A stretch of DNA of 37,591 nucleotides from Chloroflexota bacterium (GTDB taxonomy: Bacteria; Chloroflexota; Dehalococcoidia; JACVQG01; JAHKAY01). The number at the start of each line of letters is the position of its first letter. Position 1 is the stretch's first letter. The position numbers and the translations under genes are program-made. Below are positions 1 to 37,591 of the stretch, in pieces. Location: assembly GCA_018825785.1 (NCBI GenBank), contig JAHKAY010000047.1, positions 1 through 37,591 on the forward strand. Direction: 5' to 3'. The notes below the pieces were generated by a model. The model was not told the DNA's origin. It saw only the letters and a program-made list of their open reading frames with translations, and made no database searches.

Positions 1-2402
1 CGGCTATTTCTCCTGAAATCGATGAAGCCCGCCGCCAGCCAGGCCAGGACCAGCCCTGCTCCCCCGCCGTAGACCAGGGAATCTCGCTTCCTCATGGGGG
101 GAGGGGGGGTGTAGCCCTGGGGCTCCGTAGGCTCTCCGGTGGACAGGTACCTCTGGGTGGAGGTAAAGTCAAGGAGTTCCTGAGAGGCGATGCTGCTGGT
201 CAGTGCGCCGAACTGCTTCTGAAGGGAAGCAGCCTTGGCCTGGACTATCAGGTAGTCTTCGTCTTGCCGGATGTCTGCGAGACGGTTCGTCTCCTGCGCG
301 ATTGCCTTGTCAATAGACGCCCTCTGCGTATCTTCCAGGTTCTGCAAGCTAGTCAGCGCCGCCAGCAGCTTGGCCTCGGCGTCAGTCCTGGCGGCAGGGA
401 GAGGTCCCAGGAGTTCCACTGCCGATTCCAGCGCCTGCGCAAGCTGGGCTTGCTGGGCTTCCTGGAAGGGCTCGACACTGAGCGAGATGGTGTCCCGGGC
501 CTGGGCAACCATCTGGTCTCGCTGCCCCTTGGCCAGGTCCAGCTGGTCCTTGACCGTCTGGAACTCGGCATTCAGGCTGTCTATTCTCGCCTGGGTCATG
601 GCCGCATCCAGGGCCTCCGTCTCAAGGGAGGCTATGTTCGTTAACACAGTACTTAGCTGTGTCTGAAGGGATTCTATCTTGCGATCCAGCTCCACGTATT
701 CATTACTGTCTCCTACGCCGGCAAGAAGATTCAGCTGCTTGTTGATCTCGGAGCTGAAGTCTTTGCTCTGTGTCGCTTGCGCCGTCTGCAACTGGTTCAG
801 CACCGCCTGCAGCATTCTCACCGTGTCCGCCCTCTCCGCCTGCTGTGCCTCCTGGGCAGACTGGAGATCTACCTGGATACTGTCCCGGGCCTGGGCAACC
901 ATCTGGTCTCGCTGTTCCTTGGCTAGGTCCAGCTGGCCCCTTACTGTCTGGAACTGTTCATTCATGGTGTATATTTTCACCTGGGTCTTCGCCCTATCCT
1001 CCATATTCTGGCCCAGGGCCTCCAGCTCCAAGGAGGCTATTGTGGTAGCGACGGTGCGTAGCTGGGCCCGCAGGAATGCTATCTTGCTATCCAGCTTGAT
1101 GTATTCATCACTGTCTCCCATACCAGCAAGAAGATTCAGCTGCTTGTTAACCTCGGAGCTGAACTCTTTGCTCTGTGTCACTTGCAGCGTCTTCAACTGG
1201 TCCAGCACCGCCTGCAGCATTTTCTCCGTGCCCGCCCTCTCCGCCTGCTGTGTCTCCTCTAAGGACTGGATATCTATCTGGACCCTGTCCCGGGCCTGGG
1301 CAACCATCCGGTCTCGCTCTCCCGTGGCCAGGTCAAGCTGGTCTCTGACCGTCTGGAGCTGGGCATTCAGGCTGTCCATTCTCGCCTGGGTGTTCACCGC
1401 GTCCTCCGCATTCTGGCCCAGGGCCTTCTGCTCCAGGGAGGCTATTGTGGTGGCGATGGTGCGTAGCTGGGCCCGCAGGGATGCTATCTTGGTATCCAGC
1501 TTGATATATTCATCACTGTCTGCCACGCCAGCAAGAAGATTCAGCTGCTTGTCAATCTGGGAGCTAATGGCTTTGCTCTGCGTGTCCTGCAGAGTCTTCA
1601 ACTGGGCCAGCACCGTCCGCAGCTGCTTCTCCGTGTCTAATCTTTCTGCCGAAAGGGGGCTGAGGGTGTCCACCACCTCCGCCGTAGCCTTCAGCATCTC
1701 GGCAAGATTGTCCTCTCCGTAGGTTATAAGGTTGGCCTGGGCTGTTTCCACGGGTTCCTTCAGCAGAGCGAGGCGCTCTTCCTGGACGGCATCCTGTTGC
1801 CTCTTTATGTCCTGGAGTTGCGCCTCCAGACTGTTTTTCCTGTCCTGGGCAAGTTGTTCTTCTTCCGCCAGGATGCGGTTCAAAAGGACCCGGGCCGTGG
1901 TCTGGGCTATGTCCTCTTTACTGGGACCTATGACCGTTATCCGGAGCGTTGATGCTGCAGGGACAGGGGAGGCCCGGACCATTTGGGAAAGCTCATCTGG
2001 GCCATAGGGCATGGAATCTGGCAGCTCCCGGCTTACTGCTTCCAGGGTGGTGGGGCTCGTGGCCTTGACGGCCAGGGCAGTAATCTGCTGCGCCGTAGTG
2101 GGGGCCAGCTTGGGGTCCAGGTAGGTCCAGGAGGGCAGGGACCCCTTGATGTAGACCTGCGAGGAGCCCGCATAGAGGGGTGGGCGGGGTTCGTTGGCGC
2201 CTGCCAGGCGAAAGGAAAGCCCCGACTCCGAACTTCCGCCAAATTTGAGAGGCCATTCCCATTGCACTGGCCCCACGACGGCCTTTGCCTCTATGGGGCT
2301 GAGGGCACGGTAGGTATAGCCCAGCCCTGCTCCCACCAGGAGACCTATGAGCAGGACATGGAACCAGCGACGAAGGAACTTGTAGTACACTTCCGGTATC
2401 AT
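1..2402 (-). CDS. Wzz-like polysaccharide chain-length protein with tandem coiled-coil repeats (3' end cut off by the window edge)
   Basis: About 800 residues are visible and the frame is still open at base 1. The ATG at 2402 follows GGAGGTGAG and overlaps the stop of the upstream acyltransferase gene (ATGA). Near the N-terminus, after IPEVYYKFLRRWF, there is a transmembrane helix at about residues 14-32, then a folded region, then a long, Gln/Ala/Leu/Asp-rich coiled coil (about 200-740), a proline patch and a second helix at about 773-790. A helix at each end with a large extracytoplasmic coiled coil is the topology of Wzz-type polysaccharide co-polymerases, which set polymer length in the inner membrane. 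The middle is built of 135-residue repeats, making it much longer than typical Wzz (300-400 aa). No BY-kinase domain is visible, but the C-terminus lies outside the window. Assignment rests on topology and neighbours. Confidence 0.72.
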   Translation of the reverse strand, partial: MIPEVYYKFLRRWFHVLLIGLLVGAGLGYTYRALSPIEAKAVVGPVQWEWPLKFGGSSESGLSFRLAGANEPRPPLYAGSSQVYIKGSLPSWTYLDPKLAPTTAQQITALAVKATSPTTLEAVSRELPDSMPYGPDELSQMVRASPVPAASTLRITVIGPSKEDIAQTTARVLLNRILAEEEQLAQDRKNSLEAQLQDIKRQQDAVQEERLALLKEPVETAQANLITYGEDNLAEMLKATAEVVDTLSPLSAERLDTEKQLRTVLAQLKTLQDTQSKAISSQIDKQLNLLAGVADSDEYIKLDTKIASLRAQLRTIATTIASLEQKALGQNAEDAVNTQARMDSLNAQLQTVRDQLDLATGERDRMVAQARDRVQIDIQSLEETQQAERAGTEKMLQAVLDQLKTLQVTQSKEFSSEVNKQLNLLAGMGDSDEYIKLDSKIAFLRAQLRTVATTIASLELEALGQNMEDRAKTQVKIYTMNEQFQTVRGQLDLAKEQRDQMVAQARDSIQVDLQSAQEAQQAERADTVRMLQAVLNQLQTAQATQSKDFSSEINKQLNLLAGVGDSNEYVELDRKIESLQTQLSTVLTNIASLETEALDAAMTQARIDSLNAEFQTVKDQLDLAKGQRDQMVAQARDTISLSVEPFQEAQQAQLAQALESAVELLGPLPAARTDAEAKLLAALTSLQNLEDTQRASIDKAIAQETNRLADIRQDEDYLIVQAKAASLQKQFGALTSSIASQELLDFTSTQRYLSTGEPTEPQGYTPPPPMRKRDSLVYGGGAGLVLAWLAAGFIDFRRNS
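480..1640 (-). repeat. 405-bp (135-residue) tandem repeats inside the Wzz-like gene
   Basis: The landmark GCAAGAAGATTCAGCTGCTT (plus strand) recurs at 721, 1126 and 1531, exactly 405 bp apart. A second landmark, TGTCCCGGGCCTGGGCAACC, recurs at 491, 881 and 1286; the first interval is 390 bp (five codons shorter), the second 405 bp. The protein therefore contains at least three near-identical units, each with a KQLNLLAG motif followed by a long helix ending near MVAQARD. All units stay in frame. Confidence 0.88.
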
Positions 2403-3055
2403 CTCTCACCTCCTGAATAGGCAACCCCGACGATATGGGCATAGGGGCGGTCGGTAAGACCTGTGGAGCACACCATGTCTTCCACGTACCCGGCCACCCG
2501 GGCGGGATTCCCCCGGACCACCGCCCTGGGGGGGACATCCCGGGTGACCACGCTCCCGGCCCCCACCAGGGCATACTCCCCAATGGTGATGAAGGGCAGC
2601 AGGGTGACATTGGCACCGATCTGGGCGCCCTGTCGGATAGTGGGGCCTCGCATGCACTGAGGGGAAAGCCGGCACCCAGGGTGCAGGTCGTTGGCCACAG
2701 TAACCCCGGGAGCCAGGAAGACATTGTCCTCAATCTCCGTGAACTGGGCTATGTAGACCTGGCTATGGACCTTGACATTGTTTCCGATGCGGCATCCGTA
2801 GTCCACGATAGAGTTACTCCATATGCGGAAATCGTGGCCTATGGTGTTCTGCTCCCGGATGATGACGTGGTGGCCGGTTTCCAGATGGTCACCAATGGTG
2901 GTGCCGGCGTAGATAATAGCGCCGCGCCTGACAATGGCCCCGGCGCCAATTCTAAGAAGGCGAGGACCTGAGGAACCGGGGCGAAGGTAGCCCAGCATGG
3001 TCCCCCTCTCCACCCGGGAGCCCTCTCCCAGCTCTACCTGACGCCGCCCGGTCAC
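2399..3055 (-). CDS. left-handed beta-helix N-acyltransferase (WbpD/WlbB-like)
   Basis: Predicted 218 aa. Hexapeptide repeats of the left-handed beta-helix fold cover most of the chain (for example IGAGAIVRRGAIIYAGTTIG and IGANVTLLPFITIGEYALVG), followed by the usual closing VTRDVPPRAVVRGNPARVAG. Such enzymes transfer acetyl from acetyl-CoA to an amino group of a nucleotide sugar in the cytoplasm. I chose the GTG at 3055 because it overlaps the upstream stop as GTGA and follows GGAGAGGAG; a longer frame to 3127 would overlap the neighbour by 76 bases. The upstream Gfo/Idh dehydrogenase resembles the WbpB partner in 2,3-diacetamido-uronic acid synthesis. The matching aminotransferase (WbpE) is not in the window. 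Exact substrate is inferred. Confidence 0.82.
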   Translation of the reverse strand: MTGRRQVELGEGSRVERGTMLGYLRPGSSGPRLLRIGAGAIVRRGAIIYAGTTIGDHLETGHHVIIREQNTIGHDFRIWSNSIVDYGCRIGNNVKVHSQVYIAQFTEIEDNVFLAPGVTVANDLHPGCRLSPQCMRGPTIRQGAQIGANVTLLPFITIGEYALVGAGSVVTRDVPPRAVVRGNPARVAGYVEDMVCSTGLTDRPYAHIVGVAYSGGER

Positions 3056-4098
3056 CGGGCTCCTCTCCTGGCAGGCAGGGGGAGCAACCCTTCTTCGCTC
3101 AGGCTTTGCCTTTCCCCTCCGTTGCAAAGGGACCTGGCCGCTGCCTCCAGGATGTTCACCACCCTCAGGCCCATGCGACCATCACTGACAGGCTGTTGAC
3201 CGCGGGTGATGCAGTCCAGAAAATGCTGGCACTCCACCTTGAGGGGCTCCGTATTGGGGATGGAGGGAATGACCACATTCCCGTTGTGATAGTGGACGGG
3301 CCAGCCGTTACCGTTATCCTCCGCCATAGGCACTACTCCCTTGTCATAGATGCGGATCTTTTCAGCCTCAGCCATATCATCAAAGACCACCATTTTCTTG
3401 CTGCCAACCACGGTGACCCGCCTCATCTTGCAGGGGTCAAGCCAGCTAACATGGATATGAGCCAGGATGTTCCCGGGGAACATCATCTCCACATAGACCA
3501 CGTCGTGGAAGGGCGGGGTGATACGGGCCGCTCCGCGGGCGCTGATGGTCAGGGGGTTCTCACCGAGCAGCCAGAGGAGGATAGACAGGTCGTGGGGGGC
3601 CAGGTCCCACAGGGCGCTGACATCGGGCTGAAACAGGCCCAGGTTCAAGCGGTTGGCATCAATGTAGTAGATCTCCCCCAGTTCGCCGCTCTTAATGTAG
3701 TCCCGCAGGAAGGCCACCGCCGGGTTATACTGGTAGGTGTGACCCACCATCAGTATCCTCTGCTGGCTATCCGCTATCTCCACCAGTTCCCTTGCCTCCT
3801 GCAGGCTTGACGTCATGGGTTTCTCTACCAGGACATGCTTGCCCCGAAGGAGAGCCTCCCTGGCTATTTGATGGTGGGTGCTGACGGGGGTAGCTATTAC
3901 CACCCCTTCCACATCGCTTTCCAGAAGCTCCCGGTAGTCCTTGGTGCAGGCCACCCAGGGATACATGGCCTGGACCTGACGCAGCCTCTCCCCGTTGAGG
4001 TCGGCTACCATCCGGAACTCGGCTCCGGGAAGCTCGTGGAAGTTCCTGGCGTGCTTTGGTCCCCAGTAGCCGTAACCGATAAGCCCAATCTTTACCAT
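3052..4098 (-). CDS. Gfo/Idh/MocA-family NAD-dependent sugar dehydrogenase (WbpB-like)
   Basis: 348 aa. N-terminal Rossmann fold with IGLIGYGYWGPKHARNF, followed by the family EKP motif (HVLVEKPMT, about residues 90-98), then the alpha/beta C-terminal substrate domain with WDLAPHDLSILLWLLGE. Family members oxidise or reduce sugars using tightly bound NAD(H). Adjacent to a beta-helix acyltransferase this arrangement matches WbpB/WlbA-type UDP-GlcNAc(A) 3-dehydrogenases. The ATG at 4098 lies two bases after the stop of the sugar transferase, behind AGAGGAG. Substrate specificity cannot be read from the sequence alone. Confidence 0.85.
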   Translation of the reverse strand: MVKIGLIGYGYWGPKHARNFHELPGAEFRMVADLNGERLRQVQAMYPWVACTKDYRELLESDVEGVVIATPVSTHHQIAREALLRGKHVLVEKPMTSSLQEARELVEIADSQQRILMVGHTYQYNPAVAFLRDYIKSGELGEIYYIDANRLNLGLFQPDVSALWDLAPHDLSILLWLLGENPLTISARGAARITPPFHDVVYVEMMFPGNILAHIHVSWLDPCKMRRVTVVGSKKMVVFDDMAEAEKIRIYDKGVVPMAEDNGNGWPVHYHNGNVVIPSIPNTEPLKVECQHFLDCITRGQQPVSDGRMGLRVVNILEAAARSLCNGGERQSLSEEGLLPLPARRGAR

Positions 4099-4100
4099 AG

Positions 4101-4757
4101 CTACTCCTCTCTTTGCCGAAGGGCCCGCTTCACTACCGAGGGGATGGTGAGCAGGATGATCTTGAGGTCCAGGCCCAGGGAACGGCGATGAATATAGTCC
4201 AGGTCTATCCTGACCATCTCGTCAAAGGGGGTCCGGTCCCGGCCGTTGACCTGCCAGGGGCCGGTGAGTCCGGGCGTGACCGCTAGCCTCCCCTTGTGCC
4301 AGTCCTCATACATGGCCACCGCCTCGGGAATGTCCGGGCGAGGTCCCACCAGGGACATATCCCCTTTGAGGATGTTGATGAGCTGAGGGAGTTCATCCAG
4401 GTCCAGCCGACGTAAGAGAGCCCCGACGCGGGTGGCCCGCCGGTCGTCCACCAGCTTGAATACCGGGCCTGCGGGGTCCTCCTTGTAGGGCGCCCCTTCC
4501 TTGACATACCGCTCTATATAAGCTTTATATTCCCTATCGTTGTTGTTGGCTTCCATAGACCGAAACTTGAGCAGGATGAAGCGGCGGCCGTCCTTGCCCA
4601 CCCGGGGCTGGGCGAAGATAGGGCTCCCCGGCGAATCCATCATCACCACCAGGGAAATAGCAACGAGGAAAGGCAACAGGATCAGCAACCCCAGGAAGGC
4701 TAACAACCGGTCCAGGGAGGCCTTGCCGATTTCATAGGGAAAGGTGCGCCAGGCCAC
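4101..4757 (-). CDS. priming sugar transferase (undecaprenyl-phosphate sugar-1-phosphate transferase)
   Basis: 218 aa from GTG 4757, which is preceded by AAGGAGGGACTGAG and starts just after the upstream stop. The order is typical of the bacterial sugar transferase family: one N-terminal hydrophobic helix (about 20-42, LLAFLGLLILLPFLVAISLV), then KFRSM, a DELPQLINILKGDMSLVGPR block, and TPGLTGPWQVNGR. These enzymes load the first sugar phosphate onto undecaprenyl phosphate at the inner face of the membrane and so start assembly of a repeat unit. It is the only assembly transferase in the window; further glycosyltransferases and the flippase and polymerase are presumably to the left. Confidence 0.93.
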   Translation of the reverse strand: MAWRTFPYEIGKASLDRLLAFLGLLILLPFLVAISLVVMMDSPGSPIFAQPRVGKDGRRFILLKFRSMEANNNDREYKAYIERYVKEGAPYKEDPAGPVFKLVDDRRATRVGALLRRLDLDELPQLINILKGDMSLVGPRPDIPEAVAMYEDWHKGRLAVTPGLTGPWQVNGRDRTPFDEMVRIDLDYIHRRSLGLDLKIILLTIPSVVKRALRQREE

Positions 4758-4758
4758 C

Positions 4759-5730
4759 TCAGTCCCTCCTTGCCAGAGAGGCCCGTAGAGACCTTCCCAA
4801 GACCTTCTCCTCATACCACTGGACCTCCTTGACCAGCCCCTGCGCGAAATCCGTCCGGGGGCAGTATCCTAGGGTCTCCCTCGCCGCAGAAATATCACAT
4901 ACCAGGTCCAGTTTCGGCCCGGAACGGGGCCGAAACCGGGGCTCCCAGGCAATCCCGCAGAGGCGCATGATCTTCTGGGCCACCTCCAGGGTCCTGGAAC
5001 CCTCCCCGGAGCCGATATTCAGAACCCGGGAGGGCCTCCTCTCCAGGGCACGAAGGGTGGCCTCCACGACGTCATCAATATAGACATAGTCCCTTATATC
5101 GGAGCTGTCCCCCAGAATGACTGGTGGCTGCCCCCGGGCCAGCATCTCCAGGGCAGTGGGTATCAACCGATGGCCCCTCTCCCCCGGTCCGTAGATAGTA
5201 GAGTATCGGAGAACGGTCGCAGGTATCTGCCTTTCCCAGGAGAAGGCCGTAAGATAGGCCTCCAGCGCCAGCTTGGTGGCTGCATAGGAGCCTACAGGAT
5301 GGGGAATGTCCTCTTCTCTGACAGGCAGTCGGGCTTGGGGCCCGTAGACCAGGATGCTGCTGGAAAAGCAGACACCTTGAAGGGAAGGACCGGTCCGCTT
5401 CAGCAGGCTAATGGTCCCCAGGAGGTTGCTATTCACCTCTTCGGCGGCGCAGTCGCAAAAATCGGTAGCCGAGGGCATATGCACCCAGAGATGGGCCACC
5501 AACTCCACCTCCCGCACCACCCCTTCCCAGGGCCCTGCTTCGGTGAGGGGGCAGACCATCAAGTTCAGTCCGGGGTTGCCCAGCAGGGGCTCTAGCCTGC
5601 TTGACTGCTGACGGGGGTCAACAATAGCGGTGACCCGGGCCCCGGCCTCCAGGAGGGCAGCCACCAGCCGGGAGCCGACAAAGCCCGCTGCCCCCGTGAC
5701 CAAGACTTTCTTCCCCGTCAGCGTGTCCAC
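4759..5730 (-). CDS. NAD-dependent epimerase/dehydratase (extended SDR)
   Basis: 323 aa. Nucleotide-binding motif GAAGFVGSRL near the N-terminus, catalytic SSSILVYG and YAATK (YxxxK), then RYSTIYGPGERG and a DYVYIDDVV segment typical of nucleotide-sugar epimerases and dehydratases. GTG start at 5730, one base after the upstream stop; AAAGGAGG lies 12-13 bases upstream. The product acts on a nucleotide-activated sugar in the cytoplasm, probably a 4-epimerase or reductase step for the polymer built by the neighbouring genes. Which sugar cannot be said. Confidence 0.86.
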   Translation of the reverse strand: MDTLTGKKVLVTGAAGFVGSRLVAALLEAGARVTAIVDPRQQSSRLEPLLGNPGLNLMVCPLTEAGPWEGVVREVELVAHLWVHMPSATDFCDCAAEEVNSNLLGTISLLKRTGPSLQGVCFSSSILVYGPQARLPVREEDIPHPVGSYAATKLALEAYLTAFSWERQIPATVLRYSTIYGPGERGHRLIPTALEMLARGQPPVILGDSSDIRDYVYIDDVVEATLRALERRPSRVLNIGSGEGSRTLEVAQKIMRLCGIAWEPRFRPRSGPKLDLVCDISAARETLGYCPRTDFAQGLVKEVQWYEEKVLGRSLRASLARRD

Positions 5731-5731
5731 C

Positions 5732-6757
5732 CTAGACCTGGGCCTCCTTTGGCTGAGCCAGCCAGTTCTGCATTAGTTCCTCCCTCCTTAGCTGCTGGAG
5801 GTCCAGGTTCTGGGCCTTCAGCCAGTCTATGTAGTGGTGAACGCCCTCCTCAATGGCGATGCGGGGCTGGAAATTCATGGTTCGCCGGGCTTTGGAGATG
5901 TCTGCCCAGTGCCTGCGGACATCTCCCGGCCTCGGTACCATATATATGGGGGAGAGCTGGCCCTCTTGGTCCAGTTCCTTGAGCACAATATGAGCAATCT
6001 GATTTATGGATACCTCCTGGCCAGCAGCGACGTTTACTGTCGCTCCGACCAGGGCGTCGCCCTCGGCGGCCTGGATTATCCCCCTAACAGTGTCCCTCAC
6101 CTCGGTAAAGTCCCGGGTCTGTTCCCCGTCCCCGAATATCACCGGAGACTGGCCATTCAGGACCCGGACTACGAACCTGGGGAGGACCTCACCATAGGGG
6201 CCGCTCCAATGTTCCCGGGGCCCATAGGTGTTGAAGGGCCGGACTATCACTGCGGGCAAGTCAAAGGTCAAGTGGCAGGCCCGCACATAGGCCTCCCCCG
6301 CCAGCTTGCTGGCCCCGTAGGGGGTGGTGGGTTCCAGGGGATGCTCTTCATCCATGGGAACCCTCTTGGCCGTGCCGTATACCTCGGAGGAGGAGACATA
6401 GACGAACCTTTGGGGGCGGTTCTTGAGAGCGGCCATGCACAGGTTAAGTGTGCCGGTGCTATTGACCTCATGGACCATAAAGGGTTCGTTTAAGGAGACC
6501 CTCAAGCACTGGACCGCGAGGTGAAAGACCAGGTCCTGACCTTGGAGGAGCTGATTCATTTTCTCCTCGTCCCGGATGTCAGCCTTCACAAACTGGATGG
6601 AGCCCCTCTCCAGGTGGTGGGAGATGTTCTGCAACCGGCCACTGGAGAGGTTGTCCACCACCATTACCGTATTGGTCTCGGCCAAGGCATCCACCAGGTG
6701 GCTGCCAATGAAGCCAGCGCCTCCGGTAACGAGAACTTTTAGATTAGCTATCTCCAT
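5732..6757 (-). CDS. NAD-dependent nucleotide-sugar epimerase/dehydratase
   Basis: 341 aa from ATG 6757, chosen because GGGAGGT lies just upstream; a frame to 6772 would start on a TTG that overlaps this site. Motifs: VTGGAGFIGSHL (NAD binding), VYVSSSEVYG, PYGASKLAGE (catalytic YxxxK), RPFNTYGPRE and FGDGEQTRDFTEVRD. This is the UDP-glucose/UDP-GlcNAc 4-epimerase, GDP-mannose dehydratase and UDP-xylose synthase superfamily. A second paralogue follows directly, so the pair probably act in sequence on one nucleotide sugar. Confidence 0.87.
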   Translation of the reverse strand: MEIANLKVLVTGGAGFIGSHLVDALAETNTVMVVDNLSSGRLQNISHHLERGSIQFVKADIRDEEKMNQLLQGQDLVFHLAVQCLRVSLNEPFMVHEVNSTGTLNLCMAALKNRPQRFVYVSSSEVYGTAKRVPMDEEHPLEPTTPYGASKLAGEAYVRACHLTFDLPAVIVRPFNTYGPREHWSGPYGEVLPRFVVRVLNGQSPVIFGDGEQTRDFTEVRDTVRGIIQAAEGDALVGATVNVAAGQEVSINQIAHIVLKELDQEGQLSPIYMVPRPGDVRRHWADISKARRTMNFQPRIAIEEGVHHYIDWLKAQNLDLQQLRREELMQNWLAQPKEAQV

Positions 6758-6894
6758 GTTCGTACCTCCCAATACTGGACAAGGCTACCCTCAGCTATGA
6801 GGAGCAATAGCAGCAGCAAGGCCCCCGCCGAAAGGAATATATCCATGGTCCTCTTGGCAGGCTCATGAAGCCTTCCGGGGCGGTTAGTCGGCAT
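6748..6894 (-). CDS. small one-helix membrane protein, resembling the N-terminus of a sugar transferase
   Basis: A 48-residue frame with ATG at 6894, preceded by GGAGGTGA at good spacing. It overlaps the end of the phosphotransferase gene by 11 bases and the start of the epimerase gene by 10. The product has a basic N-terminal part (RPGRLHEPAKRTMDIF) and one hydrophobic stretch with GALLLLLLLIAEG, then ends QYWEVRTWR. The KRTMDIFLSAGALLLLL pattern is what the first helix of priming sugar transferases looks like, but the catalytic domain is absent. It may be a remnant of such a gene or a genuine small membrane protein. Translational coupling on both sides argues that it is translated. Confidence 0.5.
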   Translation of the reverse strand: MPTNRPGRLHEPAKRTMDIFLSAGALLLLLLLIAEGSLVQYWEVRTWR

Positions 6895-7786
6895 GGGTCT
6901 CACCTCCGTGGGGAAAGAGCGCAGGGCGGTGTTGCTCCCAACAACTCAGCGCCTCCAGATAGGGACGGGCATAGGGGTGGTGTCGCCCGTAAAGCTCCTC
7001 CATTCTCTGCCCCATTTTCTCCAGGTGTTGGCGGAAGGCCTCCTCCATCTCTTCCCAGCCCAGGCCCAGGAGAGAGGCATACCTTGCCACCAGCTCGGCC
7101 GTTGTCTGGCTGAACCAGCCAGGCGCAAAACAGGCCAACAGGAAGTTCTTCCCTTTCCTCCGCTGCAATTCACCAAATGAGACAAGAAGGGAAAAGATGT
7201 CAAACATGGGAGGGTATTCCTCCCCGAAGTGTTCCCAATCCACCACCCCCACCCCTCCCTTTCCCCGCCAGAGGAGGTTCTGCAGGCAAAAGTCGCCGTG
7301 CTGGGGGGGTGTACCCCCTCCCCGGGCCATGGCCTGGTGGAAGTCCACCAGCCACTGGAAGGCCAGCTCCAGATAGCGGCTGGCCCGGGGAATACTGCCA
7401 TTCCCTATCTCTTCCGGCAGGCGGTGCAGCAAGGGGATCCCCTCTACCGGAGCTTCCACCACTATGGTCTCCATTCCCGCTTCCAGCAGGGCCAAGGGCC
7501 GGGGTATGGAGGCTAGGATGGGGTTCCCTTCCAGCCTCGGGCGAATTAGGCTCAGGGCCCGAAATCCCCGGCGGAGGCGAGCAGCCGCAGGAGGCATCAC
7601 GGCAACCTTGGCCACCGCCATCAGCCTCCCTCGGGGGTCAGTCAGGAAGACTACGACGGCATCCCCAGGCCCGCTTGTTCTGAGGGAGCCCAGAACCTCC
7701 GGGGGGCAAGGCCCTGCCATCTCCAACTCTGCCCAATGACGGAGAAGAAAGTCCCGGGCCATTTCCACCAAGGAGGGAGCCTTCAC
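6884..7786 (-). CDS. APH-fold phosphotransferase (aminoglycoside phosphotransferase/choline kinase superfamily)
   Basis: 300 aa. The catalytic loop reads HGDFCLQNLLWRG (about residue 168 on, Brenner-type HGDxxxxN), followed by GVVDWEHFG, which supplies the metal-binding Asp. These are the hallmarks of the APH/choline-kinase fold, which phosphorylates small-molecule hydroxyls with ATP. Start GTG 7786 is one base after the upstream stop, behind GGAGGGAGGGG. Position after a methyltransferase and ABC exporter suggests modification of a surface polymer or an exported peptide. Resistance is not implied; this superfamily is broad. Confidence 0.75.
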   Translation of the reverse strand: MKAPSLVEMARDFLLRHWAELEMAGPCPPEVLGSLRTSGPGDAVVVFLTDPRGRLMAVAKVAVMPPAAARLRRGFRALSLIRPRLEGNPILASIPRPLALLEAGMETIVVEAPVEGIPLLHRLPEEIGNGSIPRASRYLELAFQWLVDFHQAMARGGGTPPQHGDFCLQNLLWRGKGGVGVVDWEHFGEEYPPMFDIFSLLVSFGELQRRKGKNFLLACFAPGWFSQTTAELVARYASLLGLGWEEMEEAFRQHLEKMGQRMEELYGRHHPYARPYLEALSCWEQHRPALFPHGGETHAD

Positions 7787-8881
7787 CTACCCCTCCCTCC
7801 TGGCCAGGATGAGATAATCGGGGGCCAGCAGAGGCATCAGCCCCAGGCCGGCAGCAAAACGGGCCAGCCTTCCTGCTACCCTCCCTTTCAGAGAGCGCTT
7901 ATGGCGCCACAGGTCCCCCGCAGGCTCCTTCAACAGGGCCCTCTTGTGGAGGGGCAAGATCATCCCCGGGGATATGTATCCCCGCAGAGGCCAGTAGAAG
8001 GTAACCTCCGGGAAACCGGCCTCCTGTAACAACTTGCGATAGCCGCCAAGCCCATAGGTATAGGTTCTGTAGCTATCCCTTGCCTTGCCCGGTGTCCGGT
8101 AGTCACTCCGGCTCAGCTTCACCACCAGGGAAGCCAGCCAGCGGGGCATGAGGGAAGTGTAGGGCAGGCCAGAATGGTCGCGCCTTCCTCGGAAGTTGGT
8201 GTAGCCGAACCTGTTCTCTATTCCGACAAGGAGGACTCCGCCTGGCTTCAGCTTGCTCCTCATGCTTTTCAGCATGGCAAGCTGGGCCTGGCGCGGGTTG
8301 ACTCCCCTCATCCATTCCCCCACCCATTCCAGCACACCTATCATCACCACAGCGTCAAAGGCTGCGTCAGGGAAAGGCAGGTTCGGTAGCGCAGCCTGGA
8401 CCAGCTTCACGTTCTTCAGCCCCTCCTGCTGCATCCGGAACTGCAGGAACCGAAGCCTCTCCGCTATGGGCTCAAGACAGCAGACCATCCCATAATGGTG
8501 GGCCAGCACTTGGGCCACCGCCCCCAGCCCCGCCCCCACATCCAGCACCACCCCCTCAGAGGAGAGAGGAAGAAGAGGAAGCCAGCCAGCGCGGCCACTG
8601 GAGGCGAGGGAGACGTAGGTCGCCGGATCCCGGTCCATCAGCGCGGCGGCAAGAGCCTCCTTCCAGCCCATTTCTTTTGCCTTCTCTGTTAGCTGGAGCA
8701 ACTGCTCCCGGGGGAACTCCCCCCAGTAGGGATAGTCTTCCGCAAAGCACACAATCCCTTCCCTTACCGGCCAGGCTCCCCCGCACCCGGGACAGCTTAC
8801 CCCATCTTTGCCCTCCACTAAGCGGCCCCTGCAGACGGGGCATTCCAGGGGCAGGAAAGGGCTCGTCCTAGTACTGAGCAA
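7787..8881 (-). CDS. SAM-dependent methyltransferase with N-terminal zinc ribbon
   Basis: 364 aa from a TTG at 8881 (AAGGAGGGG just upstream), overlapping the permease end by 14 bases. The N-terminus is a small zinc ribbon (CPVC at about 15 and CPGC at about 31), as in Trm112-like and Rlm-type methyltransferases. It is followed by a class I Rossmann methyltransferase with VVLDVGAGLGAVAQVLA (motif I), a FDAVVMIGVLEWV segment (motif IV region) and KLKPGGVLLVGIENR. The C-terminal third is basic. The substrate is unknown: it could be a lipid-linked sugar or the peptide made by the neighbouring cassette. Confidence 0.8.
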   Translation of the reverse strand: MLSTRTSPFLPLECPVCRGRLVEGKDGVSCPGCGGAWPVREGIVCFAEDYPYWGEFPREQLLQLTEKAKEMGWKEALAAALMDRDPATYVSLASSGRAGWLPLLPLSSEGVVLDVGAGLGAVAQVLAHHYGMVCCLEPIAERLRFLQFRMQQEGLKNVKLVQAALPNLPFPDAAFDAVVMIGVLEWVGEWMRGVNPRQAQLAMLKSMRSKLKPGGVLLVGIENRFGYTNFRGRRDHSGLPYTSLMPRWLASLVVKLSRSDYRTPGKARDSYRTYTYGLGGYRKLLQEAGFPEVTFYWPLRGYISPGMILPLHKRALLKEPAGDLWRHKRSLKGRVAGRLARFAAGLGLMPLLAPDYLILARREG

Positions 8882-9671
8882 GGCTCCCCTCCTTCTTGGC
8901 CTGCCTCACTGCCCGGCGGAAGATCCAAAGGGAAAGCGGCAGCAGCACCACCGCGAAAGCTATCAGGGCCAGTAATTCTGGCAACAGCTGGAGAATGGAG
9001 TAACCCTTGAGCACAGCCAACCTCATGGCCTCCAGGGAATAGGTCAGGGGCAACAGAGCGGAAAACTTCTGCAGGATGTCCGGCAGGACACTTACCGGGT
9101 ACATGACTCCGGCCAGCAACGACTGGACACTGCCAAAGACCCAGGCTATCGGGTCTCCCTTCTTCAACACCAGGACGAAAGCTGCTGAGATGATGCCAAT
9201 TCCGCTGAAAGCGAGGATGGAGAGGACCAGGACCAGGAGGGCGCTGAGGACATTGGCCTGGCTCAGGTCAGCCCCGAAGACCAGGGCCCCGAAGAGCAAG
9301 TATATGATTACGGTGAAACAGTTCATCAGATAGTCCCAAAGGCTGGAGGAGAGGAGGATGGAGCCCAGGCGGGTGGGGCTGAGGAGCATCAACTCCAGGG
9401 TGCCCATGCTCTGCCCCTCCCGAATGGCTCCAGCAAAGCCGCGCAGGGCCAGCCCAGTAAATCCTGAGAAGGCCAGGCCGACAAGGACAAAAGAGAAGTA
9501 GTCCCCGCCATAGGCCTGAAGCTGAGGCGATACCGCCTGGCCGAAGACCCGGGCCACGAAATAGAAGGTGGCCACCCCAAAGAAGATCCCCAAAAACTGA
9601 AGAACGAAGGACACCCGGTAGCTTACGTTCAGGGAGAAGTCACGCTTCAGGAAGGCCAGGGCCACACTCAT
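8868..9671 (-). CDS. ABC-2 type transporter permease
   Basis: 267 aa from ATG 9671, which overlaps the ATPase stop as ATGA; a longer reading frame upstream is only antiframe of the ATPase gene. Six hydrophobic segments are visible (about residues 22-42, 58-78, 110-135, 145-172, 178-200 and 232-255), matching the ABC-2 exporter permease fold. Together with the ATPase it forms an exporter of the type used for polysaccharides, lipids, antibiotics and modified peptides. It is the only exporter in the cassette with the radical SAM gene. Confidence 0.87.
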   Translation of the reverse strand: MSVALAFLKRDFSLNVSYRVSFVLQFLGIFFGVATFYFVARVFGQAVSPQLQAYGGDYFSFVLVGLAFSGFTGLALRGFAGAIREGQSMGTLELMLLSPTRLGSILLSSSLWDYLMNCFTVIIYLLFGALVFGADLSQANVLSALLVLVLSILAFSGIGIISAAFVLVLKKGDPIAWVFGSVQSLLAGVMYPVSVLPDILQKFSALLPLTYSLEAMRLAVLKGYSILQLLPELLALIAFAVVLLPLSLWIFRRAVRQAKKEGSLAQY

Positions 9672-10681
9672 CCCTCGGCTCCTTCCCCCGCCACCGCCGA
9701 CATGAAAATCTCCTCCAATGGGGGCTCCTGGAGGGTGCAGGAGGTGACGTTCGCACCCCTGTAGACCAGGAACCTCAGGACCTCGGGCAAGGCTAGCTGA
9801 CGGTCCGAGAGCTTCAGCTCCAGGTGCCACAGCCCGTCGTCCTGGGCGAGGGTCCGCCATCGGAAGACGCCAGGGATAGCCTCCAGCCCGTCCAGGGCCC
9901 CGTTGTTCAGCTTCTCCACTGTAAGCAGGCATGTCTCCTGCTTCTGGAATAGCCCCCTCAGCTCCGGGATGGTGCCGCAAGCCAGGATCCGGCCCCGGTG
10001 CATAATGGCCAGGCGGTCGCAGAGCTGCTCGGCCTCCCCCAGGTGGTGAGTGGCCAGGACCATCGTTCTCCCCGAGCACACCACCTTATCCCGGAGGAAC
10101 CGGCGCACTGCCCGGGCGCTGAGCGGGTCGAGGCTCCGGGTGGGCTCGTCCACAAAGAGCAGTCGGGGCTGCCCAAGGAGGCCCCGGGCGATGGCGAGCT
10201 TTTGCCTCATCCCCGTGGAATAATTTTGAAAACGCACATCCGCCTGGTCCCGGAGGCTCACCATGTCCAGGAGTTCGTCAATATTCTCCCGCAGACTTGC
10301 CCCGGGGAGGCGATAGAGGGCACCAAAGAACTCCAGGTTCTCCCGGCCGGTGAGTCTCCAGAAGAAGCTCCGCTCCTCGGCGCTGACCAGGCCCACCATC
10401 TCCTTGACCTTCTGCTCGTCCCGGACCACGTCGTGCCCGAAGACGGTCGCCTTCCCCAAGGTGGGCAGGATCAGAGTGCAAAGGAGCTTCATCAGGGTGG
10501 TCTTGCCCGCCCCATTGGGCCCCAGGAGGCCGAAGAGCTCCCCCTCTCTCACCTCTAGGTCCACCCCGGCCACAGCTGTGACCTGCTCCTGGCGGCCCAC
10601 GAGGCCCTGGAACAGGGCCTTGTAGCCCTTTTCCCTGGGGAAGCGCTTGGTCAGGGCGGAGGTCCTGATGGCCAGAGTCAC
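9668..10681 (-). CDS. ABC transporter ATP-binding protein
   Basis: 337 aa from GTG 10681, which overlaps the S26 peptidase stop as GTGA and lies five bases after GGAGGAAAAC. Walker A is GPNGAGKTT (about 49-57), the signature is YSTGMRQKLAIARGL, Walker B LLFVDEPTRSLDP, and the H-loop ATHHLGEAEQLCDR. A further C-terminal domain of about 100 residues follows the ATPase core, as in CcmA/DRA-type ABC-2 exporters. It powers the permease encoded directly downstream. Confidence 0.93.
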   Translation of the reverse strand: MTLAIRTSALTKRFPREKGYKALFQGLVGRQEQVTAVAGVDLEVREGELFGLLGPNGAGKTTLMKLLCTLILPTLGKATVFGHDVVRDEQKVKEMVGLVSAEERSFFWRLTGRENLEFFGALYRLPGASLRENIDELLDMVSLRDQADVRFQNYSTGMRQKLAIARGLLGQPRLLFVDEPTRSLDPLSARAVRRFLRDKVVCSGRTMVLATHHLGEAEQLCDRLAIMHRGRILACGTIPELRGLFQKQETCLLTVEKLNNGALDGLEAIPGVFRWRTLAQDDGLWHLELKLSDRQLALPEVLRFLVYRGANVTSCTLQEPPLEEIFMSAVAGEGAEG

Positions 10682-11187
10682 GTTTTCCTCCAGGTGAATC
10701 TCTGCACACACCGCCAGGGCATGCGGCCAAGACGTATCACCCAGGAGCGGTGCCAGGGGCGCCAGGGAGCGAGCCGGTAGACCGAGAGGTTCAGGAGGCG
10801 ACCCAGCCCCGTGCCCAGCCTCATGCGGCGGCCGTCCCTTTGTATCTCCACCACCATCCCCAGCACCTGCTCCGCCAGGATAGGGGCATCTGCACCAACC
10901 ACGTTGTCCCCCTGGGCGATGAACATGAGTCGGCCATCCTTCTCCACCCTCCGGACGAGGCGGTGAACCATGTGGGAGGTGCCCCCCCGGTGATAGAAGA
11001 TTATCTCCCCCGGCCGGAGCCGGGCCGGGGCCACCGGCTCCACTAGGAGGACATCCCCGCCCCGGATAAAGGGGTGCATGCTCGACCCCCCGGCCTGGAA
11101 GCGGAAACTGCCCCCCCGCCCCAGCACCTCTTGGGCCAGGGCGTGAAAGTCCGAGGAGCTCAGCACCCTGCTATTTGCTTCTGACAT
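10678..11187 (-). CDS. S24/S26-family (signal peptidase-like) serine peptidase
   Basis: 169 aa from ATG 11187; the start overlaps the kinase gene by 17 bases. The box GGSSMHPFIRGGDVLLVEP carries the catalytic Ser of the S26 family, followed by LRPGEIIFYHR, HMVHRLVRR and FIAQGDN, which are the other conserved boxes. His in the HRL box, where classical signal peptidase I has its Lys region, resembles SipW/archaeal-type enzymes. No clear N-terminal transmembrane helix is visible, unlike standard signal peptidases. Lying between an HprK-like kinase and an ABC exporter, next to a precursor-like peptide, it is a candidate leader peptidase; that role is inferred. Confidence 0.78.
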   Translation of the reverse strand: MSEANSRVLSSSDFHALAQEVLGRGGSFRFQAGGSSMHPFIRGGDVLLVEPVAPARLRPGEIIFYHRGGTSHMVHRLVRRVEKDGRLMFIAQGDNVVGADAPILAEQVLGMVVEIQRDGRRMRLGTGLGRLLNLSVYRLAPWRPWHRSWVIRLGRMPWRCVQRFTWRKT

Positions 11188-12061
11188 GATGCAGCACTGT
11201 CTCCACGGCGCTATCGTCAGGCAGAAACCCCAGTTCATAGCTAGGGACTTTCTGGGTCAGCTCGTCAATGAAGCCCAGGATGAACTCCATCCCTGAGGCC
11301 AAGTAGAAAGGAGGGAAACAGCGGACCAGCAGCCGTCTGGCGGCATCCCCTGGGGCCAGGGACTGGATATAGTTCTTCGGAGCTTGCTTTAGGAAATACA
11401 GCCCTTCCAGGGGGGCCTTCCCGGGCAGGGAGGCCCAGGCATCCCCGTGCCAGGGGGTGCCGTGCATGAAGAAGCGGCCCCCCTCTTTGCGAAGAATGAG
11501 GCGGTCATCGCTGAGGATGGGAACTTGCCGCTTTTGCCAAAGGCGGGCCGTGGTGCTCTTCCCCGCCCCTGAGACGCCGACGAAGGCCAGCCCCTTACCC
11601 CCCATGTCTATCCCGCAGGCGTGTATGTCCATCCCCCCCCCTCCCCGCGCCAGATAGTTGACCATAAGAACCTCGTCAAAGGGGTACAATACCGGGCAGA
11701 CAGAGCGTGCCGGCCTGTCGTCCGTGGGCCGAAAGTAAAGGTCCCCCTGGGTGAAGTCCTCCTTGAGGATGGCTAAACTGTAGGGCAGTGGACCAAAGAC
11801 CGGGGAGGTGAAAGAGAAGACGTATTTCCCTTGGGAGCGGTGAAGGGTCCAGAAGCTCCCGGTATCAAACAGCTTCTCCTCCAGCGCCAGCGTGGGGAGT
11901 TGCCCGTAGTGTACCCGGATGAGGATGTCGGCCTGCCCGTCGTCCACCAGGAACCTGGGATGGGCGTCGCTGATCTCGAGGAGCACACTCTCTGAGACGA
12001 ATCTCACTGTCACCCCTGCTATCCTCATCTTCAGTTCTCTGGCCATAATGGTGTCTTTCAC
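11171..12061 (-). CDS. HPr-kinase-like (HprK-type) serine kinase
   Basis: About 296 aa. I prefer the GTG at 12061, seven bases after AAGGAGG, over the ATG at 12067, which touches that site. After an N-terminal beta-rich domain (about 1-120) comes the kinase core: Walker A GVSGAGKSTT (about 162), LSDDRLIL (metal-binding Asp pair, about 184) and HGTPWHGD. No PTS genes and no HPr are in the window, so this is one of the HprK paralogues found beside RiPP and polysaccharide genes. In some lasso peptide clusters such kinases (PadeK, ThcoK) phosphorylate the C-terminal Ser of the precursor; the peptide encoded just upstream also ends in Ser. Confidence 0.8.
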   Translation of the reverse strand: MKDTIMARELKMRIAGVTVRFVSESVLLEISDAHPRFLVDDGQADILIRVHYGQLPTLALEEKLFDTGSFWTLHRSQGKYVFSFTSPVFGPLPYSLAILKEDFTQGDLYFRPTDDRPARSVCPVLYPFDEVLMVNYLARGGGGMDIHACGIDMGGKGLAFVGVSGAGKSTTARLWQKRQVPILSDDRLILRKEGGRFFMHGTPWHGDAWASLPGKAPLEGLYFLKQAPKNYIQSLAPGDAARRLLVRCFPPFYLASGMEFILGFIDELTQKVPSYELGFLPDDSAVETVLHHVRSK

Positions 12062-12108
12062 TTCCATCCCTCCTTCCCCCTGACCCTCCTATGGGACCGG
12101 TGGCTCCG

Positions 12109-12137
12109 GGGCGGCGGGCCCCGAGGGCCCGCCGCCC
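12109..12137 (-). terminator. strong GC hairpin between the peptide gene and the HprK-like gene
   Basis: A perfect 13-bp stem: GGGCGGCGGGCCC (12109-12121), loop CGA, then GGGCCCGCCGCCC (12125-12137). It lies about 60 bases after the peptide stop codon and about 50 before the kinase start, and has no U-run. I read it as a partial terminator or an mRNA-stabilising 3' end that lets the peptide transcript outnumber the downstream genes. Confidence 0.6.
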
Positions 12138-12195
12138 GGTATGACGCCGCCGTCTAGTACCTGAGCCCCGCGCCTACGCTAGTACGGTCGACGGG

Positions 12196-12363
12196 CTAAG
12201 AGCCGACCCACAGGCACTGCCGGCCAGGCGGAACACCGACACAGTCGGCACCCCCGAATCCCGGGCCTTCGTACAGCGCCTCAACCTTGCAGTTGCCAAG
12301 CACGGCCTCGGAAGGCCGCAGCTCAACCATGCTGACCTCAGGTGTTTCGTAAAGACTCTTCAT
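12196..12363 (-). CDS. 55-aa Cys-containing precursor-like peptide (RiPP candidate)
   Basis: The ATG at 12363 is five bases after the radical SAM stop and has AGGGGGTGAT just upstream, so the two are translationally coupled. The product starts MKSLYETPEVSMVEL, then a segment ending SEAVLGNCK, then a Gly/Pro-rich half with GPGFGGADC and PPGRQCLWVGS at the end. Cysteines are at residues 25, 41 and 50; the last residue is Ser. A charged, helix-prone N-terminal half (leader) followed by a Gly- and Cys-rich half (core) is the shape of RiPP precursors modified by radical SAM/SPASM enzymes that form Cys thioether links. The leader motif Y-x-x-P ... L-x-P-x-E-A-V-L looks like a recognition sequence for the adjacent PqqD-like protein. 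The modification itself is inferred. Confidence 0.8.
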   Translation of the reverse strand: MKSLYETPEVSMVELRPSEAVLGNCKVEALYEGPGFGGADCVGVPPGRQCLWVGS

Positions 12364-12368
12364 GCCCA

Positions 12369-13508
12369 TCACCCCCTTTCACCCACAGTATTTGTAGCAG
12401 ACAGCGACGTCTGCGGGGCTCCATGATTCTGTAAGTCCCTCAGCCCATAGGTCTCAACCCGGAGGTGGGCCAGGCGGCAGAGGAAAGGCACCACTGACTC
12501 CGGGTCTCCGTTCTCCTGCTCGGAAAACGGCGGGCACCGCCCGCAGAGGTTCACCAGGTCGCAGTGGAGGCAGGCGAAGTCCTTGGTGCACCGGGTGTTC
12601 TTTACCGCCGGCAGGAACTTCTCCCAGGCCTCGGCAAAGGTGCCCTTACGCAGGTCATAATGGGGATTGCGGGCCTCGATGCAGAGCGAAAGCCGGCCGA
12701 AGGCGTCTACGAAGAAGCTATGCACTCCGCTGCCGCACCAGTAGAGGAACTTAGATTCAATAGGATGCAGGAAGTTCTCTGCGAACTCCCGCCAGGCCCT
12801 CGGCCGGTCCTCATCCTCTAGCTCCAGCTGGATAACCTCTTGAGGCTCCAGCCTTACCCGGTAGGGGTCCTTCATCCCGTCCAGCCTGGGCCATACTATG
12901 GGGTCATAGCGGAACTGAGCGCCCAGCTTCTGAGCATACTTCTGGATGTCACCAATCTCGTGCCGGTTCAAAGTCAAGGCCATAGCCTTTATGACCAGGG
13001 AGATACCACGCTCTGCCAGAAGTTCTATCCCCCGGATAGCCCGGTCGAAGGAGCCGGGGACTCCGGTGACCCGCTCGTAGGTCTCCCTGGTGGCCCCGTA
13101 TAGGGTTATCTCCACGGCCTGTGGCCGCCAGTGATGGAGAAAGTTGGCTATCTCCGGGGTGACCAGGGTTCCGTTGGTAAAAAGGGTAATTAAAAAGCCC
13201 TTCTTCTTGGCATAGGCATAGATATCCAGGAAATCCCGGCGCACCATGGGCTCCCCGCCGGTAATGAGGAGCCACAGGCAGCCCGCCTCGGCTAACTGGT
13301 CCAGGAGATGGCAATACTCCTCGTAGCTGAGCTCCTCCCTATCCGGCTCCACCGGGCAGTGGGTGACATAGCAGTGGACGCACCGGTTATTGCAGCGGGG
13401 GGTTATCTCCAGGGTTCCTTGAAGGGGGATCCTGAGACCCGACACCCTTCTATTCAGCCCAACCCCCCAGTCAGCATAGCTGAAGGAGGGTACCTCACAG
13501 ACCCCCAT
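12369..13508 (-). CDS. radical SAM/SPASM peptide-modifying enzyme
   Basis: 379 aa. CNNRCVHC (Cys 39, 43, 46) is the CX3CX2C cluster motif for SAM cleavage, with ITGGEP at about 82-87 for SAM binding. The C-terminal third is a SPASM-type domain with Cys at 258, 276, 307, 313, 316, 322, 325 and 344 (segment ACLHCDLVNLCGRC), enough for two auxiliary iron-sulfur clusters. Enzymes of this build act on ribosomal peptides (sactipeptide, ranthipeptide, PQQ and related pathways). ATG 13508 lies two bases after the PqqD-like gene, and the peptide gene follows five bases after its stop. This three-gene order is the core of a RiPP locus. The bond formed cannot be predicted from sequence. Confidence 0.9.
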   Translation of the reverse strand: MGVCEVPSFSYADWGVGLNRRVSGLRIPLQGTLEITPRCNNRCVHCYVTHCPVEPDREELSYEEYCHLLDQLAEAGCLWLLITGGEPMVRRDFLDIYAYAKKKGFLITLFTNGTLVTPEIANFLHHWRPQAVEITLYGATRETYERVTGVPGSFDRAIRGIELLAERGISLVIKAMALTLNRHEIGDIQKYAQKLGAQFRYDPIVWPRLDGMKDPYRVRLEPQEVIQLELEDEDRPRAWREFAENFLHPIESKFLYWCGSGVHSFFVDAFGRLSLCIEARNPHYDLRKGTFAEAWEKFLPAVKNTRCTKDFACLHCDLVNLCGRCPPFSEQENGDPESVVPFLCRLAHLRVETYGLRDLQNHGAPQTSLSATNTVGERG

Positions 13509-13510
13509 GC

Positions 13511-13837
13511 CTATGCTTCCCCTTCAACCGGGATGACCATTTTCAGCTCTTCCAGGCGGCTAGCGAAGCGCAGGGTGTCCTTGGTAGCCCTCTCCAGGTC
13601 TACCTCGAATTCCTCCACAATGGTGAGGGCGATATCGGCCACAGGGCGCTTGCCGTCCAGCAGCGCCCAGATACGCGCAGCCACAGGGTTCAGGCTATAG
13701 AAGTAGGCCAACTGGCCTGCTTCCTGGCGGATGGGCACCAGGATGAGCTCACCAGCGATCTTCCTGGCCACCATGTTGCCGTCCTTCTGGTAAACCTTGC
13801 CTATCTTAGAAAACCTTGCCTCTCTAATCTCGAACAC
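13511..13837 (-). CDS. PqqD-like RiPP recognition protein
   Basis: 108 aa from GTG 13837, six bases after GAAGGAGG. After a short N-terminal extension it shows the winged-helix pattern of PqqD: beta hairpin with GELILVPIR, FYSLNPVAARIWALLDGKRP and IALTIVEEFEVDLERATKDT, then a final helix (LRFASRLEELKMV). The N-x-x-A-x-x-I-W-x-L-L-D-G stretch is the family hallmark. Such RiPP recognition elements bind the leader of a precursor and present it to the radical SAM enzyme encoded next. Confidence 0.88.
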   Translation of the reverse strand: MFEIREARFSKIGKVYQKDGNMVARKIAGELILVPIRQEAGQLAYFYSLNPVAARIWALLDGKRPVADIALTIVEEFEVDLERATKDTLRFASRLEELKMVIPVEGEA

Positions 13838-13858
13838 CTTTGCCTCCTTCTCCTCTTC

Positions 13859-13963
13859 TCATTCCTCTGGAGTCGTGGCTGCAAGAGCAGATAAAGCCTT
13901 GCTTCCCTGGCTCTGAACAGCGAGACCAATGCCGCCTGTGGAAAAATGCAGTTCCTCGCTCAT
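13859..13963 (-). CDS. possible 34-aa ORF coupled to glmS
   Basis: The ATG at 13963 overlaps the glmS stop as ATGA, and the frame ends at 13859, 21 bases before the PqqD-like start. The product begins MSEELHFSTGG and ends LAATTPEE; no Cys and no hydrophobic stretch. There is only a weak Shine-Dalgarno. It could be a chance frame that lets ribosomes pass on to the next gene, or a second tiny peptide of the cassette. Confidence 0.25.
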   Translation of the reverse strand: MSEELHFSTGGIGLAVQSQGSKALSALAATTPEE

Positions 13964-15735
13964 TTCACCGTCACCGACTTGGCCAAATTTCTGGGCCTGT
14001 CCGGGTCCAGCCCCCGGCAAACGGCCGAGCAATAGGCAAAGAGCTGAAGGGGGATGACGCTCACCAGGGGATAGAAGATGTCCTCTACCCGCGGGATAGG
14101 GAGCCAGGTGCTGAAGATCTCGTTGTCGGCATCGGAGACGCCGATGACGAAGGCCCCCCGGGCCCTGGTCTCCATGGCATTGCCCAGGGACTCATGGTAG
14201 GTATAGTCCTGGGGGGCAATAGCGATGACAGGGGTACCCTCCTCAATGAGGGCCAGGGTCCCGTGCTTCAGCTCCCCGGCGGCCATACCCTCCGCGTGGA
14301 CATAGCTTAGCTCCTTCAGCTTCAGAGCCCCCTCTGTGGCCACAGCAAAGTTGATGCCTCGGCCCAGGAAGTAGAAGTCCCGCTTGTCCACGGTGGCCCT
14401 GGCCAGGTCCATGACCTTCTCCAGGTAGCCCGGGGTCAGCATAGCCCTTATCTCCTGTGCGACCAGGGAAAGCTTGTCCTGGGCAGTCTGCACCCCGTTG
14501 GCCATGGCATGGGCCAAGAGATAGAAGATAGCAAGCTGGTTGGTAAAGCTCTTGGTGGCGGCGACACCCAGCTCGGGCCCGCAGTTGAGATACATTGACT
14601 GGTCGCTCATCCTCACCAAGGAGGAGGCCGGAACGTTGACCAAGGACATGACCTGCGCCCCCCTGGCTCGGGCCTGTCTTACCCCCTCCATGACGTCCGC
14701 CGTCTCCCCGCTCTGGGACACGGCGATGACCAGGGTATTCTTGTCAATAGAGTCGCTGAAGTATTGGAACTCGGAGGCCATGACCACATCGCAGAACTTC
14801 CCGGCCAGCTTGGAGAAGAGATACCTGCCGATGATGGCCGCATGGCGGGAGGTGCCGCAGGCGGCGATGACCACCTGCCTGGCCCGAAGGATTGCCAGGG
14901 CGAGATCCAGGAGGACCCCCCGGTCCTGGGCCAGAGCCATCTCCAGGGCCTGGGGCTCTTCCATGATCTCTTTCAGTGTATAGTAGGGATACCCGTTCTT
15001 GTTGGGAGTATCCCACTGCTTGGTCAGGGGTAGGGGCTCCTTTTCCTTCCCGCACCCGTCGGGGCCGTAGAAGCGCACCGCACCATTACCTAGAAGCACC
15101 GTTTCGTCTTCTTCCACCAGGTAGAATCCCCGGGCGCGACCGCCCAGACAGATAAGGTCGCTGGCCAGCCATGAGCCCCCCTCCCCCACCCCCACCACCA
15201 GGGGGCTGTTCCTCCTGGCCCCCACCATGATGCTGGGATAGCGGCTGAAGACCACCGCCAGGGCATAGGACCCAACAACCCGCCGGGTGGCCTCCCTTAC
15301 TGCTTGCTCCGGGGGCAGGCCATTTTCGAGGTATTCCTCAATGAGGTGACATAGCACCTCTGAGTCTGTCTCCGAGGCGAAGGTATGCCTGCCTTCCAGC
15401 TCTCGGCGTAGCTCCTGGTAGTTGTCAATGATGCCGTTGTGCACCAGGGCTAGCTCCCTCTTGCAGTCAAAGTGGGGGTGGGCGTTGGACTGTGTTACCC
15501 TGCCGTGGGTGGCCCAGCGCACATGCCCGATGCCAACCTGGCCGGGCAGTCGGTCCAGACCGTGCCGTGCCTGGACCTCTTCCACCTTCCCCACATCCTT
15601 CTGGTGCCATACCTCCCCTTCCCAGACGGTGGCCACACCAGCCGAGTCATAACCGCGGTAGTCCAGGAGCCTCATGGTCTCCAGGAGGAGAGGGGCCGCC
15701 CTCTCCTTACCAATGAAGCCTACGATTCCGCACAT
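13960..15735 (-). CDS. glmS: glutamine--fructose-6-phosphate aminotransferase (isomerizing)
   Basis: 591 aa. Cys2 (MCGIVGFIG) is the glutaminase nucleophile of the N-terminal class II amidotransferase domain; HVRWATHG and HNGIIDNYQELR are further conserved boxes. Two SIS isomerase domains follow, with ACGTSRHAA and SQSGETADV, and the C-terminus ends DRPRNLAKSVTVK, the standard GlmS tail. The enzyme makes glucosamine-6-phosphate from fructose-6-phosphate and glutamine, the entry to UDP-GlcNAc. The gene overlaps the GlmU-like gene by 16 bases. No glmS ribozyme can be placed, because the gene has no 5' gap. Confidence 0.97.
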   Translation of the reverse strand: MCGIVGFIGKERAAPLLLETMRLLDYRGYDSAGVATVWEGEVWHQKDVGKVEEVQARHGLDRLPGQVGIGHVRWATHGRVTQSNAHPHFDCKRELALVHNGIIDNYQELRRELEGRHTFASETDSEVLCHLIEEYLENGLPPEQAVREATRRVVGSYALAVVFSRYPSIMVGARRNSPLVVGVGEGGSWLASDLICLGGRARGFYLVEEDETVLLGNGAVRFYGPDGCGKEKEPLPLTKQWDTPNKNGYPYYTLKEIMEEPQALEMALAQDRGVLLDLALAILRARQVVIAACGTSRHAAIIGRYLFSKLAGKFCDVVMASEFQYFSDSIDKNTLVIAVSQSGETADVMEGVRQARARGAQVMSLVNVPASSLVRMSDQSMYLNCGPELGVAATKSFTNQLAIFYLLAHAMANGVQTAQDKLSLVAQEIRAMLTPGYLEKVMDLARATVDKRDFYFLGRGINFAVATEGALKLKELSYVHAEGMAAGELKHGTLALIEEGTPVIAIAPQDYTYHESLGNAMETRARGAFVIGVSDADNEIFSTWLPIPRVEDIFYPLVSVIPLQLFAYCSAVCRGLDPDRPRNLAKSVTVK

Positions 15736-17051
15736 AGGCTCCGCCTCAGGCTTTCCAGGAAGGCCTCCCTGTTCTCCGGGTCATAGCGGAACGGGTTGTC
15801 CTTCACCCGCACCGGTATGTCGGCCCGGAGGAGCCGGCCGGGCTCCACATCTTCCTGCACATTCACGAAGGAGCCAATAATGCTCCCTGCCCCTATCCGC
15901 ACCCCCGGGTCAGCCACCCAGTGAAACCCCGTCTTACAGCGGTCTCCGAACATGGCCCCCAGCTTGTCCGTGCCCGTATCCACCATCTGCTCTCCTATCC
16001 GCACCTTAACCGTCTGCTCATCCCAGCGCATGTTGGCGATACCCCCAAAGCTAGCGAAGGCGCAGCCCCGGCCGATAACCGAATCAAGTACGCCGTTGGC
16101 AGCATGGAACCAGCAGCTGTCACCCACATAGCTGTGCTTGAACTCAGCTGCAATGCCGGTAACACTGTTATCGCCCAGATGGGTTGAGCGGACCAGGCTG
16201 AAATTGCCCACCACGCTGTTCTTACCGATGTAGCAGGGCCCTCGCAGGATGGCAAACTCCAGGACTCTGGCCCCTTCATCAATGAAGACCTCCCCGTCTA
16301 TTACCGCCTTATCTGAGACCCGGGCGCTGGCGGCGATGTGCCTCTTGATGCGCCCCAGGAAGTAGTCCATGGCCCGCAGGATATCCCATGGGTACTTGAT
16401 GGCGGTCCAGGGGCCGCCGTAGGGGACCACCCGGCAACGGTAACCCTCCTGGGCCATACTGGTGAGGGTCCGTTCATACCCGTCGTCGGGGGTCTCCTCC
16501 ATACCCCGCAGGTGCTCCAGGAAGACCCCGATGTCGGCAAAGCGGTGCAGGACCACATTCACCAGGTCGCTGGGCTCCTCCCCCCTCTTGGGCTTCTCCA
16601 CAATGGCGTCGAGTTCCCCGTTCCCCCGCAGCAGGAGATAGCCGCCGGGGAAATAGCACTTGGTCCGGTGGCCCAGGATGCTGCAAAAAGAGGAGTTCTC
16701 CCCATCCAGGATGGCCCTGTATGCGGAGCGGTCCACTATGTCGTTGGAATTGACCACCAGGGTCTCCCCGGCCAGAAGATGACGTGCCGAGGCCAGAGCG
16801 TGGGCCATGCCCAGTGGCTTCTCCTGTGCCGCCAGCTCAAAGCTGGCCCTGGGAATACGCCCCACAATTTCCCTTATCCTCTCTATGTTCGCCGGGTTGC
16901 CGATAAGAACAAAGTCCTTTATGCCAGCCTCCTGGGCCAGCGCAATCTGGTGCTCCAGGAGGGTCTTGCCGAGGAACTTGAAGAGGAACTTGTCCTCAGT
17001 GAAGGGGAACATTCTTCTGCCGATGCCGCCGCAGAGAAAAACCGCCCTCAT
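15720..17051 (-). CDS. GlmU-like bifunctional sugar-1-phosphate nucleotidyltransferase/acetyltransferase
   Basis: 443 aa from ATG 17051 (GGAGGGG upstream; ATGA overlap with glmM). The N-terminal half is a nucleotidyltransferase domain: FLCGGIGRRMFPFTEDKFLF, NSNDIVD (metal Asp) and VEKPKRG. The C-terminal half (about 230-420) is a left-handed beta-helix with hexapeptides such as VIDGEVFIDEGARV and IGAGSIIGSFVNV. In sequence it is closer to the bifunctional archaeal/bacterial ST0452-like type than to classical E. coli GlmU. It sits between glmM and glmS, so UDP-GlcNAc or UDP-GalNAc formation is the likely role. Confidence 0.85.
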   Translation of the reverse strand: MRAVFLCGGIGRRMFPFTEDKFLFKFLGKTLLEHQIALAQEAGIKDFVLIGNPANIERIREIVGRIPRASFELAAQEKPLGMAHALASARHLLAGETLVVNSNDIVDRSAYRAILDGENSSFCSILGHRTKCYFPGGYLLLRGNGELDAIVEKPKRGEEPSDLVNVVLHRFADIGVFLEHLRGMEETPDDGYERTLTSMAQEGYRCRVVPYGGPWTAIKYPWDILRAMDYFLGRIKRHIAASARVSDKAVIDGEVFIDEGARVLEFAILRGPCYIGKNSVVGNFSLVRSTHLGDNSVTGIAAEFKHSYVGDSCWFHAANGVLDSVIGRGCAFASFGGIANMRWDEQTVKVRIGEQMVDTGTDKLGAMFGDRCKTGFHWVADPGVRIGAGSIIGSFVNVQEDVEPGRLLRADIPVRVKDNPFRYDPENREAFLESLRRSLCAES

Positions 17052-18400
17052 CTGGCTGCCCCTCCATTGAGCAGGCTTTCCACATATTGCTGGCCCATGC
17101 CCACCAGTGCCCGGGCTCTCTCGGGGGAGGTGGCCTCTGCTATCACCCGGATGACGGGCTCGGTCCCGCTGGGGCGAAGGAGCATCCAGGCATCGTCAAA
17201 CTCCAGCCGGAGGCCGTCCAGGGTGTTTACCCCGGTGGCTCCGAAGAGGGGGCCCTGTGTTCTCAAGGGCTGGCCCACCCTTTCCTTTTTCTCCCGCGGG
17301 CAGGGGACCTTTGCCTTTTCCAGGAACAGCCGGGGGAGAGTCCCCAGGAACTCCCTGATATCTCCTATCTGCCGCAGCCGCGAGAGGAGGAGGAGACTGG
17401 CAAAGATGCCATCGGGGTAGTAGCCCATGGAGGGGAGGATATAGACGCCGACCGGCTCCACCCCCAGGGCCGCCCTCAGCTGGCGGCAGAGATGGGCAAC
17501 GGGTCCATCCCCCACCTCCCCCCGTACCACCTCCCCCCGGCCCCGCAGGGCAAGCTCCAGCAGCCTTCCCGTCTCCACGGTGGCCGCCACCCTTCCCCCC
17601 GGTGAATCCCGCAGCATCAGGTGGGAGAGGAAAGCGAGCATCTCGTTGAAGCCCAGGAACCCCACGCTATCGCAGAAGGCCACCCTGTCACCGTCCCCGT
17701 CAAAGCACACGGCTATATCGCCGCCCTTCTCCCGGAGGAACTCCACTGTCCCCTGCAGGCTGAGCTCGGTGGGCTCAGGCCCCCGTCCGGGGAAGAGACC
17801 ATCGGGCTCATCATTGACCGCCGCCACTTCCAGCCCTAGCTCCTCAAAGAGACGGGCGACAAATCCCGCCGTGGCCCCATTCCCCGGGTCCACCACCACC
17901 CTCCAGGAGCGGGACAGGGGGGGAAGTCGGCGGCAGAGAAGGTGATAGTAGGTCCCCAGGCCCTGAAGGTCGTGGTCCAGCGTCCCCCGGGATGAGTTGC
18001 TGAAGCGGCCCTCCCTGTAGATTGCCTCTAGCTCCTGCTCCTGTCGGCGGCCGTAGGCGAGGCCGCTGGAGTGGAAGAGCTTGACACCGTTGTACTGGGG
18101 GGGGTTGTGGGAGGCGGTAATCATGGCGCCGGCGGCAAACCCCAGCTCCTGGGTGAGGAGGGCCAGGGCGGGGGTGGGGAGAATTCCCCAATCGGCCACC
18201 CGGGTCCCCGATGAGACCAGGCCAGAGACGAAGGCTTCTTTCAAGGCCCCGCTGCTTTGTCGGGTATCGGAGGCCACCGCCACCCTGGCCCCATCGGTCA
18301 GGGAGGAGCCCAGGGCCTTCCCCACCCCAAAGCAGAGCTCGTGGGTGATTTCCTCCCCTACCAGGCCCCTGATGCCGCTGGTGCCAAAAAGCCGGGGCAC
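17048..18400 (-). CDS. glmM: phosphoglucosamine mutase / phosphohexomutase
   Basis: 450 aa from GTG 18400, which touches the upstream stop (TAGTG) and follows GGGGGTGAGG. N-terminal FGTSGIRGLVG, active-site phosphoserine loop TASHNPPQYNG, metal loop CFDGDGDRVAF, and the C-terminal phosphate-binding LLRPSGTEPVIRV are all present. It interconverts glucosamine-6-phosphate and -1-phosphate (or the equivalent hexose phosphates). The direct run glmM, glmU-like, glmS supports GlmM over a phosphoglucomutase or phosphomannomutase, but the family is not separable by eye. Confidence 0.87.
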   Translation of the reverse strand: MPRLFGTSGIRGLVGEEITHELCFGVGKALGSSLTDGARVAVASDTRQSSGALKEAFVSGLVSSGTRVADWGILPTPALALLTQELGFAAGAMITASHNPPQYNGVKLFHSSGLAYGRRQEQELEAIYREGRFSNSSRGTLDHDLQGLGTYYHLLCRRLPPLSRSWRVVVDPGNGATAGFVARLFEELGLEVAAVNDEPDGLFPGRGPEPTELSLQGTVEFLREKGGDIAVCFDGDGDRVAFCDSVGFLGFNEMLAFLSHLMLRDSPGGRVAATVETGRLLELALRGRGEVVRGEVGDGPVAHLCRQLRAALGVEPVGVYILPSMGYYPDGIFASLLLLSRLRQIGDIREFLGTLPRLFLEKAKVPCPREKKERVGQPLRTQGPLFGATGVNTLDGLRLEFDDAWMLLRPSGTEPVIRVIAEATSPERARALVGMGQQYVESLLNGGAAR

Positions 18401-19731
18401 TATGCCCTCACCCCCACAGCTACAGGCAGGGTGGGGAAACCCAGCCCTATCCCCCGATAGATAAAGCCCCACCGCGCCATCTCCTCAGGTTCAAAGAGGT
18501 TCCTTCCATCCATGAAGATGGGTTGCCTCATTAGCGACCGGACCCTGGGCATGTCCAGATGTTTGAACTCCTCCCACTCGGTGATAAGGAGCAGGGCATC
18601 GCAGCCCTGAGCCAGCTCATAGGGGTCAGAGCAGCAGTTTAGGCGGGGATAGAGCTGAGCGCAGGCGGACATGGCCTTGGGGTCATAGGCCCTGATGAGG
18701 CTCCCCGCCGCCTCCAGAAGGCGGATAATATCCAGGGAGGGAGCCTCCCGTACATCCTCGGTGTTGGGCTTGAAGGCGAGGCCCAGAAGGCCCACCACCC
18801 TACCCTCCAGGCTGCCTAGAAGGGAATGGAGCTTCTCCACCGCCATAGCCCGCTGGCGATAGTTGGCCTTGACCACCGCCTTCAACACCTGGCAAGAGGC
18901 CTTGTTGGCCTTTGCCATGTAGATGAGGCTCCTCATATCCTTGGGCAGGCAGCTGCCCCCCCAGCCCAGGCCGGCCTTCAGATAGGCCTGCCCCAGGGTA
19001 CTATCCAGGCCAAGGGCCCGGGAGACCACCCGCACATCAGCCCCTATCCCTTCACAGATGGAAGCAATCTCGTTGATGAAGCTGATGCGGGTGGCCAGGA
19101 AAGCATTGTGGGTGTATTTGATAAGCTCAGCAGTCCGCAGGCTGCAGATAACTGTGGGGCTAGCCAGCCCGTCGTGAAGCCCTGCTATCGCCTCGGCGGC
19201 AGAGAGGTCTCCAGAGCCTATGATGATGCGGGCCGGCTTCATGAACTCCTCTATGGCCGTCCCCTCCGAGAGGAATTCCGGGTTGAATACCATCGGCACC
19301 ACCCCACCCCGTTCCGCGGCCAGGAGCCCGCCAACCCTTTCCGTGGTCCCTACCGGCACCGTGCTCTTGATGACGACAATGCTCCCTTCATCCATGGTGC
19401 GCGCAACTTCCTTGGCGGCGGCGCGCAGGTACCTGAGGTCAGTCCTCCCCCCGGGAGAGGAGGGTGTGTTTACGGCAATGAAGATGGACCCCTTGCCCCC
19501 TACCCCCTCCCTGTAGTTGGCGGTGAAGGAGAGGCGACGGGTGGCCAGGTTGTGGCGTACCATTTCCTCCAGTCCCGGCTCAAAGAAGGGAATGGTGCCC
19601 TGTTGCAGGGCCTCTATCTTTCTCGAGTTCACGTCCAGGCAGCTCACCCGGTGTCCCAGCTCGGCAAAACAAGCAGCGGTCACCAGCCCGGCATGCCCGG
19701 CACCAACGACTGCAATCTTGGACATATTCAT
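18400..19731 (-). CDS. UDP-sugar 6-dehydrogenase (Ugd/WbpA-like)
   Basis: 443 aa. N-terminal NAD-binding VVGAGHAGLVTAACFAELGH, then PEFLSEGTA, the catalytic Cys in GWGGSCLPKDM (about 265), GLAFKPNTEDVREAPS and ITEWEEF. The enzyme oxidises C6 of UDP-glucose or UDP-GlcNAc twice to a uronic acid. With the WbpB-like and WbpD-like genes at 2399-4098, a UDP-N-acetylglucosaminuronic acid route is attractive, though plain UDP-glucose dehydrogenase cannot be excluded. It is the first gene of the long minus-strand run that continues to the left edge, so its promoter should be in the gap upstream. Confidence 0.92.
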   Translation of the reverse strand: MNMSKIAVVGAGHAGLVTAACFAELGHRVSCLDVNSRKIEALQQGTIPFFEPGLEEMVRHNLATRRLSFTANYREGVGGKGSIFIAVNTPSSPGGRTDLRYLRAAAKEVARTMDEGSIVVIKSTVPVGTTERVGGLLAAERGGVVPMVFNPEFLSEGTAIEEFMKPARIIIGSGDLSAAEAIAGLHDGLASPTVICSLRTAELIKYTHNAFLATRISFINEIASICEGIGADVRVVSRALGLDSTLGQAYLKAGLGWGGSCLPKDMRSLIYMAKANKASCQVLKAVVKANYRQRAMAVEKLHSLLGSLEGRVVGLLGLAFKPNTEDVREAPSLDIIRLLEAAGSLIRAYDPKAMSACAQLYPRLNCCSDPYELAQGCDALLLITEWEEFKHLDMPRVRSLMRQPIFMDGRNLFEPEEMARWGFIYRGIGLGFPTLPVAVGVRA

Positions 19732-20082
19732 TTCTTACTTTCGCAATTGTATGGGGCCCTCGGTTAGCAGGGGGTGTATGTATAGTAGGAACTCGGTTAG
19801 AGTTTGTTTCGCCCATCTAGAGGAGAACATTTCGCACTATCCTGGCGGCCTGGCCTCGTGGTGCCTGTCCCAAAGCCGAGAGCGCCTCGCAGTGGCCCCG
19901 GGACCGGCTAGGGATAGGTGTGAACAGGGAGGGACGAATTAGTATGAAGGTTAGAGAGAAGCGCCGAGGGCTCCGGCTGCAGTAGGGGCTGCCCTGAGAA
20001 GCGCCAAACATATGTAGGAGGCTACGGAGATGAGAAATAGCACGTTAGATAGACTCGAACGAATCCCGGAGGGGTACTCAGT
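19732..20082. other. 351-bp intergenic region upstream of the UDP-sugar dehydrogenase gene
   Basis: No ORF with a sensible start and no RNA gene recognised. It should hold the promoter for the long minus-strand operon and the 3' end of asnB. It contains two 9-bp direct repeats (see 19759-19800) and a 10-bp direct repeat GAGAAGCGCC at 19955 and 19996. Confidence 0.4.
19759..19800 (-). promoter_or_regulatory. paired 9-bp direct repeats around a TATACA box (possible operator/promoter)
   Basis: CTCGGTTAG (plus strand) occurs at 19759-19767 and 19792-19800, 33 bp apart, about three helical turns. Between them, on the minus strand, is CTACTATACATAC, which resembles a -10 box. No convincing -35 was found. 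Confidence 0.3.
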
Positions 20083-21972
20083 TTATGGATGGGGGAAGAA
20101 GGTTTCGAGCCAGGTCCCCAGCACCAACAATGCCCAGATGTGGTTGGCGCGGTTCTCACGGCCTGACAGGTGGATGTTGAACATATGCACTATAGCTTCT
20201 TTCTGGAAAAGGGGCCATTGGGTAAGGCAAGTATTGAGCAGGTCTTCCCGGGCCTGGTCCTTCAGGTCGTGGGAAAGCCACCGGTCAAGGGGTACCGCGA
20301 AGCCCCTTTTCCGTTGGGAGGCGACTTCCTTGGGCAGTATCCGTGCCGTGACTTTTCTAAGGAGGTATTTCTTGGTCAGGCGTCTGATTTTCAGGGAGGA
20401 AGGGACCTGGGCAGCAAGCTCCAGGAACTGGTGATCCAGAAGAGGAGAGCGGGCTTCCAGGGCAAAGGCCATTGAAGCGATATCCACTTTGGGTAGCAAG
20501 GCCCCCGGCAGATAGGTCACCATATTTGCGTAGAGGGCCTGGTCAAGGGGGTCATCAACGCCGGAATCCAGAAAGGCCTCCTCCAGCACCTTCAGGGCGC
20601 GGCCCTGCCCTGTCCTGTCTCTGAGCTCTGGTGTATAAAGGTTTGACTTTTCTTCTTCTGAGAAAAAGATCATGGAGCGGATATAGTTGCTATGTGGCTC
20701 ACCAGCGTGGCGAAGGAGATTAGCCGTGGTCTTGAATCGCCTGTTTTGCAGGAGGTACGCGAGGACATCAGACAGGATTGCCGCGGGCTGATTAAGAACG
20801 CCCCCCCCGGTCCATTTCCTCCACTTGGCGGTGAGGGCATGGTAGAGAAGGGCATTGTAGCCGGCAAAGTTTTCGTCTCCCCCGTCGCCATTCAGAACCA
20901 CGGTGACATGCTGGCGGGTAAGGCGAGACAAGTACCAGGTGGGGATGGCGGCGGAGTCGGCAAAGGGCTCTTCATAGTGGCGAACCAGCTCCGGCAGGAT
21001 AGAAAGGCACTCGGGGGTCACGAAGAACTCGTGATGGTCGGTCCCCAGGCCACTGGCTACTGCCCGCGCGTAGGGGAGCTCGTTGTACTCTTTTTCGGGG
21101 AAACCGATGGAGAAGGTCTTCACCGGGCTTGAAGAGAGCCTGGTCATGAGGGCAACTATGGTTGAGGAGTCAATTCCTCCGGAGAGCCACGCACCCAGAG
21201 GGACATCCGCTATCATCCGCACCCTGACGCACTCCTCCAGCTTGGCAAGTATCCTCTCCTCCCATTCCCTTTCGGGGAGGCTGAGCTTCTTGGAGTAGTC
21301 AAGCTTCCAGTACCTTTTTATCTCCAGTTTGCCTCTATGCCAGAGGAGACAATGCCCTGGGGGAAGTTTCCTGATTCCGCTGAAGCCCGTGAGGGGTGCG
21401 GGAACGTACTGGTAGGTCAGGTACTGGTCTATGGCAACCCAGTCAGGTTCCCTGGGAACGCCAGGGTCGGCGAACAGGGCTTTGAGCTCTGAAGCAAAAA
21501 TAAGGAAATCCGGTCCCAGAAAGTACTTGAGGGGCTTCTTACCCACGCGGTCCCGGGCCAGAAGCAGTTTTCCCTGCTTGTCATCCCAGATGGCAAAGGC
21601 AAACATCCCCCGCAAGTATCTCAGACAGTCCTCTCCGTATTCCTTGTAGAGGTAGAGGATCACCTCGGTGTCTGTTCTTGACCGGAAATGGTATCCCTTC
21701 TCCTCCAGGTCTTTCCTCAGTTCTAGGAAGTTGTAGATTTCGCCGTTGTAGGTGATATAGACTGTCTCTTCGGGGTCAGACATGGGCTGGTGGCCCGCAG
21801 GAGAAAGGTCCAGTATGGAGAGCCTCTGGTGCCCCAGTCCGATGGGGCCTCGGGTCCAGACCCCTTTGTCATCAGGCCCCCGGTAGGAAATGGTTCCTGC
21901 CATATTCCTGATGAGCTCGGGGGACACTGCCTTTTGGGGGTCAAAGTACAACTTTCCCACAATCCCGCACAT
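20083..21972 (-). CDS. asnB: asparagine synthase (glutamine-hydrolysing), AsnB type
   Basis: 629 aa. MCGIVGKLYF with catalytic Cys2 starts the glutaminase domain (with RGPDDKG, HQRLSILDLS, YNGEIYNF). The synthase domain carries the PP-loop ATP motif LSGGIDSSTIVA at about 266 and VLNGDGGDENFAGYN. Length and domain order are those of full AsnB, which amidates aspartate, or in polysaccharide loci a sugar acid or other carboxylate. It is flanked by gaps on both sides, so it is a single-gene unit beside the polysaccharide genes. The lasso-cyclase type lacks a working glutaminase domain, so that role is unlikely. Confidence 0.93.
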   Translation of the reverse strand: MCGIVGKLYFDPQKAVSPELIRNMAGTISYRGPDDKGVWTRGPIGLGHQRLSILDLSPAGHQPMSDPEETVYITYNGEIYNFLELRKDLEEKGYHFRSRTDTEVILYLYKEYGEDCLRYLRGMFAFAIWDDKQGKLLLARDRVGKKPLKYFLGPDFLIFASELKALFADPGVPREPDWVAIDQYLTYQYVPAPLTGFSGIRKLPPGHCLLWHRGKLEIKRYWKLDYSKKLSLPEREWEERILAKLEECVRVRMIADVPLGAWLSGGIDSSTIVALMTRLSSSPVKTFSIGFPEKEYNELPYARAVASGLGTDHHEFFVTPECLSILPELVRHYEEPFADSAAIPTWYLSRLTRQHVTVVLNGDGGDENFAGYNALLYHALTAKWRKWTGGGVLNQPAAILSDVLAYLLQNRRFKTTANLLRHAGEPHSNYIRSMIFFSEEEKSNLYTPELRDRTGQGRALKVLEEAFLDSGVDDPLDQALYANMVTYLPGALLPKVDIASMAFALEARSPLLDHQFLELAAQVPSSLKIRRLTKKYLLRKVTARILPKEVASQRKRGFAVPLDRWLSHDLKDQAREDLLNTCLTQWPLFQKEAIVHMFNIHLSGRENRANHIWALLVLGTWLETFFPHP

Positions 21973-22221
21973 GACGCTACCTGCTTCCTAACAAATGAAG
22001 TTATCCTTATCCACCAGTATTGGGGAAGTGGGGTTTGAATTGGGTTGCGGAAGGGTCATAACTTGGTATGAATCGGGCCAGCCCTGGGGAGGGGAGTCGG
22101 CGGTGGTGGAAACAACAAGGTCCGCTCTCTGGAGGTCGTCTGGAGAGAGGCAGTGGAAATCGGGGTGATAGCTGGGGGAACAACGCATTGATGCTGAGGG
22201 TGACAGCGCCTCGTCTTAGGT
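21973..22221. other. intergenic DNA upstream of asnB
   Basis: Only short frames with poor starts on either strand. It presumably holds the asnB promoter on the minus strand. No known motif or RNA was recognised. Confidence 0.35.
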
Positions 22222-22260
22222 GGTGGTGGGGTCCTGGCTCGAAACCTTCTTCCCCCGTCC
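22222..22260 (+). repeat. inverted copy of the 3' end of asnB (remnant of a second asnB-like gene)
   Basis: Over 39 bases, 36 match the reverse complement of 20087-20125, the last codons of asnB. On the plus strand it reads a SWLETFFPRP-type tail followed directly by TAG, against TWLETFFPHP in asnB. The copy ends exactly at the left end of the MITE-like element; upstream of 22222 the similarity fades. Confidence 0.75.
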
Positions 22261-22368
22261 CTAGCAGGGTGCTGAAAAAGGGGGTGCCCAACCAAACGCA
22301 GATACGAAATATCCGACAGATCCAAAGCTAAGGTCTCGTTCTACGGGACTTTTTCATCACCCTGCTAG
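22261..22368. mobile_element. 108-bp MITE-like element with near-perfect terminal inverted repeats
   Basis: Left end CTAGCAGGGTGCTGAAAAAG (22261-22280); the right end (22349-22368) is its reverse complement with one mismatch (19/20). The 68-bp interior has no ORF. CTAG at both ends could be a 4-bp target duplication, leaving 16-bp inverted repeats starting CAGGGTG; a YTAR-type 4-bp target is known for IS5-group transposons. No transposase is present, so it would be mobilised in trans. Alternatively it is a hairpin terminator: the T-run at the right arm and the position after S8 and asnB genes would also fit. Confidence 0.6.
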
Positions 22369-22414
22369 AGAAGGTCACCCAGCGTTTCCACCATTTTCCC
22401 GTGTCTCATCACTC

Positions 22415-24934
22415 CTAATTCGCACTCCAGGCGATTTCGAGCATAAGGCCGTCAAGGTATGGATTGGGTGTAACATCGGTTGAATACCCCCATCTCACAG
22501 CCAGGTCATTTACCTTGGCCTGTGTCCAACTCCCGCCTGAAGGTGGAGTAGCGTAGCATTTACTACTGGTATAGATGGCTGTGGTTTGGGAGATATCTCC
22601 AGCGTAGATAATGTCCAGCGTACCTCCATCATCCAACTTCAAGGTGACATTATTGGCCGCGGTACCTCCCGAATGCTGGGCAGAGACAACCATCACACCG
22701 ACAGCATCTGCTAGCTCGGGCGTGTCCTCAAAGTCCACCCTGATGTATGCTGTGTTGCGGATGACCACCTGTTTGGTGTAGTCCGTGATGCCATTGATAG
22801 GCTGTTCATCTAGGAACGAGTGAACATCCCCCGATGGCTGGGCGATGCTATTTGAGTCCTGGTCTTGGAAGTCCCCATCTATGAATGAGTGGTCTCCTGA
22901 AGCATCTGGGGAATATCCCAGCACCTTGATATCACCAAAGGGATAATCAGCTCCTGTGTAGGAAAGGATAATATCATCCACAAGCCAGTCGCCTGTGATG
23001 GCCCCGCCTGCAACTCCGACCGAGAAGGTGGTTATATTAGCGCTAGCCTGAACGCTGGTAGCTTGGGTCTGAGCAACTCCATTCACTCTCCAGTCCAAGG
23101 TTGCGGTAGCCTCGGAGGAGTTGAAGTCAAAGTCAATGACATACCAAGTTCCTGTTGCCCAGGCAGCCCCGTCTACCACAGCGGTAGCACCCATTTTTGC
23201 CTGGAATACACCCGTGTCAAAATTAGGACCTATGACAAAACTGCCGTTTGTGTTGGTGCCTGAAATAACGGTGGTAAGAGCGTACTGGCGAGCTGACCAA
23301 GCATCTATCCTAAACGCAATCCTACCAACCAGTCTGGTAGTAGTGACGGTTTTCCTCAAATAGCCTGATAGGGTCGTGAGATTCCACTCATAGGCCCGTA
23401 ACCCACTACGGACAACTGTAGTGCTGACTGTTGGGGCTGTTCTCGAAACAGCATCCCAATACCTTGTCCCAGGACCAGAGGCCCCTGCGGTCACTATCCC
23501 GCTCTCAGCCCCAGAGATGAAGATGGGTTTGGAAGTAGGAGTGGGAGTCGGAGTGGGCGTAGGTGTGGGCGTAGGTGTGGGCGTAGGTGTGGGCGTAGGT
23601 GTGGGCGTAGGTGTGGGCGTAGGTGTGGGCGTAGGTGTGGACGTAGGTGTGGGCGTAGGTGTGGGCGTAGGTGTGGGCGTAGGTGTGGGGGCGCCGCCTA
23701 CTGCCGCCAGAGCGTTGATGCGCCTTATGCCATATGTCGACCACATAGCGCCCGCCTTATCTGCCATGACCTCTATCTGGTTGCGGACGCTGGTGTTGCT
23801 CTTGCCCCACTGGGGGGTTGCCCACAGCAGGCTGGCCAGACCGGCTACATGGGGGGCGGCCATGGAGGTCCCGTTGAGGGAGCCGTAGTTCAGAGGACGG
23901 TTGGGAGTAGGCTGGTTGGGAAAAGTTGAGAAGATGGCTACCCCTGGCGCTGCCACGTCCACCCAGTTGCCATAGGTGGAAAAGCTGGCCTTAGCATCGC
24001 TCTGGTCAGTAGCCGCTACCGCGATTACATTGGTGTAGGCCGCCGGGTAGAAAAGAGCATCAGTGCCGTTGTTCCCCGCCGCTGCCACTACCACCACGCC
24101 ACTGTTCCAGGCGTAGTTAATGGCCAATTCCACTGCTTGCGACTGACCGGGACTGCCCAGGCTCATGTTTATGACCTTGGCCCCGTCGTTGGTGCTGGGA
24201 TTGCCATCCGGGTCGGCGGCCCAGCGAATGCCGTCCGCCACCCAGCTGAAGTAGCCGTAGCCCTGGTCCCCTAGGACCTTGCCGTTCATCAGGCTGGAGT
24301 TGAAGCCTACCCCCGCCACGCCAATGCCGTTGTTGGTGGCAGCAGCGGCGATGCCAGCCACATGGGTGCCATGGCCGTTCCTGTCGTCCACCGTGCTGCT
24401 GGTGGTGAAGTCCTTGTTGGCTACAATCTTGGCCGCCAGGTCCTCATGGTCCTGGTCAATCCCCGTATCCAGGATGGCGATCTTGACGCTTGAAGAGCCT
24501 GTAGTGATGTCCCAGGCCTCGGGGGCCAGGATTTTGGCCATGCCCCACTGCTGGCCGAAGGAAAGGTCGTTGGGTGTTTCTATGGCGTAAGCCATATAGT
24601 CAGGCTCGGCGAACTGGACCGACTTCTCGCGGCCGTAGTCCTTCGCCTTCTGCTTGACCTGGCCCGGGGGCACCCTCACCACCTGCACCCCCAGCGCAGC
24701 GATTTCGCCCGCAACTTGGCCGCCATGCCTGCCATGGATATTCCGCTTCGCGGATTCCTCAGTGCCGGGCTCAAACTTGACCAGGATGTGGTCAGGAGCG
24801 AAATCAGCGGTGGCGGGGCTATCACCATTCACGCCAGATATCGCCATAAGAGGCGTAGGGACAAAGAGCCCCGCCAGTAGCCCGAGGATGACCCCTAGCC
24901 GGAGCAACTTCACGAGATACAGTCTAGTGTCCAT
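22415..24934 (-). CDS. secreted subtilisin-like (S8) serine peptidase with PT-repeat linker
   Basis: 839 aa. A signal peptide (about 1-31, hydrophobic [19 protein letters not shown]) precedes an I9-like propeptide ([17 protein letters not shown] to about 115). The catalytic triad is Asp156 (AILDTGID), His188 (NGHGTHVAG) and Ser357 ([13 protein letters not shown]), with the oxyanion Asn in AAAGNNG. A proline/threonine linker (about 416-468) follows, then a C-terminal region of about 370 residues that looks beta-rich, possibly two lectin-like or jelly-roll domains. It is an exported protease, probably anchored or cell-wall exposed through the linker. It lies downstream of a tiny Cys-rich peptide gene and HprK-like kinase, so a role in cutting an exported peptide is possible but unproven. 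Confidence 0.93.
23559..23690 (-). repeat. 12-bp tandem repeat (11 units) encoding the PTPT linker
   Basis: Eleven copies of GTAGGTGTGGGC (plus strand) with period 12, one unit carrying a change that gives Ser. More degenerate units extend left to about 23537. In frame it codes for alternating Pro and Thr. Such arrays gain and lose units by slippage without shifting the frame. Confidence 0.95.
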
Positions 24935-24972
24935 ATCTTCCTCCTACCCCACCGCCGGAGCAATCATGATTA

Positions 24973-25563
24973 TCATCCTCCCAGTTGACAGCCTCTATGG
25001 GCTTGCACTAGCGTAGAGCAAACCTCCTGTCGCGTCAATTGGAGAAAGTGGGGCCAACAGTTTTCCCACCAATTCCTAACCATCTCCTTCTTGTCTTCCC
25101 ATAGATCAGGCCCCAATTTTGGGAGAGCCAGGTCGAATCTGTCCAGGGGCCGGTTTCAATTCGGTAGGAGGAGGGGGCCAAGATGCAGGACCTTGTTCTT
25201 TCATTTGACCTTGCTGAGGGGTGCCTCGGTTTCTGCAATAATGTGGCAGGATATGCTGGTTGCCCCTCGGGACCGGAAGTGGTGGCTGACCTGGGTGAAG
25301 TGAGCTTTAGCGAGGCCCTCCGTCGCCAAATCCAAATCGTAGCTCGGTTCCAGCAAGTCAAAGTGGGAGCCATAGAGAAAGGCAGCATCAGCGATAGGGA
25401 GGTCATATTCCGCTGCTGGTACTGTGCCAAATACTTCAATAGGACCGCCTGGCTCAAGCAGTTCCCCGGCCACCCCTGGAACGAGTGGGATGGAACCGAG
25501 CCCGTAGAGAGAGACCTGCGCATCGGTGGCAAGGCCTAGGGGCCCAGGCGGAGGTGCTCTCAC
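24973..25563 (-). pseudogene. possible decayed gene, one frame with two internal TGA codons
   Basis: From GTG 25563 a 120-codon frame reads protein-like (for example FGTVPAAEYDLPIADAAFLY) up to TGA at 25201-25203. The same frame continues through a second TGA 15 codons later and then runs 57 codons to 24973 with natural-looking sequence (RFDLALPKLGPDLWEDKKEM). It starts about 20 bases after the upstream gene and ends just before the subtilase. C-to-T changes in two CGA codons would explain both stops. No family is recognised. A plus-strand frame over the same bases (25183-25539, with AGGAGG upstream of its ATG) is an alternative, and neither is certain. Confidence 0.35.
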
Positions 25564-25582
25564 CCCTTCCGATGCCCAGCTG

Positions 25583-26452
25583 TCATGGTTCTTCTGAAGT
25601 CAGGGTCTTACGTAGCTGCGAGAGAAAGAAATGGAAACATGATTCCGATTCGCCGAAGGTAGTTTCTTCATCAGACCTGATGAGGTTGCTATGCTTCTCG
25701 TACAGTCTCTTGGCCTCTTGGTAGACCGAGTCGTTGATAGCATTGCACAAGCGCAGGTCTTCAATGAGCCTGCCGGTGCTCCAAGAGGGGTCTGAGGTGG
25801 CGTTTTCCACGCCATTGTCTCCTTGCCGCTGTTCAGCCAGGGGGCGCCATTTGGCCTCGAGTAACCGAACTATCCCCAACCAGCTCAGCAGAAGTGAAGT
25901 GGTAAAAGCCGATTCCTGGTGACTGGTGTAGGCTTCCAGGAGAAGCCTCAAGTCCTTGCGGACCGTTGGATGGCCGGTCATGAGCTCGGCTCGCCGCATG
26001 AAGCTCCTGATGTTGTCGGGGTGATAGAATCTGGCATCCCACCCCTCAAATCTCCTTTCCGGCAGTGCCTGGTTCCCGGCCTTGTACGACCATCTCTCGC
26101 TGTCTATCTCTTTGTTCACCGTGTCAATGTAGCATTCAACCAGGTCCGTTTCCCGGATTCCGTTGACTGAGACACTTCTGAGTATAAGGACAGCCATGAT
26201 CTCGTTGAGCAGTCTGACTGCCGTAGCCCTTTGAGCCTCAGCCAAAACAACCAGGCCTTCACGGCTGACTACCACCTGTCTCCCCTTGTAGACGGTGTCC
26301 AGGGCCTTCACAAAGGCCCGGCAAATGTTGTTCTGCTGCTTTAGGGCGTTCATATCCAGGGGCGTTCCCACGAAAATGGGAGGAGACAGAAAGGCCCCCC
26401 AGGCCTTGCATGTGGATGCCGGGGAGGATGGTGATATATCAACCTGCTTCAT
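25583..26452 (-). CDS. hypothetical protein
   Basis: 289 aa, no family recognised. The chain is soluble and mostly helical by pattern. It has a first part with MNALKQQNNICRAFVKALDT and VVVSREGLVVLAEAQRA, a middle with SFMRRAELMTGHPTVRKDL and a C-terminal half containing LLLSWLGIVRLLEAKW and SVYQEAKRLYEKHSNLI. The HEPN-like feel of the last helices is weak: no clear catalytic RxxxxH. It lies 24 bases after the HprK-like gene on the same strand and so probably belongs to the same unit. Confidence 0.7.
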   Translation of the reverse strand: MKQVDISPSSPASTCKAWGAFLSPPIFVGTPLDMNALKQQNNICRAFVKALDTVYKGRQVVVSREGLVVLAEAQRATAVRLLNEIMAVLILRSVSVNGIRETDLVECYIDTVNKEIDSERWSYKAGNQALPERRFEGWDARFYHPDNIRSFMRRAELMTGHPTVRKDLRLLLEAYTSHQESAFTTSLLLSWLGIVRLLEAKWRPLAEQRQGDNGVENATSDPSWSTGRLIEDLRLCNAINDSVYQEAKRLYEKHSNLIRSDEETTFGESESCFHFFLSQLRKTLTSEEP

Positions 26453-26476
26453 TGTGCTCCTTGTTCTTCCTGATGG

Positions 26477-27535
26477 TTACAGACCATCGTCGCAGACCGA
26501 GGTAACCAAGGCTACCGTTCTATCCAGGTCTCCCGAGAGGAGCTCGTAGCACCGGGCATTATCACAGAGCCGAGCCGCAGCTTCAGTCCTGGTGAAGCTG
26601 CGGCTCTCTCTGGGAGCAATCGTCCAGAAGTTCCCAGCCTTGAGTAGCCTTTCCGTCGCCTCGGGAGCAGCTATCGGTGTCAGCCGGGGAAGGGCCGAGT
26701 CCTGGCGGCTGAGAAGGAAAAGGAAGGACGCCCTGGCCGGTTCTCGGGTCACCGGGAAGCCCAGGTTATTCAGGCTCACCAAGTGCCTTTTCTCCTGCCT
26801 CCACACCACATCGTCGCTCTCCAAGACGGCTCCCAGCTCGGGGAACAGGCTGGCCGCTTCAGGTTTGAAGCTGATCCCCCGGGGGAAAGGAAAGACCTCC
26901 AGGGATGCAGGTGCAAAGAGGCCAAATTCGTCACTCAGGTACCTGAAGCCGCTCCGGACTAGGGCGTAGGAAAGCACGCTTTTTCCGCTATTAGGGGGGC
27001 CGCTGATAAGCAGGGCCTGGCCATTCTTGCCGACTACTCCGGCATGCACCAGGCTGAGTTGGGGGAGGAAGTGCATAACAAAGTGGAAGACCAGGAATTC
27101 CACGCCGGCGGTCAAGTCAATATACGTTGAATCAATCTCGTTAATCTGGTAGAAATGGTGTCCCTCCCCGGACGGGTCTGGCACAGCCACTTCTTGGATA
27201 TAGCTCGTGGCCTTTTTCCAGCCAGAGCAGGGCCCAAACTTGTTTAGCAGTGCTGTCCTCCAGCCATCAAAGCTGGCTGGCACCCGGGCAAAGACCAAAT
27301 TCTTGCCAAGCGGATGGGGTCTCTCCTTGACCCGGATGGTCATCTCCAAGTGCGGGTATTCTACATCATAGTCCCGGAAGAAGTGATAGACACTATTCAA
27401 GCCGGAGACTACCCCGGCGTCTTCTGACCTTATCCTGACCTTGACCCCGTAAAAGTCATAGCTAGCTTCAGTGTAATGGCCACCGTCCAATCCAGCCAAC
27501 CCCAGTTCTTCCGGCGCTTCCGATTCCGTTAGCAA
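26477..27535 (-). CDS. HPr-kinase-like kinase (second copy)
   Basis: About 352 aa from a TTG at 27535, six bases after AGAAGGGGG; the frame extends to 27610 but that part contains the hairpin at 27570-27600. After a beta-rich N-terminal domain (about 20-160) come VHAGVVGKNGQALLISGPPN, the Walker A GPPNSGKS (about 179-186), and LSDEFGLF (metal-binding acid pair, about 204), then PFPRGISFKPEAASLFPELG. The layout matches the HprK-like paralogues that accompany peptide clusters. It is clearly diverged from the copy at 11171, and the preceding peptide gene differs too. The likely substrate is a peptide or protein Ser/Thr; this is inferred. Confidence 0.72.
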   Translation of the reverse strand: MLTESEAPEELGLAGLDGGHYTEASYDFYGVKVRIRSEDAGVVSGLNSVYHFFRDYDVEYPHLEMTIRVKERPHPLGKNLVFARVPASFDGWRTALLNKFGPCSGWKKATSYIQEVAVPDPSGEGHHFYQINEIDSTYIDLTAGVEFLVFHFVMHFLPQLSLVHAGVVGKNGQALLISGPPNSGKSVLSYALVRSGFRYLSDEFGLFAPASLEVFPFPRGISFKPEAASLFPELGAVLESDDVVWRQEKRHLVSLNNLGFPVTREPARASFLFLLSRQDSALPRLTPIAAPEATERLLKAGNFWTIAPRESRSFTRTEAAARLCDNARCYELLSGDLDRTVALVTSVCDDGL

Positions 27536-27569
27536 TGCTATCCCCCTTCTGTCGGTCTGACCGAGTTGC

Positions 27570-27600
27570 GCTCTGGGCCAGCTATGAGCTGGCCCAGAGC
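27570..27600 (-). terminator. perfect hairpin between peptide gene 2 and HprK-like gene 2
   Basis: GCTCTGGGCCAGCT (27570-27583), loop ATG, AGCTGGCCCAGAGC (27587-27600): 14 paired bases without mismatch. It begins about 70 bases after the peptide stop and lies about 35 bases before the kinase start. There is no U-run, as with the hairpin at 12109. Confidence 0.65.
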
Positions 27601-27670
27601 CGCATGTCACTCTTGGTCCAGACTTGTCAATATTCGCCTTTGCCCCCTAAGGGGAGCTGCGCCCCAAGAG

Positions 27671-27820
27671 CTACTCCGGGATTACATGGCCCGGTTCGGC
27701 TGATCCAGCCATGTAGCCGTTCACATCGCAGCACCCGGTCTCCTCCCGTGTCCTGATCCCCTCGGGGAAGGCCTCATCCTTGGAGGCCCAGTAACACAGG
27801 ATCTCGTCCATGCGTTCCAT
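27671..27820 (-). CDS. 49-aa Cys-containing peptide (precursor candidate)
   Basis: ATG at 27820 with AAGGAGGTGAT five bases upstream, an essentially perfect anti-Shine-Dalgarno match, so it should be very well translated. The product starts MERMDEILCYWASKDEAF and ends AEPGHVIPE; Cys residues are at 9, 30 and 31 (EETGCCDVNGYMAG). The first half is acidic, the second small and polar. No homology is recognised. It is followed by a strong hairpin and an HprK-like kinase gene, the same arrangement as the peptide at 12196. No radical SAM gene lies next to it. Confidence 0.72.
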   Translation of the reverse strand: MERMDEILCYWASKDEAFPEGIRTREETGCCDVNGYMAGSAEPGHVIPE

Positions 27821-27825
27821 ATCTT

Positions 27826-27836
27826 ATCACCTCCTT
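27826..27836 (-). promoter_or_regulatory. near-ideal ribosome binding site of peptide gene 2
   Basis: AAGGAGGTGAT on the minus strand, pairing along its length with the 3' end of 16S rRNA, five bases before the ATG at 27820. It is the strongest Shine-Dalgarno in the window and supports this short frame as a real gene. Confidence 0.8.
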
Positions 27837-27895
27837 CCCTATTGGGTTTGATGCGGTGGGCCCGCAACGCATCCTCAGTAAGGTGACTCTGGTGT

Positions 27896-28624
27896 TCACG
27901 GGTTGTCTATCTTCACCACGATGCTATCGCTGGCCATGTGGTCATGGTGGTCGCAGCAGGCCACGCTAAGGACGTGCATCCCGTTTGGGATTCTGCGCGT
28001 GTCCCAGTCCCAGTTGGCCACCGGCCCCGACACATCCTTGTCCTCATGGAGCAAGAGGTAATCCACGTAGTACCGAGCGGAATGACCCACCTCCCGGCCG
28101 TAGCCGCGGGCATCCTCTCTGACCTTGACCGTAATCTGACAGGTACCGCTGAGTTTCTCCCGCGCCTGTGGTGCAAGGACATCCACCTTGAGCTGGTGGC
28201 ACTTGTCCTCTTCGTGAAGCGTATGGGCGTGCATCCTCTTGCCGTGCACCACCATCATGTCCTTGTGGTGAAGGTGCTTGTCCAGGGGAAGATTTTCTCG
28301 GTGGATGGCGCCGCGCGGGGGCTGGCTTTCGAGGACGGCACAATAGAGGAGGGGGTTCAGAATATTGCCCTTGCTGTCTTTGCCGTCCCATGCCAGAGTG
28401 TGCTCCCCGGCCTGCTGAGGTTCCCAGTCCACCAGGGTGCGGACGGCAAGAAACCGTCTTTTCCTCGGCCGGATGAAAACCCGCACAATGCCCGACCGTG
28501 CCAAATGATACGGAATTGCTCCCGTTTCCCCAGCATCAGGACGGAACCCGGCAGGTGAGAAACCTAGGTCTCTCACTTCGTCAAAATGCAGGGGGTCGAG
28601 CGCTGTCATGCCATGACTGGTCAA
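27896..28624 (-). CDS. His-rich protein with FlgD-like/Ig-like domains
   Basis: About 242 aa. I prefer the TTG at 28624 (GGGAGG six bases upstream) over the GTG at 28630, which abuts the site. The first half has a FlgD-type Ig-like pattern (SGIVRVFIRP, then GEHTLAWDGKDSKGNIL and PLLYCAVL). Then a striking histidine cluster follows at about 107-139 (KHLHHKDMMVVHGKRMHAHT), and a second beta-rich domain with VDVLAPQ and NGMHVLSVACCDHHDHM. No signal peptide is seen. The His-rich stretch suggests metal binding. It starts the minus-strand run before the peptide, kinase and hypothetical genes. Confidence 0.65.
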   Translation of the reverse strand: MTSHGMTALDPLHFDEVRDLGFSPAGFRPDAGETGAIPYHLARSGIVRVFIRPRKRRFLAVRTLVDWEPQQAGEHTLAWDGKDSKGNILNPLLYCAVLESQPPRGAIHRENLPLDKHLHHKDMMVVHGKRMHAHTLHEEDKCHQLKVDVLAPQAREKLSGTCQITVKVREDARGYGREVGHSARYYVDYLLLHEDKDVSGPVANWDWDTRRIPNGMHVLSVACCDHHDHMASDSIVVKIDNP

Positions 28625-28870
28625 AGGCACACCTCCCTTTCTATGGAGACTTCGCGAGTCCTTGGTCCAGGATAACAGCAGGAGCGGTGAGAGAAGAAGG
28701 TGAGTTGCGTTAGAATTCTGTAAGAAATGGAGCCCTCGGGAACTCTAACCCTATTCCAACCCAACTTCTACCTGCTGCCAACTGAGAAAGTCCTAGACTC
28801 TTATAGATGGGCAGAAGGCACTCTCAGCTTCCGGTAGCTGGACTAAAGAGGACTGAAGGGCTGTGTATCG

Positions 28871-30106
28871 ATGAGGGCTCCCATCATCAAGCAGGGCGAG
28901 CGAGCACTGATGGGGATATGTCGGGAAGACCAGTTCATCCTTGCCTGCTGCCGTAGTCTTGGCAGCCAGCACCTGGCCGAAGAAGTAGCCCCGCTTCTAA
29001 AAAAGGGGCTCTCCTGGGCTGGGTTCGTTGAGCGTGCCAAAAAGCAGGGCGTACCTTCCCTCCTTTACTACGTCATAGAAGCAGAGGAAGATATCCGCAG
29101 GTATGTTCCCGCCGAGGTGTGGGAGAAGTTGAGAGCCATAGGCCTCAGTGTGCTGCAGCGGAACCTCCTTCTGACAAAGGAACTGGGAAAGATTCTGGAG
29201 GCCTTTGACCGCCGGGCCGTTCGAGCGATACCCCTGAAGGGGCCTGTACTGGCCCATACACTATATCCGAATCCGGCTATGCGGTTGTTCGGTGACCTGG
29301 ACATCTGGGTTCGCCAGGAAGACATACCGGTTGCGCAGGAAGTCCTTGAGCAGGAAGGTTACCAAACGCCGGCCCGCCCCGGGGCGGCGCTCGAGAAGCA
29401 CCCGTTTCATGATGTGATCTTGTTCAAGCCGCCTGTACTAGTGGAGCTGCACTGGCAGCCGACGGATACCACCTTTTTGCCCATAGACACTGGTCTGGTC
29501 TGGCAGCGGGCGCGGAGCATTGATTTAGATGGACGGGGGGTTCTGACACTATCTGCGGAAGACAACCTGATTCTGCTTTCCATCCACCTTCTTCTGCATT
29601 CCTCTCGCGCCCTGCGCCTGCTAGTGGACATAGCAGGGCTGCTTAACCGATATGGCTCACAACTGGACTGGAACTGTGTCCTTGCGTCGTGTCGGGAGTG
29701 GGGGGCGGGGGGGTTCGTCTATCTGACTCTGGTCAGGGTGAAGAGCCTGCTAGAAGCTCCAGTTCCCGCACAAGTACTAAGAGAGCTGAAGCCCAACTGG
29801 TGGTACCGCGCTTTGGCCGAAGCGCTGGTGGATGACCTCTATTTTCTCTCTCCTCCCTCGCCCGGCGTCAGAGGCGAAGGTCTGATGCTAGCCTATTGCC
29901 TGCTTTTGGGTGGCCCTCGCCGAATGTTCAACGCATACTTGGCGCACCTAGACACGACTCACCGTGCTCGCATACAAGGTAAACTGGGAACAGGGGTCCT
30001 TTCACACCTTGTTCCCCTGTTCTTGGCCCTGCAAGGGCTGCGCTGGTCCGGGCTAGCCATAGTATGCGCCCTGGGGCGGGCCTGGCGGAGAAGGGTTAGC
30101 TTTTAG
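28871..30106 (+). CDS. uncharacterised nucleotidyltransferase-fold protein (PF14907-like)
   Basis: 411 aa, the only plus-strand gene in the middle of the window. AIPLKGPVLAHTLYPNPAMR followed by LFGDLDIWV is the signature of the NTP_transf_5 group: a pol-beta-like metal site G-D-x-D. The remainder is helical with a hydrophobic stretch (LLLSIHLLLHSSRALRLLVD). Members commonly sit beside PqqD-like, HprK-like and polysaccharide genes. A start at 28871 or at the internal ATG 28910 is possible; both have weak ribosome sites. It is divergent from the His-rich gene with about 240 bases between them. The function of this family is not established as far as I know. Confidence 0.8.
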   Translation: MRAPIIKQGERALMGICREDQFILACCRSLGSQHLAEEVAPLLKKGLSWAGFVERAKKQGVPSLLYYVIEAEEDIRRYVPAEVWEKLRAIGLSVLQRNLLLTKELGKILEAFDRRAVRAIPLKGPVLAHTLYPNPAMRLFGDLDIWVRQEDIPVAQEVLEQEGYQTPARPGAALEKHPFHDVILFKPPVLVELHWQPTDTTFLPIDTGLVWQRARSIDLDGRGVLTLSAEDNLILLSIHLLLHSSRALRLLVDIAGLLNRYGSQLDWNCVLASCREWGAGGFVYLTLVRVKSLLEAPVPAQVLRELKPNWWYRALAEALVDDLYFLSPPSPGVRGEGLMLAYCLLLGGPRRMFNAYLAHLDTTHRARIQGKLGTGVLSHLVPLFLALQGLRWSGLAIVCALGRAWRRRVSF

Positions 30107-30154
30107 GTAATCGCAAGGCGCGGCCCACTGCAGGGCTTGGCCCGGGGGCTGGTA

Positions 30155-30559
30155 TCAACGGCCCTTGCGGGGTTGTTTTCTCAACAGCTTCTCTACGCGC
30201 TGAAACAACTCCTCGGGACTTGCTGGCTTTTCCAAATAGTCCTCGGCCTCCGTGGTCATGGCCTGAGTCATCGAGACGGCGGTTTCGGCCATCCGGGAGG
30301 ATAGGCTGGTGAGGAGCATAACGGGTATTTTGCTCAGTTGAGGGTCCTTCTTTAGCTCCTCGCAGACCATGAAGCCGTCTTTGGTGGGCATGATGATGTC
30401 CAGGATGATGAGGTCCGGCTTCTCCTTCCTGGCCTTCTTCAGTCCCTCATCGCCCGTGTAGGCCACAGCCACCTTGTAGCGGGATTCCAGAAGCATTCTC
30501 GTGGCCTCGACAAAATCCCAATCGTCGTCTACCAAAAGGATTCTGGCCTGTTCTGTCAC
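30155..30559 (-). CDS. stand-alone receiver-domain response regulator
   Basis: 134 aa from GTG 30559, which follows GGGGGTAGGGAA. Receiver fold only: acidic pocket LLVDDDWDF, phospho-acceptor Asp at about 54 (LIILDIIMP), LLTSLS and YLEKP (Lys). No output domain. It is the last gene of the hydrogenase operon and follows another receiver protein. Confidence 0.88.
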   Translation of the reverse strand: MTEQARILLVDDDWDFVEATRMLLESRYKVAVAYTGDEGLKKARKEKPDLIILDIIMPTKDGFMVCEELKKDPQLSKIPVMLLTSLSSRMAETAVSMTQAMTTEAEDYLEKPASPEELFQRVEKLLRKQPRKGR

Positions 30560-30591
30560 TTCCCTACCCCCTTCCTGAGTTCCAGGGCCTC

Positions 30592-31008
30592 TCAAACCGT
30601 GTGGCTGGCAGGCCCGACAAACCGCGCCACGGCATTCAGGAGTTCCTGCGGCGAGATTGGCTTCTCCAGAAAGTCATCGGAGCCCAACTCCATGGCTGTT
30701 TCCAGGTAATACCTTCGGCGGGCAAACTCCTCCCTTACCGAGGTGAGGACAATAACAAACATCTGCTCCTTGTAAGGGGCCCACTTCTCTTCGAACTGGA
30801 GTTCCTTGAGTACCGCAAATCCATCCTTCCGGGGCATAAGCAAGTCCAATATTAGCAGCTTGGGCCTCGCCGTGTGAATCTTCACCAGCGCTTCTTCCCC
30901 GTCCCGGGCGATGATGACTTCATAGCCCCCGGATTCCAGAACCATGGTCAGGGAATCTACGATGTCCGGGTCATCATCAGCCACCAGGACCTTAAGCTGT
31001 TCTGCCAT
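30592..31008 (-). CDS. stand-alone receiver-domain response regulator
   Basis: 138 aa. Acidic pocket ADDDPD, phospho-acceptor Asp55 (LLILDLLMP), Thr89 (VIVLTSV) and Lys116 (FLEKPISP). No DNA-binding or enzymatic domain, so it must signal by protein contact. Directly downstream of the histidine kinase gene, which is its likely partner. Confidence 0.9.
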   Translation of the reverse strand: MAEQLKVLVADDDPDIVDSLTMVLESGGYEVIIARDGEEALVKIHTARPKLLILDLLMPRKDGFAVLKELQFEEKWAPYKEQMFVIVLTSVREEFARRRYYLETAMELGSDDFLEKPISPQELLNAVARFVGPASHTV

Positions 31009-31027
31009 GGCTCACTCCTTTCCGGCC

Positions 31028-32344
31028 CTAGACCAGGCTCTCCTTGAGAGGCAGCTCCCCGATTCCAGAGACAGTCCCCAATGACCTTTCCCTGGGGAGG
31101 GTGAAAGAGAACTTGGTTCCCTGCCCCGTCTCCGGGCTGGGGCTCTCCACCCATATCTTGCCCCCCATATATTCCACTATTCTCCGGGCTATGGAAAGCC
31201 CCAGCCCCGTCCCCTTTTGCTCCACATTGCTGCCCCGGAAGAATTCCTCAAAGACCCGGGGCAGGTCCTGGGGAGGTATGCCCACGCCAGTATCCAGAAC
31301 CTCAAACAGGATGTGTCCCTCTTGGTCCTTGACCCTGAGGGTGACAGTGCCACCCCGGGGGGTATAGTTGACGGCATTGACTATGAGGTTCACCAGCACC
31401 TGCTGCAGCCGCTTTGCATCGAACATGACCTCCGGCAACGCATCGGGAAGCTCAGTCCTGAGCTCCACCTTTTTATCCCCGGCCAGAAGGCCTGCCACCT
31501 CCAGGGCCGCCTCTATTGGCTTTGCTGGGGACGCTTTGATTGTTTCCATGGGTATCTGCCCGGCCTCCAGCCTGGATATGTCCACCAGGTCATTGATAAG
31601 GGCCACCAGCTCCTGCAGGCGGACATTGCTTCTCTGCAGTATGTTCTTCTGCCTGGCAGTGGTGAGGCCGGCAATTCCGGCTAACAGGACATTCAGGTAG
31701 CTCTCTACTGCGGCTATGGGCGCCTTGAGGTCATGGCCCACCATGGCCAGGAAGCGCAGGAGGTATCTGCGGCCTTCCTCCAGCCTTTTCAGCTCAATAG
31801 AGCAGGCGTTAACCGCCTCGTTCAGACTTGCCACCCTGTCTTCGTGCTCCTTGGCCCGGTTCAGGGCGATGGCGCTGAGGTCGGCCGCAGCCTTGACGAA
31901 GTCTAGCTCTTCCTGGGTGAAGGAGCGGCGCTCCGCTGTGTATATCCTGAGTATCCCGATGATATCGCCCATATAGAGCAGGGGAACAGAGAGAATGGAG
32001 GCGATGCCCTCCTCCCTGGCGGCCTCGGGATACTCCGCCCGGCGGTCATGGGGGGCATCCAGAATCAAGACCACATTCCCTCTGGACACCTCGTCAATGA
32101 TGGGACTCAGGGTAACACGGCCTTTCTTCAGGTAGCCCTCGCTCAGGCCGTAGTCCGCAGCATGGACAAACTCGCGGTCCCCGGCCACCCTCAGCAGGAG
32201 GGCGCAGCCCTTAGCCCCCAGGCTTTCGGTGACGGACTTCACTATAGCCTGGAGCACCTCCTCGGTGGCCAGGGAGCTTACCGCCCTGGCTATCTGGTAG
32301 AGGGCGCGATAGTCGCGAATTCCCACAGAAGGCATACCCCCCAC
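31028..32344 (-). CDS. GAF-domain sensor histidine kinase
   Basis: 438 aa (GTG 32344; an ATG at 32335 is also possible). N-terminal GAF domain at about 20-165 (SLGAKGCALLLRV to SVPLLYMGDIIGILRIY), then a coiled linker, the HisKA helix with the phosphorylated His204 (MVGHDLKAPIAAV), and HATPase boxes NLIVNAVNYTP (N), DTGVGIPPQDL (G1) and GTGLGLSIARRI (G2). No transmembrane helix, so a cytoplasmic sensor. It starts immediately after the metF stop codon and is followed by two receivers. Signal unknown; the GAF domain may bind a small ligand or react to redox state. Confidence 0.92.
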   Translation of the reverse strand: MGGMPSVGIRDYRALYQIARAVSSLATEEVLQAIVKSVTESLGAKGCALLLRVAGDREFVHAADYGLSEGYLKKGRVTLSPIIDEVSRGNVVLILDAPHDRRAEYPEAAREEGIASILSVPLLYMGDIIGILRIYTAERRSFTQEELDFVKAAADLSAIALNRAKEHEDRVASLNEAVNACSIELKRLEEGRRYLLRFLAMVGHDLKAPIAAVESYLNVLLAGIAGLTTARQKNILQRSNVRLQELVALINDLVDISRLEAGQIPMETIKASPAKPIEAALEVAGLLAGDKKVELRTELPDALPEVMFDAKRLQQVLVNLIVNAVNYTPRGGTVTLRVKDQEGHILFEVLDTGVGIPPQDLPRVFEEFFRGSNVEQKGTGLGLSIARRIVEYMGGKIWVESPSPETGQGTKFSFTLPRERSLGTVSGIGELPLKESLV

Positions 32345-33214
32345 CTATGCCAGCCCTGCTGCTTCCAATATAGCCGGAACCCTCTTCTCCCAGCCAATGG
32401 CCATGATATGGACCCCCTGGCATAGTTGCCTCACCTCCCGGATGAGGCGGGCCGCTATCTCAATGCTCTTGGCGGGCTTGTCGGTGGCCCTGTCCAGCTC
32501 CTGAATCATCTCCTCGGGCACATGCACCCCGGCTACCGCCCGGTTCATGAAGCGGGCCATAGCTACGGAGCGAAGGGGAATGATGCCGGCCAGGATGGGG
32601 ACACCGAGGTACTGGGAGGCCCTGATGAACTTCTCGAACTTGGCCGGCTCATAGACTCCCTGCGTCTGGAAAAACTGGGCCCCTGCCCTTACTTTCTTCT
32701 CCATCTTTATTATCTGCGGCTCCAGGGGCTCGGCGCCGGGGCTGACCACTGCTCCCAGGAAGAATTTGGGGCTGCCCTTCAGCTCCTTGCCAGCCAGGTC
32801 CTTTCCCTGTTCCAGGGCCTTTGCGGCCTGGAGCAGGGAAACCGAGTCCAGGTCAAAGACGGGCTTGGCACTGGGGTGGTCCCCCAGGGAAACATAATCC
32901 CCGGTAATGCAAAGGACATTGGTGATGCCCAGGGAGTAGGCGCTGAGGAGGTCCGATTGCAGGGCCAGGCGATTGCGGTCCCGGCAGGTGACCTGGAAGA
33001 CGGGTTCCAGGCCCTTCTGCTTCAACAGGTGGCACCCGGCCAGGGAGCCCAGCCTCATCACTGAGCTCTGCTGGTCGGTGACATTGGCCGCATCCACCTT
33101 CCCTTTGATGAGCTCAGCGTTCTCCAGCATTTCCTGGACATTCACCCCCTTGGGGGGGGCAATCTCCGCCGTTACCACAAGTTTTCCGTTCTTGAGGGCC
33201 TCGGCAAGACTCAT
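32345..33214 (-). CDS. metF: methylenetetrahydrofolate reductase, MetF catalytic subunit
   Basis: 289 aa from ATG 33214 (overlaps the metV stop as ATGA); a longer frame upstream is antiframe of metV. TAEIAPPKGVN at the N-terminus, NVTDQQSSVMRLGS, QVTCRDRNRLALQSDLL and NVLCITGDY form the TIM-barrel FAD/substrate site. The length is that of the short bacterial MetF. It reduces methylene- to methyl-tetrahydrofolate; here the partner MetV is encoded just upstream. Operon neighbours are hydrogenase subunits, so H2 is the likely electron source rather than NADH, but no NADH/flavin channel protein was seen. Confidence 0.92.
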   Translation of the reverse strand: MSLAEALKNGKLVVTAEIAPPKGVNVQEMLENAELIKGKVDAANVTDQQSSVMRLGSLAGCHLLKQKGLEPVFQVTCRDRNRLALQSDLLSAYSLGITNVLCITGDYVSLGDHPSAKPVFDLDSVSLLQAAKALEQGKDLAGKELKGSPKFFLGAVVSPGAEPLEPQIIKMEKKVRAGAQFFQTQGVYEPAKFEKFIRASQYLGVPILAGIIPLRSVAMARFMNRAVAGVHVPEEMIQELDRATDKPAKSIEIAARLIREVRQLCQGVHIMAIGWEKRVPAILEAAGLA

Positions 33215-33909
33215 CTGGGCAAACCCGCCTCTCTTGGTTCCTTCTGCTCCAGAGCCCAGAGGATGGTTGACCTCAGGGAGGGAGGGGGTTGCATCTTGGC
33301 ATAGTCCTTGGGGGGGAGGAGTGTCTTCATCTCGTCCAATCGCCCTGTTTTCTTCAGCCTCTCGTAGATGAGCTGCCACCCGCAAGGTCTGACATCGGGC
33401 TCAAACTCACACCGGCCGTCCCTGGCCCCCCCGCAGGGACCGTTTATCAGGCTCTTGGTACAGGCCGTCAGCGGGCATATGCCACCGGTGTAGTCCAGCA
33501 GGCAATCGCCACACTCCAGGCACCTCTCGCTGCCCCGCCATTCCCCCCGCGAGCCACCCAGGTTGATGGTGTTGGTGGCAGGGTGCACCGGCCTATCCAC
33601 AACAGCCGCCGTAGCCTGTACCCCCAGGCCACAGGTCATCACCAGAAGGGAATCGGCGGCCAGAACTTCCTGTTCATGGGCATAGAGCTTCATCTTGACC
33701 AGGGCCTTGTCGCAGAGGAAATCGGCCACAGTGTGTCCCACCACCCTTTTCCCAGCCCCCTCCAGGACTTGCTTCATCTCCAGGACCTGGGCCTCGCCGC
33801 CGGTCTTGCTGGCCTCAGCACAGCCCCGGCACCCCAGGATGAAGATGTTCTGTTCCCCGTCCAGGTAGTCCAGGGTTGCAGGCAACGGTTTCAGTTCTGA
33901 TACTATCAC
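33211..33909 (-). CDS. metV: MetV: iron-sulfur partner protein of MetF
   Basis: 232 aa from GTG 33909, overlapping the protease stop as GTGA. Cys pairs are spread through the chain: ILGCRGCAEA near the N-terminus, MTCGLG in the middle, and a C-terminal CLECGDCLLDYTGGICPLTAC with NGPCGGARDGRCE. This is the MTHFR C-terminal zinc/iron-sulfur family found as MetV in acetogens, where it forms a complex with MetF and delivers electrons. It lies between the hydrogenase protease and metF with no gap. Confidence 0.88.
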   Translation of the reverse strand: MIVSELKPLPATLDYLDGEQNIFILGCRGCAEASKTGGEAQVLEMKQVLEGAGKRVVGHTVADFLCDKALVKMKLYAHEQEVLAADSLLVMTCGLGVQATAAVVDRPVHPATNTINLGGSRGEWRGSERCLECGDCLLDYTGGICPLTACTKSLINGPCGGARDGRCEFEPDVRPCGWQLIYERLKKTGRLDEMKTLLPPKDYAKMQPPPSLRSTILWALEQKEPREAGLPR

Positions 33910-34397
33910 CTTTCCCCTCCTGTTTCCACATGGCCCAGGCCTATCTCCTTGAGGACCACTTCTATAATCCTGGGCATCTCTCTCTTTAGCGTGGCTGAAA
34001 GTTCCAGGCCCCAGCCAATCTCCTCTGGCTCTATGCCGATGATGACCACCTGGCCGGGCTCCACCCCCATGTATTTCATGGTTTTCAGGGCCGTCCCCAG
34101 GTTGAACTCATGGAGGGAGGTGGCATTTCGTCCTTGAGACATCTCCTCCGGCCCGAACCGGTAGATGGTCCCGGGCTTTCCCCCGCCCCGGGCCGCATCT
34201 ACGATGACCAGCTTATCCGGCGGGGACAGAAAGCCCAGGATGTCCGGGGATGTCCCGCCGTCCACTATCTGGATGCTCTCCTGGGCAGGCACCAGCCTCT
34301 CTAAAGCGCGGATGGTGTGGACGCCCACCCCCTCGTCCTTCAGCAGCAGGTTGCCGGCCCCTACCACTGCGATCTTCGCGGTGCGGGGACTTTTCAT
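33906..34397 (-). CDS. [NiFe] hydrogenase maturation protease (HyaD/HycI family)
   Basis: 163 aa. VVGAGNLLLKDEGVGVH at the N-terminus, VDGGTSPD, VIVDAARGGGKPG and TSLHEFNL give the nickel-sensing acidic residues and His of the family. It removes the C-terminal tail of the large subunit after nickel insertion. The large subunit encoded directly upstream has a 15-residue tail after the last ligand His, so this protease is the expected partner. Cytoplasmic. Confidence 0.93.
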   Translation of the reverse strand: MKSPRTAKIAVVGAGNLLLKDEGVGVHTIRALERLVPAQESIQIVDGGTSPDILGFLSPPDKLVIVDAARGGGKPGTIYRFGPEEMSQGRNATSLHEFNLGTALKTMKYMGVEPGQVVIIGIEPEEIGWGLELSATLKREMPRIIEVVLKEIGLGHVETGGER

Positions 34398-34407
34398 TAT
34401 CCTGTCC

Positions 34408-35967
34408 CTAGCACACCTGGAACCGGCTCAGGTCCCGCCCCTTCGGCGTCACCAGGTGGATGGCGCAGGCAAGGCAGGGGTCAAAGGAACGCACAATGCG
34501 CAGGATTTCAAAGGGATTGGCCTCATCCCTGGTCTTTGTTCCCGTAACCGCCTGCTCCAGCGCCCCGGGCTGGCCCTGGCGGTCCCGGGGACTCATGTTC
34601 CAGGTACTGGGCACCACGCACTGGTAGTTGGCTATCTTCTTTTCCTTTATCCTTATCCAGTGGCCCAGGGCACCCCGGGCCCCGTCAATCAGGCCCATCC
34701 CCTCGGACTCGTCGGGGATTTCATAGGGCACGTAGGCGGGCTCCCCGGGCTTGAGTTCCAGGAGCCAGGCGGGCATGGCATCGGCCACCAGCTTGGTGTA
34801 CAGGGCCCGGGTCAGGTGCCGTCCCATGACGGAGAAGAGCGATGAAGGGGAAGCCTTGAACTGGGAAAGGGCCCCATCCACCAGGGATTTCACCGTGGGG
34901 TGTCCCCGGGCATACGTAACCAGCATCCTGGCCAAAGGGCCCACCTCATAGACCTTGCCATCGTAGCGCGGGGCCTTGGACCAGGAATAGGCGCCAGCCT
35001 TGCCCGGCAGGGACTCGGTGACACCCTCCGTGGGCCTCAGGCCGTCGGTGGAATCGGGATACCAGGAGTATTTGACCTGCTCCAGAATCTTGGAGGTATC
35101 CAGGGGCTGCACCTGGAGGTCTCCAGAGATGGTGCCCTGCTGGAACAGCCTCTTCCTCCTGGTGAGGTCAGCCTCCTTGCCCTCCAGGTCGAAGCTGCCA
35201 TAGGAGAGGAGATTGCCGCAGCCCCGGCCGATATCCAGGTAGTCAGGGTAGGCCGTGGCCACCATGAGAACATCGGGAAGATAGACGGTATCAACGAAGT
35301 CCCGCAGCTCGTTCAAGCGCCACAGGAAGGAGGCTATCTTGTCCACGGTGGGCACCTCAGTGACGCCACCAGGAACGATGCCCACATTGTGGGGCAGCCT
35401 GCCGCCGAAGATGGCTGCCATCTCCTGGCCCTTCATCCTCATCTCCAGGGCCTTGAGGTAGTGGGACAGGGCCACGATGTTCTGCTCGCGGGAGAGCCTG
35501 TAGTCCCCCTCAAGGCGGGGGAAGAAGGGGCCCAGGTCACCCCGCTCCACGAAGCCCTTGACCGAATTGAGGACGGGGTCATTCCCGTTATAGCTGGCAA
35601 TGGCCGTCACATCCACATAGTCCAGGGCTGCCAGGTGATAGAAGTGGAGGATATGGTCGGAGATGTGGGCCGCGCCCAGGATGAGGTTGCGCATGGTGCG
35701 GCCGTTGTCAGGGACCTTATCGGCGATGCCGAAGGCGCTATCCAGGTTAAGGGCAGCTGCCATGGAGTGGCTGGTGGGGCAAACCCCGCAAATGCGCTGG
35801 GTATAGGCCTGGGCGTCCCTGGGGTCCCTGCCCCGCAGGATTACCTCTATCCCCCGGAAGAGTAGCCCTGAGCTTCTCGTCTCCTTGACCTTCCCGTTCT
35901 CTACCACAGCTTCTATTTTCAGGTGGCCCTCAATGCGGGTTACCGGGTCAATAACTATCTTGCCCAT
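34408..35967 (-). CDS. [NiFe] hydrogenase large (catalytic) subunit, uptake-type
   Basis: 519 aa. IDPVTRIEGHLKIE near the start is typical of group 1/2 uptake hydrogenases. The L1 motif RICGVCPTSH has Cys60 and Cys63; L2 is DPCLACAIH with Cys498, Cys501 and His504, the four Cys binding the Ni-Fe centre. A 15-residue tail (LVTPKGRDLSRFQVC) follows His504 and should be cut by the protease encoded next. ATG 35967 comes just after the small subunit stop (35971). Catalyses H2 oxidation or proton reduction; cytoplasmic here because its small partner has no Tat signal. Confidence 0.95.
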   Translation of the reverse strand: MGKIVIDPVTRIEGHLKIEAVVENGKVKETRSSGLLFRGIEVILRGRDPRDAQAYTQRICGVCPTSHSMAAALNLDSAFGIADKVPDNGRTMRNLILGAAHISDHILHFYHLAALDYVDVTAIASYNGNDPVLNSVKGFVERGDLGPFFPRLEGDYRLSREQNIVALSHYLKALEMRMKGQEMAAIFGGRLPHNVGIVPGGVTEVPTVDKIASFLWRLNELRDFVDTVYLPDVLMVATAYPDYLDIGRGCGNLLSYGSFDLEGKEADLTRRKRLFQQGTISGDLQVQPLDTSKILEQVKYSWYPDSTDGLRPTEGVTESLPGKAGAYSWSKAPRYDGKVYEVGPLARMLVTYARGHPTVKSLVDGALSQFKASPSSLFSVMGRHLTRALYTKLVADAMPAWLLELKPGEPAYVPYEIPDESEGMGLIDGARGALGHWIRIKEKKIANYQCVVPSTWNMSPRDRQGQPGALEQAVTGTKTRDEANPFEILRIVRSFDPCLACAIHLVTPKGRDLSRFQVC

Positions 35968-35970
35968 GGC

Positions 35971-36852
35971 CTACTCGCCCCTCTTTCCCTGCCCCACGGT
36001 GGGCACCGTGTTTTCGCTCATCTTCTCGTACATTGGCGATACCAGGTCAGGGAAGCCCGGCTCCACACAGCCCAGACACAGGCCCCCCGAGCCGATGCAC
36101 CAGTTGACGCCATGGTTCCACAGCCTCAGGGGGCAGTCGGCATGGCTGACCGGCCCTTTGCATCCCAGCTCGTTGAGACATCCGGGCTCACCGAATTTGC
36201 GGGCGAACTTCCCCTCCTCAAAATAGGCCCGGCGCGGGCAGCGCTCATGGACAGTCTTGTCAAAGAAGGCCCTGGGCCTCAGGAACTCGTCCAGCTCTTT
36301 GGGTCCGGGCAAGCCCTGGAGCATTACACTGGCCACGGTGCCTACCAGCCAGTCGGGATGGGGGGGACAGCCAGGGATGTTGAGCAGAGGCGTACTGATG
36401 GAGCGCATCTTGAAGAAGTGGCTCACCCCCACCGACCCGGAGGGGTTGGGCTTGCCGGCCGCAATACCCCCAAAGGCGGCACAGGTGCCCAGGGCAATAA
36501 CCGCCCCGGCAGCCCGGGCAAGGGAATCCACCCAGGTGGCCATGGTTATGGGCTTCCCCTTCCTCTCCCCCAGCACCCCGAAGATGCCACCCTGGGCCGT
36601 GGGGACGGCCCCCTCCACAATCAGGACAAACCCTCCGTTATCTTCCTTGGCGGTCCTCTCCATGGCTTCAATAACCCCGTCCCCCGCCCCCGCCATAAGG
36701 GTGGCGTGGTAGCGAAGATTCAGGGTCTTGCCGGGAATGACCTCGTCCACCAGAAGGTTCTTGATAGTGGGGCTGACGCTGTTGAGGGCCGAGACGGAGC
36801 AGCCGGTGCAGGTGGCGCATTGCAACCAGACCACAGGGTACTTCTGAACCAT
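35971..36852 (-). CDS. [NiFe] hydrogenase small subunit, no Tat signal
   Basis: 293 aa from ATG 36852, preceded by GGGAGGT; an upstream ATG at 36885 lacks a site. VVWLQCATCTGCSVSALN carries the proximal-cluster Cys, with ALGTCAAFGGI and NIPGCPPHPDWL; further Cys in GEPGCLNELGCKGP and NWCIGSGGLCLGCVEPGFPD ligate the medial and distal clusters. It starts directly with the mature fold: no twin-arginine signal, and no C-terminal membrane helix. Group 1 enzymes usually have both, so this one is soluble and cytoplasmic. First gene of the eight-gene operon. Confidence 0.93.
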   Translation of the reverse strand: MVQKYPVVWLQCATCTGCSVSALNSVSPTIKNLLVDEVIPGKTLNLRYHATLMAGAGDGVIEAMERTAKEDNGGFVLIVEGAVPTAQGGIFGVLGERKGKPITMATWVDSLARAAGAVIALGTCAAFGGIAAGKPNPSGSVGVSHFFKMRSISTPLLNIPGCPPHPDWLVGTVASVMLQGLPGPKELDEFLRPRAFFDKTVHERCPRRAYFEEGKFARKFGEPGCLNELGCKGPVSHADCPLRLWNHGVNWCIGSGGLCLGCVEPGFPDLVSPMYEKMSENTVPTVGQGKRGE

Positions 36853-37057
36853 TGACCTCCCTTCAGCGACCTTGCGGATTCCCATTCTTTAACCGCGGGG
36901 GAAGCCTTACGGCAAGTATGTTACAAACTTCACTAGCAACAGTTTAGCGCCCCCGGCGGGCTTTTTCAAGACCCGTGGCCGTGGGAAGGGGGACAAGCAT
37001 CTGTCCCGAACAGAACATCGCTGTATTGAGGGAATAATATGCTCTTGTGGGAGGAAA

Positions 37058-37072
37058 AGAGATATAATCTCT
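37058..37072 (+). promoter_or_regulatory. TATAAT box inside a 6-bp palindrome upstream of the 54-aa gene
   Basis: AGAGATATAATCTCT is a perfect inverted repeat with loop ATA; the consensus -10 TATAAT occupies 37063-37068, 28 bases before the ATG at 37096. No good -35 lies at the usual distance, so an activator or repressor site is possible. Confidence 0.35.
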
Positions 37073-37095
37073 GGGCGAAGGCGTAGGGAGGCAAG

Positions 37096-37260
37096 ATGGA
37101 GAAAACCGTCAAGATGACACTGGGGAAGGCCACCAAGGGCACCTATGTCTATGAGGAGGAGGTGGGGGACCAGCCCCCGGTGGTCCGCACCCTCTACATC
37201 CAGAAGTGGGCCCTGGGGAGCGATCCCCCGAAGGAAATCCAGGTCACCATCAGGGCGTAG
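37096..37260 (+). CDS. small hypothetical protein, 54 aa
   Basis: ATG 37096 follows GTAGGGAGG. The product starts MEKTVKMTLGKATKGTYVYE, has a beta-rich pattern, and ends KEIQVTIRA. Charged and soluble, no Cys. The alternating pattern (KMTLGKATKGTYVYEEEV, RTLYIQKWALG) suggests a small beta-barrel. No family name comes to mind. Divergent from the hydrogenase operon, 243 bases apart. Confidence 0.7.
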   Translation: MEKTVKMTLGKATKGTYVYEEEVGDQPPVVRTLYIQKWALGSDPPKEIQVTIRA

Positions 37261-37302
37261 AAGAGGCAGGAAACAGGAGGTGAGCCATGAGGTGCAGGGG
37301 CT

Positions 37303-37591
37303 GTGCCTATCAGTATTGAATTAGGGTCGAAGCTGACCTTTGTCCTCGCTATAAGTAACTTGATTGGCCTGGGGCTGGTAGCTTCCACCTGCAGGTGCGT
37401 GATGGGGAAAAAACTGACAGCTTTCCTGTAGTCAAGGAAGTGGTACAGGAAGTACTATAATGTTCACTGCTATTTCTGGTATTTCCTTCTCCTTTCCGTT
37501 TCCCTTCATGCTGTTGCCGGGCTCCTGACTTTTGGAATTCCCTTTTATACAGACCTTTCCTTTTTCCAGACCGCCACCTGGCTCGGAGGTC
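37303..37591 (+). pseudogene. membrane-protein reading frame interrupted by TAG (3' end beyond window)
   Basis: From GTG 37303 the frame reads two-helix-like sequence (LTFVLAISNLIGLGLVAST), stops at TAG 37429-37431, and then continues in the same frame to the edge with SRKWYRKYYNVHCYFWYF and a hydrophobic helix, so it looks like one gene broken by a nonsense codon (TGG to TAG would do it). The His/Cys/Trp-rich stretch recalls haem or metal membrane proteins, but that is a guess. Just before, an ATG at 37287 with GGAGGTGA opens a 10-codon frame (MRCRGCAYQY) that ends in TGA in a different frame. Confidence 0.4.

Follow-up and report, generated by a model that had tools for sequence, protein, structure and literature searches.

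The nine-gene cassette and its surroundings

The window, by which we mean the whole analysed stretch of 37,591 nucleotides of Chloroflexota DNA, contains nine cassette genes at 6884-13837, all on the minus strand and mostly with overlapping or abutting ends. Sugar and polysaccharide genes flank them: one side has epimerases and a sugar transferase, the other has glmS, a glmU-like gene and a phosphomutase. The original prediction, that consecutive genes with overlapping starts lie between sugar-precursor and polysaccharide genes, is borne out in both respects, with coordinates at or very near those it gave. The features are as follows.

13511..13837, minus strand: PqqD-like RRE (RiPP recognition element); PF05402, 8e-15
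12369..13508, minus strand: radical SAM (rSAM)/SPASM peptide maturase; PF04055, 1e-23
12196..12363, minus strand: precursor peptide, 55 aa, 3 Cys; leader profile match, 1.9e-8
12085..12195, minus strand: G+C-rich hairpin between the peptide and kinase genes; folding energy
11171..12067, minus strand: putative HprK-like peptide kinase; weak TIGR04355/TIGR04249 matches, HprK/PEPCK fold
10678..11238, minus strand: archaeal/ER-type signal peptidase (SpI); TIGR02228, 54.9 bits, cut-off 51.85
9668..10711, minus strand: ABC exporter ATPase, DrrA type; PF00005, TIGR01188
8868..~9670, minus strand: ABC-2 exporter permease (start approximate; ORF open to 10079); PF12698/PF01061
7787..8881, minus strand: class I methyltransferase; PF08241
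6884..7786, minus strand: APH-type phosphotransferase; PF01636
28871..30106, plus strand: PF14907 nucleotidyltransferase; PF14907, 3e-56

Rfam and tRNA scans of the whole window gave no matches.

The RRE-family profile matches the lasso RREs TbiB1 and PbaB1 in the PDB, as well as LppB, the RRE of the linear polyphosphorylated peptides (LPP). The residues N50 and D87, kept in 36 and 34 of 44 sequences, are the apparent equivalents of N33 and D70 of LppB, as read from motif spacing. The rSAM protein holds the CxxxCxxC motif and the full seven-Cys SPASM pattern; within its clade the former is present in 51 of 51 members and the SPASM cysteines in 37-51 of 51. It scores under the cut-off of every named maturase model, with a weak match to the mycofactocin maturase. 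In the rSAM tree the cassette clade is split from AhbD-like enzymes with support of 100/98. Phyla are scattered within this clade, a distribution that is compatible with transfer without proving it.

The HprK-like protein has no Pfam match above thresholds. Its AF2 model (pLDDT 93.8) resembles PEPCK and HPr kinases, and of 40 relatives, 39 keep H149, 39 keep K170 and 37 keep D187. The catalytic residues S53, H92 and D111 of the SpI are found in 31 of 31 relatives, and the closest PDB match is SEC11. The peptidase is a member of the archaeal/ER-type SpI family, which includes the LPP leader peptidase LppS, an SpI of the same archaeal type (PMC13381572), and it is the probable leader peptidase of the cassette. 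Homologues of both exporter proteins occur in the Dehalococcoidales cassette L035 (ATPase, 3e-123; permease, 2e-100).

The original prediction had counted the methyltransferase and the APH-type gene among the members of the unit. This part was not upheld, as neither gene is conserved beside related cassettes and both look local: one weak methyltransferase match was obtained there (L011, 6e-4) and no APH-type homologue was found. The Pfam families seen most often in the flanks of related cassettes include neither of the two. At E <= 1e-20 the methyltransferase has a single class relative, whose locus also contains a sugar transferase and epimerases. Judging from their position, the two genes are co-transcribed with the cassette, but they probably stand outside its conserved part.

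The PF14907 nucleotidyltransferase gene, located 15 kb from the cassette on the opposite strand, is a possible cassette partner. It may serve either HprK-like kinase of the window. The second of these kinases is encoded at 26477-27610 on the minus strand and comes closest to the model TIGR04352 (HprK-related kinase A), with 85.7 bits against a cut-off of 200; the only RRE found in the window is that at 13511. The minus strand also carries a secreted subtilase whose linker is a long Thr-Pro repeat (22415-24934) and an Asn-synthase-type amidotransferase (20083-21972), whose best match is TIGR03108, the XrtA/PEP-CTERM system amidotransferase (615.7 bits, below the cut-off of 816.9). The latter was rejected as a lasso cyclase (263.9 vs 525); an exopolysaccharide amidotransferase fits better.

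The precursor family and the recurrence of the cassette

The peptide ORF has its first ATG at 12369, overlapping the rSAM stop codon. A second ATG, at 12363, is preceded by a purine-rich stretch and yields the 55-aa peptide MKSLYETPEVSMVELRPSEAVLGNCKVEALYEGPGFGGADCVGVPPGRQCLWVGS. Its leader contains the motif YETPEV, and its predicted core is CKVEALYEGPGFGGADCVGVPPGRQCLWVGS, in which the C-terminal Ser (-CLWVGS) is the sole Ser/Thr. By itself the peptide matches no curated family. The hairpin that follows the gene folds at -67.1 kcal/mol (z -2.9), has no T run and might serve as an attenuator or stabilise the mRNA.

Scanning the genomes of 84,980 species yielded 80 loci. Genes were counted within 6 kb of the rSAM gene in the best 35 loci (L007-L041) and in a control set of 37 lower-scoring rSAM loci (L047-L086 minus L052, L075 and L084). 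An RRE was found in 34 of the best 35 loci, the HprK-like kinase in 31, SpI in 23 and PF14907 in 15, and the corresponding numbers for the control set are 3, 0, 0 and 0; the counting profiles were built from the very loci counted, so that detection favours the family, and related loci among the rows are not independent and inflate the counts. Some of the genes missing from the 35 loci are accounted for by short contigs. Because the RRE, rSAM, peptide, HprK and SpI genes recur jointly across many phyla, the cassette is not a chance array.

By RpoB, compared with 20 named genomes, the window's own genome comes closest to Chloroflexota MAGs (71-73%), which places it weakly. The hosts of related cassettes lie mostly outside Bacillota. 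They include Nitrospirota, Actinomycetota, Acidobacteriota, Verrucomicrobiota, Lentisphaerota, Deltaproteobacteria, Omnitrophota, Elusimicrobiota, Planctomycetota, Chloroflexota and one Clostridia MAG. The gene set is thus present in about a dozen phyla, many of them known from MAGs alone, and since most hosts are MAGs, single bin labels may be wrong. Two genomes of the same family as the window's host lack an rSAM relative at E <= 1e-30; one of the two keeps the pair of glmS and glmU-like genes, with no cassette gene seen adjoining. The host genome itself has a second cassette on another contig (L003/L006), with the order HprK-RRE-rSAM-peptide and from a different clade. This second cassette (L003 1340-3831) adjoins trxA/trxB-like genes, and its peptide has one Cys and ends in -RDGE. 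A plasmid collection contained no close relative of the cassette, and its single rSAM match (27%) lies in a YcaO cluster. On the Thiodictyon plasmid pTs417 (L089 5710-11787) an rSAM relative annotated as PqqD family is followed by a second rSAM, an amidohydrolase, YcaO and TfuA; this region is a RiPP locus of a different kind.

A leader profile was seeded with YxxP-bearing ORFs adjoining cassettes and run on 19,343 short segments from all loci, controls included. It detected 39 distinct precursors in 32 loci, all of which are cassette loci, and none in the control loci. Many of them were absent from the seed; these come from L009 (two), L012, L014, L016, L018, L027, L030 and L033, and include second copies in L028, L038 and L044. 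The original prediction of a radical SAM RiPP cassette had named in advance, as a result that would speak against it, a peptide never conserved with the SPASM enzyme in other genomes. This comparison was carried out and the prediction survived it, as these precursors demonstrate.

Most precursors of the window clade follow the pattern [Y/W]xxPx[V/L/I/C]xxVxLxxEExVLxxCK...C...C...S/T. A Ser/Thr C-terminus is found in 24 of 26 window-clade precursors and in 9 of 13 from the second clade. Of 35 cores that are less than 50% alike, 29 end in Ser/Thr, and each of the 15 preceding positions has Ser/Thr in 2-10; for comparison, 9.6% of the large ORFs of the same loci end in Ser/Thr. Six of the 39 precursors have no Ser/Thr end, including that of the second cassette of the host genome, where the kinase is present. 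In L024 a precursor ends in -GS and no kinase was found nearby. Second-clade precursors are sometimes poor in Cys (one in L006, two in L035), so cross-linking through Cys may not be general.

Relation to known systems

LPP were described in Nat Commun 2026 as products of clusters with an RRE, an HprK-like kinase and an archaeal-type SpI; they are reported as limited to Bacillota, and the paper mentions no radical SAM enzyme (PMC13381572). The window has a discrete PqqD-like RRE, an HprK-like kinase and an archaeal-type SpI in one cluster, as LPP clusters do, and shares with LPP the YxxPxV leader motif, an exporter and a polysaccharide neighbourhood. A nucleotidyltransferase is also frequent in LPP clusters, and PF14907, of this kind, occurs in 15 of the 35 related cassettes; that of the window lies 15 kb from the cassette. 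The LPP leader consensus YxxPxVLxHQxIxFETxxS is, however, not matched, as the window sequence YETPEVSMVELRPSEAVLGN keeps YxxPxV only. Furthermore, LPP are linear and made without a cyclising enzyme, whereas the window has an rSAM/SPASM gene between the RRE and peptide genes, and the LPP exporter is MsbA-like, whereas that of the window is an ABC-2/DrrAB-type pair.

SynChlorMet (NCBIfam TIGR04248-TIGR04251), whose family note describes rSAM, PqqD-like and HprK-like genes, likewise shares PqqD-like, HprK-like and rSAM/SPASM proteins with the cassette. To our knowledge, and according to the family note, it has no known precursor, and the term SynChlorMet had no match in open-access papers. In authentic loci, SpI, PF14907 and ABC genes are present too, together with Cys-rich ORFs that have a YxxP leader. 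Membership of the window was rejected on scores of 27.4 vs 100 for TIGR04248 (ScmD), 30.4 vs 125 for TIGR04249 (ScmC), and 85.3 and 72.1 vs 400 for the rSAM on TIGR04250/51 (ScmE/F). Among the 297 genomes sampled around L015, 9 have a TIGR04249 match above the cut-off. L102-L105 contain the complete set (RRE, two rSAMs, HprK, SpI, ABC and PF14907), the other fetched loci being partial; the window differs from them in having one rSAM/SPASM protein. YxxP ORFs with Gly/Cys-rich cores occur in five of eight SynChlorMet loci (L100, L101, L103, L105 and L107). Their cores are longer than that of the window or Gly/Cys-repeat-like, never with Ser/Thr as the last residue, and the profile matches them weakly (E 0.36 at best) or not at all, so these ORFs are precursor candidates only.

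The phosphorylated lasso peptides paeninodin and pseudomycoidin (PMC9266682) have in common with the cassette an RRE, a [Y/W]xxP leader, a nucleotidyltransferase, an HprK-like kinase with a His-Lys-Asp-Asp site and a precursor with C-terminal Ser/Thr. In the window this site corresponds to H149, K170, D187 and D188, and the precursor ends in -WVGS. The cassette has an rSAM instead of the macrolactam cyclase and SpI instead of B2. A lasso peptide was rejected, as no cassette gene has a Pfam match to the Asn-synthase-like cyclase or the B2 protease. Sactipeptides and ranthipeptides are characterized by a SPASM maturase, an RRE and a Cys-containing core, all of which the window has; the rSAM differs in its scores below the named maturase cut-offs. 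We know of no kinase or SpI in these classes.

The original prediction had not recognised the gene combination as a described class. Since LPP combine RRE, HprK and SpI, and SynChlorMet combines RRE, HprK and rSAM, the core set is not wholly unknown. The locus itself fails membership in both and is counted as a variant apart from them.

Proposed pathway and alternative explanations

As a whole, the locus is best explained, and quite probably so, as encoding a ribosomal peptide that would be tailored by the rSAM enzyme and the kinase, cut by SpI and exported by the ABC-2 transporter. From the observed gene set, precursor motifs and catalytic residues we infer the following reactions, their order and a biological role. 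The RRE would bind the precursor through the YETPEV leader motif. The SPASM enzyme would then make at least one cross-link in the core, most likely from the three cysteines, and the HprK-like kinase would add one or several phosphates to the C-terminal Ser. For the +80 Da shift foreseen in the original prediction, this Ser can thus be named as the candidate acceptor. The SpI-like peptidase would cut off the leader, with a probable cleavage site directly ahead of the CK motif, and export of the product would fall to the ABC-2 transporter. The nucleotidyltransferase may then elaborate the phosphate, and the methyltransferase and the APH-type gene, if involved, would be local additions. The probable site of action of the product, or its partner there, is the cell-surface polysaccharide that the neighbouring genes make. 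Several of these steps have precedent in other systems: RRE capture of [Y/W]xxP and leader removal by SpI have been tested, with LppS and LppK acting on a YxxP-led precursor (PMC13381572), and the C-terminal Ser of lasso peptides is phosphorylated by PadeK, ThcoK, SyanK and PsmK (PMC9266682).

The kinase might instead target an internal Ser/Thr or mainly license SpI, the C-terminal Ser/Thr being kept for export, recognition or a similar function. LppK modifies S3 of its core and SpI cleaves the LPP precursor poorly when it is unphosphorylated (PMC13381572), and the candidate SynChlorMet precursors have no C-terminal Ser/Thr although ScmC is present. This reading is nonetheless unlikely, as Ser/Thr is enriched at the last position only and the window core has no other Ser or Thr. 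Somewhat more room is left for a non-thioether product of the rSAM enzyme, such as a C-C or C-O link, an epimerisation or an oxidation, with the cysteines serving as disulfides or metal ligands. The scores of the enzyme under all named maturase cut-offs and the one or two Cys of some related precursors agree with it, but what is conserved in the core is mainly Cys, with at least three in 32 of 39 precursors, and we consider such a product possible but doubtful.

PqqD and a SPASM enzyme also form the core of the PQQ and mycofactocin systems, and the weak match of the rSAM to the mycofactocin maturase would suit a peptide-derived cofactor or redox carrier. The exporter, the SpI-type leader peptidase, the variable cores and the patchy distribution better fit an exported RiPP, which makes a cofactor quite improbable. 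The least probable explanation is that the cassette genes serve to make polysaccharide and that the small ORF does not represent a gene. The position of the cassette within a polysaccharide locus and the lack of a curated family match for the peptide alone are in line with it; it is contradicted by leader and core motifs in 39 precursors from many phyla, with the same enzymes adjoining.

Beyond the exported, tailored peptide proposed for this locus, we see even chances that the cassettes represent a cross-phylum RiPP class. In such a class an rSAM/SPASM enzyme and an HprK-like kinase would act on one YxxP-led precursor, giving cross-linked, C-terminally (poly)phosphorylated and possibly decorated peptides. 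In the open-access papers searched, we found no radical SAM RiPP cluster described as having an HprK-type kinase. The locus links the lasso, LPP and radical SAM RiPP lineages via one shared recognition-kinase module, and candidate precursors are now available for the SynChlorMet cassette. A testable prediction is that a peptide modified by a radical SAM enzyme also carries phosphate on its C-terminal Ser/Thr. The recurrence of the same assembly in about a dozen major groups points to a widespread, largely undescribed family of modified peptides. If the proposed class holds true, a single RRE-kinase logic with an exchangeable cyclisation module would underlie LPP, the phosphorylated lasso peptides and SynChlorMet as its variants.
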